From positions 1 through 64,000 of the forward strand of contig JADFAK010000018.1 of NCBI GenBank assembly GCA_015665315.1: DNA of 64,000 nt, in the 5' to 3' direction. Position numbers and translations under genes: made by a program. A model generated the notes under the pieces. That model had not been told where the DNA came from. It made no database searches and worked only from the letters and a program-made list of their open reading frames with translations. Below, one piece after another: positions 1 through 64,000 of this stretch. Origin of the DNA: Flavobacteriales bacterium. Lineage in GTDB: Bacteria; Bacteroidota; Bacteroidia; Flavobacteriales_D; Sanyastnellaceae. The stretch's first letter is position 1. Every line of letters starts with the position of its first letter.

Positions 1-88
1 CAAAGACCGCGGCATTGACAATGATCAATCGAGCGAGCATCGAACGGTTGACAAACTGACTGCGTATGTCCTGAAAGACTAGATTCAT
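1..88 (-). CDS. second rhomboid-like membrane protein (partial, 5' end only)
   Basis: Only the first 29 codons lie in the window; the gene reads leftwards off the edge from an ATG at 88-86. The visible peptide starts MNLVFQDIRSQF and then becomes hydrophobic (LIIVNAAVF), as the first membrane helix of a Bacteroidota rhomboid would. The ATG shares bases with the TGA stop of the preceding rhomboid gene (ATGA at 88-85), so the two are probably translationally coupled. Paired rhomboid genes after mutL are common in this phylum, and that context carries much of the call; the catalytic Ser and His would lie outside the window. Confidence 0.55.
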   Translation of the reverse strand, partial: MNLVFQDIRSQFVNRSMLARLIIVNAAVF

Positions 89-807
89 GAGCTATGCAAA
101 GTCCCTTTTTTCTGCCAGTACTTGAGGATAATAAAACCGAATAACATACCCCCCAGGTGGGCGAAGTGAGCGATGTGGTCTCCCTGGTTTCCGAAGGCTT
201 GGAACAATTCAAAACCACCATACACTATCGCCAATGTTTTGGCTTTGACTGGAATAGGCGGGAAAAGAAGTTGCAACCTTAGATCGGGAAACAACATCGC
301 AAATCCGATCAACAAACCGAATACGGCCCCCGAGGCACCAACCATACCACCATTTAGTAGGCCGTTCAGATCTTTGGCACTGGATCCTTCTACGTAAACA
401 TATCCCGTTCTCATGAGCTCGGCGCCTTCTCGATAAACTTGGGCAATCTGCTCAGGAGACATTAGGCTCTCTATATACTGGATACGGAAATAAACCACAA
501 GGAAGTGAAGGGCCATTGCTCCAAAACCTGTGAGCATATAATACGCAAGAAATTTCTTAGGTCCCCAAACTTGCTCTAGCATGGTACCAAACACGAACAC
601 TCCTACCATATTAAATAGGATATGTGTAAACCCACCATGCATAAACATATGAGTTACGATCTGCCACGGGCGAAAAAACTCCGACTCAAACCAGTGTGCA
701 GCCATGGCTTCACTAAACCAATCGCCAAGTACATTGGTCGCCAAAAACATGATCACATTGATGATCAGGATATTCTTTACAACTAGCGTTAATCTTGCTC
801 CAAACAT
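85..807 (-). CDS. rhomboid family intramembrane serine protease
   Basis: A 240-residue polytopic membrane protein of the rhomboid family, which cleaves transmembrane substrates within the bilayer. The serine motif GASG is at 157-160 (nucleophile Ser159) and the partner histidine is His217 in AHLGG. The HILFNM motif at about 62-67 matches the conserved His/Asn helix of the oxyanion region. A hydrophilic insert of about 45 residues (109-153) separates two membrane segments. The gene starts 3 nt after the mutL stop and overlaps the next rhomboid gene by ATGA, so it belongs to the mutL transcript. The dyad and motifs are intact, so an active protease is likely; the substrate is unknown. Confidence 0.92.
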   Translation of the reverse strand: MFGARLTLVVKNILIINVIMFLATNVLGDWFSEAMAAHWFESEFFRPWQIVTHMFMHGGFTHILFNMVGVFVFGTMLEQVWGPKKFLAYYMLTGFGAMALHFLVVYFRIQYIESLMSPEQIAQVYREGAELMRTGYVYVEGSSAKDLNGLLNGGMVGASGAVFGLLIGFAMLFPDLRLQLLFPPIPVKAKTLAIVYGGFELFQAFGNQGDHIAHFAHLGGMLFGFIILKYWQKKGTLHSS

Positions 808-810
808 GCG

Positions 811-2664
811 TTATTGAAATTTTTGTAGAATCTCTTCCAAAGTAAATGTAGCAATTGTAGGTGATCCTGCTGGACAGTAATTCGGTACTTCGCAGGCAAA
901 TAGTTCGTCCACCAAATGATGCATCTCCTGCGCCGAGAGTGCCATGCCCCGCTTTATGCCAGTCGTCCGCGCCATGCTCAACGCCAGTTCCTGTCGCGGT
1001 TCTAGCTGTTGGATAGAACGTGCCTCGATGATCTGACTAATCAGACTTTCCATCAAGGCCTGTGCATTGTCGTTCTTGCTATCGGCCGGAATACCATTCA
1101 CCTTGAATGTTTGTCCGCCAAAATCCTCAATATCAAATCCCAACTTCCGAATCGCCTGCAAATGCTCGTTGATAACGGTATAGTCACCAAGCGAGAGCGA
1201 GATAGTTTCTGGAAAGAGCAATTGTTGTGAAGGACCAGCTGCTGATTCGAGCCAGTGTAAATTTCGTTCGAATAAGATTCGCTCGTGTGCCAGCTGTTGA
1301 TCGATAACCATCAACCCCGATTTCAGTGGGGTTACCACGTACTGTCGGTGCATTTGCAGCAATGGCTTGCGTGAATCCGAATCATCTCGACTTGCCTCGA
1401 AAAGTTTTTCCTGCTCTTCTTTCTTCTCAGGAGCCAGCACCTCGTACATCGTTTCCCAGCCCGATAGCGAATCTGTTTTATATCTACTCGCCAATCCGCC
1501 CGAACTTCCTGCTCCTACAGTATCTCTCGAACCGGTTTCCGTTTTCGGCTTTCCGCTGTCGAAAGGATTGTAATTCGGATTGATCTTTATGGTAGGTGCT
1601 TTGAATACATGATTGGGGTTGGGTGGATCGATTTTGATCGACGTTTCCTGTTCAAAGTCCAAAGACGGCGAGACATTAAATCGGCCCAAAGCTCTTCGCG
1701 TAGCGGCATGAATCACCGAATACACAGCACGTTCGTCGCGAAATTTAATCTCGGTCTTTGTGGGGTGCACATTTACGTCGATCGTCTCTGGATCAATTTC
1801 TAGATAGAGCGCGAAGAAGGGATGCATGCCTTTTGGCAAGAGTTGTTCGTAGGCCAAATTCACTGCATGATTGAAGTATGAACTGCGAATAAAGCGCTTG
1901 TTTACAAAGAAGAATTGCTCTCCTCGCGACTTGCGCGCAAATTCTGGTTTGCCCACAAATCCATCTACAGTCACAAAATCTGTAGCTTCCTCGACGGGCA
2001 CCAATCGCTGATTGAATTTCTGTCCAAAAACGCCTACAATTCGCTGTCTCAAGGTCGTGGGCGGCAAGTTAAACACCTCGTTGTCATCGTGAATAAGCTG
2101 AAAGGCGACATCGGCATGAACCAGGGCTACCCGCTCAAATTCATCGACAATATGACGAAATTCAACAGCATCCGATTTGAGGAACTGTCGGCGTGCCGGC
2201 ACATTGTAAAACAAATTCTTCACAATAAAAGAGGAACCTTCGTGCGTTTGGCAAGGCTCTTGCGAAATCACCTCAGAGTCGGCAATGCAAATATGGATAC
2301 CGAGTTCTTCCCCGGTAAGTCGGGTCTTAAGCTCCACTTGCGCAACAGCGGCAATAGACGCCAGGGCTTCTCCACGGAATCCTTTTGTACGAATGGCAAA
2401 AAGATCGGCTGCGCTTTTAATTTTAGAGGTAGCATGTTTTTCGAAACACATGCGCGCGTCGAGTTCAGACATACCGCAACCGTCGTCTACCACTTGTATC
2501 AAGCTCCTGCCAGCGTCACGAACGATAAGCTTGATGGTCGTGCCACCAGCATCAATCGCGTTCTCGACAAGTTCTTTAACAACACTAGCTGGGCGCTGAA
2601 TAACCTCACCCGCCGCTATTTGATTGGCCACCGCATCGGGCAGCAATTGAATTATATCTGACAT
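811..2664 (-). CDS. mutL: DNA mismatch repair protein MutL
   Basis: 617 residues. The N-terminal GHKL ATPase shows the expected signatures: ELVENAIDAG (31-40), DDGCGM (60-65) and TKGFRGEAL (93-101). A low-complexity linker (about 335-430) joins it to the C-terminal dimerization domain. MutL couples MutS mismatch recognition to strand incision. The endonuclease motif DQHA(X)2E(X)4E appears as DQQLAHERILFE at 455-466, keeping the Asp and both Glu but not the His-Ala pair, and the C-terminal metal-site motif reads CPAGSPT (597-603) instead of CPHGRP. Whether this form still nicks DNA cannot be told from sequence. It follows a small membrane-protein gene by 15 nt and precedes two rhomboid genes. 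Confidence 0.97.
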   Translation of the reverse strand: MSDIIQLLPDAVANQIAAGEVIQRPASVVKELVENAIDAGGTTIKLIVRDAGRSLIQVVDDGCGMSELDARMCFEKHATSKIKSAADLFAIRTKGFRGEALASIAAVAQVELKTRLTGEELGIHICIADSEVISQEPCQTHEGSSFIVKNLFYNVPARRQFLKSDAVEFRHIVDEFERVALVHADVAFQLIHDDNEVFNLPPTTLRQRIVGVFGQKFNQRLVPVEEATDFVTVDGFVGKPEFARKSRGEQFFFVNKRFIRSSYFNHAVNLAYEQLLPKGMHPFFALYLEIDPETIDVNVHPTKTEIKFRDERAVYSVIHAATRRALGRFNVSPSLDFEQETSIKIDPPNPNHVFKAPTIKINPNYNPFDSGKPKTETGSRDTVGAGSSGGLASRYKTDSLSGWETMYEVLAPEKKEEQEKLFEASRDDSDSRKPLLQMHRQYVVTPLKSGLMVIDQQLAHERILFERNLHWLESAAGPSQQLLFPETISLSLGDYTVINEHLQAIRKLGFDIEDFGGQTFKVNGIPADSKNDNAQALMESLISQIIEARSIQQLEPRQELALSMARTTGIKRGMALSAQEMHHLVDELFACEVPNYCPAGSPTIATFTLEEILQKFQ

Positions 2665-2679
2665 AGATCCACCTGCATC

Positions 2680-3015
2680 CTACTTCACGAGCCAGAACTC
2701 CGTCCCTTCCAGCCATTTGACTGCCATGTACATGAAAATTATCATCACGGCAAGGATCAATAGCAATCTGCGATTAGCAGATCGGGAGCGGCGTCTGTAC
2801 GTATTTTGCCTTTTCCAACTGCTTCTGAAGCTACCTGATCGAGGTGTGTAATCTTCCACAGCCTCACCCTTTTCACGGGCTACCTCACGTTCAATCCTAC
2901 GTTTACGGTCTTCAAGTTCTTCTTTCTTGGGATCGTAATAACGCGACTTGTACGTGAATTTTCGCGGTTCGGTTTGAACATTGCGAAACATCGAGAATAA
3001 TCGGGGAACACTCAT
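2680..3015 (-). CDS. small basic protein with one C-terminal membrane helix
   Basis: 111 residues, function not recognised. The N-terminal two thirds is highly charged: a predicted helix rich in K/E/R around 28-50, then a Ser/Arg-rich stretch at about 60-85. A single hydrophobic helix (about 84-101) is followed by a short tail ending EFWLVK. It is the first gene of the mutL-rhomboid-rhomboid run, and small proteins of this architecture sit directly before mutL in other Bacteroidota (recalled, not searched). A TACCTTTG promoter box lies 17 nt upstream of the ATG. Confidence 0.75.
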   Translation of the reverse strand: MSVPRLFSMFRNVQTEPRKFTYKSRYYDPKKEELEDRKRRIEREVAREKGEAVEDYTPRSGSFRSSWKRQNTYRRRSRSANRRLLLILAVMIIFMYMAVKWLEGTEFWLVK

Positions 3016-3031
3016 AAGCAGAATACTATTT

Positions 3032-3039
3032 CAAAGGTA
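3032..3039 (-). promoter_or_regulatory. -7 promoter box of the mutL operon
   Basis: The minus strand reads TACCTTTG, a full match to the Bacteroidota -7 consensus TAnnTTTG, 17 nt before the ATG at 3015. No convincing -33 element was assigned. Confidence 0.55.
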
Positions 3040-3161
3040 AATAAATCGGCTCAGAAGTACAGTAAAATGGTGGTTGTTTAACTAACTCAATAATCGCCGG
3101 GCTTATTATGTGGGCGATAAAATTCGATTGGGAGGGTATATTTCTCCGCGACGAGCGCAAA

Positions 3162-4391
3162 TTATTTGCTGTAGACTTCATTGAACTTGGCCACCACCTC
3201 TTCAACAGGCCGACAATCATCGAAGAATGAAAGCAACTTCATAACTACACGCTCGACCAATGAATCGGGGCAACTTGCGCCACTTGTTACGATAATATTC
3301 ACGGGCAAGGAAGAGCTCATGTAGTTCACCGATTCCACCAACTCTTCTTTGTGAATGTCCCAATGTTGGATATTTCGAGCGCTTCGCAAGTCGGCATCTG
3401 AACCGATAAAATAAGTAGGTAATTTTTCTTCGCACAGCTCGACGATATGCGAAGTATTGGAACTGTTGTAACCGCCCACGACAATCGCTAAATCGGCCTG
3501 TGCTTCTAACAAGGCTTGGGTCGCTTTTTGGTTATCGTTGGTCGCATAGCAGAGGGTATCACGTGTATCGGCAAAGTGATTTTCCTCCTCCCCATACAAC
3601 TCTTTCATCGTCTGCTTCAGGTAATCTGCAATCGCCTGTGTCTCCGTCGCCAGCATGGTCGTTTGGTTCACTACCCCTACTCGCTTCAAATCCTTCGCCA
3701 CATCGAAACCAGCTGAATAGCGACCGGCAAACTCGGTATAGAAGTTGGCAACATCGGTCTCTCCGGTAAGGTACTTGGCCAATGCTTTGGTTTCCTCCAT
3801 GTCGCGAACAACCACTGAGGCCGCTCCTTCTTTGGCATGAGAAAATGTTGCCCGCGTCTCTTCGTGATCATTTTTTCCGTGAATGACCACGGTATATCCT
3901 TCGCTACCCAATTTATCGGACCGTTTCCACACCTTTTCTACGAAGGGACACGTGGTGTTGTACTTGGCTAGAGACACTCCTAAGTCGGCCAATTCCCTTT
4001 CAATTTCAACTGTCGTCCCGAAAGCTGGAACAATCACAACGTCTTCGGAAGAAAGTTGTGACCAGTCGATCAATCGATTGCCAGTTGTATCCATGAGGAA
4101 TTTGATTCCCCTTCCTTGCAAGTCTTCGTTGACGTGTGGATTGTGGATCATTTGACTGAGTAGAAACAGCCGTTTGCCCGGATTTTCCTCCAAGGCACGG
4201 TAGGAAATCTCTATCGCATTTTCTACCCCGTAGCAAAATCCGAAATGACGGGCGAATAAGAAACGCACCGGACCGAAGTCCAAAACCGTGGGTTGCAAGT
4301 CGAGTTTTCGACGGTCGTTATCATTTCGCAATCGTTTTATTCCGGTGATAAATCCAGAACGATAGAAGCTGGGAATTTCGAATTGTTTCAT
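3162..4391 (-). CDS. ispH: 4-hydroxy-3-methylbut-2-enyl diphosphate reductase (IspH/LytB)
   Basis: 409 residues. This is the last enzyme of the MEP isoprenoid pathway, reducing HMBPP to IPP and DMAPP with a [4Fe-4S] cluster. The three cluster cysteines are visible: Cys53 in GFCYGVENA, Cys148 in NTTCPFVEK and Cys374 in GASCPDSL. The substrate-binding SSNTSHIVELCE segment near 308-319 is also present. The protein is about 90 residues longer than E. coli IspH, through an N-terminal extension and inserts, as is usual for the Bacteroidota form. It is probably monocistronic, with a TATTTTTG box 17 nt upstream. Confidence 0.96.
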   Translation of the reverse strand: MKQFEIPSFYRSGFITGIKRLRNDNDRRKLDLQPTVLDFGPVRFLFARHFGFCYGVENAIEISYRALEENPGKRLFLLSQMIHNPHVNEDLQGRGIKFLMDTTGNRLIDWSQLSSEDVVIVPAFGTTVEIERELADLGVSLAKYNTTCPFVEKVWKRSDKLGSEGYTVVIHGKNDHEETRATFSHAKEGAASVVVRDMEETKALAKYLTGETDVANFYTEFAGRYSAGFDVAKDLKRVGVVNQTTMLATETQAIADYLKQTMKELYGEEENHFADTRDTLCYATNDNQKATQALLEAQADLAIVVGGYNSSNTSHIVELCEEKLPTYFIGSDADLRSARNIQHWDIHKEELVESVNYMSSSLPVNIIVTSGASCPDSLVERVVMKLLSFFDDCRPVEEVVAKFNEVYSK

Positions 4392-4408
4392 GGAGTATGA
4401 ATAACCGC

Positions 4409-4416
4409 CAAAAATA
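4409..4416 (-). promoter_or_regulatory. -7 promoter box of ispH
   Basis: The minus strand reads TATTTTTG (TAnnTTTG consensus) 17 nt before the ispH ATG at 4391. Confidence 0.5.
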
Positions 4417-4706
4417 GCAATTGTTCGTCGGCAAATGTGCTTCTTTTTGACCCATCACCTCTGCTTTTTGCCCTTTTTGGCAAAATTTGGACGTGATCGT
4501 GTAGGACAGACAACTGTAAGAATCGGCTGACAAGCGTGAATGAGGACTGCAGTAATTCGAAGGAGTTGGGACATTTGCGCGCATGCGCCATCATAAAAAT
4601 GTAGGGCAATACGCACACGTTCTTAGGCCAACCAAAAGAGAGAGCTAGGCGTTAAAATAACCGTGACCAATCAACTGGTCCGAACGACTAACCAAAACTT
4701 ATTACC
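4417..4706. other. gene-free divergent spacer between ispH and a secreted-protein gene
   Basis: About 290 nt with no supportable gene. It holds a 10-bp palindrome GCGCATGCGC at 4579-4588 and a small hairpin GACCA/TGGTC (4665-4669 with 4676-4680) 26 nt before the rightward ATG at 4707. I see no clear TAnnTTTG box for the rightward gene. Confidence 0.5.
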
Positions 4707-5237
4707 ATGAAATACTTATCTCGCCTTATGCCCCTGGCCTTGCTTGCCCTCATTGCTTTTGACAGCACCGCACAAATGGAAAAAGTAATGGGCGGACTGC
4801 CTATTGTAGGACTCGTGACGCAGGAGGGTAAAAGATGTAAGGAAGCGACCATCAATGTTTACGATGGCAACCAACAAGTCAACTCATTTCAGACAGAAAA
4901 GAACGGTAGGTTTCAGTTATTGCTGCATACCGACAAATACTACACGATAGAAGTTGTGAAGGATAATTACGTGACAAAACGTGTTGCTTTCGACACCAAC
5001 ATGGGCAACCGACGAATACAAATTCCGGTGTACGAGTGTGATCTCGACATAGTTCCTGTGGCCTTATTCACTGGTATTGATATCGACGACTTAGACTTCC
5101 CGATGGCGATCGTGAAATACGACGAAAACAGGCGTGAATTCAACCACAGTGAGGAGTACACCTCTTATATGCGGTCGACTTACGAGGCACTACTGGTCGA
5201 AGGATTTTCTAGAAATGGAATCGCTTTGAACCAATAA
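4707..5237 (+). CDS. secreted protein with carboxypeptidase-regulatory-like fold
   Basis: 176 residues. An N-terminal signal peptide (about 1-22, LIAFDSTAQ cleavage region) is followed by a beta-rich region around 33-105. There, VTQEGKRCKEATINVYDG and the KNGRFQLLLHTDKYYTIEV stretch resemble a carboxypeptidase-regulatory-like or SpaA-type beta sandwich. The remaining 70 residues are acidic and not recognised. It has no lipobox and no T9SS sorting domain, so it is probably periplasmic or attached to another envelope component. Such folds often serve as adaptors in Bacteroidota; no specific role can be given. A terminator follows about 95 nt downstream. Confidence 0.75.
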   Translation: MKYLSRLMPLALLALIAFDSTAQMEKVMGGLPIVGLVTQEGKRCKEATINVYDGNQQVNSFQTEKNGRFQLLLHTDKYYTIEVVKDNYVTKRVAFDTNMGNRRIQIPVYECDLDIVPVALFTGIDIDDLDFPMAIVKYDENRREFNHSEEYTSYMRSTYEALLVEGFSRNGIALNQ

Positions 5238-5329
5238 AATAAGATACCAAATAACCAACTATACCAACGTTTACCAAAAAATACGATTGAAAAAACAAAA
5301 GTGAAAGGTGCGAGTAATAGGTTAGCAAC

Positions 5330-5368
5330 AATCTTCGCTGGGGAAACTCAGCGGGGATTTTGCTTTTT
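5330..5368 (+). terminator. intrinsic terminator after the secreted-protein gene
   Basis: An 11-bp stem is formed by AATCTTCGCTG (5330-5340) and CAGCGGGGATT (5349-5359), with two U-G wobbles, an 8-nt loop, and the T-rich run TTTTGCTTTTT. It serves the gene ending at 5237. Confidence 0.7.
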
Positions 5369-5383
5369 AAGGCACTTGGAAAT

Positions 5384-5932
5384 TTATTGATCTACACCCA
5401 GACAAATACGCGCATACTCCTCCAGCTTATCTTTTCGATCGGCTTTGAGGATTTTTTTGATTTCTGCCGACTTGGCACATTTGGCTTCACGGGCTTGGTG
5501 GGCTACGGCTTTGAGTCCTTGGGCGTGCAGTACGACTGGATCATTTTCTTTTTCGTGGTTGATCTGATATAGCGCAACGCCATGTAAAAAGGTAAAGAAT
5601 AGATCTTCATTTTCCTCGATAAAGAGCATACAATCGGTACTTACGTCAACGGTAAGATCCGGCGCACCGCTGAGCCACAGAATGACAAAAGCATTGAGTT
5701 CATCTCGGGTTTCCACGCACTCATCTTTGGGGGTTTTCACCAGCCACGACAGGCACTTTTTCACCAAAGCTTTATGCTCAGAATAATGAGCTGCTTCGGT
5801 GAGAACCAACTCTTCAGGAACATGAGGGGCATTGCACTGCGCTTCGACGGTTGCAGGAAAAGCGACCATCAAAAGAAGCATGACGATTCCTCCAATTAGT
5901 ACACTAGCTTTTCGTTGAACTCGATTCCACAT
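5384..5932 (-). CDS. small secreted cysteine-containing protein
   Basis: 182 residues from the ATG at 5932. A longer frame exists upstream, but this start puts a normal signal peptide first (hydrophobic core LIGGIVMLLLMVAFPA, cleavage near VEAQ). The mature part is mostly helical, with six cysteines spread over its length (Cys33, and others in KKCLSW, DECVET, TDCMLF, AKCAKS, RICLGV) that could pair as periplasmic disulfides. It resembles conserved Bacteroidota proteins of unknown function. The start lies 37 nt inside the end of the saccharopine dehydrogenase-like gene, so the two are probably co-transcribed and coupled. Confidence 0.75.
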   Translation of the reverse strand: MWNRVQRKASVLIGGIVMLLLMVAFPATVEAQCNAPHVPEELVLTEAAHYSEHKALVKKCLSWLVKTPKDECVETRDELNAFVILWLSGAPDLTVDVSTDCMLFIEENEDLFFTFLHGVALYQINHEKENDPVVLHAQGLKAVAHQAREAKCAKSAEIKKILKADRKDKLEEYARICLGVDQ

Positions 5933-7227
5933 TTTTTCAATTCTCTCATGACAGGACCGTAAATATCCTCTTCTACTGGGATGCACAGTCCTTTTTTGGT
6001 TATTCCCCCACGGAGGATTTGTTCGCAAGCAATGGCAACTGGAAGTCCGACCGTCTTGGACATGGCGGTCTCACCATTTTCATCGCCAATGACCACCATA
6101 GAGGCGTTCATTTCGTGCTTGGAATCCCCCAGGCTATAATTGAATCGATGCCACATGACGATCATATCCTTATCTCCTTTTTCCAGGCTCAGTTTCTGCT
6201 CTAGCTTACGCTGTAAAATTTGCGCTGGCGTTCCTTCCTTCATGCCAATATTCTCGTTCTCAAAAAATCCTAGCCACTTGATTTTTTCGAATACTTCATC
6301 GCTCATCGGAATCTGCAAACGCAACTTCTCTTCCAGGGGCATCACTTGATCGTACGAAAGGAAACTATTCATAAAAGTACGCCATGTCAGGTTGGCACAG
6401 TCATCTACTTGATAGGTATCATCGGTCATTCCCATTTGCACAAAAACGTTCCACGACTCGCAAAAACCTTTTCGTCTCAAGGTTCCACGGTACAAGGTAG
6501 GAACATCCTGCATGTTGTAGGTTTCTTTGTAGCTCAGAGAATCGCGATTGGCATAGCCTTCGAACTCGCCGTATCCTTCTATCTCTATCGGACGCAAGCG
6601 TGTGAATAGTCGGTTGTACGGAATGTACTTATACTGCCCCTCTTGCACAAATCTAGCGGCTCCGCCTTGTCCGGCCAACACCACGTTTCTCGGGTTCCAG
6701 GTGAATTTATAATTCCACGGATTGTTGTCACTTTCCGGGGCTATTAGTCCGCCAGTAAAAGATTCAAAACGCTCCATTTTACCCCCCTTCGCTTTGATCT
6801 CATCGATCATCATCATGGCGCTCATGTGATCGATACCCGGATCGAGGCCAATTTCGTTGAGCACAAGAATTCCCGCAGCATTGATGCGATCTTCCATGGC
6901 TTTTAATTCGGGAGAAACATAGGAAGGAGTAATAACATTCTTCCTTAATTCGATGCAATCTTCAATGATAATCGGATGAAAACGCGCAGGCAGCATCGAC
7001 ACAACTAGGTCGGCCGCTTCCAAGTGCGGACGGCGGGCAGCGCTATCAAGTGCATCAAAATGGATAGCTTCTCCGCGGGGATTGCCTCCTATTTTTGCCT
7101 TCGCCAAATCGGCGTTGGCGTCATTCACTTTCACCAGCAAATCCAATTCTTCACTGCTCTCAAGCAATCTTCGAATCAACGAAGTACTTGACATTCCTGC
7201 TCCTAATATTAAAACACTCTTGCTCAT
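5896..7227 (-). CDS. saccharopine dehydrogenase-like oxidoreductase
   Basis: 443 residues from MSKSVLILGAGMSS; an ATG three codons earlier (7236) is possible but less family-like. The N-terminal Rossmann motif GAGMSS (residues 8-13) binds NAD(P), and the C-terminal half matches the saccharopine reductase/dehydrogenase C-terminal domain. Family members interconvert saccharopine with glutamate and aminoadipate semialdehyde in lysine metabolism. DPGIDHMSAMMMIDEIKAKG and FTGGLIAPESDNNPWNYKF are recognisable family stretches. There is no lysine-ketoglutarate reductase partner nearby, so the substrate is inferred from family alone. A TATCTTTG promoter box lies 60 nt upstream. Confidence 0.9.
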   Translation of the reverse strand: MSKSVLILGAGMSSTSLIRRLLESSEELDLLVKVNDANADLAKAKIGGNPRGEAIHFDALDSAARRPHLEAADLVVSMLPARFHPIIIEDCIELRKNVITPSYVSPELKAMEDRINAAGILVLNEIGLDPGIDHMSAMMMIDEIKAKGGKMERFESFTGGLIAPESDNNPWNYKFTWNPRNVVLAGQGGAARFVQEGQYKYIPYNRLFTRLRPIEIEGYGEFEGYANRDSLSYKETYNMQDVPTLYRGTLRRKGFCESWNVFVQMGMTDDTYQVDDCANLTWRTFMNSFLSYDQVMPLEEKLRLQIPMSDEVFEKIKWLGFFENENIGMKEGTPAQILQRKLEQKLSLEKGDKDMIVMWHRFNYSLGDSKHEMNASMVVIGDENGETAMSKTVGLPVAIACEQILRGGITKKGLCIPVEEDIYGPVMRELKKCGIEFNEKLVY

Positions 7228-7286
7228 CCTACACACTTTTCTTGGGCATTTATCCCGATTGTTTTGGGCCCTAAATTAGGCCGCGT

Positions 7287-7294
7287 CAAAGATA
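7287..7294 (-). promoter_or_regulatory. -7 promoter box of the saccharopine dehydrogenase-like gene
   Basis: The minus strand reads TATCTTTG, 59 nt before the chosen ATG at 7227. Confidence 0.5.
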
Positions 7295-7352
7295 GAAAAG
7301 CCTTTAAGGAATATGGGCAAACAAGAGAGAACTAACTCCAGAGATTTCCACA

Positions 7353-7400
7353 ATAAAAAAACCGCCTTCCAATCTTTAGCGAAATGGAGGCGGCCTTTTG
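7353..7400 (-). terminator. terminator of the polysaccharide operon
   Basis: CCGCCTTCCA (7362-7371) pairs with TGGAGGCGG (7385-7393) with one bulge. On the minus strand the stem is followed by seven or more T. It lies 20 nt after the wecC stop and ends the leftward wza-wzc-wecB-wecC transcript. The plus side also has a short T run, so weak bidirectional function is possible. Confidence 0.85.
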
Positions 7401-7419
7401 TTGGCGAATAATGCAATTT

Positions 7420-8652
7420 CTACTGGATGTACTCCTTGACTACTTTGGTCACACCACAGAAATTCAGTACAATCTTATCTTCTACATCGAGATCAAAGAA
7501 CTCACGATGTCCGACTAAGAACACGATAATATCGGCTTCTTCCATTGCTTGTGCATAGGGATACAAATCAATTCCTTGGAAGTGCTTGATATTCGGCTCA
7601 ACCGGAAGAATTTCAAATTCATCGGCTGTGAGGAGCTCAGAAACCAATTTCAAAGCAGGCGACTCTCGCAAGTCATCGATGTCGGGCTTAAAGGCCAATC
7701 CCATGCATGCTATTTTAGGTAGTCGTCCATTTTCGGCTTGAAATTTAAAGGCCGATGAACGAATCTTTTCGAGTGCCCACTCAGTCTTGTAATTGTTGAT
7801 TTCACGACTTTGGCGAATGATCTTCGCTTCTTCGGGGAAATCCGAAACAATAAACCACGGATCTACGGCAATGCAATGTCCGCCCACACCAGTTCCCGGG
7901 CTCAAAATATTCACACGGGGATGGCGGTTGGCCAAGTCGATCAATTCCCAAACGTTGATGCCTGCTGTGTCACAGATCATCGACAATTCATTTGCGAATG
8001 CGATAGAATTATCACGCGAAGAATTTTCTACAAGCTTGCACATTTCGGCTGTACGCGCATTTGTTTTATGCAGTTTTCCTTTGACGAATTGACGGTAAAA
8101 AGCAATGGCATGTTGCGTTGATACTTTATCCAAACCACCGATCACACGGTCGTTGTGCTCCAACTCATAAATGACATTTCCAGGGAGGACACGCTCTGGG
8201 CAATAGGCCAAATACAGGGCACCTTTCAATTCAGGGCGTTTGCTCCAAATGAACTCGGCCATCTTTTCGGTAGTACCTACTGGGCTTGTGGACTCCAGTA
8301 TTACCAAGTCGCCTTCCTTCAATTTAGGGCAGAGCATTTCGGTCGCCTTGAGGACGTATGAAATATCTGGTTCGTAGTCCCCTTTAAAAGGAGTTGGCAC
8401 GGCAATGAGGTAGACATCGGCCTCACATGGCTGGGTATCTGCTATAAGGTAGCCACGTTCGACGCAATTCTTGACCAATCCATCCAGGTCTGGCTCAACA
8501 ATATGGATTTCTCCTTTGTTGATTGTATTGACTACGTCTTTGTTGACATCTACTCCGTGTACTGGAATCTTTTTGCTGGCTATCAATGCGGCTGTCGGGA
8601 GACCAATGTAACCCAAGCCCATCATTACCACTTTTTGATCGTTTGTTGTCAT
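7420..8652 (-). CDS. wecC: UDP-N-acetyl-D-mannosamine dehydrogenase (nucleotide sugar dehydrogenase)
   Basis: 410 residues. It oxidises UDP-ManNAc to UDP-ManNAcA with two NAD+. The N-terminal Rossmann motif is GLGYIGLPTAAL (12-23), the central domain has the EMCKLVENSSRDNSIAFANE helix (203-222), and the catalytic Cys260 sits in GVGGHCIAVDPWF. The C-terminal domain carries the typical GLAFKPDIDDLRESPA NAD-binding segment. It is the last gene of the operon, after wecB, which makes its substrate; that pairing supports UDP-ManNAc over UDP-glucose. The 113-nt gap before it holds a nested stem-loop (8674-8744). Confidence 0.92.
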   Translation of the reverse strand: MTTNDQKVVMMGLGYIGLPTAALIASKKIPVHGVDVNKDVVNTINKGEIHIVEPDLDGLVKNCVERGYLIADTQPCEADVYLIAVPTPFKGDYEPDISYVLKATEMLCPKLKEGDLVILESTSPVGTTEKMAEFIWSKRPELKGALYLAYCPERVLPGNVIYELEHNDRVIGGLDKVSTQHAIAFYRQFVKGKLHKTNARTAEMCKLVENSSRDNSIAFANELSMICDTAGINVWELIDLANRHPRVNILSPGTGVGGHCIAVDPWFIVSDFPEEAKIIRQSREINNYKTEWALEKIRSSAFKFQAENGRLPKIACMGLAFKPDIDDLRESPALKLVSELLTADEFEILPVEPNIKHFQGIDLYPYAQAMEEADIIVFLVGHREFFDLDVEDKIVLNFCGVTKVVKEYIQ

Positions 8653-8673
8653 GAGATTGCTTTCAATTATTTG

Positions 8674-8744
8674 CAGACAAGATTACTGCGGGCAGCTAGA
8701 AAGGTTTGTAAGTCACCTTCCACACCTGCCCGTTGATTTGTCTG
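8674..8744 (-). other. nested inverted repeat (structured RNA candidate) between wecB and wecC
   Basis: Three concentric exact complementary pairs share one centre: CAGACAA (8674-8680) with TTGTCTG (8738-8744), CGGGCAG (8689-8695) with CTGCCCG (8726-8732), and AAGGT (8701-8705) with ACCTT (8715-8719). The loop is 9 nt and internal loops are 5-8 nt. It sits in the transcribed gap, 21 nt before the wecC ATG. There is no T run, so it does not look like a simple terminator. Confidence 0.6.
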
Positions 8745-8765
8745 ATAGATACATTTGCTTTATGC

Positions 8766-9935
8766 TTAATTATTGACCAAGATTCCTTGCTGGCGCATTT
8801 CTTCTTCTTCCACTTGTTTAATGAAATCGACGATTCTCTCCGAGGCCTTTCCATCGCCGTAGGGATTGATCAGACGGCTCATTTGCTCGTAGCGATCGGG
8901 GTTGTGCAAGAGGTCCTTCGTCTCGTTCACGATTTTCTCTTTGTCGGTCCCCACGAGAATCACTGTCCCCGCGCTCACCGCCTCTGGACGCTCTGTCGTA
9001 GTACGCATAACTAAGACTGGTTTACCTAGTGAAGGCGCCTCTTCCTGGACTCCGCCTGAATCGGTGAGGATAATATCACACATGTCCATCAACCAAATGA
9101 ATGAACTATACGACAAAGGCTTTACCAAATGAATGTTCTTGCAATCGCTCAACAGGTCGTAAACAGGACCTTGCACGTTGGGATTCAGGTGAACAGGATA
9201 CACGATTTCCACATCTTCTGTATCGGCAATTTCACGTAGAGCCTTGCAGATATCCAAGAAACCTTGTCCGTGATTTTCACGGCGGTGACCTGTTACCAAA
9301 ATGACTTTCTTCGAGAAGTTAACTTTGAATTTCAGCTCGGCTATTTCCTCGTTATCGGGTGTGTTTTTTACAATCTCCAATCCCTCATACAAGGCATCAA
9401 TGACCGTATTTCCCGTCACTATTATTTTCTCGTGAGCGACATTCTCTTTTAGGAGATTCGCTTGTGAGGTACTCGTAGGCGGAAAATGCCAATCGGCAAT
9501 CGATCCCGTAATACACCGATTCGATTCTTCAGGGAAGGGCGCCCACTTATTCCAGGTTCTCAATCCAGCCTCAACATGGCACACTTGCGCTTGGGCATAC
9601 ATCCCAGCAATTGCTCCTGCCATCGTCGTCGTGGTATCGCCTTGCACAAAAACGTACTTGGGTTTCACTTCGTCCATTACATCGCGCAATCCGAGGAGTA
9701 CGTCTCCAGTCAGACTGATCAGGTTTTGGTTGGGCTTCATCACATCGAGGTCGAAATCAACTTTGATGTCGAAGAATTCCATTACAGAATCGAGCATTTC
9801 ACGGTGCTGACCGGTCACTGCTACTTTTGTGTCGAACCAATCGCAAGCTCTAAAAGCCTTGATGATCGGTGCCATCTTTATTCCTTCCGGACGTGTGCCG
9901 AAAATGAATAGTACTGAGGGTTTATTCATGTCCAT
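8766..9935 (-). CDS. wecB: UDP-N-acetylglucosamine 2-epimerase (non-hydrolysing)
   Basis: 389 residues. It interconverts UDP-GlcNAc and UDP-ManNAc. The start of the fold (GTRPEGIKMAP, 13-23), HVEAGLRT in the middle and TDSGGVQEEA near 290 are the GT-B-fold epimerase signatures. The two in-frame ATGs at 9935 and 9929 both overlap the end of wzc; the second forms an ATGA overlap, which would be the usual coupling arrangement. With wecC it supplies UDP-ManNAcA for an envelope polysaccharide. Confidence 0.95.
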   Translation of the reverse strand: MDMNKPSVLFIFGTRPEGIKMAPIIKAFRACDWFDTKVAVTGQHREMLDSVMEFFDIKVDFDLDVMKPNQNLISLTGDVLLGLRDVMDEVKPKYVFVQGDTTTTMAGAIAGMYAQAQVCHVEAGLRTWNKWAPFPEESNRCITGSIADWHFPPTSTSQANLLKENVAHEKIIVTGNTVIDALYEGLEIVKNTPDNEEIAELKFKVNFSKKVILVTGHRRENHGQGFLDICKALREIADTEDVEIVYPVHLNPNVQGPVYDLLSDCKNIHLVKPLSYSSFIWLMDMCDIILTDSGGVQEEAPSLGKPVLVMRTTTERPEAVSAGTVILVGTDKEKIVNETKDLLHNPDRYEQMSRLINPYGDGKASERIVDFIKQVEEEEMRQQGILVNN

Positions 9936-12340
9936 AGTCTTATACGATTAAAGAGTTTTGAGAATAATTTTTGTCTGCGTGTATATTCATAATACCCCCT
10001 GTAAGTATCCTTGAAACTCACTGAGGCTTCTGAAAAATCGTTGAGGATCGAGTACATTTTGGGCAGGCGTTTCTTTTGCCACAACTCGTTCATTTCCTTG
10101 ACGTACTTCATCTTGGTAAACCCGTTTCGGGATACGATGAGGTTGACATCGGTATATTTTGAGATCACATAATAATCTGCGACTACGCGCAAAGGAGGAG
10201 AGTCGATAATGATATAATCGAAGTAGTCCCGGAGCTGACGAATCAATTCTTCCATGGGAGCTGAGCCTAGCATTTCTGCAGGATAGAGCGATGACGGTCC
10301 GGCAGCAATCATGCGTAAATTATCATGGTCTGTTTCAAGCAGCACATCTTCAATACTGGCCTTGCCGTTTAGGTAAGTGCTCAACCCGAGATTGTTGTTG
10401 TGTCTTAGGTAATTAAAAAGCATTGGCTTGCGCAAATCTCCGCCTATCACCACGGTACGATAGCCCGCCATAGCAAATGAACAGGCCAAGTTCGCAGCGA
10501 GAAAAGACTTCCCCTCGCCCATAATGGCAGATGTAAATCCAATGACCTTGTCCTCCCCTTCGTTAATCTTGTATTGTAAGTTGGTCCGCAGCGTGCGAAT
10601 GCTCTCGGCGACTTGGGTTTTGGGGCCCCGTAGCAGCGGCACATCCTCGCCCGAATTGTTGTGGGCAACATTCCCCAAGTAGGGGATTCGAAGGGCTCGC
10701 TTGAAATGACTCTCGCTGGTGATTTTATTTTGAATCATCCCTTTGACCACAACAATGACAACTGGAATGATAAGTCCGAAAATAGTATAGAGTACGTAGG
10801 TAAAACCGGCATTCGGACTACTCGGTCCATTGCCGATCAATTGAGCATAGTCCAACACTTTATTGTCAGAAATATTAGAAGCCAAGGCGATCGCTGCCTC
10901 CGCACGTTTCTCCTGAAGATATTTATAGAGTTGATCATTCAAATTGAATTTTCGTTCGATATTAATCAAGTCGCGCTCGTTCTTGGGCAGTCGGCTCACC
11001 ATCGCCATCGACTGGTTGATGCCCTTTTCCAATTCTCCTAAGCGAATCTCATTCGAGCTTATCAAGCCGTTCACATTTTCTATTACGGTATTCTGCGTCT
11101 TTTCAATTTTAGAATTCACCTTCATGAGCGAAGGGTTCTTGGCCTGAGAATTATATTGCAGAGCCGATTTCTCTTTACCCAAGGAATTCATCTCTTGCAG
11201 GAGATTGGTCAGGAGGGGATCGTTGATTCCAATAAGCGACGGAGCCACGAGGGTATCCATCACGGCCGTTTTGGTCACATAGTCCAGTAGGTATTTGTAG
11301 TACCTCTGCGAGGTGAGTAATGAGGCTTTCTCCTTTTGGAAAGCCTCCAAGTTGTTGAACGCTTTACCTGAAGCGAAATCCAGGTTCATCACTTTCTCCG
11401 AAGATCGAAATGACTCTAGTTGAGACTCGGCGTATTGAAGTGAATCCCCGATCATGTTCAACTGGCGATCGATAAATTTGATCGTACTCGTCGCCATGCG
11501 ATTTTTGTCTTCTAGTCCGCATGTGATATAAGCATCGCACACTGCATTGACATAGGTAAGTGCCTTCTCGCGGTTCATTTCCGTGACGCCTACGACAATG
11601 ATAGAAGCAGTCTTATTCAAGGACTTGACTTGTGTCTTTCCCTTGTATTTGATCGTTTGTTCGTTGCGATCATTGATTTTAAAAAACAGCTCGACATCTT
11701 GGTGGGCGTCAAAATATTCCGGACGCTTGTCTATGCGAAAACTGAAATAATCGTGTTTGACGGTTTCACCGTAAAAGTATTTTCCTTCAAACTTGAACTC
11801 TTCGAGAATCTTCGGGGAAGTTTGCTCTGTAGAAAAATCAAATGTTTTAAAATCCTTCGCACTTACCTTGATAGAAAAGCTCTCATCGTCGATTCTGGCC
11901 AAGTGAAAATTGGCCTTTACTAGTTGAGCTACTGAAGTGTCAAGAGTCACCCGAATGGGATACTTGGTATACCACTCGATAGTTCGAACTTTTCCTTTGG
12001 TGTAGTAGGTGACATCAAAGTCTAGATTTTTTAGCGTCCGGTTGATGACATTTGTCGACTTGATAACACCGATTTCATTTTCAATATTGGCGAATGCCGA
12101 GAACATTTGCAGACCTTCAAGCAAATTCTCCGCGCCCTGCATTTTATTGTCGGAATCACGAATGAGCAATTGCGCCTGGGCCTCATAAGTTCGATCGGCA
12201 AAGCGTACTTCCCAGACTCCCAAGGCAATGAACAAGGGCAAGATCAAGACGAATAACTTCCAGTGGGAAACAATTCGCTTGACCGTCGTTCCGATGTCAA
12301 TGCCGTCGTTTTGTTCGCTATTTTCTTCTAATTCAGCCAA
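9926..12340 (-). CDS. wzc: Wzc-type polysaccharide co-polymerase with tyrosine autokinase domain
   Basis: 804 residues in one chain, as in proteobacterial Wzc. A Wzz-type N-terminus has its first membrane helix near 30-50. A long periplasmic coiled-coil/GNVR region follows, then a second helix around 520-540 and a cytosolic BY-kinase. Kinase motifs are Walker A IMGEGKS (606-612), Walker A' VVIGGDLR (630-637) and Walker B YIIIDSP (709-715). The tail has a tyrosine cluster (Tyr780, 783, 784, 786) for trans-autophosphorylation. The residue before GEGKS is Met where Pro is usual. It controls chain length and export together with the Wza-like protein encoded just upstream. Confidence 0.94.
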   Translation of the reverse strand: MAELEENSEQNDGIDIGTTVKRIVSHWKLFVLILPLFIALGVWEVRFADRTYEAQAQLLIRDSDNKMQGAENLLEGLQMFSAFANIENEIGVIKSTNVINRTLKNLDFDVTYYTKGKVRTIEWYTKYPIRVTLDTSVAQLVKANFHLARIDDESFSIKVSAKDFKTFDFSTEQTSPKILEEFKFEGKYFYGETVKHDYFSFRIDKRPEYFDAHQDVELFFKINDRNEQTIKYKGKTQVKSLNKTASIIVVGVTEMNREKALTYVNAVCDAYITCGLEDKNRMATSTIKFIDRQLNMIGDSLQYAESQLESFRSSEKVMNLDFASGKAFNNLEAFQKEKASLLTSQRYYKYLLDYVTKTAVMDTLVAPSLIGINDPLLTNLLQEMNSLGKEKSALQYNSQAKNPSLMKVNSKIEKTQNTVIENVNGLISSNEIRLGELEKGINQSMAMVSRLPKNERDLINIERKFNLNDQLYKYLQEKRAEAAIALASNISDNKVLDYAQLIGNGPSSPNAGFTYVLYTIFGLIIPVVIVVVKGMIQNKITSESHFKRALRIPYLGNVAHNNSGEDVPLLRGPKTQVAESIRTLRTNLQYKINEGEDKVIGFTSAIMGEGKSFLAANLACSFAMAGYRTVVIGGDLRKPMLFNYLRHNNNLGLSTYLNGKASIEDVLLETDHDNLRMIAAGPSSLYPAEMLGSAPMEELIRQLRDYFDYIIIDSPPLRVVADYYVISKYTDVNLIVSRNGFTKMKYVKEMNELWQKKRLPKMYSILNDFSEASVSFKDTYRGYYEYTRRQKLFSKLFNRIRLWT

Positions 12341-12341
12341 G

Positions 12342-13097
12342 TTATGGGGTTGCGAAATTGTAAACCAGTAGGCCGAAAGTGAGCAGACCAGTAATGAGTT
12401 CGATATTGGATTTATTCAAATTGAATGTCCTTGCCTTGGTGGGTTCGACGTAAATGAGGTCATTGGGTTTGAGGAAGTAATAATCGCTTTCCATCAAATC
12501 GGCCCGTGTTAAGTCGAGCATTACAACTGATGTTCCCGACTCACTTTCACGAATGAGCTTAATGGACTTTCGGTTGCCGTAAACCGTGAGATCTTTTGCC
12601 ATACCGATTGCCTGAAACACCGTGAGTTTGCTATCGTAGTAATACTTCACACCGGGGTCTTTCACCTCTCCCAATACGGTCACTTGGTAGTTGGAGAGCT
12701 TTACGCTGACTGTAGGATACTTCACATAATCGGCCAAGAGCAGTTCGATGATATCGGCTATTTCCTTGGTGGTTTTCTCTTTGACCTGCACATCGCCCAA
12801 TAGTGGCAAAGTGACAAAGCCAAAATTGTCGACCGTGTAGCTATTGAAGTAGAGTGATCCTTTTGGATCGGTGATGTTGATGCTCGTTTGATCTTGATTG
12901 ATGAGATCAGTGAGCTCACCATCGAAGGAGTTCATCTTAATAATGAGGTTGTCATATGGCTTGATGCGGTATTCTTCGACGCGGTAATTTTCATACGCGA
13001 TGAGGGTTTGTGCATCCTGCAAATAGGCCATATCTCGGTGACGCACACACGAGCTGAGCAGAAGGACTGGCAGTACTATTATCAGAAACTTTTTCAC
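12342..13097 (-). CDS. wza: polysaccharide export outer-membrane lipoprotein (Wza-like)
   Basis: 251 residues. A lipoprotein signal peptide ends in the lipobox LLSSC, with Cys17 as the lipidated residue. The polysaccharide export domain (about 40-145) and a SLBB-type segment containing VTVLGEVKDPGVKYY follow, and a C-terminal hydrophobic stretch (GLLTFGLLVYNF) could be the outer-membrane helix. Wza multimers form the export channel. It is the first gene of the operon; its stop is 1 nt before wzc. A TACTTTTG box lies 57 nt upstream. Confidence 0.92.
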   Translation of the reverse strand: MKKFLIIVLPVLLLSSCVRHRDMAYLQDAQTLIAYENYRVEEYRIKPYDNLIIKMNSFDGELTDLINQDQTSINITDPKGSLYFNSYTVDNFGFVTLPLLGDVQVKEKTTKEIADIIELLLADYVKYPTVSVKLSNYQVTVLGEVKDPGVKYYYDSKLTVFQAIGMAKDLTVYGNRKSIKLIRESESGTSVVMLDLTRADLMESDYYFLKPNDLIYVEPTKARTFNLNKSNIELITGLLTFGLLVYNFATP

Positions 13098-13154
13098 TTA
13101 TTTACCTGTGGACGAGCATCTAACCTGACATCAGGCAGAGCCGCACACGAGGAT

Positions 13155-13162
13155 CAAAAGTA
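13155..13162 (-). promoter_or_regulatory. -7 promoter box of the polysaccharide operon
   Basis: The minus strand reads TACTTTTG, 57 nt upstream of the wza ATG, giving a leader of about 50 nt. A small palindrome CCTGACATCAGG (13125-13136) lies in that leader. Confidence 0.45.
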
Positions 13163-13257
13163 TCTGTAGAGCTTGGGCTAGACTATAAGATGGAGGATGA
13201 AGGACATGTCAGATTTAACGAAGCAAGTAGTCGGCTTGCCCACATCATGTCCATAAA

Positions 13258-13289
13258 AAAGAGGCCATCTCTTTCGAAATGGCCTCTTT
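13258..13289 (-). terminator. terminator of the haloperoxidase-like gene
   Basis: A perfect 11-bp inverted repeat: AAAGAGGCCAT (13258-13268) and ATGGCCTCTTT (13279-13289), with a 10-nt loop. Minus-strand transcription meets a T run (13255-13260) after the stem. It is 20 nt beyond the stop at 13311. A second, longer-range pair (GGACATG 13202-13208 with CATGTCC 13246-13252) lies just beyond. Confidence 0.88.
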
Positions 13290-13310
13290 GAATATCATGT
13301 TATTCCCATG

Positions 13311-16300
13311 TTACTCACATGGAATTCCGTACAGAGGAAGTATGATCGTGATCAAGTCGAGCGTTCCAACAATTCCATCGCGATCGACATCCCCAATGCA
13401 ATTTGGTCCCATACACCCGTAATCTCCTAAGAAGATTAGCAAGTCGGAAATGGTACGCTGACCGTCATTGTTGAAGTCGGCCAAACAAGGAGCATCGGTA
13501 AAGTCGCACAATCCGTCATAATCACCGTCGGTATAATAGCTTTCAGCACGATTGAACGCACCGACACCAATATACTCACCCATGATTCTACCAGGCAGGT
13601 CATCGCAAGGCGGGTGAATTCCACCCCAAATTCTCGACAATCCAGACTCATCGGCTGCATCGTAATAGGTAGCCCATTGGAGTGTTACATCTACACTTGG
13701 ACCATCTTCAAAGACGAGAAACTCGTCGGCTGTGGCCACGAACTCTCCCAAACCACCAGGGAAGTATTCATCTCCGGTAAACATGGTGAGTACTTCGGCG
13801 GCTGCGCGTGAGAAGGTTGAGTGTCCTGACACATATCCCGCAAAAGGTGGAGTCACAAACGAAGGTCGCTGATAGGGCTCCCAGTTTTCAGCAAGGATCC
13901 AATCTACACCCGCCTCGTCGACATCGACATTGACGATATAAGTATGGCCTTTCCATGCGTAGAGTTTTATCTTGTCTACATTTTCATTCGAAGGTCCTGC
14001 CAAGGGATCTCCCACTGTAACCAATTCGATGTATCCTGGAATCAATGGCAATCCAGCGGGATCGTAATTTGGCGATCCTGGCTCACTACTTTGTCCAAGA
14101 TCGGCCATTGCACGAATAGCGGATACAGGTCGCAAGTAATCGTACCATCCCTTGATGCCCCAAGCAGTTACGGCACAATCATGCATTGCGCCACCCATGG
14201 CTAGGTATCCCTTTACATCCCATTCCAGATCGTCCAGCACATCCCCTTCGCCTTTGTATTTCTTTTCTACATCTGGGTGATCGGATACATAGTTCATCAA
14301 AGTAAACCAGTGTCCTGGAGGTGTTTCCGAATCCGGACCATCTGCCCAGAATTCGGCAAGTACTCTCGCATAATCTCCACGAGGGACCATGTTTGGAGTA
14401 TATGGCGAGCCTGTTTTCGGATTGATCGAATGACCACTGCCAGCAGTTCCTCCATTGATCTGATCGTAAAAAGTTGGGTAATCGGCCAAAGCCGCTGGAA
14501 TCGTTGGGCGATTTCCAATCGACGCAGGAGAAATATCCCACATCACGCCGTCGGTCGGATCAAGATGCGAAGACCAAATACAGTCCATGGCAAATCCCCA
14601 CTTATAAAATTCAGAGTTACCTCCGCCATCGGCTTGTAGGTATGGAGGTGAACCTGGATCGTGGTGAACCTCGTAATCAAATCCGTCGCGAGTATAAGTT
14701 ACCATATCGGCAGGATCAAGGGCAAACGAAGTTACCTGTCCCCACTCAGGCCCTAAAAATTCTGGTGTCTCACCTGGAATTTCATTTCCACTTTGGTCAA
14801 TAAAGATATCCAAAGTCAAAGGCTGCCACCTGTTGTAATCGGCAATATCTGGATTTCCAGGAGCCTCAACAATAAGGGGTGGGTTAATAGGTGAATAAGA
14901 CGTATTAACGTACTGGTTGGCCTCATTCGAACCGTCTTGCAATCCAAAGTCGATCACACATTGCGCAATGTAATTTCCAAGCGCTGCCGCCGAACCAGTT
15001 GAATAATCTTGCGACACAAAAGAAGGATCCATTCCTTGCGCTGCGATATGCACATCATATCCTTGCTGAAGCAACGCCGCATTCGGAGAGTTGGCAAACC
15101 TGTGTGACAATAATCTGTACGAAGCAAATGTAATAGCCGTGTCTCGAGCTGCGTCTATGTCGGCCGGCATGGTGATTCCGTCAAACAGACAAGTAAATCC
15201 GTCCAAGGTTTCGCCTAGGAGTACTGGGCAACTTCCTGTGTCATAAACAGACCATGCATCCCACATGGCCATAGAGACGTGGAATAGGTTACGTGCGTGT
15301 ACGGTAGGACGAGCAAAATCTTTTCTAATCGACTCCAACAACATCTCATTCCATTGACGAGCCACCGACATATCAAGGCCAACTACAGGATACTCGATAT
15401 CTGGAGCACATCCTGGGTCGGGGTTTGTCGGACAAGGGTCGCAAGCATCGGGCAGACCGTCCAAATCGTAATCGGCAGAACTCACAACGAGGTCGCAGTT
15501 ATTCGACATAAACACGCCGTAACCAGCGCAACCGCCCGTTACGAAGTCCTGAGCACCATCATTATTAATGTCCATCCAAGCCATGTCATAACTATTGTCT
15601 GACCAATCGTACAAAGTGCTACCATACGGATCACTAAACGTTCCGCCATCGTTTCGGAAAATCGCCATTCGACGACTTGAGTTACATGGGGGGATATCAA
15701 CGTCCACATCCGAAATGGCAATATCAAGATCACCGTCCAAGTCCAAATCGGCAGCATGGACATTTCCTCCAAATCCACCAACACTTCCGTAACTCATCGT
15801 TTGTGAAGTGTAGGTAACGGAAACGTCAGGAACCACCGACGTAATGGTTCGAACATAATCGAATCCATCGTCCACAACGTACACGTCCAGCTGTCCATCG
15901 TTGTTGAAGTCGGCCACCTCAATCATATAAGGTGATCCCGGCGCAATGTTTTGCCAATTGGTAAAGTTACCTGTACCGTCATTGAACATGATGATCACAC
16001 CCGCCGAGTTCCATGGGGATACACTATAGAGTGTCGTTACTTTGATTACATCGTTGTCGCCGTCGTTATCAATATCGTGAATTTGAACGGCCGTTCCGAA
16101 AGCAGAATTCCTTAGGTTGCCCAAGCGGGCAGGACCTTCAGATGTAAAGTTTCCAGTTCCATCGTTGATCAATAAAAAGTCTTTGGCTGTACCACCGCCT
16201 GAATTCACTTTGTAGTTTACAAAGTAAAGGTCCATAGCGCCATTGCCCGTGATATCACCTCCCCATACGGCACATATAAGCGGGGTATCGTCAACAAGTG

Positions 16301-16811
16301 TTGGAAAACGTGTGGCCGACTCATCAACTAAACCAAGCCAGTTTCCGCCTCCATCATTTCCCATATTTCTATAGTACTTCGGCTGCTGCGCAAATGTATT
16401 GGCAATAACTACATCTTCCCAACCATCACCGTCGAAGTCGCCGACAAAGACGTCACGCGCAAAAGAGGCGCCTGAAATAAACTCGGGAGCATACAGGGCC
16501 GTCTGGTCTTCAAGAACGCCATTGACGTTCATCAAGAGGAGATCCGAACGCTCTGGTTCTGTAGAATTTGAAAATGGTTGTTTTCTAACAACAATCAAAT
16601 CGGTCCAACCATCCTGATTCAGGTCGGCAGCCCAATGATCTTTCTCTTCACCATCACTGTTGGCTACAGAAGTTAGAACTAATCTCGTATCCGTTTCATC
16701 GGTAAATTCAAGCCACTGGGCTTGGGAAGTTAAAGCGAGAAATGTAAAGCAAGACATGCTGAAAGCACAGACTAGAATAGCCCTTGCGTTGGTAAAAGCG
16801 CGGTTAAACAT
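13311..16811 (-). CDS. secreted FG-GAP / vanadium haloperoxidase-like (PAP2 fold) / dockerin-like protein
   Basis: 1166 residues. A signal peptide (1-31) is followed by seven FG-GAP/VCBS-type calcium motifs of form DxNxDGxxD (starting near 63, 125, 186, 246, 301, 355 and 414) and a thrombospondin-type-3-like segment (447-468). A vanadium-haloperoxidase/PAP2 domain begins at RQWNEMLLESI (485). All three catalytic motifs are present: K887-X6-R894-P895, VSGH at 994-997, and S1059-R1060-X5-H1066-X3-D1070. Residues 1108-1166 hold two EF-hand-like DxNxDG segments resembling a type I dockerin pair, and there is no T9SS sorting domain. By family it could oxidise halides with peroxide or act as a phosphatase; the sequence does not decide. 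Monocistronic. Confidence 0.88.
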   Translation of the reverse strand: MFNRAFTNARAILVCAFSMSCFTFLALTSQAQWLEFTDETDTRLVLTSVANSDGEEKDHWAADLNQDGWTDLIVVRKQPFSNSTEPERSDLLLMNVNGVLEDQTALYAPEFISGASFARDVFVGDFDGDGWEDVVIANTFAQQPKYYRNMGNDGGGNWLGLVDESATRFPTLVDDTPLICAVWGGDITGNGAMDLYFVNYKVNSGGGTAKDFLLINDGTGNFTSEGPARLGNLRNSAFGTAVQIHDIDNDGDNDVIKVTTLYSVSPWNSAGVIIMFNDGTGNFTNWQNIAPGSPYMIEVADFNNDGQLDVYVVDDGFDYVRTITSVVPDVSVTYTSQTMSYGSVGGFGGNVHAADLDLDGDLDIAISDVDVDIPPCNSSRRMAIFRNDGGTFSDPYGSTLYDWSDNSYDMAWMDINNDGAQDFVTGGCAGYGVFMSNNCDLVVSSADYDLDGLPDACDPCPTNPDPGCAPDIEYPVVGLDMSVARQWNEMLLESIRKDFARPTVHARNLFHVSMAMWDAWSVYDTGSCPVLLGETLDGFTCLFDGITMPADIDAARDTAITFASYRLLSHRFANSPNAALLQQGYDVHIAAQGMDPSFVSQDYSTGSAAALGNYIAQCVIDFGLQDGSNEANQYVNTSYSPINPPLIVEAPGNPDIADYNRWQPLTLDIFIDQSGNEIPGETPEFLGPEWGQVTSFALDPADMVTYTRDGFDYEVHHDPGSPPYLQADGGGNSEFYKWGFAMDCIWSSHLDPTDGVMWDISPASIGNRPTIPAALADYPTFYDQINGGTAGSGHSINPKTGSPYTPNMVPRGDYARVLAEFWADGPDSETPPGHWFTLMNYVSDHPDVEKKYKGEGDVLDDLEWDVKGYLAMGGAMHDCAVTAWGIKGWYDYLRPVSAIRAMADLGQSSEPGSPNYDPAGLPLIPGYIELVTVGDPLAGPSNENVDKIKLYAWKGHTYIVNVDVDEAGVDWILAENWEPYQRPSFVTPPFAGYVSGHSTFSRAAAEVLTMFTGDEYFPGGLGEFVATADEFLVFEDGPSVDVTLQWATYYDAADESGLSRIWGGIHPPCDDLPGRIMGEYIGVGAFNRAESYYTDGDYDGLCDFTDAPCLADFNNDGQRTISDLLIFLGDYGCMGPNCIGDVDRDGIVGTLDLITIILPLYGIPCE

Positions 16812-16958
16812 GATAGACAGGTATTGTAATCGTTAAGGTATTGCACCCCACAAGGTAGGAATAAATTTGCGAATAGCAGACAACCATGCCCCAGTAAAAT
16901 GCCAAAAGGCGCGCGCCGCCACTCTTTTTTTTGCAGACAATAAAAGCTGATTAAAAGG

Positions 16959-17696
16959 TCAGGCTCCGGTCAAAACCGCGATAAACTCTTCTTTGCGTCT
17001 TCGAGCGACAAGCACCTCCGACCCATCTTCCATGAGCACATACCCCCCATCTTCCTTCATGTACTTTTTGACATAATTCAAGTTCACGATATGCGACTGG
17101 TGTGTGCGGAAAAATCGAGAAGTTGGCAAAATGAGTTCGTACTCTTTGAGCGACTTAGGCACAGTAATTTTTTCACCAGACACCAGGAAGAAGTGTGTGT
17201 AATTGGAATCAGACTCCAAACGCATGATATTTTCCAGTTTGACAAAAGTAAGTCCCTCTTGCGAGGAGAGGGTAATCCGATCAAACTCCTGCTTCCCTTT
17301 GTTCTCCATCAGGCCTTGGAGCTTGGCCGAGTTGTCATCTTTACCCACGTCAACTTTACTCACCGCCTCAATCAACTCATCCGGATCGATAGGTTTGAGC
17401 AAGTAATCAATCGCCGAGTATTTAAACGCCTTGATGGCAAATTCATCAAATGCCGTCGTGAAAATCACCGTAAAATTCGGATTGCGCACTTTTTCCAACA
17501 AGTCAAAGCCCGTCCCGTCATCCATCTGGATATCCAGAAAAACCAAGTCTGGCTCCTGAGACATAATCTTCCGATAGGCATCTTGCACCCCATCGGCTTC
17601 ATCGATGACTTCTACTTTAGGACAGTACTGATTGACAAAAATCTGCAAGGTCTTCCGTGCATCTTCTTCATCGTCAACTATTATCGCGCGAATCAT
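16959..17696 (-). CDS. LytTR-family response regulator
   Basis: 245 residues from MIRAIIVDDEEDARK. The frame stays open 37 codons further upstream, but that part is not family-like. The receiver domain (about 1-120) has the acidic pair VDDEE, phospho-acceptor Asp55 in LVFLDIQMDD, and KPID near 105. The LytTR DNA-binding domain (about 140-240) contains RLESDSNYTHFFL and FFRTHQSHIVNLNYVKKY. It regulates transcription when phosphorylated by a LytS-type kinase. The probable partner is the kinase at 20066-21040 on the same strand, 2.4 kb upstream, separated by two oppositely oriented genes. Confidence 0.94.
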   Translation of the reverse strand: MIRAIIVDDEEDARKTLQIFVNQYCPKVEVIDEADGVQDAYRKIMSQEPDLVFLDIQMDDGTGFDLLEKVRNPNFTVIFTTAFDEFAIKAFKYSAIDYLLKPIDPDELIEAVSKVDVGKDDNSAKLQGLMENKGKQEFDRITLSSQEGLTFVKLENIMRLESDSNYTHFFLVSGEKITVPKSLKEYELILPTSRFFRTHQSHIVNLNYVKKYMKEDGGYVLMEDGSEVLVARRRKEEFIAVLTGA

Positions 17697-18263
17697 TTTG
17701 TTGAGTTTGGAGCTGAAAAGTAACTTAATTTTTTGGAGACGGGAAAAAGAACGCACATTTCCAGTTGCAGTCATTTCGATTGAAATCTGTCTAATACCGT
17801 TCAGCAATGATAGACTTCAACTGCTCTAGATGCCTATTTTAATTGCGAACACCACACAGGCAACTCCACGCCAAAAATGTCAATTTCAAACCGGTTGTGC
17901 CGATTGCGCCACTCGTTCAATATTATTACTATATTAGAACTCGACATTACTAAAACAATTGTTTGAACAAGTGAAAAGAAGCTTTCTACAAGCAGCACAT
18001 CTCGATTGAAAAGTGCAAACAATTGAACTGCCCGAATTAAAAGCAACATTTTAGAAGAAAAAACCTCACCAGCGCAAACTGATGAGGCTAAGACATACGC
18101 ACAGATTTTTCACTTCGGTAAAAATAAAAAAGGAGGTAGGCCTATGAACTAGTAAAAGTAGTGGTTTCTTGTCACAGTAAGGTGATTTGCTGGGATAAAC
18201 CGAGGTTGGCACTTGTCCTTCAACAAGCGCGAAATCAAAATAAAAAAACAATTTCATTTTCTT
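17697..18263. other. gene-free A/T-rich spacer
   Basis: About 570 nt between the response regulator and the next rightward gene. Short open frames here have no recognisable protein character. The only structure noted is a 12-bp palindrome AAACAATTGTTT at 17953-17964. Confidence 0.5.
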
Positions 18264-19265
18264 ATGAATGCTTTCTTCCGTCTTTCTTTGGTGGTTTTGC
18301 TACTGAATACAGTTTCAATTAAAGCTCAGAATTTAGTGCCAAATGGTTCTTTTGAGGAGTATGTGGATTGTCCGACAGCATTAGACATGTTGGGCACGCA
18401 TTGTGTGGGTTGGTTTAGCTCTAGGGGTACCTGTGATTATTTCAATGGTTGTAAAAGTACTTGGGGAGTTTCTGTACCAGCGAATGTTGCTGGCTATCAA
18501 GAGTCGCTATCGGGAGGAGCTTATGCTGGATTTGTTTCAACTGATGTGCCTGAATTAAGCTATCGAGAACAAATGAGCACCGAACTAACCCAACCTTTAA
18601 CTATTGGGCTAACCTACTATTTTTCCATGCATGTGAGCAATGGACAAGTCTTAGAGCAAAGCACGAACAAAGCCGCGAATGGTCAAGGTGCATATTTCAC
18701 TACAATTAAGCATAGTAGTATTTGGGATGATGATCCAATCGACAATCCAAGCCCGATATTGAACAATCCCCCAATTATTAATCTTGATGTGGTGAATGAT
18801 TCTACGAACTGGGTTCAGATTAAGGGCAGCTTCATCGCAGACTCAGCATATACTTACGTTGTTATTGGTGCTTTCTTAGATGAGAAAAACATTCAAGCAG
18901 TTAATGTGACAGGCGAAGGGCCGTTTGAGAACAACGGCGAAGCATATTACTATGTGGATGAAGTCAGACTAAGTGTTGATTCTATGTACGCTTGGCAAAG
19001 TCTGCCAACACATATTCCACATCAACTGTTGTCTGAATTCAGCATTTATCCTAACCCAGTCACCGATATTCTCACAATAACTATGGAAAGGAAAATTAAG
19101 TCCATTCAAATTATTGACTTAAACGGAAGCGTTGTATCGGATCATTCTGACAACTATCAAAAACAAATAGTGATAGATGTCAATCAACTTCCTATAGGCC
19201 TATATTTTATAAAGATTACAGATGAGATGGAAGGAAGCTATCTTAAGAAAATGATCAAATTTTAG
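18264..19265 (+). CDS. T9SS-exported surface protein with type A sorting domain
   Basis: 333 residues from the ATG at 18264, which puts the signal peptide (LSLVVLLLNTVSIKAQ) at the N-terminus; a TTG 17 codons earlier is unlikely. The mature protein opens with LVPNGSFEEYVDCP and shows a Cys-containing, beta-rich domain (DYFNGC, GAYAGFVS) of a type seen in other Bacteroidota surface proteins. The last 75 residues form a type A sorting domain: FSIYPNPVTDILTI, then IQIIDLNGSVV and GLYFIKI. The ligand is unknown. It lies opposite to, and inside, a kinase/regulator pair, and runs directly into the next gene (6-nt gap). Confidence 0.85.
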   Translation: MNAFFRLSLVVLLLNTVSIKAQNLVPNGSFEEYVDCPTALDMLGTHCVGWFSSRGTCDYFNGCKSTWGVSVPANVAGYQESLSGGAYAGFVSTDVPELSYREQMSTELTQPLTIGLTYYFSMHVSNGQVLEQSTNKAANGQGAYFTTIKHSSIWDDDPIDNPSPILNNPPIINLDVVNDSTNWVQIKGSFIADSAYTYVVIGAFLDEKNIQAVNVTGEGPFENNGEAYYYVDEVRLSVDSMYAWQSLPTHIPHQLLSEFSIYPNPVTDILTITMERKIKSIQIIDLNGSVVSDHSDNYQKQIVIDVNQLPIGLYFIKITDEMEGSYLKKMIKF

Positions 19266-19271
19266 ATAATC

Positions 19272-19877
19272 ATGACAACCAAAACATACAACATATTATG
19301 GACGGCTCTGCTAGTTTTATGCTGCTATATCGGTTCTAGTCAAGTTTCAGAACTCGATAACAACTCTTTCTTCTCAGCCGACTACTTGGGCTGGGACAAT
19401 AACACCACCTTCGACCTCAACGTCAAACACGAAGGAGACAGAAACATCAACTGGCACACCTCCAACCTCCCACGAATGCGCCTCACAAACACAGGCCTCC
19501 TAGGCTTGGGAATCACAACTCCCCAAAACTGCTTTCATATCCATAATGCAGTTGGAGCAGGGATTAATTTGACAACAAATGGCACTGGTAGCGGCGCAGG
19601 TGATGGTATGACCCTGTCATTGGACAATGTATCACTTCATTTCAGATTACGAGAAGACATGCCTATGAGATGGTCCACTCAAAATCTGGAGAGAATGACA
19701 CTCACGAATATAGGCTGGCTTGGACTCAATATAACGAATCCAGTAGCCTTACTCAATTTCGAAGATGGTGCCGTAGTTTTTAACGGCACAACAGGTGCCA
19801 ATCCCGACTACAACGCAGCTGGAACTAGAATGATGTGGATTCCTGAGCAAGGCGCATTTCACATGGGCATGGCTTAG
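19272..19877 (+). pseudogene. truncated surface/tail-fibre-like protein
   Basis: 201 residues with a signal peptide (ALLVLCCYIGSSQ). The body has two units of a 'RMRLTNTGLLGLGITTPQ' / 'RMTLTNIGWLGLNITNPV' type, as in long Bacteroidota surface proteins that resemble phage tail-fibre shafts. Those proteins normally continue for hundreds of residues after a GTRMMWIPE..AF motif, often into adhesin head or peptidase S74-like domains. Here the frame stops just after that motif (ends HMGMA). No sorting domain or anchor is seen. I read it as the truncated front of a longer gene; a short functional secreted protein is the alternative. Confidence 0.55.
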
Positions 19878-20027
19878 TGTGTCGGGATCTTCATTGATAA
19901 TTTTTGTTTAGCACATAAATCATCACTCGACATACTCCGTTCCACATAGAAAAAAAAACACCTATTTATTCCTCTACGCTCTTCCTCTTGAATTTAATAA
20001 AGCAAAAGACATATAAATTCGACTCCT

Positions 20028-20058
20028 GATTCATTTGTTTACATAACAAATCGGAATC
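20028..20058. repeat. inverted repeat after the histidine kinase gene
   Basis: GATTCATTTGTT (20028-20039) pairs with AACAAAT (20045-20051) and GAATC (20054-20058) with a 2-nt bulge. It lies 7 nt beyond the kinase stop and could be a weak terminator for the leftward gene, but no T run follows on the minus strand. Confidence 0.4.
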
Positions 20059-20065
20059 CCCCTTC

Positions 20066-21040
20066 CTACTCCACCCTTATCTTCACCTCAACCTTCGTCC
20101 CCAAAACTTCCCCTTTCCTATCCTTAATCTCCTCAATTTTCACCTGGCGGTCTTTGCTTCCTTCGTCCAACATCTGAAGTCGCTTTTGGGTGATGGTCAT
20201 GCCCACCGATTTGTGCAGTGAGTCTCCCTTCTTTTGCTTCTTGCTCTGCTCAATACCTATACCGTTGTCGGTCACGGTGGCCAATAAGTACTTGCCTTTG
20301 AGCATATAATACAAGTTGATTTTCCCCTGCGAACGCTTTTGCGACATGCCGTGAATAATGGCGTTTTCCAAGTAGGGTTGTATCAACAAGGGCGGCAGGT
20401 CAATGAGGTGGGTTTCGATGTCTTCGTCGACGACGATTTCAAAGTCAAACTTGTCCTTGAAGCGCATTTTCTCTAGCTCCATATACAACTGCAGCGAATC
20501 GATTTCTTCCTGCAAGGTGATCATTTGCGCTCGCGCGTTATTTAACATAGCGCGTATCAATCGAGAGAATTTTGCCAAAAACCGATTGGCCTTGTCGTTC
20601 TCGTTGCTCGCAATGTAACTTTGAATCGAATTGAGTGAATTGAAAATAAAGTGCGGATTCATTTGTGCCTGCAGTGCCGTGCGTTCCAAATGGGCCAATT
20701 TCGCATCCATGATCGCTTCCTTCCTGCTCTTGTTCAAGTAAAAACGAAACAACAGATAGATTACGAAGGCCAACAACAATGCCAATAAAACGACAAACCA
20801 GAACTGTGTATACAGTTTGGTGTTTTGAATTTCCACTGAAACCTGACCCAAACGATCCCAACCACCATCGGCATTCTGCACCTCTAAAATCAAGGCATTT
20901 CCCGCACTCAATTCAAGGTTGGCATCGGCCGCATTGAGATAAGTCCACGTGCTATCTCCTTGACTGCGCATGCGTACGTCCTGAGTTAGGGCAGTCAAGC
21001 CAAAACACAACATGACAACTACTAGAATATGTTTTCTCAT
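20066..21040 (-). CDS. LytS-type sensor histidine kinase (short form)
   Basis: 324 residues: signal-like N-terminus (1-20), a short extracytoplasmic beta segment (about 25-75), one membrane helix (about 79-100) and a cytosolic His_kinase domain. The phospho-acceptor His130 is in QAQMNPHFIFNSLNSIQSYI; the ATPase part has LIQPYLENAIIHG, the TDNGIGIE G-box and a KSVGMTITQKRL segment. The extracytoplasmic stretch ILEVQNADGG..LGQVSVEI looks like the end of a Y_Y_Y domain, so this may be a relative of the large propeller-sensor kinases that has lost its propellers. The likely partner is the LytTR regulator at 16959-17696. Confidence 0.9.
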   Translation of the reverse strand: MRKHILVVVMLCFGLTALTQDVRMRSQGDSTWTYLNAADANLELSAGNALILEVQNADGGWDRLGQVSVEIQNTKLYTQFWFVVLLALLLAFVIYLLFRFYLNKSRKEAIMDAKLAHLERTALQAQMNPHFIFNSLNSIQSYIASNENDKANRFLAKFSRLIRAMLNNARAQMITLQEEIDSLQLYMELEKMRFKDKFDFEIVVDEDIETHLIDLPPLLIQPYLENAIIHGMSQKRSQGKINLYYMLKGKYLLATVTDNGIGIEQSKKQKKGDSLHKSVGMTITQKRLQMLDEGSKDRQVKIEEIKDRKGEVLGTKVEVKIRVE

Positions 21041-21091
21041 TGTTCTTACAAATATAGCAATGAGACAAAGGAAACTGGCCTTGATTTTGAG

Positions 21092-21233
21092 AAATAGACT
21101 TTACTTTTTAAGAAATAGAAATAGATTTTAGGAAATAGAAATAGACTGAGGCTAGAACTTCGAACCTCCTGCTTCAGCCTAGTGCAAAGCCTCGTATTTC
21201 TGAAGCTAATTATCTAAAATGTATTTCTATTTC
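21092..21233. repeat. GAAATAGAAATAGA direct repeats with an inverted copy
   Basis: Direct copies GAAATAGAAATAGA occur at 21113 and 21133 (20-nt period), preceded by a half copy GAAATAGA at 21092. An inverted copy ATTTCTATTTC lies at 21223-21233. Between them an inner pair GCTTCAG (21172-21178) and CTGAAGC (21200-21206) could extend the fold. The element fills the spacer between the divergent kinase and M16 peptidase genes. Confidence 0.6.
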
Positions 21234-21265
21234 TCCTTCTCTTCCCTCACCCTAAGAATCTTGCC

Positions 21266-21273
21266 TACCTTTG
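21266..21273 (+). promoter_or_regulatory. -7 promoter box of the M16 peptidase gene
   Basis: TACCTTTG (TAnnTTTG consensus) 18 nt before the ATG at 21292. Confidence 0.55.
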
Positions 21274-21291
21274 TCGCCTGTTTTTTAGCTC

Positions 21292-22521
21292 ATGGAATTC
21301 CACACTTTCACTCTCCCCAACGGCATCCGTTGTATTCACAAAGAAACTACCCGTGAGGTGAGTCATTGCGGACTTATCGTCAACGCTGGTTCGCGCGATG
21401 AACGTGACGATGAACAAGGGCTTGCTCATTTTATTGAGCACTCGATTTTCAAGGGCACCAAGCGACGTAAAACATTCCATATCCTGAACCGATTGGATCG
21501 CGTAGGCGGTGAGATCAACGCATATACCACCAAGGAAGAAACGTGGGTTTACGCTTCCTTTCTCAACACCCACTTCGAACGAGCTGTTGAATTGATCGGA
21601 GATATTTGCTTCAATTCTACGTTTCCTGAAAAGGAAATTGAAAAGGAAAAAGACGTCATCATCGACGAAATCAACTCCTACCTCGACAGTCCGTCTGAAA
21701 TGATTTTCGATGAATTCGAAGACCTTATCTACGAAGGACACCCGCTTGGTGTGAATATTCTAGGGACCGAACAAAGTGTCAAGAGGTTCACTCGAAACGA
21801 TATTTTCAATCTGGTGGGCCGACGATACACGGCCGACAACATGGTGTTCAGTTCGGTTGGCAATATGTCGATCGAAAAGGTGAAGAAGCTGGCCGAAAAG
21901 CACTTGGGGCATTTCGAATCGAAAGGTTTAAATGATGTCCGCAAGCCATTTACCACCTACGTTCCTCGCGAAGTCGAAGAGATCAAGAATGTCTTCCAAA
22001 CACACTGCATTATCGGCTCCGAGACTATGGGAAATGACGATGATCGGAAGATGACCTTGGCTTTGTTGAACAACTACTTGGGCGGACCAGCCATGAACAG
22101 TCGGCTTAGTCTCTCGATTCGTGAAAAACACGGCTACACCTACAACATCGAATCCAATTACACAGCCTACAGCGAAACAGGAAACATTCAAATCTACTTG
22201 GGAACCGATCCTAAATTCCTTGACAAAACCCTGAAATTGGTCGACAAGGAATTGCAGTTGCTTCGCAACAAGAAATTGGGTACGACACAACTCCGCGATG
22301 CCCAACAGCAAATGATCGGTCAGCTCGCACTTTCCCAAGATAGCGGCGTAGGCACCATGCTCGCGCTGGGAAAAAGCTATATGCTCTACGACCGAGTCGA
22401 TCCACTTACTGAAGTCTTTGCTCGCATTCAACGCATTACGGCTGAAGACATCATGGACGTTGCCAACCAGGCCTTCGATCCCAAGAGATTGAGTAAGTTG
22501 GTGTATCGAGCTGAAGAATAG
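21292..22521 (+). CDS. M16 family zinc metallopeptidase
   Basis: 409 residues. The inverted zinc motif HFIEH (46-50) and the distal Glu126 exactly 76 residues later complete the HXXEH-X76-E active site of processing-peptidase-like M16 proteins. The C-terminal half is the inactive partner domain with the SIREKHGYTYNIES stretch. There is no signal peptide, so it is probably cytosolic. Two copies are usually needed for a working clamshell; a partner is not encoded next to it, so a homodimer is likely. Followed 45 nt later by a MOSC gene. Confidence 0.94.
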   Translation: MEFHTFTLPNGIRCIHKETTREVSHCGLIVNAGSRDERDDEQGLAHFIEHSIFKGTKRRKTFHILNRLDRVGGEINAYTTKEETWVYASFLNTHFERAVELIGDICFNSTFPEKEIEKEKDVIIDEINSYLDSPSEMIFDEFEDLIYEGHPLGVNILGTEQSVKRFTRNDIFNLVGRRYTADNMVFSSVGNMSIEKVKKLAEKHLGHFESKGLNDVRKPFTTYVPREVEEIKNVFQTHCIIGSETMGNDDDRKMTLALLNNYLGGPAMNSRLSLSIREKHGYTYNIESNYTAYSETGNIQIYLGTDPKFLDKTLKLVDKELQLLRNKKLGTTQLRDAQQQMIGQLALSQDSGVGTMLALGKSYMLYDRVDPLTEVFARIQRITAEDIMDVANQAFDPKRLSKLVYRAEE

Positions 22522-22566
22522 TCTTTCTTCTCAGAATTCGCACGCACATTTTCCTAATTTTACCAC

Positions 22567-23157
22567 ATGAAACTCACTCCGCTTTCTTTCTCGGGAAAGG
22601 TTGTAGCTGTGTATGCTACGCTCGATCAAACTGATTTTCTCACGGGAAAAGTCGACCAACTTGAACTCGATTTCGAAGGGATTCCAGGAGATCGCCATTA
22701 CGGTTTTTTGAAAGATGCGGTAGGTAGGGATTCGCATTACAAGCGCGGGACAAAGATTCGGAACAACCGCCAGTGGTCGGCCGTTTCAATTGAGGAGCTC
22801 AAAACAATTGCTGGCCGACTCGAAATCCCGCAACTTGAAGCAGAGTGGATAGGCGCCAATTTACTGCTCGAAGGAATTCCGAGTTTCAGTCAGCTGCCAC
22901 CCTTTACCCATCTTCGATTTTACCGCGATGGCCAACTGCAGGCAACACTCACCGTTTCAGAACAAAATATGCCTTGTCGATTTCCTGACCGACTCATCGA
23001 GCAACATGCTGAAGGCAAACCAGCCATGGGATTCGCGAAAGCGGGTTTAGGTCTGCGCGGACTGGTAGGCTGGGTCGATCAAGCTGGTGTAATCCTCCCC
23101 GGCGATGAGGTACGTTGTGAGATTACTCCTGAAGGCAAGCAACTCATGCCCGCCTAG
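22567..23157 (+). CDS. MOSC domain-containing protein
   Basis: 196 residues, a stand-alone MOSC domain. Recognisable elements are the GDRHYGFLKD loop (about 41-50), the GANLLLEG strand near 96-103 and the Cys in EQNMPCRFPDR near 138, which is the sulfur-handling cysteine of MOSC proteins. Family members bind the molybdenum cofactor or carry reactive sulfur; single-domain versions have mostly unknown substrates. There is no molybdenum cofactor gene nearby. Confidence 0.88.
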   Translation: MKLTPLSFSGKVVAVYATLDQTDFLTGKVDQLELDFEGIPGDRHYGFLKDAVGRDSHYKRGTKIRNNRQWSAVSIEELKTIAGRLEIPQLEAEWIGANLLLEGIPSFSQLPPFTHLRFYRDGQLQATLTVSEQNMPCRFPDRLIEQHAEGKPAMGFAKAGLGLRGLVGWVDQAGVILPGDEVRCEITPEGKQLMPA

Positions 23158-23403
23158 TTCATTCTTCCCAGAAAGGACATTTGCCGAAGGCTAAAAAAAT
23201 CACCTTGAGAAGAATCATCATGCTTCGTGACCCGACTCATTGTGTCACCTTATCATCCATGCTACCTTCGAACCGTTGATTCTCTTCAATCGTGAAGACT
23301 CGACAAGTGAGGTCGGACAAGCACATGTTTACCGACTAATGCTATTTATCGAAAACCGTGGATTGTTTATCAAGGTCAATCTGCGGTTTTCATTTGAGGG
23401 GTG

Positions 23404-23411
23404 TATCTTTG
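23404..23411 (+). promoter_or_regulatory. -7 promoter box directly before a start codon
   Basis: TATCTTTG ends only 4 nt before the ATG at 23416, so the predicted transcription start would fall at or within a few bases of the start codon (leaderless or nearly so). Confidence 0.55.
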
Positions 23412-23415
23412 TGCT

Positions 23416-23829
23416 ATGAAAATGGAATATCCTGCCAAAATCATACTTGCCTGGGGAGAGGCAATTGGTGGAAATACTGAAATCCGAGATTGGTTGATGA
23501 AAAACGGCTATCCCGAATTGGGGATTTTTGTTTTTGCATTGAACAACCAAGAAGAAGCCCGAAATTGGCTTATGTCCAACCATCAAGAGCATCTCATGGC
23601 CATGATACGCGGCGCTGAGGGAGATAAAAATGCTTGCTTGTGGCTGCGTAAATTCGGTTTCTCCATCATGGAAAAAATGGCACGTGCCGCGGATAACGAC
23701 GACGAGAAACTCCATGAGCTTATGAATGAAGGCAACAACGACTTTGCCACGTTGGCGCTCAAAATGCGTTCGGTGAAAAATCAAATCGAAGACGACAACA
23801 ACGACGTTCACAAACTGAATTTCAGCTAG
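23416..23829 (+). CDS. conserved hypothetical small cytosolic protein
   Basis: 137 residues from MKMEYPAKI; the frame is open slightly upstream, but the promoter box lies there. No signal or membrane segment. Helical and acidic, with ankyrin-like periodicity in NTEIRDWLMKNGYPELGIF / NQEEARNWLMSNHQEHLMAM / DKNACLWLRKFGFSIMEKMA, three similar units of about 34 residues. Function not recognised. It is followed 12 nt later by a membrane-anchored PHP-like gene, probably in the same transcript. Confidence 0.75.
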   Translation: MKMEYPAKIILAWGEAIGGNTEIRDWLMKNGYPELGIFVFALNNQEEARNWLMSNHQEHLMAMIRGAEGDKNACLWLRKFGFSIMEKMARAADNDDEKLHELMNEGNNDFATLALKMRSVKNQIEDDNNDVHKLNFS

Positions 23830-23841
23830 ATTTTTCGCGCT

Positions 23842-25044
23842 ATGATCAGGAGAATTATCCGCACACTAGGGTTTATCATCGCCTTGATCATAGGATTTAA
23901 TCTGTTCCTAACTTTCGTATGCGCCCCGGTATACAATTTCCCCGAAGCCAAACCATTCTCTGGCTCCAACTGGCACAATCCCTACGAAGGCCTCAATCCC
24001 GACCATTGGAAAATAGGGAACTTTCAGATTCAAAGTCGGCTCTTCGGAGGTGTTACCAACGGACGAAACAATAGCTCTTCCCGTATTTTTGACATGTATG
24101 GCGACCTCGGGTATGACGTGATTACGATCAGTGATTACATGACGATCAACACGTATTGCGAAGACGACTATGCCTGCATTCCGATGTATGAACACGGATA
24201 TGGTGTTCAGAAAACGCACCAACTTGTGTTCGACGCCCCGAAAGTAAAATACTGGGACTACCCTTTGTTCCAAACCACCAACACCAAGCAGTTCATCCTC
24301 AACATGCTGGGCGAAGATGCAGCCATGACAGCTATCGCTCACCCCAAATTGAGATTGGCCTATACCAAAAGCGACATGGAGAAATTAAGCGGCTACGATT
24401 TGATCGAATCGGCGAGTAATTTCACCTTGAGCATGCAGCACTGGGACTATGCACTTTCGGCGGGAAAACCGGTGTATATCATTAGCAACGACGACGCCCA
24501 CAACCTTGACGAACCCTTCGACTACGGTCGTATGTACACGGTTATGAACTGCGAGGAAGCTACGAAAGAATGTGTATTCTCGTCCCTCAAAAGTGGTCAT
24601 TCCTACGGTGTAAGAAAGCGGACTCCAAGCGGCGAAACCCATGCCTTGAAGGTCGAGCGATTCAAAGATTTGTCGGTTGTGAACCACGTAAAATTCATCG
24701 GCGACTCATTGAACATCAACTTTTCACACCCCGTTTTATTCGTCACTTTTTACGGCCAAGGCGGCGATACGCTAAAATACATTCATCACGGCGAACGCAC
24801 CTCAACGGTGGGATACACGACCCGTCCGCAAGACACGTATGTACGGGCCGAAATCTACTTGGCCAACGGCGACTGGGTCTATCTGAATCCCGTTTTTCGC
24901 TACGAGGATCAACTTCCGACCATGGGCAATGCCGAAATCAGTTGGCCCAAAACCTTTCTGTATCGCGGTGCCTTTTTCATTGCATTTGCGCTTGTCGCTA
25001 ACTATTATTTCAAACGTAGAAAACGTCAACTTGCTCACGAATAG
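23842..25044 (+). CDS. membrane-anchored protein with degenerate PHP phosphoesterase fold
   Basis: 400 residues with a membrane helix near each end (about 7-27 and 372-390), so the body is outside the cytosol. The layout follows a PHP domain, but key metal ligands differ: the first motif HxH is Gln62-x-Gln64 (FQIQSR) and the usual DH after GYDVITIS is Asp98-Tyr99. Glu117/His126, the AHP at 166-168 and the terminal SNDDAH (Asp218, His220) are kept. The protein therefore probably lost normal PHP catalysis or binds fewer metals. The function is unknown; a sensor or binding role is possible. Confidence 0.7.
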   Translation: MIRRIIRTLGFIIALIIGFNLFLTFVCAPVYNFPEAKPFSGSNWHNPYEGLNPDHWKIGNFQIQSRLFGGVTNGRNNSSSRIFDMYGDLGYDVITISDYMTINTYCEDDYACIPMYEHGYGVQKTHQLVFDAPKVKYWDYPLFQTTNTKQFILNMLGEDAAMTAIAHPKLRLAYTKSDMEKLSGYDLIESASNFTLSMQHWDYALSAGKPVYIISNDDAHNLDEPFDYGRMYTVMNCEEATKECVFSSLKSGHSYGVRKRTPSGETHALKVERFKDLSVVNHVKFIGDSLNINFSHPVLFVTFYGQGGDTLKYIHHGERTSTVGYTTRPQDTYVRAEIYLANGDWVYLNPVFRYEDQLPTMGNAEISWPKTFLYRGAFFIAFALVANYYFKRRKRQLAHE

Positions 25045-25103
25045 CTTGCTTCTTCCCGACAATTTCTTTTAAATCCTTACCTTCTTCCTCAAATCAATTC
25101 GAT

Positions 25104-27044
25104 ATGAAGCGCTTCACCCTTTTACTTGTATTATTTTTCTCAGCAATGCATGCAAATGCACAGGCAGATAGAGTCTTCATCAATGGTAAGATTTATACAG
25201 CCGACGTAGATCAAAGTTTTATTGAGGCGGTCGCAATTACCGACGGTATGATCGTATATGCTGGGGATAGTGATGGGGCTCAAGCTTTTATCGACAGCGG
25301 GACGGCAGTGCATGATCTCGATGGCAAACTGATGCTCCCTGGTCTGCACGACATCCATATTCATTTATTGGAAGCCAGTTCAGAAGCGGCCTCATCATGT
25401 ACCTTGGACTCTTGGGCGTGGACGATTGACGAATTGGCACAAGAGCTCGTAGCCTGTAACCCCAGTCCGAATACAAACGGATGGATCACCGCTTGGGGAC
25501 ACTCGATTTTTACACTTATCGAAGACGGCGGCAACCCACGGGAAATTCTGGACACCTACTTCCCAGACCTTCCTGTAGCAGCCATGGAAGAAACCTCGCA
25601 TTCGGCTTGGGTGAATTCGGCGGCATTGGAAATACTTGGAATCGACGGGGATAGCGAAGACCCTGTGGGCGGATTAATCGTGATGGAAGACGGAGAGCCC
25701 AACGGCATCTTGATGGACAGTGCGGGCGACCTTGCTTTTGCCGAGGCCCTGACAACCAACGCGATGATCGAGTCTCAAAATTATGCCGGACTGGTGGAGT
25801 TCGGTCTGCCCGCTATTGCCGAATTTGGTATTACCTCGATATGCGAAGGGCGCACCTATTGGAAAAGAAATTACATCGAAACCTGGCAACAAGTCAAAGC
25901 CGATGGCGAATTAACGGCGCGCGTAACACTTGCACCTTGGGCACATCCCGAAGACGATGACGAGGAGTTACTCGCTGCACTTACCGACCTCTATGACGCG
26001 GGGGACGACCTGTTAAAAGTGGACGAGATCAAAGTGTATATTGATGGAATTACGCTCAATGGAACGGCCGCCTTGGACCAGCCCTACGTGTATAATTTCG
26101 GATGGCCTTTTACGAATGGGACCAACTATTTCACGCCTGAACGACTCGAAAACTACATCACGCAACTAGAGCTAATCGGCTACGATTTTCACATTCACGC
26201 CATCGGCAATCGTGGGGTGCAAGAAGCATTGGACGCCATAGAAGGAGCCCGCAACACCAATGGCGATGTAGGAGCCCGACATAGAATGACCCATTTGGAA
26301 ATTGTCAATGAAGCCGAATTCGATCGATTCCAAGAATTGAATGTAGTGGCCGATGTTCAAGTGAGTGCCAACTGGACGCAGCCCGCACAATGGTCGGAAA
26401 ATGAATTCTTAGTCGGCGCTACCCTCGCAGAAAACTTCATTCCGATCAAAAGCATCTACGACGCCGGCGCACGCACAACCTTGAGCAGCGACTGGGACGT
26501 AAGCACCATGAACCCATTTCGCAGTATCCAAAACGCAGTCACACGCGCGCCACAAAACCTACCAAGCGTGGAAGCGGCCGTCGATGCGCGCACCATCAAC
26601 TCGGCCTGGGCATTGGGGAACGATGATTTCACAGGAAGTATAGAGGTAGGCAAGCTCGCCGACCTCATTTGCGTGAACCAAGACATCTTTACTATCCCCG
26701 AAAATCAGATCGCACAAACGGAAGTCACCATGACCATGTTGAGCGGGGAAATAGTTTTTGAAGACACAGGTTTTCCACAAAACGTGGAACAAAGAGAGCG
26801 CATGAGTGACTTCCAGATGAACCCGAGCATTACACGAGATTACACAACGATTATGCTTCCAACCACAAGCAAAAAGTGGAAAATCGAGGTATTTAGTGCA
26901 AGTGGAAAGCGCGTTTTCCAAGATCAAGTGCGCGGACAAACCAGTTACACCTTGAGTTGTGATGCGTTCGAGGAAGGTGTTTTTATAGTTCGCCTATCGG
27001 CAAATGACGAGCAGCTATCGAGGAAATTGATGGTTTACAGATAG
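25104..27044 (+). CDS. secreted amidohydrolase (family 3, YtcJ-like) with T9SS tail
   Basis: 646 residues. The signal peptide (about 1-20, ends HANAQA) is followed by a metal-dependent TIM-barrel amidohydrolase. The HxH metal motif is LPGLHDIHIHLLE (His85, His87); later ligands fit FHIHAIGNRG and the SSDWDVSTMNPF segment with its Asp. C-terminal beta-sandwich strands of the composite domain follow, and the last 65 residues are a T9SS type A-like sorting domain (KIEVFSASGKRVF, then EGVFIVRLS and a RKLMVYR end). The substrate cannot be told; family members cleave N-acyl or amide bonds. Monocistronic. Confidence 0.88.
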   Translation: MKRFTLLLVLFFSAMHANAQADRVFINGKIYTADVDQSFIEAVAITDGMIVYAGDSDGAQAFIDSGTAVHDLDGKLMLPGLHDIHIHLLEASSEAASSCTLDSWAWTIDELAQELVACNPSPNTNGWITAWGHSIFTLIEDGGNPREILDTYFPDLPVAAMEETSHSAWVNSAALEILGIDGDSEDPVGGLIVMEDGEPNGILMDSAGDLAFAEALTTNAMIESQNYAGLVEFGLPAIAEFGITSICEGRTYWKRNYIETWQQVKADGELTARVTLAPWAHPEDDDEELLAALTDLYDAGDDLLKVDEIKVYIDGITLNGTAALDQPYVYNFGWPFTNGTNYFTPERLENYITQLELIGYDFHIHAIGNRGVQEALDAIEGARNTNGDVGARHRMTHLEIVNEAEFDRFQELNVVADVQVSANWTQPAQWSENEFLVGATLAENFIPIKSIYDAGARTTLSSDWDVSTMNPFRSIQNAVTRAPQNLPSVEAAVDARTINSAWALGNDDFTGSIEVGKLADLICVNQDIFTIPENQIAQTEVTMTMLSGEIVFEDTGFPQNVEQRERMSDFQMNPSITRDYTTIMLPTTSKKWKIEVFSASGKRVFQDQVRGQTSYTLSCDAFEEGVFIVRLSANDEQLSRKLMVYR

Positions 27045-27438
27045 GATTGTGGGTTCAAATGTGGGAACTCTACGAGGTTCGGGCTGTCGAAAGTGAAAGA
27101 CCTGTCGATAAAGCTCATCTCAACCAGAAAATTCACCCAAAGGATCAACCCAATTTTTCATTTTGAATTTTCCATTTTCAATTTCAAAAAGGCTAGGCTG
27201 TCGTAGAGCTAGGACCTCGACAAGCTCATTTCTGTGAAAGATAGAATTTCACTCTACAAAAAAGTGACCGGCCTTTGAATGAGATTCGTGTTGACTCGAT
27301 TTATCGGAGCGTTAAGCGGCATCTCGGCGCGCGCTTAAACTGCTTGGCCAGATGTCCACAGATTCTGGAGCGCTTTGCTCGATGACCTAGCCCTCTTATT
27401 GAGACTTTACCACAAGCTGTCATTCATTGACGAGGTTG

Positions 27439-27632
27439 TCGAGCAAAGAAACGGGAAGTTATTTTCCATTACCAGCAAAAGTGAGTTTCGTCGCCGAGAC
27501 ATTCCGAGTTTTACTTCCGTAGTGCAGATGAATCGTGAAGTCAACTAGGATCTTATTCCTCTACTTGGTCATCGAGCAAAGAAACTCGACTACAGTTTAA
27601 CGATGAGGATGATGGGAGTTTCGTCGTCGAGA
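27439..27632. repeat. two 61-nt units with imperfect inverted ends
   Basis: Each unit begins TCGAGCAAAGAAAC (27439-27452; 27572-27585) and ends GAGTTTCGTCGyCGAGA (27483-27499; 27616-27632), with identical length and a 133-nt period. The ends are near-complementary to each other, so each unit can fold; the interiors are not conserved. Confidence 0.65.
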
Positions 27633-27771
27633 TGTGGTTACTTTTGATCAAGCAAAAGTGACAGAAAGTGAATAGGTGGAGTGTCTTCCACTTGAGCTTG
27701 GTAGAGTACGGCAAAACCGTGCAGACCGAAAGGGTGGTGAAGGATCAAGAGTAACTATCAGTGGTAGGTGT

Positions 27772-27887
27772 GACCCCTACAGGGTCAGGTTGTATCTTCG
27801 ACCTGCAGTTATAAAGATGCGACCCATACTGGGTCGGTTACTTGTTCAGGCACTTGCTGTTATAGAGATTGGACCATTTCGAGGTCC
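27772..27887. repeat. three tandem GACC...GGTC hairpins
   Basis: GACCC-CTACA-GGGTC at 27772-27786, GACCC-ATACT-GGGTC at 27821-27835 and GGACC-ATTTCGA-GGTCC at 27871-27887, spaced about 50 nt. The last two are preceded by near-identical TTATAAAGAT/TTATAGAGAT. Stems are conserved while loops vary. Confidence 0.7.
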
Positions 27888-28050
27888 AGGCTGTCGAAAA
27901 AGAGCGACCAGTCGAGAAAAGCAGGCGTAGCAAGGAAATACATTCGTGAGACCAAACCCATTTTTAATTTTTCATTTTTAATTTTTCATTTAAATCGAGA
28001 TGGGACATCTACGAGGCCCATCCTGTCGAAAGTGAACCGCTAGACCAAAA

Positions 28051-28076
28051 AAAGAGCCCTCCAAATTGGAAGGCTC
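28051..28076 (-). terminator. terminator of the lipoprotein gene
   Basis: GAGCCCTCCAA (28054-28064) pairs with TTGGAAGGCTC (28066-28076) with one mismatch. Minus-strand transcription then meets seven T. It lies 32 nt past the stop at 28109. Confidence 0.8.
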
Positions 28077-28108
28077 CTTCGTTAGTTAAGCAGCAAGAGG
28101 AGTCCCTC

Positions 28109-28669
28109 TTAATTTCTGTATTTAGGAAGATTGTCGGTTGGACGTTCTTCTATGGTTGTCTTTCTCATTTCGATGCGGTAGTTGAAACCATCGACTTGTC
28201 GTTCAACGATGATCACATCCTCCTCGGCCGATCGATAACAATTGCACTCTTCCCAATCTTCAAAGTAGAATCCGTTTGGATTGCAAATGAGCAGGAGGAA
28301 CGAGTCGGCGCCATTGGCTCCCGGAACTCCGTATGGTTGTCCTGGCTGACCAGGGTTCGTCCATATCTGATAGGTTCCATACCAGTACTCCCATGGGTTT
28401 ACGAAATATTCGAAGTCGAAAACTCCAGGGTAGGTATGGTACATTTCTCCTAAAAACGGATTATTGGGCATCGATGGATTGTCATCCCAGTAACTATATG
28501 GAGCTTGAAAGTCGTAGTCGATTCCAAAAAACGCCTGACCATTTGAGCCGCGCGGACCGTAATCTGGTTCGGCAACGATAATGCAGCTGGTCAATGAAGT
28601 TCCTATCAACGCCAGCGCAAGCAACGCGAGGTTGATCGTTCTTTTTCTGATTGATATGATACTTTTCAT
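28109..28669 (-). CDS. lipoprotein of unknown function
   Basis: 186 residues from the ATG at 28669; a frame 18 codons longer exists, but this start gives a normal lipoprotein signal MKSIISIRKRTI... ending in the lipobox LTSC. The mature part is rich in aromatic residues, Pro, Gly and Asn (YDFQAPYSYWDDN, FDFEYFVNPWEYWYGTY) and ends with a charged strand-like stretch. No known domain was recognised. It is monocistronic, with its own terminator. Confidence 0.8.
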   Translation of the reverse strand: MKSIISIRKRTINLALLALALIGTSLTSCIIVAEPDYGPRGSNGQAFFGIDYDFQAPYSYWDDNPSMPNNPFLGEMYHTYPGVFDFEYFVNPWEYWYGTYQIWTNPGQPGQPYGVPGANGADSFLLLICNPNGFYFEDWEECNCYRSAEEDVIIVERQVDGFNYRIEMRKTTIEERPTDNLPKYRN

Positions 28670-28787
28670 AGTGCGTGTTTTTACTATTCGACTTAGTGCT
28701 TGCAAGTTGCGTGCCAATCTCAAATCTTGGCATCAATCGGATGTGTTAATGTTCATATTATTCTACCCTTGGCGAAGTTGAAATCGG

Positions 28788-28795
28788 TAATTTCG
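28788..28795 (+). promoter_or_regulatory. -7 promoter box directly before the MFS gene
   Basis: TAATTTCG ends 4 nt before the TTG start at 28800, the same tight spacing as at 23404 and 62832. Confidence 0.4.
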
Positions 28796-28799
28796 CGGC

Positions 28800-29990
28800 T
28801 TGGAAACTACCACGCCACACGTCAATCAAAATTCCGAGAAGCTTTTCTCCAGGCAGTTCTGGCTGCTATGCATGAGCTCCATGATATTCATGATGAGTTT
28901 CAGCATGCTCCTGCCCGAATTACCAGAGTACATTACACGGCTTGGAGGAAAAGATTACATTGGTTATGTCGTAGGTCTGTTCACCGTGAGCGCAGGACTT
29001 TCAAGATTCTGGAGCGGTAGGTTGGCCGACAAAATTGGTCGGATCAAAATCATTCTCTTCGGCACATTTATCACGGCAATTTGTGGCTTCCTATATATTT
29101 TCACAACTTCAGTCACGCTTTTCCTGGCCTTGCGCCTTATTCACGGTTTAGCTACAGGTTGGCGACCAGTTGGGGCGACTGCCATGCTTACCGACATCAC
29201 GCCACCCGGGCGCGTAGGCGAAGCCATGGGCTATCTGGGAGTGGCGGGAAGCACTGGAATGGCATTGGGACCAGCCTTCGGTAGTTTATTGAAAGAGGAG
29301 ATCTCATACGACGCCATGTTTATCGCATCAGGTTTGTTTGGAGTGATCGCTATTTTACTCAGTTTACGCCTGAAAGAATCACATAGCAGTCCGCAAAAAC
29401 TCGCCCTTTCCGACCTCAACATTCTCAAGGGCAAAGTCCTCGATTTTTCGGCAAAGCACGCGATGTGGGTGACTTTGTTTGAGACTTTTGCTTTTGGGGT
29501 GGTTATTACTGTGAGTCCACTTCTGGTGGGCGGACTGGGATTTAAGTACAAAGGTCTGTTCAATCTCACCTTCGTATTTGCCTCCATGGCCATGCGTGTT
29601 TTTGCGGGAAAAGCTTCAGACAAGTACGGCCGAAAGATCATGCTCACCTTTGGAATTAGCACCCTTATCATTTCCTTGATCGTCATCGGATTTAGTAACT
29701 CTCAGCCCATGGTTATCCTGGGGGGAATCTTGTATGGTTGTTCGATTGGCCTTAACCGACCTACGACATTTGCTTGGACGGTAGACTTGGCGCGACCGGG
29801 TAAATTGGGACTGGCCTTGGCAACCATGTTATTGGCTTTGGAAATAGGTATTGGTGCAGGGGCCTTCATTTCGGGTAGCATGTACGATGGAACTAGAGAT
29901 TCAGTACATCTTGCGTTTTTCTTAGCCGCCGGAATTTCGGTATTGGCCTTGCTTTATCTTCTCATTTTTGTTCGCGACGAGCGCAAATAA
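28800..29990 (+). CDS. MFS transporter
   Basis: 396 residues, about 12 membrane helices. The loop-2/3 signature of the major facilitator superfamily is visible as GRLADKIGRIKII near 73-85, with a related ASDKYGRKIMLT in the second half (around 271-282), and LIHGLATGWRPVGATAML marks helix 4. The start codon is TTG at 28800; an internal ATG at 28872 would cut into helix 1. It is probably a proton-driven exporter of a small molecule; the substrate is unknown. It stands alone, divergent from the lipoprotein gene. Confidence 0.88.
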   Translation: METTTPHVNQNSEKLFSRQFWLLCMSSMIFMMSFSMLLPELPEYITRLGGKDYIGYVVGLFTVSAGLSRFWSGRLADKIGRIKIILFGTFITAICGFLYIFTTSVTLFLALRLIHGLATGWRPVGATAMLTDITPPGRVGEAMGYLGVAGSTGMALGPAFGSLLKEEISYDAMFIASGLFGVIAILLSLRLKESHSSPQKLALSDLNILKGKVLDFSAKHAMWVTLFETFAFGVVITVSPLLVGGLGFKYKGLFNLTFVFASMAMRVFAGKASDKYGRKIMLTFGISTLIISLIVIGFSNSQPMVILGGILYGCSIGLNRPTTFAWTVDLARPGKLGLALATMLLALEIGIGAGAFISGSMYDGTRDSVHLAFFLAAGISVLALLYLLIFVRDERK

Positions 29991-30067
29991 TTTTACGCCC
30001 TAATCATTTGAATAGCATGGTGTTGATACTCCCAGCCATGTTCCTTATTTCGTCAAGAACATAATAT

Positions 30068-30075
30068 TAATTTCG
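30068..30075 (+). promoter_or_regulatory. -7 promoter box of the sigma/mechanosensitive operon
   Basis: TAATTTCG (TAnnTTCG) 58 nt before the TTG start of the sigma gene. The leader between them holds an inverted repeat (30095-30116). Confidence 0.4.
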
Positions 30076-30094
30076 AAAATGTGACTTACCCCAA

Positions 30095-30116
30095 ACATCA
30101 CCGTCAAAAGTGATGT
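30095..30116 (+). promoter_or_regulatory. inverted repeat in the leader of the sigma-factor gene
   Basis: Perfect 7-bp arms ACATCAC (30095-30101) and GTGATGT (30110-30116), 8-nt loop, ending 17 nt before the start codon. It could be an operator or a leader hairpin affecting translation of the TTG-started gene. Confidence 0.45.
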
Positions 30117-30133
30117 CAACCTACTAGCCACAT

Positions 30134-30709
30134 TTGTTGAATCTCAAGAATAAAAGAAACGCTTCAGACGAAGAACTCGTGAAAATCATTGTGAAGAGCA
30201 ATCGACACGATGACTTTGGGATACTGTATGACCGGTATTCCGAAAAAGTTTATCACAAGTGTATATCGTTCGTCAAGGACTTGGATGAGGCCAAAGATTT
30301 GACGCACGACATATTTCTGAAGACTTTTTTAAACCTGTCGAAGTTTTCGCACAAGGCAAAGTTTTCGACTTGGTTATATAGTTTGACCTACAATTTCTGC
30401 ATTGATTATATGCGGAAGAACAACAAGATTAAAAAAGAACCTGAAGAAGCTCTCAGGCATATTGCGGATGACGACGATGCACTATTGGAGCGCGAGTTGA
30501 TGCAAATGAAAGCGGAGCGACTGACCAAAGTATTGGATACTATTTCCGTCAAAGACAAAATGGTGCTTTTAATGAAGTACCAAGATGACATGCCGATAAC
30601 GGAAATGATGGATGCTCTTGAATGCAATGAGAGCGCCGTCAAGATGCGACTGAAACGAGCAAAAGCCAAAGCTGTTAACACTTACAAAACCATGTACGGT
30701 GATGAGTGA
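30134..30709 (+). CDS. ECF-type RNA polymerase sigma factor
   Basis: 191 residues, starting at TTG (30134, or the adjacent TTG at 30137). The sigma-2 region has YDRYSEKVYHKC..DLDEAKDLTHDIFLKTF and FSTWLYSLTYNFCIDYMRK (about 35-95). The sigma-4 helix-turn-helix at about 130-180 contains KDKMVLLMKYQDDM and NESAVKMRLKRAKA. It directs RNA polymerase to a small regulon, which presumably includes its own operon. It overlaps the next small gene by 8 nt and heads a compact run of channel genes, suggesting control of an osmotic or envelope response (inference). No classical anti-sigma membrane protein follows. Confidence 0.93.
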   Translation: MLNLKNKRNASDEELVKIIVKSNRHDDFGILYDRYSEKVYHKCISFVKDLDEAKDLTHDIFLKTFLNLSKFSHKAKFSTWLYSLTYNFCIDYMRKNNKIKKEPEEALRHIADDDDALLERELMQMKAERLTKVLDTISVKDKMVLLMKYQDDMPITEMMDALECNESAVKMRLKRAKAKAVNTYKTMYGDE

Positions 30710-30884
30710 GAACCCGTTTAAAATAATAGAACCACGTGAGGAAATACCCGCTACCGTAAAAAAGGAAGTTATGGGTAGCGTCAAGTCTGTGGTCTTGCTA
30801 TTGCGGTTTGTTCAGCTATTTATTGGTGACTTCACCTCGGTATTCATCGATAAGTTCAAGACCAATGCACCCAAGAATAAATAG
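30702..30884 (+). CDS. small conserved protein co-transcribed with the sigma factor
   Basis: 60 residues from the ATG at 30702 (GTG one codon earlier). It starts within the last codons of the sigma gene (8-nt overlap), so it is very likely co-translated. The sequence NPFKIIEPREEIPATVKKEV is followed by a moderately hydrophobic amphipathic helix (SVKSVVLLLRFVQLFIGDF) and a basic end. Similar small proteins follow ECF sigma genes in other Bacteroidota (recalled). It could modulate the sigma factor or associate with the membrane; no function is established. Confidence 0.75.
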   Translation: MSENPFKIIEPREEIPATVKKEVMGSVKSVVLLLRFVQLFIGDFTSVFIDKFKTNAPKNK

Positions 30885-30904
30885 ACGACTTCAAAACCAA
30901 GACC

Positions 30905-31762
30905 ATGGATAATCTAGCCAGCCTTTCCGATAAGTTATTGAATTCTTTCGCCAAATATGGTGGAACCATCGTGGACTATTTGCCGAATTTATTGGTCGCG
31001 ATACTTTTATTCGTCGTCGGTTGGCTCATAGCCAAGCTCATCGCTCGAATCGTAAAAAAGGCACTCATGGCCATGAGCTTTGACGAGCTCATAAAGAAAG
31101 TGAATCTCGACAAGATGCTGGCCAAAATCAAGCCCGACATCAGTGCGTCGGCAGTTCTTTCAAAGCTTGTCTACTGGTTGATCATGCTAGTAGTAATCAC
31201 GGCCATGGCCGATTTCCTTGGCTGGGATATGGTGACAAATGGCATTGCTAGCCTGTTTGCCTACCTCCCTACCCTATTTGTAGCTCTTCTCCTTTTCATC
31301 ATCGGCGTATACATTGCCGATTTGGTGAAGAATATGGTCTATACAGCAGCAAATTCGATAGGTATATCAGGCGCCATGGCCATTGCCAATATTGTTTATT
31401 ACATCCTGTTTATTTTCATAGCGATTACGGCTCTGAATCAAGCGGGAGTGGACACCTCGATTATTACGTCGAATGTGACCATTATTTTAGGATCGATATT
31501 GCTTGCTTTTGCGCTTTCGTACGGAATTGCATCACGCAACCTCGTTTCCAATCTGCTATCATCTTATTACGGCAAGGGAAAATTTGTTGCTGGTCAGCGT
31601 ATTCGAATTGATGATATCGAAGGTGAAATCATCAAAATCGACAGCATTTCAGTGACCCTGTCTACAGGCACCAGTAAAATCGTAATTCCAAGTAAAAATT
31701 TAATAGAAGGCACAGTCGAAATTCTATTTGAACCCGAATTCAATGAAGAAGAATCAGACTAA
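30905..31762 (+). CDS. mechanosensitive-channel-like membrane protein (TM-helix repeat type)
   Basis: 285 residues, with membrane helices near 25-47, 86-105, 114-137, 155-175 and 185-205. They include two TM-helix repeats of the form YLPNLLVAILLFVVGWLIAK and YLPTLFVALLLFIIGVYIAD. A pore-like segment (LAFALSYGIASRNLVSNLL) leads to a short MscS-type beta domain (FVAGQRIRIDDIEGEIIKID) and an acidic tail. It probably forms a stretch-activated or constitutive small-ion channel. Its last 20 nt overlap a 43-residue micro-ORF, and a second MscS gene follows. Confidence 0.85.
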   Translation: MDNLASLSDKLLNSFAKYGGTIVDYLPNLLVAILLFVVGWLIAKLIARIVKKALMAMSFDELIKKVNLDKMLAKIKPDISASAVLSKLVYWLIMLVVITAMADFLGWDMVTNGIASLFAYLPTLFVALLLFIIGVYIADLVKNMVYTAANSIGISGAMAIANIVYYILFIFIAITALNQAGVDTSIITSNVTIILGSILLAFALSYGIASRNLVSNLLSSYYGKGKFVAGQRIRIDDIEGEIIKIDSISVTLSTGTSKIVIPSKNLIEGTVEILFEPEFNEEESD

Positions 31763-31874
31763 GCTAGCACCAGAACAAGCGCTTTTACGATCTCTCGAGT
31801 TACAAAAAGAAGCGCTTCAGAAAATCTCTCCGAAGAAGGGGGTGAAAGAATCGAATAAGAAAAAGAAATCATAA
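31743..31874 (+). CDS. 43-residue basic micro-ORF between two channel genes
   Basis: The ATG at 31743 lies inside the end of the upstream channel gene (20-nt overlap, different frame); the TAA ends 9 nt before the next MscS ATG. The peptide begins MKKNQTKLAPEQALLRSLEL and ends with a lysine-rich tail KESNKKKKS. The middle could form an amphipathic helix (EQALLRSLELQKEALQKI) with heptad-like leucines. The position, tight spacing and strong basic/helical character argue for translation, though the length is too short for certainty. Confidence 0.6.
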   Translation: MKKNQTKLAPEQALLRSLELQKEALQKISPKKGVKESNKKKKS

Positions 31875-31883
31875 AGTAACATC

Positions 31884-32708
31884 ATGGACAAAATCGACAT
31901 TTCTTCCTATCTGACAATGGGAACGGACGCGGTGATCAAGTATGCCCCCAAAGTATTGTTGGCTCTTTTGGTCCTCTTTATTGGACTTAGAATTATCAAG
32001 TTTTTGCAAAAGATGATTCAAAAAGCCAGCGACAAAAGCAATCTAGACCAAGCACTAGCGTCTTTTCTGACTAGTCTGTGTGGCTGGGTTCTTAAAATTC
32101 TACTTTTCGTAGCTGTGGCCGACATGATGGGAGTTGCTACAACATCTTTCATTGCGGTAATTGGTGCTGCTGGATTGGCCATTGGACTGGCTCTTCAGGG
32201 AACTCTGGCCAATTTTGCGGGAGGTGTTCTGATCCTAATTTTCAAGCCATTCAAAATCGGCGACCTTGTCAATTCTCAGGGTGTTGTAGGAAATGTAAAA
32301 ACCATACAGATCTTCAATACAATCCTATTAACTCCTGAAAACAAAACCGTCATAATGCCCAATGGAGCAGTTATGAATAACCACATCATCAACTTTACTG
32401 AAGAAGGAAAAATCAGGGTTGATTTATCGGTGGGCATTTCATACACAGCCGACATCAAGAAGGCCAAGGATGTTTTAGAGGCAGCCCTGGCTCAAGATTC
32501 AAGAGTTTTAAAATCGCCTTCACCGACAGTTGCTGTAGCCGAATTAGGCGATTCTTCAGTCAACCTAGCTGTACGCCCATGGTGCGATCCAGCAGTTTAT
32601 TGGGATGTGTACTTTGACACGCTAGAAAATTGTAAAATTGCACTCGATAAAGAAGGAATTGGAATTCCATTTCCGCAACGAGATGTTCACATTTATAACC
32701 ACAATTGA
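31884..32708 (+). CDS. mscS: MscS family mechanosensitive ion channel
   Basis: 274 residues with three membrane helices (about 20-40, 62-82 and 88-118). The pore helix TM3 carries the Gly/Ala packing pattern IGAAGLAIGLALQGTLANFA. The beta domain (FKIGDLVNSQGVVGNVKTI, TVIMPNGAVMNNHIINF) and the alpha/beta C-terminal domain ending in IGIPFPQRDVHIY are standard for small MscS channels. It releases solutes under membrane tension during hypo-osmotic shock. It is the fifth gene of the sigma-factor operon. Confidence 0.94.
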   Translation: MDKIDISSYLTMGTDAVIKYAPKVLLALLVLFIGLRIIKFLQKMIQKASDKSNLDQALASFLTSLCGWVLKILLFVAVADMMGVATTSFIAVIGAAGLAIGLALQGTLANFAGGVLILIFKPFKIGDLVNSQGVVGNVKTIQIFNTILLTPENKTVIMPNGAVMNNHIINFTEEGKIRVDLSVGISYTADIKKAKDVLEAALAQDSRVLKSPSPTVAVAELGDSSVNLAVRPWCDPAVYWDVYFDTLENCKIALDKEGIGIPFPQRDVHIYNHN

Positions 32709-32715
32709 AACTAAA

Positions 32716-33720
32716 ATGAAAAATTTTATCGCATGCGTAGGCATGTGCGTATTGACTCTTGCGTCAACAGCACAAGACAGTAACAAAGTCCTTTCTTCGG
32801 ATGAAGAAAACAACCTCGTATCTAACTTAACGGCGCAAGATGACGCAGCCGCTCCTACGGATACAACGTGGACCAAAGGAGGTACATTCGGACTAAACTT
32901 CTCTCAAGTTTATCTGGACAACTGGGCAGCCGGTGGTGAAAGCTCTATGTCGGTAAACGGACTGTTAAGTCTATTTGCCAATTACGCAAAGAACAAGTCT
33001 ACTTGGGACAACAACCTTGACCTAGCATACGGTATGCTTTGGCAAGGTGATGCTGCAGGTATCAAAACGGACGACAAGATTGACTTCGCCTCAAAGTATG
33101 GTTTGAAGGCATCGAAGCGTTGGTATTATTCGGCTTTGGTGAATTTCAAATCGCAATTCGTAGCTGGTTATGATAACCCATTTGCACCTGATTCTTTGCG
33201 AAACGAGATTTCGAACTTCATGGCTCCTGCTTATGTATTAGCTGCCTTGGGTATGGATTACAAACGAGGAAAGAACTTCAGCGCTTTTATATCTCCTATT
33301 ACCACTAAAATGACCATTGTAAACAATCAAACACTAGCTGATGCAGGTGCTTTTGGCGTGGAAGGAGCGGAATACGACGAAGATGGAAATGTTGTTACAA
33401 AAGGAAAGCTTTTTCGCCAAGAAATGGGCGCTTATTTGAAGCTGATGTATAAGGCCGACATCGTGAAAAATGTCGCTTTGCAGACGAAGTTGGACTTGTT
33501 TTCTAACTACTTCAACAACCCACAGAATATCGACGTGAGTTGGGAAACGTTGATCAGCATGAAGATCAACAAGTACCTGTCTACAACTATCTCAACTTCG
33601 GTATTGTATGATGACGACATTAAGATTGCACGAAATGACGACGAAATCACCAACGGTGGTGGCGGACCAGCAGTTCAATTCAAGGAAGTGTTGGCAGTTG
33701 GACTTTCAGTGAAATTCTAA
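32716..33720 (+). CDS. DUF3078 family secreted/outer-membrane protein
   Basis: 334 residues from MKNFIACVGMCVLTLASTAQ, which places a signal peptide first; the frame is open further upstream inside mscS. The mature protein matches the DUF3078 pattern TWTKGGTFGLNFSQVYLDNW and LDLAYGMLWQGD, with alternating aromatic strands and a C-terminal VLAVGLSVKF, as expected for a beta-barrel outer-membrane protein. It starts 7 nt after mscS and ends before a strong terminator, so it is the last member of the operon. Function unknown. Confidence 0.88.
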   Translation: MKNFIACVGMCVLTLASTAQDSNKVLSSDEENNLVSNLTAQDDAAAPTDTTWTKGGTFGLNFSQVYLDNWAAGGESSMSVNGLLSLFANYAKNKSTWDNNLDLAYGMLWQGDAAGIKTDDKIDFASKYGLKASKRWYYSALVNFKSQFVAGYDNPFAPDSLRNEISNFMAPAYVLAALGMDYKRGKNFSAFISPITTKMTIVNNQTLADAGAFGVEGAEYDEDGNVVTKGKLFRQEMGAYLKLMYKADIVKNVALQTKLDLFSNYFNNPQNIDVSWETLISMKINKYLSTTISTSVLYDDDIKIARNDDEITNGGGGPAVQFKEVLAVGLSVKF

Positions 33721-33741
33721 GAAATCACACAACGAACAGGA

Positions 33742-33770
33742 AAAGGCGATCCATTGGGTCGCCTTTTTCA
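33742..33770 (+). terminator. terminator of the sigma/mechanosensitive operon
   Basis: AAAGGCGA (33742-33749) pairs with TCGCCTTT (33759-33766), inner bases CC/GG extend the stem, and TTTTT follows. It lies 21 nt after the DUF3078 stop. Confidence 0.85.
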
Positions 33771-33791
33771 TTTATAGTATTTCTCATAGAC

Positions 33792-33799
33792 TACCTTTG
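33792..33799 (+). promoter_or_regulatory. -7 promoter box directly before the SGNH hydrolase gene
   Basis: TACCTTTG ends 5 nt before the ATG at 33805, again suggesting a leaderless or nearly leaderless transcript. Confidence 0.55.
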
Positions 33800-33804
33800 G
33801 GAGC

Positions 33805-34488
33805 ATGAAACGCCGCACGATCATCTTACTTGTAATCGCATTTGCGCTTGTCGCTGGTGGTTTTCGGTATTATAAGGAATGTGTGCGCCCCGTTCAACTT
33901 GAGGAGAATGCTTGGGATCATTATTCAGCCTCCGGCAAATGGCTCGCAGGGTTAAAAGGACCTGAAGCGACGACTATTATTGGTGACAGCCATATCATTG
34001 AACTTGATTTTGGACAGATCGATCGCCGACCGGTACAGGGAATTGCGTACCGCGGTGCCTCCTCTCTTCTTCTCACAAAACTAGCCGATAGCATTGCACT
34101 TCTTGCGCCTGAAGTAAGTATTGTTATGATCGGCAGCAATGATGTTTTATTTGGCATTGACACGGCGCTTTCAAATAGTAGGTGGAGCCATTTTATCGCC
34201 AAACTAAAATTGAAGCAAGACACCGGGATCTATGTCATAAACCTGCCTCCCTTTCAAGTCGACCGTGGAGTATTCACGTCTCCAACGCGGGTTACGGAGG
34301 ACGTGGTCAACTACAATAAAATGTTGGCTAAGAAGGCTCGAACGAGCGGGGTGCAAATTATCGACCTGCACGCCCACTTCCTGGCCTCGGGTGCGCCCAA
34401 GAGTTATTTTCAGTCTGATGGAATTCACCTGAACGAACATGGTTACAAGTTGTTGGTGACACTCATCAACGACGCGCTGCCTGCATAG
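33805..34488 (+). CDS. SGNH/GDSL-type hydrolase, signal-anchored
   Basis: 227 residues. The N-terminal hydrophobic segment (about 6-20) acts as a signal anchor. The catalytic blocks are visible: block I IIGDSH with Ser62, block III IGSND with Asn112, and block V SDGIHLN with Asp205 and His208. The block II glycine could be the GIAYRGAS loop near 80-86. Such enzymes remove acyl groups from lipids, sugars or peptidoglycan outside the cytosol; the substrate is not evident. It is a single gene between two terminated units. Confidence 0.88.
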   Translation: MKRRTIILLVIAFALVAGGFRYYKECVRPVQLEENAWDHYSASGKWLAGLKGPEATTIIGDSHIIELDFGQIDRRPVQGIAYRGASSLLLTKLADSIALLAPEVSIVMIGSNDVLFGIDTALSNSRWSHFIAKLKLKQDTGIYVINLPPFQVDRGVFTSPTRVTEDVVNYNKMLAKKARTSGVQIIDLHAHFLASGAPKSYFQSDGIHLNEHGYKLLVTLINDALPA

Positions 34489-34535
34489 AGTTGCAAAAAG
34501 TATTGTCGGCCAAAAAGCAAATTCTGGAAAACAAT

Positions 34536-34543
34536 TAGCTTTG
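34536..34543 (+). promoter_or_regulatory. -7 promoter box of fabD
   Basis: TAGCTTTG, 24 nt before the fabD ATG at 34568. It covers the in-frame TTG at 34541, which argues against that codon as the start. Confidence 0.5.
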
Positions 34544-34567
34544 CCCTCGGAACCAAAAAAGAATTCA

Positions 34568-35458
34568 ATGCGCGCATATGTATTTCCCGGACAGGGATCG
34601 CAATTTTCAGGAATGGGTAAGGACATGTTTGATGCAAGTTCAGAAGCCCGAGATCTATTTGCCCAGGCCAATGACATATTGGGATTTGACATCTCAGAAA
34701 CTATGTTTGAGGGAACGGACGACGAGCTGAAAGAAACCAAAGTTACCCAACCGGCTATTTTTCTACATTCAGTTATCCTCAGTCGGGTTCTAGGCGAGAG
34801 CTTTCGCCCGGAGATGGTCGCAGGTCACTCTTTGGGTGAGTTTTCGGCCTTGGTAGCAGCCAAATCATTGAACTTTGAAGACGGATTGAAGTTGGTGTCC
34901 CAGCGGGCGCTAGCGATGCAGAAAGCGTGTGAAGCACAGCCTTCGACGATGGCCGCAATTCTTGGTTTAGACGATGCCGTTGTCGAAGAAGCTTGCGCTA
35001 AGATTGATGGGATTGTTGTTGCTGCCAACTACAACTGCCCTGGCCAATTAGTAATTTCAGGAAGTGTTCCTGCGGTTGAAAAAGCGTGTGCCGTTCTCAC
35101 AGAAGCTGGTGCCCGACGTGCACTCCTTTTACCTGTGGGCGGCGCGTTTCACTCGCCCTTGATGGAACCAGCACGTGCCGAGTTGGAACAGGCCATTCGA
35201 GAGACTACTTTTGCTGAACCTATGTGCCCAGTCTATCAAAATGTTGTGGCAAAGGGTGTTAATGACAGTGCGACTATTCAAAAGAATCTCGTTGCGCAAC
35301 TTACTGCACCTGTGCGTTGGACGCAGACAATGCAACAGATGATTGCCGATGGGGCTAGTGAGGTGATTGAGGTAGGTCCAGGAAAAGTATTGCAAGGATT
35401 ATTTAAGAAAGTAGACCGCCAATTCCCAGTTTCGAGTGGAAGCATGGAAGTTGAGTAG
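34568..35458 (+). CDS. fabD: malonyl CoA-acyl carrier protein transacylase
   Basis: 296 residues from MRAYVFPGQGSQ. It transfers malonyl from CoA to ACP for fatty acid synthesis. Signatures are GQGSQ (8-12), the nucleophile Ser88 in GHSLGE (86-91) and the catalytic His195 in GGAFHSPLM. The substrate-holding QRALAMQ segment near 112-118 is also typical. It has its own promoter box and a shared terminator downstream; no other fab genes are adjacent. Confidence 0.97.
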   Translation: MRAYVFPGQGSQFSGMGKDMFDASSEARDLFAQANDILGFDISETMFEGTDDELKETKVTQPAIFLHSVILSRVLGESFRPEMVAGHSLGEFSALVAAKSLNFEDGLKLVSQRALAMQKACEAQPSTMAAILGLDDAVVEEACAKIDGIVVAANYNCPGQLVISGSVPAVEKACAVLTEAGARRALLLPVGGAFHSPLMEPARAELEQAIRETTFAEPMCPVYQNVVAKGVNDSATIQKNLVAQLTAPVRWTQTMQQMIADGASEVIEVGPGKVLQGLFKKVDRQFPVSSGSMEVE

Positions 35459-35478
35459 ACTTAAAATAGTTGAAATAG

Positions 35479-35520
35479 AAAAAGGGTTCCATGCAATGCA
35501 TCGAACCCTTTTCATTTTTT
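35479..35520. terminator. bidirectional terminator between convergent fabD and the Asp-box gene
   Basis: AAAAGGGTTC (35480-35489) pairs with GAACCCTTTT (35503-35512), and ATGCAATGCAT in the centre can fold further. T runs follow on the plus side (TTTTCATTTTTT), while A runs precede on the other side, so it can serve both genes. Confidence 0.85.
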
Positions 35521-35532
35521 ATAGAAGGCAAT

Positions 35533-37356
35533 TTATTGAACGATCAACTTTTGGGTTGACGAGAATGTACCTTGTCTCATTTCGAGCACATACATTCCAG
35601 CTTCGACAGAACGAAGATCGATTTGCACCATTTCATTTGCGTTCATCGCTGAGCCCACTAGTTTTCCAGTAAGGTCGTAAATGCTCAAGTCCACATTGTA
35701 TAGTCCTGGGATGGCAACATAAACCATATCATCGGCTGGTACAGGGTAAACTGTTGCCGCATCGAAGGGATTGTTTTCGTTTACCGAGATTCCTTCTTCC
35801 ACCAACAAGTCGGTGCTGATTTGGAAGTATACGATATCATTCACATCGGCGGGATCCTCGTCACCACGTACGTGCAGACCAGGTTCGAAATCTCGCATAT
35901 AAGTGATATGTAGGTAGTCGTCCACAACAGGTGCTATGCAAGGGAAAACGCACTCAAATCCCCAAAAATCCAAATCTGGAGTTAGGTTGATTGGATCAGA
36001 CCACGTGGCACCACCATCTTCCGAACTAATCACGTGTATGTGGCGGTAGTTTTGGCTACCTGACGAGTGTGATTCTACAACTGCTGAGTACACGCAATAT
36101 AGCGTCCCATCTTCACCTTGTGCCATGGTTGGCTGACTTACAAGACTTGAGAAGTAAGTACCTACGTCATCGGCATCGAAGGTACCGTTGTCGTCTAGGT
36201 CCTCAACAAACGCGATGTAGTTGGTCGAATCAGGCCCCATGTCTTCGTTCCAGTAATGCAGTCCGTCGGTAAATGGAAAATAACTTGAAGTAGCATCTCC
36301 TACGGTCTCATCTAAATGACGCATGGCGCCAAAAGTGATATGTGTATTGAGAGCTGCATCAATAAATACGGCGCCAATTCCATCTGTGGTAGAAACTGTA
36401 TCGGCTAAACCGTCCTCATTCATATCTAGGATCGACTCATCGGCGATATAACCCTCCAATGGGAAAGTAAGGATATTGGTCTTGGCCCACGTATCTCCGC
36501 CGTCTTCAGAAGTCATTACGAAGGTATCATCCCAATCGTTGAAATAAGCGAAAGCCACTTTTCCATCTCTTGCGTGAATGGCATAATTGTCACCATCGAA
36601 ACTATTGAATTGAGTTGTGTCCATGCCTTCAATTAACACGTCAACCATATCCCACGTATCACCAGCATCTTGTGAGCGGTAATACAGAATGGCTCCGTCT
36701 TGCCCCATGTATTCGAGACCGTCATTGGCAACAGGCATCGTCAAGGCAATCATGTGAATCGTATTGCCATCGGCAACCGCGCGAGGCCATAACATACCTG
36801 GAACGACAGAAGTAGGAACATCTGACTCAACCCAGTCTCCACTTCCTATGTCACGACGCGCCATGAGCAATCCGCCGGTACCAGGGTGTGAAATCACCAC
36901 CTCTTTCGAGTCGGTATGCATGATTGAAGGCCACCCAATTCGGGTAGACTCGATACGTGCTTCTGGCTGATCTCCCCAGAATCCAGCATCTTTAAAATTG
37001 TAACCCGTTCCACGGTCGCCAAAATCGGTCGTTTGTGACATGGTCCAAGCGGCCGACAAATCTTCTCCTGTTTGAGCCAAGCGGTTATCGACAGAGGCAT
37101 TTGATTGCAGGTCATAAATCGTTGTACCGATCACTAATTCCCAATACGTAGCAGACTTAAGAACACCAAGCGTAGGTTCTTTGTCAAAGCTTTGATCGAG
37201 AGGAACAGAAGAAAATTCTTCGTTACCGGTCATGCGCTCCCCATTTGTCTGGACCGCAACATCTTTCTCGGCAGGAATTTTTACTTGTTGGGCGTTTTGT
37301 GCAAACGCGAATTGCACAGCCATTACGGCAAATGCAACAGAGTAGACTTTTCTCAT
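35533..37356 (-). CDS. secreted Asp-box (BNR/sialidase-like) protein with T9SS sorting domain
   Basis: 607 residues. The signal peptide ends near AFAQ. The body is a beta-propeller-like region with three clear Asp-box motifs, SQDAGDTW, SEDGGDTW and SEDGGATW, each at a blade turn. EF-hand-like DxDxDG loops (DLDDNGTFDADDVG, DMNEDGLADT) occur between blades. The final 80 residues are a type A sorting domain (YPVPADDMVYV, LSIYDLTGKLV, AGMYVLEM, QKLIVQ). No catalytic sialidase arginine triad could be identified, so a binding or structural role is as likely as hydrolysis. Confidence 0.85.
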   Translation of the reverse strand: MRKVYSVAFAVMAVQFAFAQNAQQVKIPAEKDVAVQTNGERMTGNEEFSSVPLDQSFDKEPTLGVLKSATYWELVIGTTIYDLQSNASVDNRLAQTGEDLSAAWTMSQTTDFGDRGTGYNFKDAGFWGDQPEARIESTRIGWPSIMHTDSKEVVISHPGTGGLLMARRDIGSGDWVESDVPTSVVPGMLWPRAVADGNTIHMIALTMPVANDGLEYMGQDGAILYYRSQDAGDTWDMVDVLIEGMDTTQFNSFDGDNYAIHARDGKVAFAYFNDWDDTFVMTSEDGGDTWAKTNILTFPLEGYIADESILDMNEDGLADTVSTTDGIGAVFIDAALNTHITFGAMRHLDETVGDATSSYFPFTDGLHYWNEDMGPDSTNYIAFVEDLDDNGTFDADDVGTYFSSLVSQPTMAQGEDGTLYCVYSAVVESHSSGSQNYRHIHVISSEDGGATWSDPINLTPDLDFWGFECVFPCIAPVVDDYLHITYMRDFEPGLHVRGDEDPADVNDIVYFQISTDLLVEEGISVNENNPFDAATVYPVPADDMVYVAIPGLYNVDLSIYDLTGKLVGSAMNANEMVQIDLRSVEAGMYVLEMRQGTFSSTQKLIVQ

Positions 37357-37522
37357 ATGCGAATATTTACTTAAGGTTTATAATAGAGGTGTGTATAGTA
37401 ATTGCCCTCTCACGACATAACGAATTACCCCGTGAACTTCCGAAAATAAGAGAAATTTACCCTATTACACAATTTATCAGCGTCGTTTTAACCTGATATT
37501 GCATAGCTGTACTGGAAAAAGG

Positions 37523-37568
37523 AAAACAAAAGGCTAATTCTCTCAAAGAGAGCCGAATACCTTTTGGA
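37523..37568 (-). terminator. terminator overlapping the end of the DUF4197 gene
   Basis: On the minus strand an AAAAGG...CCTTTT outer stem surrounds a GGCTCTC/GAGAG-type inner stem, followed by T-rich DNA. It overlaps the last codons of the gene ending at 37543. Imperfect pairing lowers confidence. Confidence 0.45.
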
Positions 37569-38295
37569 GGATTTCTGTGATGCGGGCCGATGGATTGGCT
37601 CTGATGTTTTGCTCTTCTTTCTCCACGTATACAAACAGACCTTGGATAGCTCTTTCCGTCACGTACTGCGTCAAATCTGGATCGACGTCTTGTCCGCCCG
37701 TAAGAATTGTAGCTGTATTGTAAGCGTTCACCAAAGGAGTCCAGTATTTCGTGAGTTCAACATCCTGCACTGCTTTGTCTACAATGGGACGAAACTTATT
37801 GACAAGTGCGGCAGTCGTTGCATCCATCAAATAGGTAGTTGCGGCGTTGTTTTCTCCATTGAGGATAGCAAAACCGTCTTGGATTGACATATTGCTAATC
37901 GCTTCTACAAAAACGGGAATAGCTTCGGCCACGGCCTGTTCGGCAGCGCGGTTGAGGGTTTCCTCGAATTTGGCCACTTGATTGGTGAGTCCGAGGTCCA
38001 AAGCGACATCTTTCACTTTCTTCGCTTCGTCAGGAAAAGGAATACGGATAAGTTGATTTCCATTGAACCCATCGGTTTTCGACGTAAGATCCACGGACTT
38101 TTCTATTCCTACTTTGAGTGCTTCGCGCAATCCTTTAATTACTTCCTCGTTGGAAAGGGCTGGGGTTGTTGATCCGGAACCAAAAATCACCTCTTCGGCT
38201 TGTTCGGACGCTTTTTGCAGATTGCCGAGGTTAATTTGGGAGCAAGCCGACAAAGTTAGTACGGCGAATAGGGAAAAGAATGATATCGTTTTCAT
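37543..38295 (-). CDS. DUF4197 family lipoprotein
   Basis: 250 residues from MKTISFFSLFAVLTLSAC; the frame is open 20 codons upstream, but this start gives a proper lipoprotein signal with the lipobox LSAC. The mature protein is all-helical, with the DUF4197 features GLREALKVGIEKSVDLTSK, IRIPFPDEAKKV near the middle and the end motif IRANPSARITEILQKVFG. Function unknown; it is a common single-copy periplasmic protein of Bacteroidota and Proteobacteria. It is divergent from cinA. Confidence 0.9.
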   Translation of the reverse strand: MKTISFFSLFAVLTLSACSQINLGNLQKASEQAEEVIFGSGSTTPALSNEEVIKGLREALKVGIEKSVDLTSKTDGFNGNQLIRIPFPDEAKKVKDVALDLGLTNQVAKFEETLNRAAEQAVAEAIPVFVEAISNMSIQDGFAILNGENNAATTYLMDATTAALVNKFRPIVDKAVQDVELTKYWTPLVNAYNTATILTGGQDVDPDLTQYVTERAIQGLFVYVEKEEQNIRANPSARITEILQKVFGSL

Positions 38296-38356
38296 AGACT
38301 TTAGAATGATTCGAAATTTACAACACTTCCTTAGCAACAACGGGACCATAATCACT

Positions 38357-38364
38357 TAATTTTG
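38357..38364 (+). promoter_or_regulatory. -7 promoter box of cinA
   Basis: TAATTTTG (full TAnnTTTG match) 14 nt before the ATG at 38379. Confidence 0.55.
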
Positions 38365-38378
38365 CGACAAATTTATTC

Positions 38379-39638
38379 ATGCGCGTAGAAATCATCACAA
38401 TTGGGGACGAATTGCTGGTTGGGCAGACCATCGACACCAACTCCGCCTATATGGCTCAGGGATTGAATTCTGTTGGGCTAGAAGTTCATCAAATCACCAC
38501 AGTATCTGACAAGAAGGATCATATTCTAGAGGCATTGGCTGCCGCCGAGCAGCGAGTTGATGTGGTTTTGATTACGGGCGGACTGGGCCCAACGAAGGAC
38601 GACATCACCAAGCATACCTTGTGTACTTACTTTGACACAACTTTGGAGATGAACGAGGAGATTCTGGGTCGGATAGTGGCATTTTTCACGAGCATAGGCC
38701 GCGAAATGCTTGAAGTCAATCGTCAGCAAGCAGCCTTGCCAAAAGCATGTGTGCCGCTGGAAAATTTACGCGGAACGGCTGCCGGAATGTGGTTCGAGCG
38801 AAACGACACCGTTTTTGTTTCTATGCCTGGAGTTCCGCACGAAATGAAAGGCTTGATGGATAATCAGGTCATTCCGCGCTTGAAGGAGCGATTCAACACA
38901 CGAGAAATTGCGCATTTGAGCATCATGACTCAAGGGGTAGGAGAATCTTATTTGGCCGAAATGATAGCCGACTGGGCAGACTCTCTTCCTGCAATGGGCA
39001 TCAGTCTGGCTTATTTACCTTCTGCTGGCACCTTGAAATTGCGCCTGTCGAAATACGGGGAGAATGGGAATACTGGTCTGATGACTGAACTGCGGCAAAA
39101 AGCTGAAGAATTGGTCAAGGAAATTCCGACTATCGCATATGGCTACAACGAAGAGAGCTTAGAGGAAGTGGTGGGCCAACTATTGACTGAGCGCGGTGAA
39201 ACACTATCGACGGCAGAAAGCTGCACGGGCGGACTGATTGCCAAGTTCATTACATCTGTCCCGGGGAGCTCGGCCTATTTTGAAGGATCGGTTGTGTCTT
39301 ATTCAAATCGGATCAAACATGCCTTTTTAGACGTTTCTGAGTCGGATTTACATGAACATGGGGCTGTAAGTAAGGAAGTCGTTGAGCAAATGGCGCTGGG
39401 TGTGCGAACAAAAATGAATACGACTTGGTCGATTGCTACTTCAGGCATTGCTGGGCCGACAGGTGGATCAGAAGAGAAACCCGTAGGCACTGTATGGCTT
39501 GCTGTTGCTGGTCCGCAAGGAATTGTGAGCCGGAAATTCATGATGGGAAATGACCGACGAGGCAATATAAAGAGAAGCGCACTTTCGGCCTTGAACATGC
39601 TGCGCATCGAAATTCTCAAAGAGCCTTTTGTAAACTGA
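38379..39638 (+). CDS. cinA: CinA family protein (nicotinamide-nucleotide amidohydrolase)
   Basis: 419 residues. The N-terminal MoaB/MogA-like domain (about 1-170) starts RVEIITIGDELLVGQTIDTN and contains ITGGLGPTKDDITK. The C-terminal CinA domain (about 260-415) has the amidase signature STAESCTGGLIAKFIT, GSVVSYSNRIK and ATSGIAGPTGGSEEKPVGTVW. The C-terminal domain deamidates NMN in pyridine nucleotide salvage. It precedes rpmB by 57 nt, an arrangement common in Bacteroidota. Confidence 0.95.
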   Translation: MRVEIITIGDELLVGQTIDTNSAYMAQGLNSVGLEVHQITTVSDKKDHILEALAAAEQRVDVVLITGGLGPTKDDITKHTLCTYFDTTLEMNEEILGRIVAFFTSIGREMLEVNRQQAALPKACVPLENLRGTAAGMWFERNDTVFVSMPGVPHEMKGLMDNQVIPRLKERFNTREIAHLSIMTQGVGESYLAEMIADWADSLPAMGISLAYLPSAGTLKLRLSKYGENGNTGLMTELRQKAEELVKEIPTIAYGYNEESLEEVVGQLLTERGETLSTAESCTGGLIAKFITSVPGSSAYFEGSVVSYSNRIKHAFLDVSESDLHEHGAVSKEVVEQMALGVRTKMNTTWSIATSGIAGPTGGSEEKPVGTVWLAVAGPQGIVSRKFMMGNDRRGNIKRSALSALNMLRIEILKEPFVN

Positions 39639-39695
39639 AAGAAAATTAGTTTCTTTGCACTCCCTTTTTTGAGGGGTTATAAGAAAATTATAGTC

Positions 39696-39935
39696 ATGTC
39701 TAGGATTTGTGATATTACAGGAAAGAAGGTAATGGTAGGAAACAATGTTTCCCACTCAAAGCGACGCACTAAGAGAAGGTTCAATCCGAACTTGCAGAAG
39801 AAGCGTTTTTACCTTGCGAATGAAGATCGTTGGATTACACTTAAAGTTTCTTGTGCTGCTATTCGTATCATCAACAGAGTTGGTGCAGAAGAGGCATTGA
39901 AGCGAGCTAAGGCTGGTGGTTTTTTCCACGAGTAA
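39696..39935 (+). CDS. rpmB: 50S ribosomal protein L28
   Basis: 79 residues from [21 protein letters not shown]; the frame is open nine codons upstream but that part is not conserved. The basic, short-strand L28 pattern ([36 protein letters not shown]) is unmistakable. It belongs to the large ribosomal subunit near the E site. In most Bacteroidota rpmG (L33) and a small DUF4295 gene follow; here a terminator and an unrelated convergent gene follow instead. Confidence 0.97.
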
Positions 39936-39964
39936 AAAATTGTCTTAACCAAACCAAATATAAA

Positions 39965-39995
39965 TAGCGCTACGTCACCCGGTAGCGCTTTTTTT
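39965..39995 (+). terminator. terminator of rpmB
   Basis: A perfect 8-bp stem AGCGCTAC (39965-39972) / GTAGCGCT (39982-39989), 9-nt loop, then seven T. It lies 29 nt past the rpmB stop. Confidence 0.92.
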
Positions 39996-40022
39996 GTTGC
40001 CAAAATTTTCGAAAGTCCGTCA

Positions 40023-40586
40023 TTACACGCTCAGTGCCTCAATGCACTTTTCTCGAATGGCCCAAAGCGTTTCAAAAGACATGTCAACTTTTTTGTCGGC
40101 AAGCCATTTTCTCATGAGTTCCTGGTGCCATTTGACTTTCCCATCGACTAATTCCAGGGCCGATATACGCTTCTCACAAATCACGGCATCCATGGCCGTA
40201 CTCGCCCCTGCTGGCAAGCCTGTGATATCGGCAACCATTCCCTTTATTTTTAGAATGGTATGCGCCTCCGGCAAATGGGTCAACCCGTATTCATCCAATA
40301 CTTTTCCGACACCAGGCGTATTTTCCTCATTCATTTCATAGAGCACATTCCACAACTGCACCTCTTGCCATCCTTCGGCTTCTGCCAGCGAGGCAACAAG
40401 TCCGTGTTTTGAACTACACGTACCCCGAGATTCTTTCAAAACGAGTTCAAATTGCGTCGGATTCGAAATGCGCTCATACTTCAAAGCACGAACGTATCTC
40501 AGCGCATGGAATAGGTCGTTGATCGTTCTTTCTCGGAAGAGTGCCGACCAACTTGAGGAACCGACGATGGGAAAGGGTTTAGTCAT
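40023..40586 (-). CDS. transglutaminase-like conserved protein
   Basis: 187 residues, cytosolic. ESRGTCSSKHGLVASLAEAEG (Cys57) resembles the cysteine helix of the transglutaminase-like fold; a histidine in PEAHTILKI (His109) and Asp120 in VADITGLP fall where the rest of a Cys-His-Asp triad would be. If right, it could be a protease, amidase or acyl transferase. I recognise no characterised member. It begins 6 nt after the stop of the steroid-reductase-like gene and is the last gene of the leftward run. Confidence 0.6.
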   Translation of the reverse strand: MTKPFPIVGSSSWSALFRERTINDLFHALRYVRALKYERISNPTQFELVLKESRGTCSSKHGLVASLAEAEGWQEVQLWNVLYEMNEENTPGVGKVLDEYGLTHLPEAHTILKIKGMVADITGLPAGASTAMDAVICEKRISALELVDGKVKWHQELMRKWLADKKVDMSFETLWAIREKCIEALSV

Positions 40587-40592
40587 AACCGC

Positions 40593-41345
40593 TTATTTTA
40601 CAAATGGAATAATCGCCTTGCGCTCGATTGGATAGTTGTCAAAAGCTTCGAGGTACCACTTGTGATGCTTGAAAGCGCGGGGCAAAAGATTGGCGGCCGT
40701 CCACAGGGCAAAGGACCATGCCGGCCCATTGAGTGCCATGCAGGCGAATCCAACCCACTGCGTAAGTTCTCCCAACATATTTGGGCAAGACACCCATCGA
40801 AACAAGCCACCTGTCGGAATGTGGTAGGATGTGTCAGACTTGCTTTTACGCAGATTGATAAGCCGATGGTCGGCCCATTGGTGCGTTATCGCTCCTGTTA
40901 GAAATAGCGCCCCACCAAGGATAAAATTCCAGGACGAAAAATCGGCACTCGTGTAGGTTTCCAAATGAGCGAGAAAATAACCGTTAAGTCCCGCGTTCAT
41001 ACCATTGAATCCAATGGCAGAAAGTACAATGACGGCCGGCATTTTCTTATGCGAAGTGCGCAATCGGAAAGGAAAAATGAAAGCTCGGTACAGGTAATGA
41101 ATCAGCCATAGACTGCCTAACATCGTAGCATAGGACGAACTATCTGATCCCCATAAAAAATAGAGCACGATTAAAAAAGATGGAATCTCCATGAAGAACC
41201 AGCCCCATCTATTGTTCAATCCCATCCCCCATCCTTTTCTATTGTGCCGACCATAAGGTGCTGCCACGAACAGTAGTAACAAGAAAACTGCCACGGCGAC
41301 CAAGCTCCACCAAAAAGCGATTGTATTGATTTGTTCTAGATTCAT
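40593..41345 (-). CDS. steroid 5-alpha-reductase-like membrane protein (S5AR/DUF1295 family)
   Basis: 250 residues with about six to seven membrane helices. The C-terminal signature GGLFRWVSCPNMLGELTQWV (about 176-195) is the conserved cytosolic motif of the 3-oxo-5-alpha-steroid 4-dehydrogenase/isoprenylcysteine methyltransferase group. Family members reduce a double bond in steroids, polyprenols or fatty acyl chains using NADPH. Its ATG overlaps the end of the upstream SDR gene (ATGA), suggesting that both enzymes act on one lipid substrate. Confidence 0.88.
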   Translation of the reverse strand: MNLEQINTIAFWWSLVAVAVFLLLLFVAAPYGRHNRKGWGMGLNNRWGWFFMEIPSFLIVLYFLWGSDSSSYATMLGSLWLIHYLYRAFIFPFRLRTSHKKMPAVIVLSAIGFNGMNAGLNGYFLAHLETYTSADFSSWNFILGGALFLTGAITHQWADHRLINLRKSKSDTSYHIPTGGLFRWVSCPNMLGELTQWVGFACMALNGPAWSFALWTAANLLPRAFKHHKWYLEAFDNYPIERKAIIPFVK

Positions 41346-42340
41346 GGGATCATGTTTTTACTTTTCCACCAAGCGACAAGGTCCTGCAAAGCTTCCTTGG
41401 TTTCTCGCGGACGATGGTTCAATTCGGCCCGAGCCTTTTCGTGCGACATATTGGGATGCGCATTGCGCAAAGTGAGTAAGCCTTCACGGGTAAATGGAGA
41501 TGATCTACCTTGTAGTTTAGAAAACAGCCCCACGGCCGGAGCTAGCGGCAACAACCAGTTGATCGGAATAATTCTCGGCGTTTTTGCACCTCCTAGTTCA
41601 CGAATCATGTCTCCCATACTTTTGAGTTCATGAAAAGTCCCCGTGAGTAAATAAGTCTCACCTGTACCCCCCTTTTCAATTGCATTCAGACAAGAACTCG
41701 CAACATCTCGAACATCGACAAAATCATAGCCGCCAGAAGTCAAGGCAGGCAGTTTTCCAAGGTAGAGATCAAGAAGAGAAGCTCCCAGAATCGAAGGTCT
41801 GAAATCTGGCGGACCTACAATTGATGATGGACGCACGATTACAGCATGTAGTTTATGCTCTTGGATGAATTCATGCACAACCCGCTCAGACTCGGCCTTG
41901 CTATAATCGTAGGCCGCATAGTCGGCCGATTTTAACGGTCGGCCTTCGTCAAATAGTTCATCCTTTCCTTCTTCGACCACGGCGTGGGTTGAACTGACAT
42001 GTACCACCCGGATTCCAGGGCAATCTAGGCACGCTTCTAAAACATTTCTAGTGCCCTGAATATTGGTTTGTTTGACGCTACCGTCACGATCACCGTCGAT
42101 GGATATTTTTGCTGCGCAATGGATTACAGCATTTGCGCTAGCTAATAATTCTTTCAAGGAATCGACAGATAAATCTCCTTTTACCCATGTCAAGTTCTCG
42201 TGTTCGATTTCTGGCTTCCACGTGCGGAAGGAAGCTCGCACCTTGAATCCTCTTTCCAATGCTTGAAGCAGAATGGCTGTGCCGAGGTGACCCGTCGCGC
42301 CTGTTATTGCGAGAATGTACTCCTTGGAATTTAGTGCCAC
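41342..42340 (-). CDS. NAD-dependent epimerase/dehydratase (extended SDR)
   Basis: 332 residues. The Rossmann motif ITGATGHLGTA (12-22) and the catalytic YDYSK (Tyr and Lys about 144-148) after VHVSSTHAV identify an extended SDR, closest in look to the 3-beta-hydroxysteroid dehydrogenase/dihydroflavonol reductase group. It oxidises or reduces a hydroxyl/keto group with NAD(P). It overlaps the upstream Kelch gene by 10 nt and the downstream 5-alpha-reductase-like gene by 4 nt. That pairing with an S5AR protein hints at sterol- or polyprenyl-type lipids (inference). Confidence 0.9.
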   Translation of the reverse strand: MALNSKEYILAITGATGHLGTAILLQALERGFKVRASFRTWKPEIEHENLTWVKGDLSVDSLKELLASANAVIHCAAKISIDGDRDGSVKQTNIQGTRNVLEACLDCPGIRVVHVSSTHAVVEEGKDELFDEGRPLKSADYAAYDYSKAESERVVHEFIQEHKLHAVIVRPSSIVGPPDFRPSILGASLLDLYLGKLPALTSGGYDFVDVRDVASSCLNAIEKGGTGETYLLTGTFHELKSMGDMIRELGGAKTPRIIPINWLLPLAPAVGLFSKLQGRSSPFTREGLLTLRNAHPNMSHEKARAELNHRPRETKEALQDLVAWWKSKNMIP

Positions 42341-43629
42341 GCAACAATCTTTTTACAAAGCGAACTACCATCTTGAAATTGCACGTGGACGAGGTATATG
42401 CCCGGACTTAATGTTATTCTTTCAACCACCTTGGAGCCCGATGACTTAGCATGAAACACTCGCTGTCCGCTCATATTCAACACCTCCCAACTTTGGATGG
42501 CTGCGGTTGATGAAATCTTGAGCTCGTCATTTGCGTACATCGCTGACAAACCAGCAACAGGCTGAACCTCAACACTTACAGACGGATCGTATTCCAAAAG
42601 CCAGGTTTTATTCGATACAATTTGGTTGGCCTCCATGCCTCCACAGATTATCCATGCATTGTCGGAAATACGCGCAATTCCTCGCAAATCCATCACCCCT
42701 TGATCGGCAACAAGGTCTTCCCAGAGGGCAAAGCCGCTATAATAGGTGGCAATGCGTTCTTCTGGACTTACGATTCCTGAATTATTGTAAGCATCGGCAT
42801 CGAAATTATAGGAAACACTGCTGCCGCCGATCCAAAAGACGCGGTGATTGGAGGTAGTGCATGCCATTCGGTATCCAGCGCTTCCGGGGAAATCTTCTAG
42901 CTGGGTCCATTCAATTTGGGTGGGATCATTGCTATCGACCACGCCCTTCCTAAAATTATTTGTCGCCCCGAAAGATGATCCACTGGCGCCGCCGAGGTAG
43001 AATAGCGTATCGCCAACAAAGGCCCCTGATGCACCAAAAGCCTTCCAATTGTTGAAGTTGGGCATGGGAGTGCCTACCAACCACTGATTGTTTGCCGGAT
43101 CGAAAATTTGTGCGTTTGGGACATTTCCGTTGTTGCTCCAGCCTGTAACCACGAAGATTAAACTATCGTTCCACACATCTTGAACGTGATCATCGATGGG
43201 GACGGGAACATCGGCAGCATCAGCTAGCCAACTATTGGTGACGGGGTCAAAGACATGGGTTTTGGCGGATGAGACCTCAGAAAAATTGGCATTGACATGA
43301 TAACCTCCTACGACATAAATGAGGTTGTTAACTACCGAAGCTCCAGCTGCTATTTTGCCTTGGCTATCGGGAACATCTTCGAGTTGAAGCCACGTTTGGG
43401 AAATCGTATTGTACCGCCACGACTTCAAATGTATTCCCGCGGGTGCCAAGGTCGTGTCGATACCACAAAAGGAATACACGCATAAAGTATCTCCGCAATA
43501 GGCCGAAACTACAGCATTGTTGCTCACTCGCGAGGGCATATCGGGCAAGGCCGTCCATTGCCATCCAGTCTGCGCTAAGAATTGTATGGGCATTAAAATC
43601 AAGCAGAAAACAATTGACGATAATCGCAT
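42331..43629 (-). CDS. secreted Kelch-repeat protein with T9SS sorting domain
   Basis: 432 residues from MRLSSIVFCLILMP (another ATG is three codons earlier at 43638). The signal peptide ends near FLAQ. About five to six Kelch blades are visible through repeated W.....P / YVVGGY / FYLGGA / WIGGSS / ICGGM motifs spaced roughly 50 residues. The final 75 residues are a T9SS type A-like tail (IQSWEVLNMSGQRVFHA, SPGIYLVHVQF, CKKIVAWH). A beta-propeller binding protein is likely; the ligand is unknown. It sits in the same leftward run as the fatty-acid transporter and the SDR. Confidence 0.87.
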   Translation of the reverse strand: MRLSSIVFCLILMPIQFLAQTGWQWTALPDMPSRVSNNAVVSAYCGDTLCVYSFCGIDTTLAPAGIHLKSWRYNTISQTWLQLEDVPDSQGKIAAGASVVNNLIYVVGGYHVNANFSEVSSAKTHVFDPVTNSWLADAADVPVPIDDHVQDVWNDSLIFVVTGWSNNGNVPNAQIFDPANNQWLVGTPMPNFNNWKAFGASGAFVGDTLFYLGGASGSSFGATNNFRKGVVDSNDPTQIEWTQLEDFPGSAGYRMACTTSNHRVFWIGGSSVSYNFDADAYNNSGIVSPEERIATYYSGFALWEDLVADQGVMDLRGIARISDNAWIICGGMEANQIVSNKTWLLEYDPSVSVEVQPVAGLSAMYANDELKISSTAAIQSWEVLNMSGQRVFHAKSSGSKVVERITLSPGIYLVHVQFQDGSSLCKKIVAWH

Positions 43630-43638
43630 AAGGTGCAT

Positions 43639-45036
43639 TTAGAAGATGAGCAAAGCTCCGATGAAAATTACAAATCCAAGTAACATGAGTAAGACCGAAT
43701 AAGAAAGAATTTCCTTGGCTTTGAGGCCAGTAATTCCCAACAATGGCAGGGCCCAAAAAGGCTGTAACATGTTGGTGAGCTGATCTCCGTAAGCCATGGC
43801 TAAGATACTTTTGGGAATCGACACCCCCAGATCGGTGGCAGCTTGGATAATAATCGGACCCTGGATAGCCCATTGTCCGCCCCCACTCGGCACAAAAACA
43901 TTGACAATACCTGCACTGAGAAATGTAAAAATCGGATAGGTTGTTTCGGTAGAGACGGATACAAAGAAATCGGACATCATGGTGACCATTCCAGAGCTTT
44001 TCATGATGCCCATGATACCGAAATAGAGCGGAAATTGGATGAGAATTCCTGCTGCTCCTGAAATGGCATCATCCACAGCATTTAGGAAATTGATAAAATT
44101 CTGATGCAAGGCGATTCCCATACCGAGCAGAACCAGGTTAATCCAATTGGGCGAAATAAAGCCGAAGGACGCACATTGAGGATGGTTCCATGCTTTCATG
44201 GCGGCAATTCCCAAAATGACAAGACCGAAAGCTATTCCAAGCCAACGGGCATGGTCCATCTTTTCGGCACCTTGGATTTTCTCATTAGATACGTTGTGCG
44301 ATCTTAATTCAGGCAGCGGACCTTCGTAATTATCGGAAACCTTGCCGAGCATCCACATAAATAAGGGTAGCGCCACTAAGAGGATTAGGGTAACTGTGAG
44401 GTTCATCGTACCGAAGACAGTTTCCTCGTAGCTAATCGATGTTGGCAACAAGGCAATTTGTTCGGCAGGCATCAAACCGACCATTAGGCTTTGAATGTGT
44501 CCAGCGTCGGCAACTTTGGCTAGAGAGGAACCGCTGAAGCCACCATGCCAAACCATGAGACCAGAATAGCCAGCGGCACCGATGAGGGGGTAGTTGAGTT
44601 TGAACCCTGTTCGCTTGGCATACTCCCCTACTTTTCGTGCGAATATTGCTCCGAACACAAGTCCTAGGCCCCAGTTGAACAGTGCGACCGCAACAGTGCA
44701 AAGGGTAACTGTAAAGGCCGCGGAGGCGGTTGAATGGCAAAATTTGGCTGTGATTTTGCCAATAATCTGATCGACGGGTTTGGTCAATGCCATGACATGT
44801 CCGAGAACGAGCATGAGCATCATTTGAACGGCGAAAACGAGCAGGGAGCTATTCCAGAGGCCAGACTCCCATTCGGAAGCGAGAAATAGGCTGTAGCCCC
44901 AAATTTCTTGATCGGCGGGAATAGTCCAAATTAGGGCAAATAAAAACGCCAGCACAGTGAGCACCACGGCAATGGTGAAAGGAGCTGGCAAAAGCGTTTT
45001 AAAGAGATCGGACAAGCGATTGGCAAAAGTCTTCAT
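43639..45036 (-). CDS. short-chain fatty acid transporter (AtoE family)
   Basis: 465 residues with about 11-12 membrane helices. It matches the AtoE/TIGR00366 type: PAPFTIAVVLTVLAFLFAL near the N-terminus, NWGLGLVFGAIFARKVGEYA, WHGGFSGSSLAKVA and NVFVPSGGGQWAIQGPI. It imports short-chain fatty acids such as acetoacetate or butyrate. It is the first gene of the leftward run; the Kelch gene starts within 10 nt of its stop. Confidence 0.92.
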   Translation of the reverse strand: MKTFANRLSDLFKTLLPAPFTIAVVLTVLAFLFALIWTIPADQEIWGYSLFLASEWESGLWNSSLLVFAVQMMLMLVLGHVMALTKPVDQIIGKITAKFCHSTASAAFTVTLCTVAVALFNWGLGLVFGAIFARKVGEYAKRTGFKLNYPLIGAAGYSGLMVWHGGFSGSSLAKVADAGHIQSLMVGLMPAEQIALLPTSISYEETVFGTMNLTVTLILLVALPLFMWMLGKVSDNYEGPLPELRSHNVSNEKIQGAEKMDHARWLGIAFGLVILGIAAMKAWNHPQCASFGFISPNWINLVLLGMGIALHQNFINFLNAVDDAISGAAGILIQFPLYFGIMGIMKSSGMVTMMSDFFVSVSTETTYPIFTFLSAGIVNVFVPSGGGQWAIQGPIIIQAATDLGVSIPKSILAMAYGDQLTNMLQPFWALPLLGITGLKAKEILSYSVLLMLLGFVIFIGALLIF

Positions 45037-45164
45037 ACGTTGGATAAGGACACCATAGAAATTGCTTCCACAGCGATGCTAAGTTATCCAAATCCGAGCT
45101 TTTGACAATTGAAAAATCCAGGAGGTAATATTGGGAGAGTCCTGAATGAGCCTAAAGGCAAATG

Positions 45165-45205
45165 AAAAAGAATGCTTGACTCCAAATAAACAGGAGTCAA
45201 GCATT
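45165..45205 (-). terminator. terminator of the DUF3127 gene
   Basis: A perfect 13-bp inverted repeat AATGCTTGACTCC (45171-45183) / GGAGTCAAGCATT (45193-45205), 9-nt loop. Minus-strand transcription then reads CTTTTT. It lies 9 nt past the stop at 45215. Confidence 0.92.
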
Positions 45206-45214
45206 CAGCATATT

Positions 45215-45577
45215 TTAAAATGGCAAGTCGTCGTCTTCACCTTCATCAACCTTCACGGGGTCGATCGTAGGGAATGAATCAGGTGATGGAGGAGCTTGTC
45301 CTGCACCAGCGGCTGCAACAGCTGCCGACTCAATTTTCCAGCCTACAAGGTTGTTGAAATAGCGACCGTTCCATTCTCGTCCGCGCACATCAAAATGCAC
45401 AGTCACACGTTCTCCAGGTTGCTTTCCAGCGATCATTTCGCTGCGTTCTTTGTGCAATTCGAAGATAATATCTTGTGGATATTGTTCTTCTGTAGTTATA
45501 ACGAACTCACGCTTAAAAAATCCGCTATCGAATTTTTGTTCATCCATCACTACTTTGATTACACCAGTCAAATCCAT
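45215..45577 (-). CDS. DUF3127 protein, SSB-like with acidic C-terminal tip
   Basis: 120 residues. The first 85 residues are a single OB-fold-like domain (ITTEEQYPQDIIFELHKER, GERVTVHFDVRGREWNGRYF). A low-complexity linker and a strongly acidic end, EGEDDDLPF, follow. That tip is the same type as the C-terminal tail of bacterial SSB (DDDIPF), which docks repair and replication proteins. It therefore probably binds nucleic acid or SSB partners. It comes 26 nt after the flavin reductase gene and ends in a strong terminator. Confidence 0.85.
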   Translation of the reverse strand: MDLTGVIKVVMDEQKFDSGFFKREFVITTEEQYPQDIIFELHKERSEMIAGKQPGERVTVHFDVRGREWNGRYFNNLVGWKIESAAVAAAGAGQAPPSPDSFPTIDPVKVDEGEDDDLPF

Positions 45578-45603
45578 AATACTAAGGTTTATTGTTATCT
45601 ACT

Positions 45604-46500
45604 TCATCCATTGTTGAAGGTGAGCAAGGTGAGCCAAGCTTCTTCAACTTTATTGTTCTCCAAAAGGTCTTTTGCACGCATGTGCAGTAATTCTTCTAAT
45701 TTACTGGCATCATCCTGGTGATCCACGAAGAGGTCTGCTACTTCTATGAGTTTGTACTCATTCACCATTGTCTCATCGGGCAACTCTTCAATATTACCAA
45801 GTTGACCCAAGTTATTGCCAGTAAGAATCTTCGAATTTCGGATTTCTTTGGGAATTCTATCTACACCAATACCCAAACGTTTTACCGGTTTTTCAACTTC
45901 GAAGAGAGCTTCTCCATTTGCACGAACGTACCAATTTCCACCGCATCGTCCGACGAGGTCAATTTTCTTGGTATCGATTTTCCCATTGTCATCAAGGATG
46001 CTTTCATCGATGTGAATTTTGACAACTTCACAAACAACCAAATTGCCCGCTCCGCCTTCGTTTCCGAGCTCTATCACTTCTTTTACGCGACATTCAAATT
46101 GGACTGGAGACTCCTTCACACGAGCCGGACGAATGAGGTCTGAAGCTATGGGAGTGAGTCCTGTTTTCTCAAATTCGCTTGTTCCAGCGGGGTAATCTGT
46201 ACTCGCCAAAGAGCACTGTTGCACGATCGCATGGTTCACAACGTTGATAACTACTTCAGGAATGCGCTTCACATTTTCGAAAGTATGCTTCGTTGTGTTG
46301 TTCAATCCGCGACGAGCAGGAGAGAAAATGGCAATCGGGGGATTGGCGCTAAAGACGTTGAAAAAGCTAAATGGAGCTAGGTTTTGGTCGCCATTCTCGT
46401 CGATGGTGCTTGCAAAAGCAATGGGACGAGGTGCAATGGCCCCCAAGAGGTAACCGTGAAGCTCGGGAACACTTACTTCTGATGGATCAATAGAAATCAT
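45604..46500 (-). CDS. flavin reductase family protein
   Basis: 298 residues. The N-terminal 190 residues form the FMN-binding split-barrel of the flavin reductase-like group: GAIAPRPIAFASTIDENGDQ, APFSFFNVFSANPP and a KHTFENVKRIPEVVINVV helix. The C-terminal 100 residues are helical and acidic, without a recognised domain. It probably reduces FMN with NAD(P)H or acts as a flavin oxidoreductase. It has its own TACCTTTG box right after purE. Confidence 0.9.
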   Translation of the reverse strand: MISIDPSEVSVPELHGYLLGAIAPRPIAFASTIDENGDQNLAPFSFFNVFSANPPIAIFSPARRGLNNTTKHTFENVKRIPEVVINVVNHAIVQQCSLASTDYPAGTSEFEKTGLTPIASDLIRPARVKESPVQFECRVKEVIELGNEGGAGNLVVCEVVKIHIDESILDDNGKIDTKKIDLVGRCGGNWYVRANGEALFEVEKPVKRLGIGVDRIPKEIRNSKILTGNNLGQLGNIEELPDETMVNEYKLIEVADLFVDHQDDASKLEELLHMRAKDLLENNKVEEAWLTLLTFNNG

Positions 46501-46514
46501 TCGGAAATTTTCCG

Positions 46515-46522
46515 CAAAGGTA
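46515..46522 (-). promoter_or_regulatory. -7 promoter box of the flavin reductase gene
   Basis: The minus strand reads TACCTTTG, 14 nt before the ATG at 46500 and 4 nt past the purE stop. Confidence 0.55.
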
Positions 46523-46526
46523 GCAA

Positions 46527-47015
46527 TCAGAGTCGTTCCACCTGCTCAATTGAGGCAAGGACTTTGTCTTTGAGGCCTTCTTTGTAACTGGCCACGCGCT
46601 TCAAGACATCTGAATTGCTGGCTCCGATTATTTGCGCAGCTAAAATTCCGGCATTTTTCCCTCCATCAAGTGCGACGGTGGCAACAGGAACGCCTCCTGG
46701 CATTTGGAGAATAGAGAGCACGCTATCCCAACCATCGATTGAGTTTGATGATTTGATAGGAACTCCGATGACAGGCAAAGGCGTGAGTGAAGCCGTCATA
46801 CCCGGCAAGTGAGCTGCACCTCCGGCTCCGGCGATGATCACTTTTATTCCGCGATCGACAGCACTTTTGGCATAGTCCACCATTCTTTCAGGCGTGCGAT
46901 GTGCTGACACGACGGTCATCTCGTAAGCTACGTCAAGTTCTTTCAAAATTTCGGCAGCTTGCTTCATGATTGGTAGATCAGAAGCGCTTCCCATAATGAT
47001 TCCTACTTCAGCCAT
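46527..47015 (-). CDS. purE: N5-carboxyaminoimidazole ribonucleotide mutase
   Basis: 162 residues, a class I PurE. It converts N5-CAIR to CAIR in purine synthesis. GSASDLPIM (9-17) binds the phosphate, SAHRTPERM (37-45) holds the catalytic His39, and [12 protein letters not shown] and the [13 protein letters not shown] loop are typical. It lies 28 nt downstream of the nucleoside transporter gene, so the two probably share a transcript. No purK is adjacent. Confidence 0.96.
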
Positions 47016-47043
47016 TTGTGATTTGATTTTATGCGAGACAAAG

Positions 47044-48330
47044 TTACCATTGATAAATCATTCCTACTATCACTGCGGTGAATAAACAAGCCAATGTTCC
47101 ACCAAGCAGTGCTCTCATGCCGAGCTTTGAAAGAAGTCCTTTTCGCGTAGGCGCCAATGAGCCTATACCTCCGATTTGAATTCCGATGGAAGCGAAATTG
47201 GCAAAACCGCACAGAATATAGGTAGCCATGACGATCGATTTATCTTCTGTAAACGACCCCGCATTTTTCATGTCACCCAAAGAAATATAGGCCAAGAACT
47301 CGTTGAGAACAGTTTTTTCGCCTAGCAATTGGCCAACCAAGATCATGTCACTTGAACTAACTCCTAGCATCCAAGCAATAGGTGCGCAGAGGTAGCCCAT
47401 GAGGAATTGAAAGGACAGTCCGTCAAAATTGGTACTCGCAGCAATCGATTCATTGAGACCGGTAATATCACCTATCCAACCCAGGCAACTGTTGACGCCG
47501 AAAATGAGGGCTGTAAAAACGAGTAACATTCCAGCCACGTTCACGGCGAGTTTTATTCCATCGGTAGTACCGTTGGCGATTGCCTCGAGTGAATTGGCTC
47601 CCATCTTATCTTTGGCAAGTTCAAGTTTGTCGTCAAACTTTTCTCGCTCCGGAACGATCATTTTAGCGGCAAGGATGGCAGCTGGAGCAGATAGGATCGA
47701 GGCGGAAAGCAAGTGCGTAGCAAATTTAACCCGTTCGGCTTCGGAATCACCACCAAGGAAAGCGATGTACGAAACAAGTACAGAACCGGCAATAGTTGCC
47801 ATACCGCCCGTCATGAGCGACATCATCTCGGAGCGCGTCATTTTATCCAAATAAGGCTTCACGAGCAGAGGAGATTCGGTTTGCCCAAGGAAAATATTTC
47901 CTGCTGCTGCCAAACTCTCGGCACCTGAAATCCGAAGCATTCGCTTCATAACCCAGGCGAAGGCATAGACTATTTTTTGTAGTACGCCCCAGTAATAGAG
48001 CAGACTAGTAACTGCCGAAAAGAAGATGATCGTAGGTAGTACACGGGCGGCGAAAACGAATCCACTTGAACCTCCGGGCGCAGTTAATTCGGATCCAAAA
48101 ATCATTTTGGCTCCTTCAACAGAAATTTCGGAAATGGTGCTAAACAGGCCGGCGACCCATTGAAAAACATCTTTTACGCCAGGTACTTTAAGAATCAGTA
48201 CGGCGAGAATGAGTTGGCTTAGAAGCGCCATCCAGACAAGCCTCCAAGGAATTGCTTTTCGGTTTTCTGAAAACAACCATGCTATTCCAATGAGGAATCC
48301 TAAACCCAATAATCCGCGTAAAATATCCAT
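47044..48330 (-). CDS. concentrative nucleoside transporter (CNT/NupC family)
   Basis: 428 residues with about nine to ten membrane helices. The signature regions are [40 protein letters not shown] and, near the C-terminus, [18 protein letters not shown]. It imports nucleosides with sodium or protons. It lies between the bifunctional nuclease gene (35 nt upstream) and purE (28 nt downstream), consistent with nucleotide salvage. Confidence 0.95.
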
Positions 48331-48365
48331 ATGGCCGAAAGATAGGAAACTGAAATGGTTCCTTC

Positions 48366-48956
48366 CTAAGATTGGCCTTTTCGGCGATTGATTTCGTCTC
48401 GAATATTGGAGGCGCGCTCGTAATCCTCTTTTTCGATGGCCATGGCCAATTGTTTTTCCAGGTCATCAATGGACAACTCGGTATCATTGGCAGGGGCTGT
48501 TAATTCTTCGATATCAATTTCTTGATCCTCGTCTTCAATTCCAGCTTCATCGGCGTCGACACCAGCTGTATCTAGAATAAAATCATAACAGTAAATAGGA
48601 CAATGAAATCTGACCGCTAGAGCAACAGCATCTGAAGTTCGCGCATCAATTTCGGCACTTCTACCATCCTGGATCGCGATCACCTTGGCGAAGAAGATTC
48701 CTTCTATCAAGTTATAGATGATGACTTCCTCTACGTCGATTGTGAACGCATTGGAAAAGCTCTTAAACAAATCATGTGTAAGAGGTCGGCTTGGAGTCAT
48801 TTTTTCCAATTCGATAGCAATCGCCTGAGCTTCATGCCCTCCAATCACAATAGGAAGCTTGCGATTCCCATTGGATTCACTCAAAACAAGGGCGTATGCA
48901 CCACTTGTAGATCCGCTTGGAGCGATGTCACTAATTTCTAACTCGATTTTATTCAT
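48366..48956 (-). CDS. bifunctional nuclease family protein (DUF151) with UVR motif
   Basis: 196 residues. The DUF151 domain (about 1-130) has RKLPIVIGGHEAQAIAIELE and AEIDARTSDAVALAVRFHCP. An acidic linker leads to a C-terminal UvrB/UvrC motif (EKQLAMAIEKEDYERASNIR, about 165-195). Homologues show DNase and RNase activity. A TATCTTCG box lies 27 nt upstream. Together with the nucleoside transporter and purE it makes a probable nucleotide-metabolism transcript. Confidence 0.92.
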   Translation of the reverse strand: MNKIELEISDIAPSGSTSGAYALVLSESNGNRKLPIVIGGHEAQAIAIELEKMTPSRPLTHDLFKSFSNAFTIDVEEVIIYNLIEGIFFAKVIAIQDGRSAEIDARTSDAVALAVRFHCPIYCYDFILDTAGVDADEAGIEDEDQEIDIEELTAPANDTELSIDDLEKQLAMAIEKEDYERASNIRDEINRRKGQS

Positions 48957-48983
48957 AGTATAAACGAAGAGATCCCTTTGCCG

Positions 48984-48991
48984 CGAAGATA
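48984..48991 (-). promoter_or_regulatory. -7 promoter box of the bifunctional nuclease gene
   Basis: The minus strand reads TATCTTCG (TAnnTTCG), 27 nt before the ATG at 48956. Confidence 0.4.
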
Positions 48992-49056
48992 AAAATTTCT
49001 CCGCTGGTCACGTGTAGGATTATTCTGCACCTAAGTAAATATAGGTCAAAGCAATG

Positions 49057-49998
49057 TTAATGCGCTGCTTGGAAAGCTTTGAATGCTTCAGTCAGCTTTG
49101 GAACAACCTCGAATGCATCACCAACGATACCATAATCGGCCGCTTTGAAAAACGGTGCTTCTGGATCGGTGTTGATCACAACGATCACCTTACTTCCATT
49201 TACTCCTGCCAAATGCTGAATTGCACCTGAAATACCAATAGCGATGTATAGGTTTGGTCGAATCGCAACGCCTGTCTGCCCAACATGCTCGTGATGCGGT
49301 CTCCAGCCAATATCGGCTACTGGACGCGAACAGGCAGTTGTAGCACCCAGCACATTCGCAAGGTCTTCAACAATACCCCAATTCTCAGGACCTTTCATTC
49401 CTCGTCCAGCTGAAACCACCAACTCAGCTTCTGGCAATGGAATTGCTCCATCCGCTGAAGTAGGTTTAAACTCAATCACTTTAACCCCTGCATTTCCTAG
49501 ATCACCAGAAAAAGACTCTACTTCGGCCGAGCCACCAGTGGCTTTTAGGCCTACTGAATTTGGCAATACTGAAATAACTTTTTTATCGGTATTGACCTTG
49601 ACATAGGCCATGGCTTTACCGGAGAATACATTCTTTTTAATTTCATCTCCAGCGGGTAAGGCCGTAGCACCAGCAACTAAACCTGCATCCAAGCGAGCAG
49701 CCACTCGAGGAGCTATTGATTTTCCAGTGTTGTCATGTGAAAAGACAATTGTATTGGCACCTACCGAAGTGCTCGCTTGTACGACCAACTTGGTCAACTG
49801 CTGCGAATCTTGCGTAGTTACACCTGAAGCTACGATTACCTTCTTAGCACCGTAGTTTCCTAGTCCGCCATCCCCGTCAATATTTCCGTAGGTCACGGCA
49901 ACAACTTCGTCGCCCATGGATGCGGCGTAACTTACTGCTTCTAGAGAGCTTTTGGTGATCTTACCACCTATATTATCTGCAAAAACTAATGTTGGCAT
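49057..49998 (-). CDS. etfA: electron transfer flavoprotein alpha subunit
   Basis: 313 residues. The C-terminal FAD-binding domain shows SAGRGMKGPENWGIVEDLA, ATTACSRPVADIGWRPHHEH, QTGVAIRPNLYIAIGISGA and DPEAPFFKAADYGIVGD. With EtfB it forms an FAD/AMP heterodimer that carries electrons from acyl-CoA and related dehydrogenases to ETF:quinone oxidoreductase. It starts 21 nt after etfB. Confidence 0.97.
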   Translation of the reverse strand: MPTLVFADNIGGKITKSSLEAVSYAASMGDEVVAVTYGNIDGDGGLGNYGAKKVIVASGVTTQDSQQLTKLVVQASTSVGANTIVFSHDNTGKSIAPRVAARLDAGLVAGATALPAGDEIKKNVFSGKAMAYVKVNTDKKVISVLPNSVGLKATGGSAEVESFSGDLGNAGVKVIEFKPTSADGAIPLPEAELVVSAGRGMKGPENWGIVEDLANVLGATTACSRPVADIGWRPHHEHVGQTGVAIRPNLYIAIGISGAIQHLAGVNGSKVIVVINTDPEAPFFKAADYGIVGDAFEVVPKLTEAFKAFQAAH

Positions 49999-50019
49999 TT
50001 TCTGAATGTTTTGATGGAT

Positions 50020-50760
50020 TTATATCACTTTGGCTTCTTTGTGAAGCAATTCAACCAGCTCGGCAACATTATCGGCCGAAACTAGTTTCACTGCAGCCTT
50101 CGCTGGAGGAAGTTCGTAGCGAACGATGGTTGTCGAGGTAGAAACGTCTTGCGCTTCAACGATTTGAAGCGGCTTCGTTCTGGCTGCCATGATACCGCGC
50201 ATATTTGGAATACGTTGTTCGGCCATACCTTTGGCTGCAGAAACAACCAATGGGAAATTGGCTTCAACGACTTCCACTCCACCCTGCACTTCGCGTTCAA
50301 GTGTAGCTGTCGAACCATTCACTTCCATTTTAATCGCAAATGAAACAAAGGGAACGTCAAGCAATTCTGCTACCATACCACCTACGACAGCACCATTGTA
50401 ATCAATTGTCTCTTTTCCCAAAAGAACTAGATCGAAAGCATTGTCCTTGGCATAAGCTGCAATTTGCTTCGCGACAAACAATGAATCTTTAGGATCTGTA
50501 TTTATTCGAACGGCATCATCTGAACCGATGGCCAGCGCTTTTCTAATAATCGGATCGCAATCAACACCACCAACAGTGACTGTTGTAACTGATCCACCTT
50601 GAGTTTCTTTGAGCTCTAAAGCACGCACCAAAGCGTACCATTCATCATAAGGATTCACGATGAATTGGACACCATTTTCGTCGAATGCAGTGCCGTTATC
50701 AGTAAAAGCAATGCGAGATGTAGTATCCGGAGCCTTACTTATACAAACAAGAATTTTCAT
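50020..50760 (-). CDS. etfB: electron transfer flavoprotein beta subunit
   Basis: 246 residues. Typical stretches are the N-terminal MKILVCISKAPDTTSRI, NPYDEWYALVRALELKE and the AMP-binding VLLGKETIDYNGAVVGGMVA, followed by the LPLVVSA-like FPLVVSAAKGMAEQRIPN. First gene of the etf pair, with a TAAATTTG box 34 nt upstream and pdhB divergent on the other side. Confidence 0.97.
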   Translation of the reverse strand: MKILVCISKAPDTTSRIAFTDNGTAFDENGVQFIVNPYDEWYALVRALELKETQGGSVTTVTVGGVDCDPIIRKALAIGSDDAVRINTDPKDSLFVAKQIAAYAKDNAFDLVLLGKETIDYNGAVVGGMVAELLDVPFVSFAIKMEVNGSTATLEREVQGGVEVVEANFPLVVSAAKGMAEQRIPNMRGIMAARTKPLQIVEAQDVSTSTTIVRYELPPAKAAVKLVSADNVAELVELLHKEAKVI

Positions 50761-50794
50761 AAAATGCAGGTTTTTATTGTGGTTTCAAGCGGCG

Positions 50795-50802
50795 CAAATT
50801 TA
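50795..50802 (-). promoter_or_regulatory. -7 promoter box of etfBA
   Basis: The minus strand reads TAAATTTG, 34 nt before the etfB ATG. Confidence 0.5.
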
Positions 50803-50956
50803 TACAATTTTACCCCCCCGAGAAACATATATGGGCCACGAATTTACAACATTACTGTTATGCGCGCATACCTTTTCCGATTGATTGTTGTCAATTCTGC
50901 TTGCTATGCCCTTGAATTCATGCGCTACACAAAGAATTTCCACAAGTTTCCTTCAA

Positions 50957-50990
50957 TTGGGTGAACCTATGAAATGCTTTACTAATTTTG
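50957..50990 (+). promoter_or_regulatory. promoter of pdhB
   Basis: TAATTTTG at 50983-50990 with a TTG (50957-50959) 23 nt upstream as a possible -33 element; 20 nt before the ATG. Confidence 0.5.
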
Positions 50991-51010
50991 CGCCCTGTAA
51001 TAATTAGACC

Positions 51011-51991
51011 ATGCGGGAAATACAATTCAGACAAGCTGTCGCTGAGGCGATGAGCGAAGAGATGAGAAGAGATGAGCGAGTTTTCTTACTCGGCGAAGAG
51101 GTAGCAGAATACAATGGCGCCTATAAAGCAAGTAAAGGAATGCTCGATGAATTTGGCGCCAGACGTATTATAGATACGCCTATTGCCGAATTGGGATTCT
51201 CAGGTATTGCAGTTGGAGCTGCGATGAACGGTTTACGACCAATCGTCGAATTCATGACGTGGAACTTCGCCATCTTGGCGGCCGATCAGATTATCAATTC
51301 TGCGGCGAAGATGTTACAAATGTCAGGCGGACAATTCAACGTACCTATTGTATTTAGAGGTCCGAACGGAACTGCTGGTCAGCTAGCGGCAACTCACTCT
51401 CAAAGTTTCGAATCGATGTATGCTCATGTCCCAGGACTCAAGGTAATTACTCCGTCGAATCCTTACGATATGAAAGGTCTGCTCAAATCAGCCATTCGCG
51501 ACGACGATCCGGTATTGATTATGGAGTCGGAGCAAATGTATGGCGACAAAGGCATGATCCCAGAAGGCGAGTATATCATTCCAATCGGCGTAGCAGATGT
51601 TACACGCAAAGGAGATGCTTGTACGATCGTATCATTTGGTAAAATCATGAAAACAGTGAACGCTGCGGCCGATGAATTGGCGGCACAGGGCATCCATGTT
51701 GAAGTGATCGACTTGCGTACTATCCGCCCATTGGACATCGCCACTATTATTGAGTCTGTTAAAAAGACCAATCGATTGGTGATCGTCGAAGAGTCTTGGC
51801 CGGTTGCTTCTATTTCGTCTGAGATAGGCTACCGCGTTCAGCGCAATGCTTTCGACTATTTGGATGCACCAATTCAGCGTATTTGTCAAACCGACACACC
51901 GTTTGCTTTTGCACAGCCCCTGATCGATGCCGCTCTTCCGCAAGTGCGAGATATTGTTGAAGCTGTTAAGTCAACTATGTACGTATTATAG
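51011..51991 (+). CDS. pdhB: pyruvate dehydrogenase E1 component beta subunit
   Basis: 326 residues. Transketolase-like pyrimidine-binding domain (REIQFRQAVAEAMSEEMRRD, FLLGEEVAEYNGAYKASKGM) and the C-terminal transketolase domain with GKIMKTVNAAADELAAQGIH and VIDLRTIRPLDIATI. With E1 alpha it decarboxylates pyruvate using thiamine diphosphate. The alpha subunit is not in the window, as is common in Bacteroidota, where pdhB stands alone next to the etf genes. Confidence 0.95.
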   Translation: MREIQFRQAVAEAMSEEMRRDERVFLLGEEVAEYNGAYKASKGMLDEFGARRIIDTPIAELGFSGIAVGAAMNGLRPIVEFMTWNFAILAADQIINSAAKMLQMSGGQFNVPIVFRGPNGTAGQLAATHSQSFESMYAHVPGLKVITPSNPYDMKGLLKSAIRDDDPVLIMESEQMYGDKGMIPEGEYIIPIGVADVTRKGDACTIVSFGKIMKTVNAAADELAAQGIHVEVIDLRTIRPLDIATIIESVKKTNRLVIVEESWPVASISSEIGYRVQRNAFDYLDAPIQRICQTDTPFAFAQPLIDAALPQVRDIVEAVKSTMYVL

Positions 51992-52117
51992 GGTTTTCTT
52001 AACTAGCCATTCGGCAAATGTTGAGCAATTCCGTCCACTAAAATCAAGATTTCGAAGCGCATAACTACCGTATTCGTTGAGAAGGAGCGAAATGAAGTAA
52101 GCTTAATCGCCTGCCTC

Positions 52118-52148
52118 TTGCGTCGCTGCTTTTAAACCCATATTTTTG
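52118..52148 (+). promoter_or_regulatory. promoter of hppA
   Basis: TATTTTTG at 52141-52148 with TTG (52118-52120) 20 nt upstream, a complete -33/-7 pair at Bacteroidota spacing; 42 nt before the ATG at 52191. Confidence 0.6.
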
Positions 52149-52190
52149 CGCCCGCTTTAATCAAGACGTATTATTATAAATGTATTGAAC

Positions 52191-54455
52191 ATGGGAGAAA
52201 AACTTATATACATGGTCCCACTACTAGCCATTATTGGACTTGTAGTGATGGTTTTCAAATCTAGGTGGGTAAAAGCCCAAGATGCTGGAAACGAGCGCAT
52301 GCAAAAGCTTGCTGGTTATATTCAAGCGGGCGCTATGGCCTTCCTCAAAGCTGAGTATCGTCTGTTGGCAATTTTTGTTGTCATTGCAGGTGCTGCCTTG
52401 GCCATCTTATCAGGAATGGGATTGATCCCAGCAAGTATGTTTATCGTAGTTGCATTTGTTCTCGGAGCTTTGTTTTCTGCTTTCGCCGGAAACATCGGTA
52501 TGAAAATAGCAACGCAGGCCAACGTAAGAACTACTCAAGCCGCTCGTACTAGTCTGTCACAAGCGTTAAAAGTTGCTTTTGGTGGTGGTATGGTAATGGG
52601 ACTTGGAGTTGCAGGTTTGGCCGTATTCGGACTTTCCTTCATTTTCATTTTGTTGATGATGATGGGAACAGGGACTGGCGCTTCTGCCGACTTCCATTCA
52701 ATGAATATCATACTTGAGACCTTGGCTGGTTTCTCGCTTGGAGCTGAGAGTATCGCTCTTTTCGCCCGAGTTGGTGGAGGAATTTACACGAAGGCTGCCG
52801 ACGTAGGTGCCGACCTTGTAGGAAAGGTTGAGGCTGGTATTCCAGAGGATGATCCTCGTAACCCAGCAACAATTGCCGACAACGTTGGTGACAACGTAGG
52901 TGATGTTGCCGGTATGGGTGCCGACCTTTTCGGTTCGTATGTAGCAACAATGCTTGCGGCCATGGTTCTTGGTAACTATGTGATCCGTGATATGATCGAA
53001 GTGAACGGACCGTTCACGGATGGTTTCAACAACATCGGACCTATCTTACTTCCTATTGTGATTGCCGGACTGGGAATCATTTTCTCTATCGTCGGTTCGT
53101 GGTTCATTAAAGTGAAGAACGACGATGCTAAAGAGCCTGAAGTTCAGATGGCACTTAACATCGGAAACTGGGGATCTATTATTCTCACAGCTATCGCTTC
53201 ATACTTTGTCATTAACTGGATCCTTCCTTCTACCCTTTGGATGAAGTTCTTTGGAGAAAACGATGGCGCCGCGATGCCAATCAGCTCAATGAACGTGTTC
53301 TATGCAGTTCTTGTTGGACTTGCCGTCGGTGGTTTGATCTCTGTATTTACTGAATACTACACTGGTCTCGGAAAGAAACCAGTTATGGATATCGTTCAGA
53401 AATCATCTACCGGAGCTGCAACCAACATTATTGCCGGTTTGGCAGTAGGTATGATTTCTACATTCCTACCTGTTCTTTTGTTTGCCGGAGCAATCTGGGG
53501 AGCATATGAACTAGCAGGTTTTTACGGTGTGTCTATTGCTGCTTCAGCGATGATGGCTACCACGGCTATGCAACTTGCTATTGACGCATTTGGACCAATA
53601 GCCGATAACGCTGGTGGTATTGCCGAGATGAGTGACCTTCCTGATGAAGTTCGTGGCCGTACAGACATTCTTGACTCTGTAGGTAACACGACTGCTGCTG
53701 TTGGTAAAGGATTTGCCATTGCGTCAGCTGCTTTGACGGCTCTAGCTCTTTTCGCTGCCTACGTTACATTCACTGGGATTGATGGTATCAACATCTTCAA
53801 AGCGAAGGTCCTTGCTGCTTTGTTTATCGGTGGAATGATTCCCGTAGTTTTCTCTGCCTTGGCAATGAACTCTGTTGGAAAAGCTGCCATGGCCATGGTA
53901 AAAGAAGTACGTCGCCAATTCAAGGAGATTCCTGGAATCATGGAAGGAACTGCTGAGCCTGAGTACGATAAGTGTGTTGAGATTTCTACGCAAGCGGCTC
54001 TTAAAGAGATGATGCTTCCTGGAGTACTTACCATTGTTACTCCTATCCTTGTTGGATTCATTATGGGTGCAGAGGCTCTTGGTTCGTACATGGCCGGTGT
54101 TACAGTTTCAGGTGTTCTTTGGGCCATCTTCCAAAACAACGCAGGTGGAGCTTGGGACAACGCTAAAAAATCTTTCGAGGCAGGTGTTGAGATCGATGGT
54201 AAAATGACATACAAAGGATCAGACGCACACAAGGCTGCCGTTACCGGTGACACTGTAGGTGATCCATTCAAAGATACTTCAGGTCCTTCGATGAACATTT
54301 TGATCAAACTTACTTGCTTGGTCGGACTAGTGATCGCTCCAATTTTGGGTGGACACATGAAAGAAATGAGCGAGAAGGAGACAAACAACGTTATTGAAAC
54401 TGGTCAAGCAGTCATTGACGAATCTGCTGATAGCGATACGTTTATCGTAGAATAA
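52191..54455 (+). CDS. hppA: ion-translocating membrane pyrophosphatase
   Basis: 754 residues from MGEKLIYMVPLLA (a TTG two codons earlier is also in frame), about 16 membrane helices. Pyrophosphate-binding motifs are DVGADLVGKVE (204-214), DDPRN (220-224) and the Asp ladder at 230, 234, 238 and 245. GNTTAAVGKG (498-507) has Ala502 and Gly505 at the positions that mark the K+-dependent class. The Glu that often follows in DLFESYV is Gly248 here (ADLFGSYVATML), so the transported ion (H+ or Na+) cannot be set from the usual Glu position. It uses PPi energy to build an ion gradient. Confidence 0.95.
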   Translation: MGEKLIYMVPLLAIIGLVVMVFKSRWVKAQDAGNERMQKLAGYIQAGAMAFLKAEYRLLAIFVVIAGAALAILSGMGLIPASMFIVVAFVLGALFSAFAGNIGMKIATQANVRTTQAARTSLSQALKVAFGGGMVMGLGVAGLAVFGLSFIFILLMMMGTGTGASADFHSMNIILETLAGFSLGAESIALFARVGGGIYTKAADVGADLVGKVEAGIPEDDPRNPATIADNVGDNVGDVAGMGADLFGSYVATMLAAMVLGNYVIRDMIEVNGPFTDGFNNIGPILLPIVIAGLGIIFSIVGSWFIKVKNDDAKEPEVQMALNIGNWGSIILTAIASYFVINWILPSTLWMKFFGENDGAAMPISSMNVFYAVLVGLAVGGLISVFTEYYTGLGKKPVMDIVQKSSTGAATNIIAGLAVGMISTFLPVLLFAGAIWGAYELAGFYGVSIAASAMMATTAMQLAIDAFGPIADNAGGIAEMSDLPDEVRGRTDILDSVGNTTAAVGKGFAIASAALTALALFAAYVTFTGIDGINIFKAKVLAALFIGGMIPVVFSALAMNSVGKAAMAMVKEVRRQFKEIPGIMEGTAEPEYDKCVEISTQAALKEMMLPGVLTIVTPILVGFIMGAEALGSYMAGVTVSGVLWAIFQNNAGGAWDNAKKSFEAGVEIDGKMTYKGSDAHKAAVTGDTVGDPFKDTSGPSMNILIKLTCLVGLVIAPILGGHMKEMSEKETNNVIETGQAVIDESADSDTFIVE

Positions 54456-54475
54456 AAGACAAAATTCACATATTG

Positions 54476-54516
54476 AGAGGCCTATCAGACAATTTCGTTG
54501 GATAGGCCTCTTTTTA
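54476..54516 (+). terminator. terminator of hppA
   Basis: A perfect 11-bp stem AGAGGCCTATC (54476-54486) / GATAGGCCTCT (54501-54511), 14-nt loop, then TTTTT. It starts 20 nt after the stop. Confidence 0.9.
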
Positions 54517-54559
54517 TTTGGGAAACCTTCCTATTTTTACTCCAAAATAAAGACACTTC

Positions 54560-55378
54560 ATGAAAAACCTCATATTCCTTTCAACAGCCTTTTTGTTCCT
54601 GGCTACTTCGTGTACAGACACACCTGAAATTCCGACTGACCCTACAGGTTGTGAATGCTACGCAGAATTAAAGAGCGGAAAAACAACTTCTCCAATTTTC
54701 GATGTATGTATGACCAAAATAAAAGCTGATCCAGCGTTTAAAATGGAATACGACAAGTGTCACTATTCGGAACTTACCGGAAAGCCAGTGAGCGAGATTG
54801 TTATGCCTGAGAAGCAAGAGAAACTTGAACTTAAAATTCCTTCTGACGCCAACTATGTTGTTGATGTCGATCGAAGTGAGCTTCGCTGGACGGGGAAAAA
54901 AATTACTGGAGATAGCCATTCAGGATCGATTAAAATCAAATCTGGCAATCTAAACATAGCCGATGGAAAGTTCTCAGAAGTAAACTTCACCATCGATATG
55001 GCAAGCATCAAAGATCGATCTGTTAAAGACGAAGCTGACCGCGCCAAACTAGAAGGCCACCTGAAGTCGGCCGATTTCTTCGACGTTCAGAAATTCCCCG
55101 AGGCTACCTTTAAAATGACGCGCTGTGAAATGGAAACTTTCAAAGGAGAAATTTATGGCGACCTGACTATCAAAGGAAAAACCAACGAGGTAAAAGTTGA
55201 TGTTGTGATTTCACAATCTGGAGGAAAAGGGTTGGTTGCTTCTGGCACCATGTTTTTCGATCGAACTCAATTCGATGTGAAATATGGCTCTGGAACAATT
55301 TTCACAGACATTGGCGACAAAGCCATCAGAGACAATGTTCCACTGTCCTTTTCTATAGTAGCGAGCGAAGTCAAATAA
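54560..55378 (+). CDS. YceI family lipoprotein
   Basis: 272 residues. The lipoprotein signal ends ATSC. A small Cys-containing segment (about 25-75, GCECYAELKSG, VCMTKIKADP, DKCHYSEL) precedes a YceI lipocalin-like domain (about 95-272). The domain shows VVDVDRSELRWTGKKI, GNLNIADGKFSEVNFTIDM, LEGHLKSADFFDVQKFP and a closing VPLSFSIVA strand. YceI proteins bind long polyisoprenoid chains. The N-terminal Cys-rich part is an addition to the usual single domain. Separate transcript between hppA and the deoxynucleoside kinase gene. Confidence 0.92.
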   Translation: MKNLIFLSTAFLFLATSCTDTPEIPTDPTGCECYAELKSGKTTSPIFDVCMTKIKADPAFKMEYDKCHYSELTGKPVSEIVMPEKQEKLELKIPSDANYVVDVDRSELRWTGKKITGDSHSGSIKIKSGNLNIADGKFSEVNFTIDMASIKDRSVKDEADRAKLEGHLKSADFFDVQKFPEATFKMTRCEMETFKGEIYGDLTIKGKTNEVKVDVVISQSGGKGLVASGTMFFDRTQFDVKYGSGTIFTDIGDKAIRDNVPLSFSIVASEVK

Positions 55379-55471
55379 GTCGCTCCTAATCAAACTGACT
55401 ATCCTACTCGACTCATGGACTTTTCCTTGACCGAGTTATGAACGGTTGGCTGTAATGTGATGTGAAACTTT

Positions 55472-55479
55472 TATATTCG
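55472..55479 (+). promoter_or_regulatory. -7 promoter box of the deoxynucleoside kinase gene
   Basis: TATATTCG (TAnnTTCG), 48 nt before the ATG at 55528. Confidence 0.35.
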
Positions 55480-55527
55480 CGTCACCTATAATAAATTTCT
55501 AATTTTTACTTGCAAAAGCCTCAGCAC

Positions 55528-56142
55528 ATGCATGTTGCGATAGCTGGAAATATCGGATCAGGAAAGACTACTCTTACTGGTTTGATTGCCAAACATTACC
55601 GATGGACCGCTCACTACGAAAACGTAGATGACAACCCATACCTGTACGACTTCTATAAAGACATGCACCGCTGGTCTTTCAATCTTCAGATTTACTTTTT
55701 GAAGAGCCGATTTAATCAATTGGTTGATTTGAAAAAATCGAACAAGAAGATCATCCAAGACCGGACCATATTCGAAGACGCGCACATCTTCGCACCTAAC
55801 CTCCATGCAATGGGGCTTATGACTACACGTGATTTTGAGAACTACTTCTCGCTCTTCACGATTATGGAGGAATTTGTTAAGCCGCCAGACTTGCTTATTT
55901 ATTTGCGCGCTAGCGTACCAACCCTTGTGAATCAAATTCAGAAGCGTGGTCGTGAATACGAAGAGGCGATTCGGTTGGATTACTTGACTAGGCTTAATGA
56001 AAGATATGAAGCTTGGATTTCGACTTATGATCGAGGTAAAATCCTAATCGTTGACGTCGACAACAACAACTTCCATGAAGATGCTGAAGATCTAGGTAAG
56101 ATTCTAAACAACATCGACGCTGAGCTTCACGGCCTGTTCTAA
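55528..56142 (+). CDS. deoxynucleoside kinase
   Basis: 204 residues from MHVAIAGNIGSGKTT; an in-frame TTG six codons upstream is less family-like. P-loop GNIGSGKT (7-14), the substrate-binding YENVDDNPYL and DRTIFEDAHIFA motifs, and the lid arginines in LRASVPTLVNQIQKRGREYE place it in the dCK/dGK family. It phosphorylates a deoxynucleoside for salvage. Its TAA overlaps the TAG of the convergent neighbour (CTAA at 56139-56142), leaving no spacer. Confidence 0.94.
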   Translation: MHVAIAGNIGSGKTTLTGLIAKHYRWTAHYENVDDNPYLYDFYKDMHRWSFNLQIYFLKSRFNQLVDLKKSNKKIIQDRTIFEDAHIFAPNLHAMGLMTTRDFENYFSLFTIMEEFVKPPDLLIYLRASVPTLVNQIQKRGREYEEAIRLDYLTRLNERYEAWISTYDRGKILIVDVDNNNFHEDAEDLGKILNNIDAELHGLF

Positions 56143-56942
56143 TCCTTTTTTGCCATTTTTATTTGAAGGAGTTCGCCTTTCCGGAGAACGAGAAAAGAAC
56201 TCCCAACGATTCGGACATCTAAGACGTTTTCGTAGGGCAGCTTAATACTGGTCTGCGCTTTTGTAAGCTTGTTGTACGACACCACTTGCTCGCTTGAGAA
56301 CAAATAAATTCGCTGCTCCACTATCTGCAATGAGTCAAAGCCGATAAAATCCAATCTGTGGCTGAAAGTGCCGAATAAATCAAAAACATATAGGCCAAGC
56401 TTCTTGTCAAGGACATATAAGTAATCCTCTTCCTCGACCATATAGACCGGATCCAAGGAAACGCCAAGAAGCAAAGATAAATCTGCCGAGCGTTGAACTT
56501 CTTGCAGACTGTAATCGGCGCGGATTAATTGCATCGCGGCCACGTCAAATATCCAATAGTGATTGCCTATTGAATGGCACAAAGCGCTCACTTGTCCGAA
56601 TCGATTCCAATCAAAGATCAACTCACTTGATTGCTGACTAAGTGTATTGTCCAATAATACGCCTAAATTGAATTCCTCGAAATAAACCAAGGGCTTCAGC
56701 GACTTGGTGACGTCCAGAGCTGTGTTGGCCGATATTCGTCGTTCACTAAATGAGTACTTCACAGCCCAATTCTGGTCTAATAATTCAATACGCTGCGGGA
56801 ACTGTAAATATACTTGTCCCAACTCACTCACCTCAATCCCTATTGCCTTGGTTGGAATGGATCGCTCCGTAACAAATTGCGCTCCTCCATAAAATGAAGC
56901 AGTAGTTAGCAAGAAGACAATCAGGGTGCGGATCAATATCAT
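56139..56942 (-). CDS. conserved hypothetical secreted protein, propeller-like
   Basis: 267 residues. A signal peptide (ends near FYGGAQ) is followed by an all-beta protein with repeats of hydrophobic strands about every 40 residues (IGIEVSELGQVYLQF, PVYMVEEEDYLYVLDKKLG, LQIVEQRIYLFSS, LDVRIVGSSFLVLRKGE), as in a small beta propeller. No known family was recognised. The ATG overlaps the stop of the upstream GH3 gene by ATGA, so it is translated with it. Confidence 0.75.
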   Translation of the reverse strand: MILIRTLIVFLLTTASFYGGAQFVTERSIPTKAIGIEVSELGQVYLQFPQRIELLDQNWAVKYSFSERRISANTALDVTKSLKPLVYFEEFNLGVLLDNTLSQQSSELIFDWNRFGQVSALCHSIGNHYWIFDVAAMQLIRADYSLQEVQRSADLSLLLGVSLDPVYMVEEEDYLYVLDKKLGLYVFDLFGTFSHRLDFIGFDSLQIVEQRIYLFSSEQVVSYNKLTKAQTSIKLPYENVLDVRIVGSSFLVLRKGELLQIKMAKKD

Positions 56943-58462
56943 AATCTGTTTGATACAATTACCGTGCTCAATATATCTTCGATAAAGTCACGGTCATTGG
57001 ATAGTCGAGGCACCTTGTGTTGCCCCCCGATTTTTCCCTTTGACTTAAGCCATTCGTAAAATGTCCCTTCTCCCAACACACGCATTTTGGGTCGGCGAAT
57101 GGTCAGGTTATTCACCCTCTTGGCTGCATAATCACTATTGAGCTCGCAAATCTTTTGGTCCACCAAATCAATGAACTTTTCCATATCATCAGGCGTCTGG
57201 GCAAATTCAATAAGCCACTCATGACCGCCTGTTTGTTTGTCCGACATATAAATGGGCGCGACAGTATAATCGGTTACCTGCGCATTGGTTAGATGGCTAG
57301 CATACGCGACCGCTGTATCGGTATTTTCAATTATTACTTCTTCACCAAACGCATTGATAAAATGCTTGGTCCGCCCAGTGACTTGAATACGATAGGGCCT
57401 TACAGAAGTGAATCGAATGGTATCACCAATGAGATATCGCCACAGCCCCGCGTTTGTTGATATAATGAGCGCATATATTTGTCCGACTTCAACCTCCTCC
57501 AGTCCTATTGTTTCTGGTGCCTCCTTGCCGTACTCACTCATCGGCATGAATTCGTAGAAAATGCCATAATCTAACATGAGTAACAGATCTTCAGAATCCA
57601 ATCGATCCTGAATACCAAAAAATCCCTCTGACGCATTGTATGTTTCGCAATAATGCATATCTGCTTTCGGAATGAGCTGATTAAACTGGTCGCGATAGGG
57701 CTTAAAGCTCACTCCGCCATGCATGAACATCTGAAGATTGGGCCAAACGTCTAGGATTGAATCTGTTCCAGCCAATTCCATGATCCTCTTAATCAGTACT
57801 AAGGTCCATGAAGGAACACCTGTGAGCATGTAGACGTCATCATGGATAGTTGACTTGGCCATCCGCTCGATCTTTTCTTCCCAGTTGTCCATCAAGGCGA
57901 TTTCACGGCTTGGCGTGCGTTTTAACTCGACCCAGATAGGTAGATTCTGGATAATTATTGCCGAGAGATCGCCACTATATGAATCATGCTGAGAGCTTGT
58001 GATTTTGGAGCTTCCTCCCATCACCAGATGCTTGCCCCCATATAGGTTGGCATTTGGATTGTTTCCATAGTAAAGGGCAATCAAATCTTTCCCTCCTTTG
58101 TAATGGCAATCCTCAAGTGCTTCTTTGGTAACCGGAATAAATTTACTGCGTGCGGACGTCGTTCCTGATGACTTGGCAAACCATTTCACTTTCGACGGCC
58201 ACAACACACTTTGCTCGCCATCACGAAGCCGGTCAATGTAGGGCTTCAATTCTTCGTACCCACGAATGGGCACCGCTTTCTTGAAATCATCGATGGTAGT
58301 TATTTCCAAGAACTTGTGTTCCAGACCAAATGAAGTCAGGGCAGCCGTGCTTATTAGCCGCTGAAATAACTCCGCCTGAACTTCCGATGGATATTTTCTG
58401 AACAGGTCAATTTGATGACCTCTCTTTTTAATAAACCATGAAAAAACAGAATTTAGGGGCAT
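56939..58462 (-). CDS. GH3 family acyl-adenylating protein
   Basis: 507 residues, the bacterial branch of the GH3 auxin-responsive promoter family. Adenylation motifs are SSGTTSARSK (98-107), YNASEGFFGIQD near 270-281 and YLIGDTIRFT near 344-353. Such proteins activate a carboxylic acid with ATP and transfer it to an acceptor, often an amino acid; the bacterial substrate is unknown. It is a conserved Bacteroidota gene, here forming an ATGA-coupled pair with the propeller-like protein. Confidence 0.93.
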   Translation of the reverse strand: MPLNSVFSWFIKKRGHQIDLFRKYPSEVQAELFQRLISTAALTSFGLEHKFLEITTIDDFKKAVPIRGYEELKPYIDRLRDGEQSVLWPSKVKWFAKSSGTTSARSKFIPVTKEALEDCHYKGGKDLIALYYGNNPNANLYGGKHLVMGGSSKITSSQHDSYSGDLSAIIIQNLPIWVELKRTPSREIALMDNWEEKIERMAKSTIHDDVYMLTGVPSWTLVLIKRIMELAGTDSILDVWPNLQMFMHGGVSFKPYRDQFNQLIPKADMHYCETYNASEGFFGIQDRLDSEDLLLMLDYGIFYEFMPMSEYGKEAPETIGLEEVEVGQIYALIISTNAGLWRYLIGDTIRFTSVRPYRIQVTGRTKHFINAFGEEVIIENTDTAVAYASHLTNAQVTDYTVAPIYMSDKQTGGHEWLIEFAQTPDDMEKFIDLVDQKICELNSDYAAKRVNNLTIRRPKMRVLGEGTFYEWLKSKGKIGGQHKVPRLSNDRDFIEDILSTVIVSNRL

Positions 58463-58523
58463 AAGCGGTTTGCACGTAAGCCCCTAAAATACAAAATCAA
58501 TCTTTGAATAAACTAGTATTTTA

Positions 58524-60986
58524 TCAATCAAAAATCACCTTCATTTCTACTCTTCGATTGCGCTGGCGTCCTTCGTTCGTATCGTTGTCGGCAATAGGCT
58601 GATCCTCACCAAACCATTTTACCACTAACCTACTGACGTCCACTCCCTGCGATTCTATGAATGCACCAACTGCTTGAGCACGCTTTTTCGATAGGATCAT
58701 GTTTTTTCCTGCATCGCCCACAGCATCTGTATGACCCGCAATCTCTAACTTCCATTCAGGCTTTTTCACGAGTAATTCACTTAATTCCTTCAATGAAGCA
58801 AATGAATCATCCTTAATCACATCCTTCCCAGAAAGAAACTCAAGGTTCTCAAACGCGGTGTTCAGTACTTCTTGCTCTTCTTCTTCGATAATAGGACAAC
58901 CTCTGTTTTCAATTGGGCCTGGGGTCATGGGGCAGTCATCCTCCAAATCTACCAATCCGTCACCATCGCTATCGCTGTAAGGACAACCGTTGTTTTCTGG
59001 TGGACCGGCTGCTTGCGGACAAGCATCCAAATTATCGGTCAGACCATCGCCATCGGCATCCCCCCAAGGGCAACCCGCATTTTCTCGCGGTCCGGCTTCA
59101 AGCGGACAGCCGTCATCTGGATCGGCAATACCATCTTTGTCTGAGTCAGGACAGCCCGCAAACTCAGGAATTCCGGGTTCATCAATACAACGGTCCTCGC
59201 TATCCTGAATCCCATCGCCATCTTTGTCTGGACAGCCTTGGAATTGTTCGAGCCCAGCAACTTCAGGACAGGCATCTTCCCCATCCTTAATTCCGTCTGA
59301 ATCTGTATCTGGGCATCCGGCAAATTCGGGTAAACCAGCGGTTTCGGGACAATCATCCGACGGATCTGGAATGCCATCTCCATCTGTATCAGGGCAACCC
59401 GCAAACTCAACTAAACCCGGAGTATATGGGCACTGATCTTGCGCATCGGCAATACCATCCAAATCTGTGTCCGGACATCCATTGAGAGCTGCCAACCCTG
59501 GTACATCAGGGCAATCATCTTTCTTGTCAACTATACCGTCACCATCTCGATCTTTTTTCTTTCTGCCAAAAGTCAAGTTTATACCTGCGTGCACCATGGC
59601 GTTTCTGGCATAACTTGGATACAAAATCGTCTCGTCACTACTGCTGTCAAACTTCATCTCAGTCATCCGTATAGCCAATAGATTATCGGCCATCACATAT
59701 AACTGAATAGGTCCGCCATTCAATCGCAAACCAACCCCCAGATTCCTGAAATCCCGATCCATTAGGGAGTAAGCGACGCTTGCAGATAACCACCTACCTA
59801 ACCTTTCGGTGTACGAAAGTGTGAAGGTCGGCCTTAGATGCCCTTTGTAGATTTCGCTCTGAAACAGAAACCCCGCTTTTCCGCTGTGCTTTTCTCGGTC
59901 GTAAACACTGTACTCAGCCCCAATATAAAATCGCGTATTCAAAGACGATTTATATGAATTCCGATCTTGAGATCCCACGAAGGTATTTTGAAAATCATCA
60001 AGCAGCGCATCAACCACGACCTCAACAGAGTCGGCACCATTATCATCCAAGCCCACAAACTCCGCTGAATACGGAATGCCTGTGTAGACAAACTCTCCCT
60101 CTTCGGCAACATAATTGCTAATATCGTGCTTCCAAGAGATAAACCCGAGATCGATCAAATTGAAAGAAATCACCAGCTTTTCGGCCAAGGTATAAGACAC
60201 ACCTAAATCGATGCCTACACCATGATTTTTCCGACCGAAAAGATAGCCTTGCATGTCACCTTGTTCTATATCAGAATTATCGTCAATGGTATCCAACAGA
60301 CTGTTCAATCCAGAAGTATGGATGGCTACATCGCCATTGATCGTCCAGTCCCATGTGTCGGGATCGGTTCGCCAAGAGTATGAACTTCGTTTGGTGTCTA
60401 CATTCTCCATTCCATAGAGGTACTTAATTCTACCTCCTATTTGCCATGAATCATTTAGCGTATGGTGCCAGCTTAGTCCGTATTCTCTATAATGGTTCAG
60501 CGCTACGCGCAAATCTGAAAAGTCCAATGTTCCATCATCCAACTCATCAAAACTTGCATTTCCGGTGAAAGGAAACCGAAGGAGGTCGCCAGGCAAAACG
60601 ATTTTAGTATAGATTTTTTCCCGAACACTCAAACTGAAATAGTTCTTCTCCCCGACCGCAAAGCCAATCGACAATAAGTCTATCGCTATGTCATTGGCCA
60701 GGTAGTTTCTTTTACGAATTTTATCTTGCCAATTCTCAGTTCGAAATCTCACATTGTTCCCGCTACCCTCAAACATTTGACCCGGGTTGAAGATGGTGTT
60801 GTTGTGCCTGATGTATACCGAAGACAAAACTGGCAGACCAATATTGGCTCGAGACATAGGGCGCCGCGAAACGTTCACGTATTCGCTTTGTGGCACGTCG
60901 GTCATATGGTATATCAGTAAATCTTGTTGGGCAGTCATTCCCTGAACAAAAGCAAGGAAGAAAGTATATATTATGAGCTTCTTCAT
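58524..60986 (-). CDS. OmpA-family envelope protein with DUF5723-like barrel and TSP3 repeats
   Basis: 820 residues. After the signal peptide (ends near MTAQQ) comes a 470-residue beta-barrel-like region of the DUF5723/PorP-neighbour type (ANIGLPVLSSVYIRHNNTIF, repeated aromatic strands). Eight calcium-binding TSP3 repeats of 27-29 residues follow, then an OmpA domain (about 705-820) that contacts peptidoglycan: AGHTDAVGDAGKNMILSKKR and EGRQRNRRVEMKV. It probably spans or sits on the outer membrane, with the TSP3 stalk reaching the cell wall. It starts 2 nt after the upstream lipoprotein gene and is probably its partner. Confidence 0.92.
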   Translation of the reverse strand: MKKLIIYTFFLAFVQGMTAQQDLLIYHMTDVPQSEYVNVSRRPMSRANIGLPVLSSVYIRHNNTIFNPGQMFEGSGNNVRFRTENWQDKIRKRNYLANDIAIDLLSIGFAVGEKNYFSLSVREKIYTKIVLPGDLLRFPFTGNASFDELDDGTLDFSDLRVALNHYREYGLSWHHTLNDSWQIGGRIKYLYGMENVDTKRSSYSWRTDPDTWDWTINGDVAIHTSGLNSLLDTIDDNSDIEQGDMQGYLFGRKNHGVGIDLGVSYTLAEKLVISFNLIDLGFISWKHDISNYVAEEGEFVYTGIPYSAEFVGLDDNGADSVEVVVDALLDDFQNTFVGSQDRNSYKSSLNTRFYIGAEYSVYDREKHSGKAGFLFQSEIYKGHLRPTFTLSYTERLGRWLSASVAYSLMDRDFRNLGVGLRLNGGPIQLYVMADNLLAIRMTEMKFDSSSDETILYPSYARNAMVHAGINLTFGRKKKDRDGDGIVDKKDDCPDVPGLAALNGCPDTDLDGIADAQDQCPYTPGLVEFAGCPDTDGDGIPDPSDDCPETAGLPEFAGCPDTDSDGIKDGEDACPEVAGLEQFQGCPDKDGDGIQDSEDRCIDEPGIPEFAGCPDSDKDGIADPDDGCPLEAGPRENAGCPWGDADGDGLTDNLDACPQAAGPPENNGCPYSDSDGDGLVDLEDDCPMTPGPIENRGCPIIEEEEQEVLNTAFENLEFLSGKDVIKDDSFASLKELSELLVKKPEWKLEIAGHTDAVGDAGKNMILSKKRAQAVGAFIESQGVDVSRLVVKWFGEDQPIADNDTNEGRQRNRRVEMKVIFD
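58893..59552 (-). repeat. array of eight TSP3-coding repeats
   Basis: Eight units of 81-87 nt encode D-x-D-x-D-G-I-x-D.....C-P........G-C-P. The first six units are 27 residues; the last two are 29 residues through a two-residue insert (WGDADGDG, YSDSDGDG). Together they span 660 nt. Confidence 0.9.
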
Positions 60987-60988
60987 AG

Positions 60989-62686
60989 CTATTCAGTTGT
61001 ATCGATTTGCGTGTCCACTTTGGCTGAGACTTTGACATCCAGATCGTATTCCGGAAATATCTTGACGAGTTGTTGTGAACTTGACATTTCAGTATTTCCA
61101 TTCGCCCGTACAATAATCTTTTTCACCTCATGGTCCAGCCAATACTGAATATCCTGTTGGGTGATGACAATGTTGGTTGTCCTCTTCGTATTTTGAATGA
61201 CTTTGCCATAATTCGGGTCTGAAGGAGGCAAGGAGAAATCAATCACGCCCGATTCGAAAATATTCTCATAATCTAGATTGGTGAAAACGGAGTCGACGGT
61301 ATTGTTTAGGGAGTCTAAGAGAAGCAATTGCAGACCTATTTCAACCGGCAGACCATTATCGACTGCGATCCTCAGGGTTACCCGCTCAATATCCTCGTAG
61401 CTCAACACCTCGTCGGGGTTCGGATCGACCAGGCCAAGTTCTTCTTCAAGATCAAGGTCCAGCGTGTCGGCAATCGTAAAATTATCGGCATATCCATAAA
61501 ATGGCAAAATGATATCGGCTCTTAAAGCCAATCGACTTGTGTCCATCACAAAGTTCTCGGTCTCTCCTCCAGGATTTTTTGTAATCTCCGAATTGTAAAT
61601 AATCTTGAACGGACCCTCATCTAGCATTTCACTCAAACTAGGAGAAGTTCCTTGGTTGGTGATGGTATGTGTAGTCAACATGTCTTCACCCAAAAATGTG
61701 GCCCCACCAATAACAGGCAGATTAGTCAGGTCTGGCCCAGTCAATGCCACAGCCACCTGATTTTCAGGCGCCACTAGACTCGAAAACTCAAGAAAAAAGG
61801 GAATACCAGCAGAGTTGAAAAAGTAGAGTGCAATAGAAGGCTCTTCAAAATGCAGGACACCACCGTTTGGATCTTCGAACAAATTAATCTCCTGCGTGTC
61901 GACAGCTAATACCTGTGTATCCTGACCTAGATTTCCATAAACTACGGCATAATCGATTTGTTCAAAGCTATATCCAATACTAATATCAGAACCTACTGAA
62001 GTCGTGTTGCCGGTCGATGTAACTGTTAGCTGAGCTTCCACCTCGAGAAAATTCGAAGTATTTCCGCCATCGCTTAAATCCAGTGTATAGCCTGAAATAT
62101 TGAAGGATTCCGATGCCCCAAATGGGGTGAATCCTGTATGATCCAAAAACACACTTTCACTAAAAACCACTCCACCAATAGTCAAAGCGGGTATTGTGAG
62201 TTGCACCTCAATATCATGTGGAACTTCTGATTCTAAATCGATTTCCAAAAAACCTGTTTTAATCACTACAGACTCAAGTTCATCGTTGTCGTTGGCTATG
62301 ACAACTAGGTCGTCTTGAATGGTAAAAGTCGCCGACGAACCAGTTGCTAATGCATTCAGAGTGAGCGTTTCAGTTGCCCCTGCTGTAAACTCAAAATCGT
62401 CGGAAATTGTGGGGAAATCTAAAAAGTCATTTGCGCGTAGCGAGAATAATTCCTTAGGATAAATCAAGGCAAAATACTCGTTCTCTTCGTTGTAAATAAA
62501 ATCTTCGTCGTCAATGTTCTGTTCCAAATCACCCATGTTCAAAGTGACATTAAGCAAAGGTGCGGCAAAGCTCGGGTCAAGGCCTTCAATGGATACGTTT
62601 TCATCCAACGTTATTCGATCTTTTACGCAGCCTGTCATACCAAAAACAAGAACCACCAAAAGGGTTAAAAGCAAGTTATTCCTCAT
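60989..62686 (-). CDS. large lipoprotein of unknown function
   Basis: 565 residues from MRNNLLLTLLVVLVFGMTGC; the lipobox MTGC sets the start (the frame is open seven codons further). The mature part is acidic and rich in beta strands, with repeated ANDFLDFPTIS, LEIDLESEVPHDIEVQLTIP and DISIGYSFEQID stretches. No known domain was recognised. Two nt separate it from the OmpA/TSP3 gene, so both are probably made together and may form one envelope complex. A signal-anchored lipoprotein gene faces away upstream. Confidence 0.8.
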   Translation of the reverse strand: MRNNLLLTLLVVLVFGMTGCVKDRITLDENVSIEGLDPSFAAPLLNVTLNMGDLEQNIDDEDFIYNEENEYFALIYPKELFSLRANDFLDFPTISDDFEFTAGATETLTLNALATGSSATFTIQDDLVVIANDNDELESVVIKTGFLEIDLESEVPHDIEVQLTIPALTIGGVVFSESVFLDHTGFTPFGASESFNISGYTLDLSDGGNTSNFLEVEAQLTVTSTGNTTSVGSDISIGYSFEQIDYAVVYGNLGQDTQVLAVDTQEINLFEDPNGGVLHFEEPSIALYFFNSAGIPFFLEFSSLVAPENQVAVALTGPDLTNLPVIGGATFLGEDMLTTHTITNQGTSPSLSEMLDEGPFKIIYNSEITKNPGGETENFVMDTSRLALRADIILPFYGYADNFTIADTLDLDLEEELGLVDPNPDEVLSYEDIERVTLRIAVDNGLPVEIGLQLLLLDSLNNTVDSVFTNLDYENIFESGVIDFSLPPSDPNYGKVIQNTKRTTNIVITQQDIQYWLDHEVKKIIVRANGNTEMSSSQQLVKIFPEYDLDVKVSAKVDTQIDTTE

Positions 62687-62831
62687 GATTACATATTTCG
62701 AATACAACCTAATAATTTTATATCCTGAGTGAACTAGGGCTGTCTGAAGATATAAACACTTGGTCTGGAATTGATAGACGTCATTCCAACGTGTATCCGA
62801 AAAGGGTATATGTCCCCGGCAAAAAGCTTGT

Positions 62832-62839
62832 TACATTTG
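62832..62839 (+). promoter_or_regulatory. -7 promoter box directly before a lipoprotein gene
   Basis: TACATTTG ends 4 nt before the ATG at 62844, matching the tight spacing at 23404-23411. Confidence 0.55.
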
Positions 62840-62843
62840 CAGC

Positions 62844-63551
62844 ATGCGTCAGGTACTTTTTATGTTTCTGGGAATCATTTTATTGGCTTCGTCATGTACA
62901 TCGGACAAAGTGATGACTTCGCATGCGATTCAGAAAAGAAAATATCGATCGGGCTTATATTTTTCAGGACGTGTTAAAGCCGACCAACAATCAGGCGCCT
63001 TCCAACCTAAATCACAAGCTCTCGACAAGAAGACCAAGCATTCTATTGAGATCGAGCGTGACGCCATTTCAAGAAGCCAGCTACAGAAAATAGAAGCTTA
63101 CCCCAATGCTCGACCTAGCCCAGATAAAGGCAAGAAAGAAAAAAATGGAATAGTGCGCCAAGTAAGCACTACGCTGAAGTCGGCTAAAGGCCTGGTGAAC
63201 TCTTCTTTTCGCAAGAGATTTCGTCCAAGCCAAGATTATTATGAGGAGCAATCACAACCCACCAGCCAATTTGGAATTTCAGGCTTTACCTTCGGCTTAA
63301 GCTCCTTAGCATTGCTGATTGGCGCGTTTCTAATTCAATCCTTTTGGGCGCTTTTGCTGTTGCTATTTGCCTTAATCTTCTCTCTATTCGGATTAATAAA
63401 TAGCATCAAGGGCCTTAAAGACAGTTATGAATTCGACCGAAAAGGAAAGGTTTACAGCTATATTGGTCTATTCGCAAGTGCCACCGTCCTTGGGATTTCA
63501 GCCTTGTTCCTATTCATTGTCATTCTCACATTGATCGCCTTTATAGCCTGA
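62844..63551 (+). CDS. lipoprotein-signal protein with C-terminal membrane helices
   Basis: 235 residues. N-terminal lipobox ASSC (Cys18), a basic central region (KYRSGLYFSGRVKAD, RKRFRPSQDYYEE) and two to three C-terminal membrane helices (about 145-185 and 205-235, DUF4190-like pattern FGLSSLALLIGAFLIQSF, GLFASATVLGISALFLF). A lipid anchor plus helices suggests inner-membrane attachment. Function unknown. It converges on a T9SS cargo gene with only 7 nt between stops. Confidence 0.82.
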   Translation: MRQVLFMFLGIILLASSCTSDKVMTSHAIQKRKYRSGLYFSGRVKADQQSGAFQPKSQALDKKTKHSIEIERDAISRSQLQKIEAYPNARPSPDKGKKEKNGIVRQVSTTLKSAKGLVNSSFRKRFRPSQDYYEEQSQPTSQFGISGFTFGLSSLALLIGAFLIQSFWALLLLLFALIFSLFGLINSIKGLKDSYEFDRKGKVYSYIGLFASATVLGISALFLFIVILTLIAFIA

Positions 63552-63558
63552 TTAAGAA

Positions 63559-64000
63559 TTAATTCCTGAACAACCTTTGAACGGTTTTCTGACTACCTGA
63601 GTTTATCTCGACCAAATATACCCCATCAGGTAATTCCGATAGATCAACTTTTTCTTGTTGTCCGCCCACAGAAATCAACTCCTCTCCCAAAACAGATAAG
63701 ATTCGAACACCGGTCACTTCTTGTGTAGTTTCCAAATAGATCATACCAGAAGTAGGATTCGGATAAATATCAACAGATAAAGCCTCTGCCTCTTCGATGC
63801 CCGTTGCCTCTGGAACCGTTGCACATTGAATCAACATTTGCCCTTCGGAATTCAGTGTTCCAGGGTAAAATTGATAGGGTTCATCCGGACAATTGGCATT
63901 CATTCCATTCAAATTCGCCGCATAGGCCACAGCCACATAGCAATAGAATTCACCAGGAACAAACTCACCAGTCCACATTTCAGACGAAATATTAAATTCA
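63559..64000 (-). CDS. T9SS cargo protein (C-terminal part; 5' end beyond window)
   Basis: The frame enters from the right edge with no start codon needed (residues ...EFNISSEMWTGEF... are in frame). The visible 147 residues end in a T9SS type A sorting domain (VDIYPNPTSGMIYLETTQEV, VRILSVLGEELISV, LPDGVYLVEINSGSQKTV, RLFRN). The upstream part (FYCYVAVAYAANLNGMNANC, NSEGQMLIQC) has two cysteines that may pair. The catalytic or binding domain lies outside the window, so no function is assigned. Confidence 0.82.
   Translation of the reverse strand, partial: EFNISSEMWTGEFVPGEFYCYVAVAYAANLNGMNANCPDEPYQFYPGTLNSEGQMLIQCATVPEATGIEEAEALSVDIYPNPTSGMIYLETTQEVTGVRILSVLGEELISVGGQQEKVDLSELPDGVYLVEINSGSQKTVQRLFRN

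Follow-up and report, generated by a model that had tools for sequence, protein, structure and literature searches.

Analysis of a 64,000-nucleotide stretch of Flavobacteriales DNA (hereafter the window) revealed a short open reading frame, here termed the micro-ORF, between two genes for mechanosensitive channels. On balance, and with modest confidence, we regard it as a real, genus-restricted and probably young small protein gene in an operon-like run, whose predicted helix is probably under selection. The micro-ORF spans positions 31743 to 31874 of the plus strand, comprises 43 codons from its ATG start to its TAA stop, and contains a conserved helix core at codons 11 to 25 (31773 to 31817). 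Its start overlaps the end of the upstream gene by 20 nt, and a gap of 9 nt separates its TAA from the ATG of the downstream gene at 31884; an initial annotation of this locus was exact in these coordinates and distances and in the peptide length of 43 amino acids. The micro-ORF and the downstream gene lie in a common phase, with the TAA and three codons between them. The annotation also placed the frame below usual gene-calling limits, which is doubtful given that its 132 nt exceed the Prodigal default minimum gene length of 90 nt.

The upstream neighbor (here named channel A; 30905 to 31762, plus strand) encodes 285 amino acids and the downstream neighbor, a canonical MscS-like channel gene (here MscS; 31884 to 32708, plus strand), 274 amino acids. 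Both belong to the MscS family by Pfam matches above the cut-off, which bears out the description of the micro-ORF as lying between two channel genes. PF00924 scored 22.3 bits in channel A and 64.6 bits in MscS (cut-off 20.2), PF05552 scored 74.5 and 34 bits, respectively (cut-off 22), and PF21082 matched MscS only and was absent from channel A. The best NCBIfam matches of both neighbors were mechanosensitive-channel models, below their cut-offs. The run begins with a gene for an ECF-type sigma factor (30134 to 30709, plus strand; TIGR02937 above cut-off), followed by a second small gene for a 60-amino-acid protein (30702 to 30884, plus strand, from the ATG at 30702), channel A, the micro-ORF, MscS and a DUF3078/DUF481 gene (32716 to 33720, plus strand; Pfam), the last of the run, whose product is likely an outer-membrane barrel, judging from its family. 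A terminator-like hairpin with a T-rich tail lies 3' of this gene (33739 to 33769, plus strand). Spacing and gene order thus describe an operon-like run that may be read as one transcript. Sigma-70-type promoter-like sites numbered 8 between 30000 and 33900, with a shuffle expectation of 8.1, and the consensus searched is not that of Bacteroidota.

The 60-amino-acid protein gene, which overlaps the stop of the sigma factor gene and sits between it and channel A, is an unnamed small gene in its own right. Its product is better conserved than the micro-ORF peptide, being encoded at 8 of 10 further loci tested within the family (63 to 82% identity) and at two loci of another family (56 to 58% identity). 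It had no Pfam, NCBIfam or PHROGs profile match at E ≤ 1.

The genus is represented by two genomes in our collection, that of the window and one congener (genome G001, locus L016). At L016:4157-4288 the congener carries a frame of likewise 43 codons, in the same place and phase relative to both neighbors, with its ATG 23 nt inside channel A and its TAA 3 nt before MscS. The flanking channel A and MscS proteins are 74% and 80% identical, respectively, between the two loci, and the frame lacks internal stops in both genomes of the genus. The two peptides are 33% identical in a MAFFT alignment; BLASTP of one against the other returned no alignment at E ≤ 100, and in a tblastn search of L016 the correct place ranked first with a nonsignificant E value of 0.15. 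Within codons 11 to 25, 8 of 15 residues are identical, 7 of these 8 through different codons. The residues common to both species are A13, L14, S17, L18, L20, K22, A24 and L25, all within the predicted helix. Comparison with related genomes had been proposed at the outset as the check that could count against the gene; in the one congener, the frame proved intact, of the same length and phase, and constrained in its codon pattern.

Several comparisons of the two sequences argue for coding. The two spacers can be paired in 18 frame combinations, of which micro-ORF with micro-ORF scored 43 and the other 17 scored 24 or less. Only 81 of 20,000 residue shuffles reached its local score and 22 of 20,000 its global score, and composition-matched random open frames did so in 12 and 15 of 20,000 cases, respectively, both being null models that ignore shared DNA ancestry. 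Over the 43 ungapped codons, 22 first, 23 second and 9 third positions are identical. Fisher tests gave P values of 0.0017 (second versus third position) and 0.0005 (first plus second versus third) without gaps, and 0.004 and 0.003 for the MAFFT alignment.

Shared ancestry was allowed for in a neutral model in which change was simulated to equal nucleotide identity, applied to the two sequences only. Against this model, whole-length BLOSUM similarity was marginal for these two sequences (P = 0.058 for the MAFFT alignment, 0.035 ungapped), residue identity over the whole length gave P = 0.035 and 0.015, respectively, and the codon-position pattern P = 0.014 and 0.002. Similarity of codons 11 to 25 exceeded the simulation (P = 0.0002, two sequences), and no constraint was detected by this model in codons 1 to 10 (P = 0.78) or 26 to 43 (P = 0.49). 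The core was chosen after viewing the alignment; corrected by a scan, which accounts for the choice of stretch and not for the choice of finding, the best 15-codon stretch gave P = 0.0012, with values of 0.011 for 10-codon and 0.026 for 20-codon stretches.

Codon usage of the micro-ORF falls within the range of real genes, as 11% (window) and 53% (L016) of 2,000 real-gene pieces scored as low or lower. Among 123 spurious open reading frames, 6.5% (window) and 0.8% (L016) scored as high, and one other, stop-containing frame of the window spacer exceeded the micro-ORF (0.15 versus 0.04). Composition shuffles stayed open over 43 codons at rates of 5.1% (window) and 6.5% (L016), which is weak evidence taken alone. 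The same applies to the count of such frames in co-directional spacers of 60 to 250 nt in the window, where 1 of 14, that of the micro-ORF itself, contained one according to a crude gene list. Taken together, these comparisons of two species make it quite probable that the micro-ORF is truly coding, whether the peptide or its translation is what matters.

AlphaFold2, run on the two-row alignment, predicted one helix at residues 10 to 28, with a mean pLDDT of 91 for residues 11 to 20, 79 for residues 21 to 30 and 73.9 overall (pTM 0.38). The leucine-bearing helix described in the initial annotation is therefore upheld as a predicted, conserved and central element, and its KKKK tail belongs to the part without constraint. 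The label "amphipathic" did not hold up, since the maximal Eisenberg hydrophobic moment was reached in 46% of residue shuffles of the window peptide and in 74% of those of its counterpart. "Basic" describes the window peptide (net charge +9) better than that of the congener (+3), and the basic tail is not conserved. Neither sequence offers a hydrophobic helix that would span a membrane: as read from the sequences, stretches free of K, R, D and E reach at most 4 residues in the window peptide and 9 in that of L016. The best explanation of these features is a short soluble peptide, predicted to form a single helix with loose ends. The window peptide had no Pfam, NCBIfam or PHROGs match at E ≤ 1. 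For the L016 peptide, there was no Pfam match at E ≤ 10 and one match to a PHROGs family of unknown function (E = 0.088), and the alignment of both peptides (A1) had no match among PDB sequences at E ≤ 5.

We further analyzed whether the frame occurs beyond the genus. Of 114 family genomes, 11 contained channel A (E ≤ 1e-10), and the spacer between channel A and MscS was examined by script in 10 of these 11, namely the window's genome, G001 and eight genomes of other genera, including that with locus L014. The remaining genome, G002, was left out of the script because two frames each hold part of its MscS; inspected by eye, the first ATG past its channel stop runs into MscS, with no separate small frame. 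A spacer-spanning frame was defined as one of at least 15 codons, outside the frame of channel A, that runs from the end of channel A into the spacer and terminates by the start of MscS. Both the window and L016 have such a frame; none of the eight genomes of other genera does. The spacer measures 121 nt in the window, 112 nt in L016, 78 and 91 nt in genus g16, and 13 to 31 nt in the six others, which therefore have no room for such a frame at that place. Two of the other-genus loci are irregular by sequencing error or decay, namely L008 in G002, with the split MscS, and L014 in G016, with an internal TAA in channel A.

Searches for the peptide itself gave matches at chance level outside the genus. 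In 100 genomes searched at E ≤ 1, three matched, comprising the window's own genome and two that we rejected as chance, one (E = 0.24) with three internal stops and one (E = 0.77) inside a 514-amino-acid frame. Profile A1 matched 29 of the 114 family genomes at E ≤ 5, and no match beyond the two known places was better than E = 0.0187. The top one outside those places, L020, covers 14 residues in a frame of 71 to 73 amino acids that is overlapped by a longer open reading frame and was also matched in two more genomes of genus g4; it was set aside as chance. Among 399 genomes of the order, some of which are also in the family set, 7 matched at E ≤ 0.05; the 5 of these that lie beyond the genus, L020 included, were likewise treated as chance. 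The best match beyond the genus in this search (E = 0.00132 for one genome) lies inside a 302-amino-acid frame. Since both genomes of the genus have the frame, the eight others are without it, and matches beyond the genus remain at chance level, the micro-ORF was probably born recently in this genus, within its lengthened spacer, as far as the available genomes indicate. For a peptide of 43 amino acids, a moved or fast-changing relative may exist elsewhere. The spacer showed no notable similarity to flanking sequence that would point to an origin by copying from the flanks.

MscS relatives (E ≤ 1e-80) occurred in 19 of 299 genomes drawn from the order, and at 11 MscS loci outside the family no channel A was found beside MscS in the stretch examined. 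Viral contigs yielded no channel A relative. In genus g28 of another family, locus L055 (genome G077) contains the sigma factor, the 60-amino-acid protein, channel A and DUF3078, with no MscS match between the last two, and locus L056 (G083) also has the run of sigma factor, 60-amino-acid protein and channel A. As DUF3078 follows channel A at L055 with no MscS match between them, the run has probably gained or lost MscS. The window's genome harbors a second, diverged arrangement of sigma factor, channel A and MscS (L015; G000:C20:12631-13449; 41%, 37% and 27% identity). There, the frame of MscS opens at the channel stop and the micro-ORF is absent.

According to the reading that we favor, the micro-ORF would be read from the shared mRNA of the run and translated, and ribosomes ending at its TAA, 3 to 9 nt before MscS, would be positioned to restart on MscS. 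Coupling is suggested where a frame overlaps the next gene or stops no more than about 10 nt before it, and the gap is 9 nt in the window and 3 nt in L016. The helix would be kept by purifying selection and would most likely bind a partner, for which the two co-made channels are the first candidates because they are encoded in the same run. The initial annotation had suggested a channel-associated small protein; the congener frame and the constraint support a real small gene, and its association with the channels is suggested by gene order alone. The more specific proposal, that a genus-specific helical microprotein acts as a soluble accessory subunit or as an assembly or gating factor of the two MscS-type channels while its frame couples translation, is speculative, and we give it little weight.

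Ribosome passage over the spacer and restart on MscS could be all that matters, with the peptide as a by-product; we consider this unlikely. The micro-ORF stop lies just before MscS in both species, and their spacers are the longest of those compared. In experiments with Escherichia coli and Haloferax volcanii, reinitiation was reported to be almost abolished at a distance of about 20 nt (PMC10666635; review PMC12548453), which makes bridging plausible because the distance from channel A to MscS is 112 to 121 nt. The typical overlap of coupled pairs is -4/-1 (PMC10666635), which differs from the 20 to 23 nt at the front of the micro-ORF. The spacers of genus g16, at 78 to 91 nt, do without a bridging frame, and bridging leaves the retention of helix residues through synonymous changes unexplained. 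We ranked a function of the peptide first and bridging second because bridging alone would not keep these residues; both may operate together. It is similarly unlikely, in our estimation, that the frame is open by chance in the long spacer of this genus, its similarity being residual DNA homology plus luck. The frequency of open frames in shuffled spacers, the insignificant BLAST similarity, the marginal whole-length constraint and the restriction to two species are compatible with this explanation, but core protein similarity is greater than DNA identity gives, conservation differs among codon positions, and the window frame matches that of L016 in length, phase and both borders.

Two further explanations fared worse. 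That the spacer functions as a cis-acting RNA element, the frame being incidental, appears very improbable: centroid folds of the single strand contained stems of 10 pairs (window spacer) and 7 pairs (L016), but the stems lie at different places in the two species, and folding was no better than in shuffles for the window (z = +1.3) and slightly better for L016 (z = -1.3), where 18 of 200 shuffles were as good. With no Rfam match at gathering thresholds and no terminator-like site on the plus strand of the spacer (one was found on the minus strand), folding, Rfam and the terminator scan leave this explanation unsupported. We discount almost entirely that the frame is a piece of a split neighbor, whether channel A continued at its C-terminus by a frameshift or MscS lengthened at its N-terminus by read-through of a stop. 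The phase shared with MscS in both species is what the latter would predict, but a TAA intervenes in both. At the other-genus loci that were read, the end of channel A falls at nearly the same position and MscS follows soon after, with no matching extension; on these grounds this explanation was rejected. In G002, an in-frame MscS start lies about 13 codons earlier and its sequence is unrelated, and the spacer lacks notable similarity to the flanking genes.

If the favored reading of a selected small protein gene is correct, the micro-ORF would be a one-genus small gene within an otherwise conserved run, and sister genera show the run without the frame. It would be surprising if MscS-type channels had an accessory peptide; a limited literature search found no bacterial accessory peptide subunit of such channels. 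Small protein regulators of membrane transport proteins include KdpF and MgtS, which have a membrane-spanning hydrophobic helix. The micro-ORF peptide resembles these, and AcrZ on AcrB, as a very small protein that has a membrane transport protein as its proposed target and is easily overlooked in annotation. Their hydrophobic helices cross the membrane, whereas the predicted helix of the micro-ORF is interrupted by charged residues and its partner is putative. AcrZ acts on AcrB as a small protein with such a membrane-spanning hydrophobic helix (PMC7267776). The gap of 3 to 9 nt between stop and ATG recalls open reading frames coupled by termination and reinitiation (PMC10666635, PMC12548453). 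Such coupled frames overlap by 1 or 4 nt, in contrast to the front overlap of 20 to 23 nt and the conserved helix of the micro-ORF, for which coupling is putative. The assignment of the micro-ORF as an orphan small gene is moderately supported by these sequence comparisons. Lineage-restricted orphan small genes are confined to one genus, short, without family match and unconstrained at their ends, and the micro-ORF is alike in all four respects. Unlike orphan genes in general, it sits within an older conserved run, so that the state without the frame can be read in sister genera.
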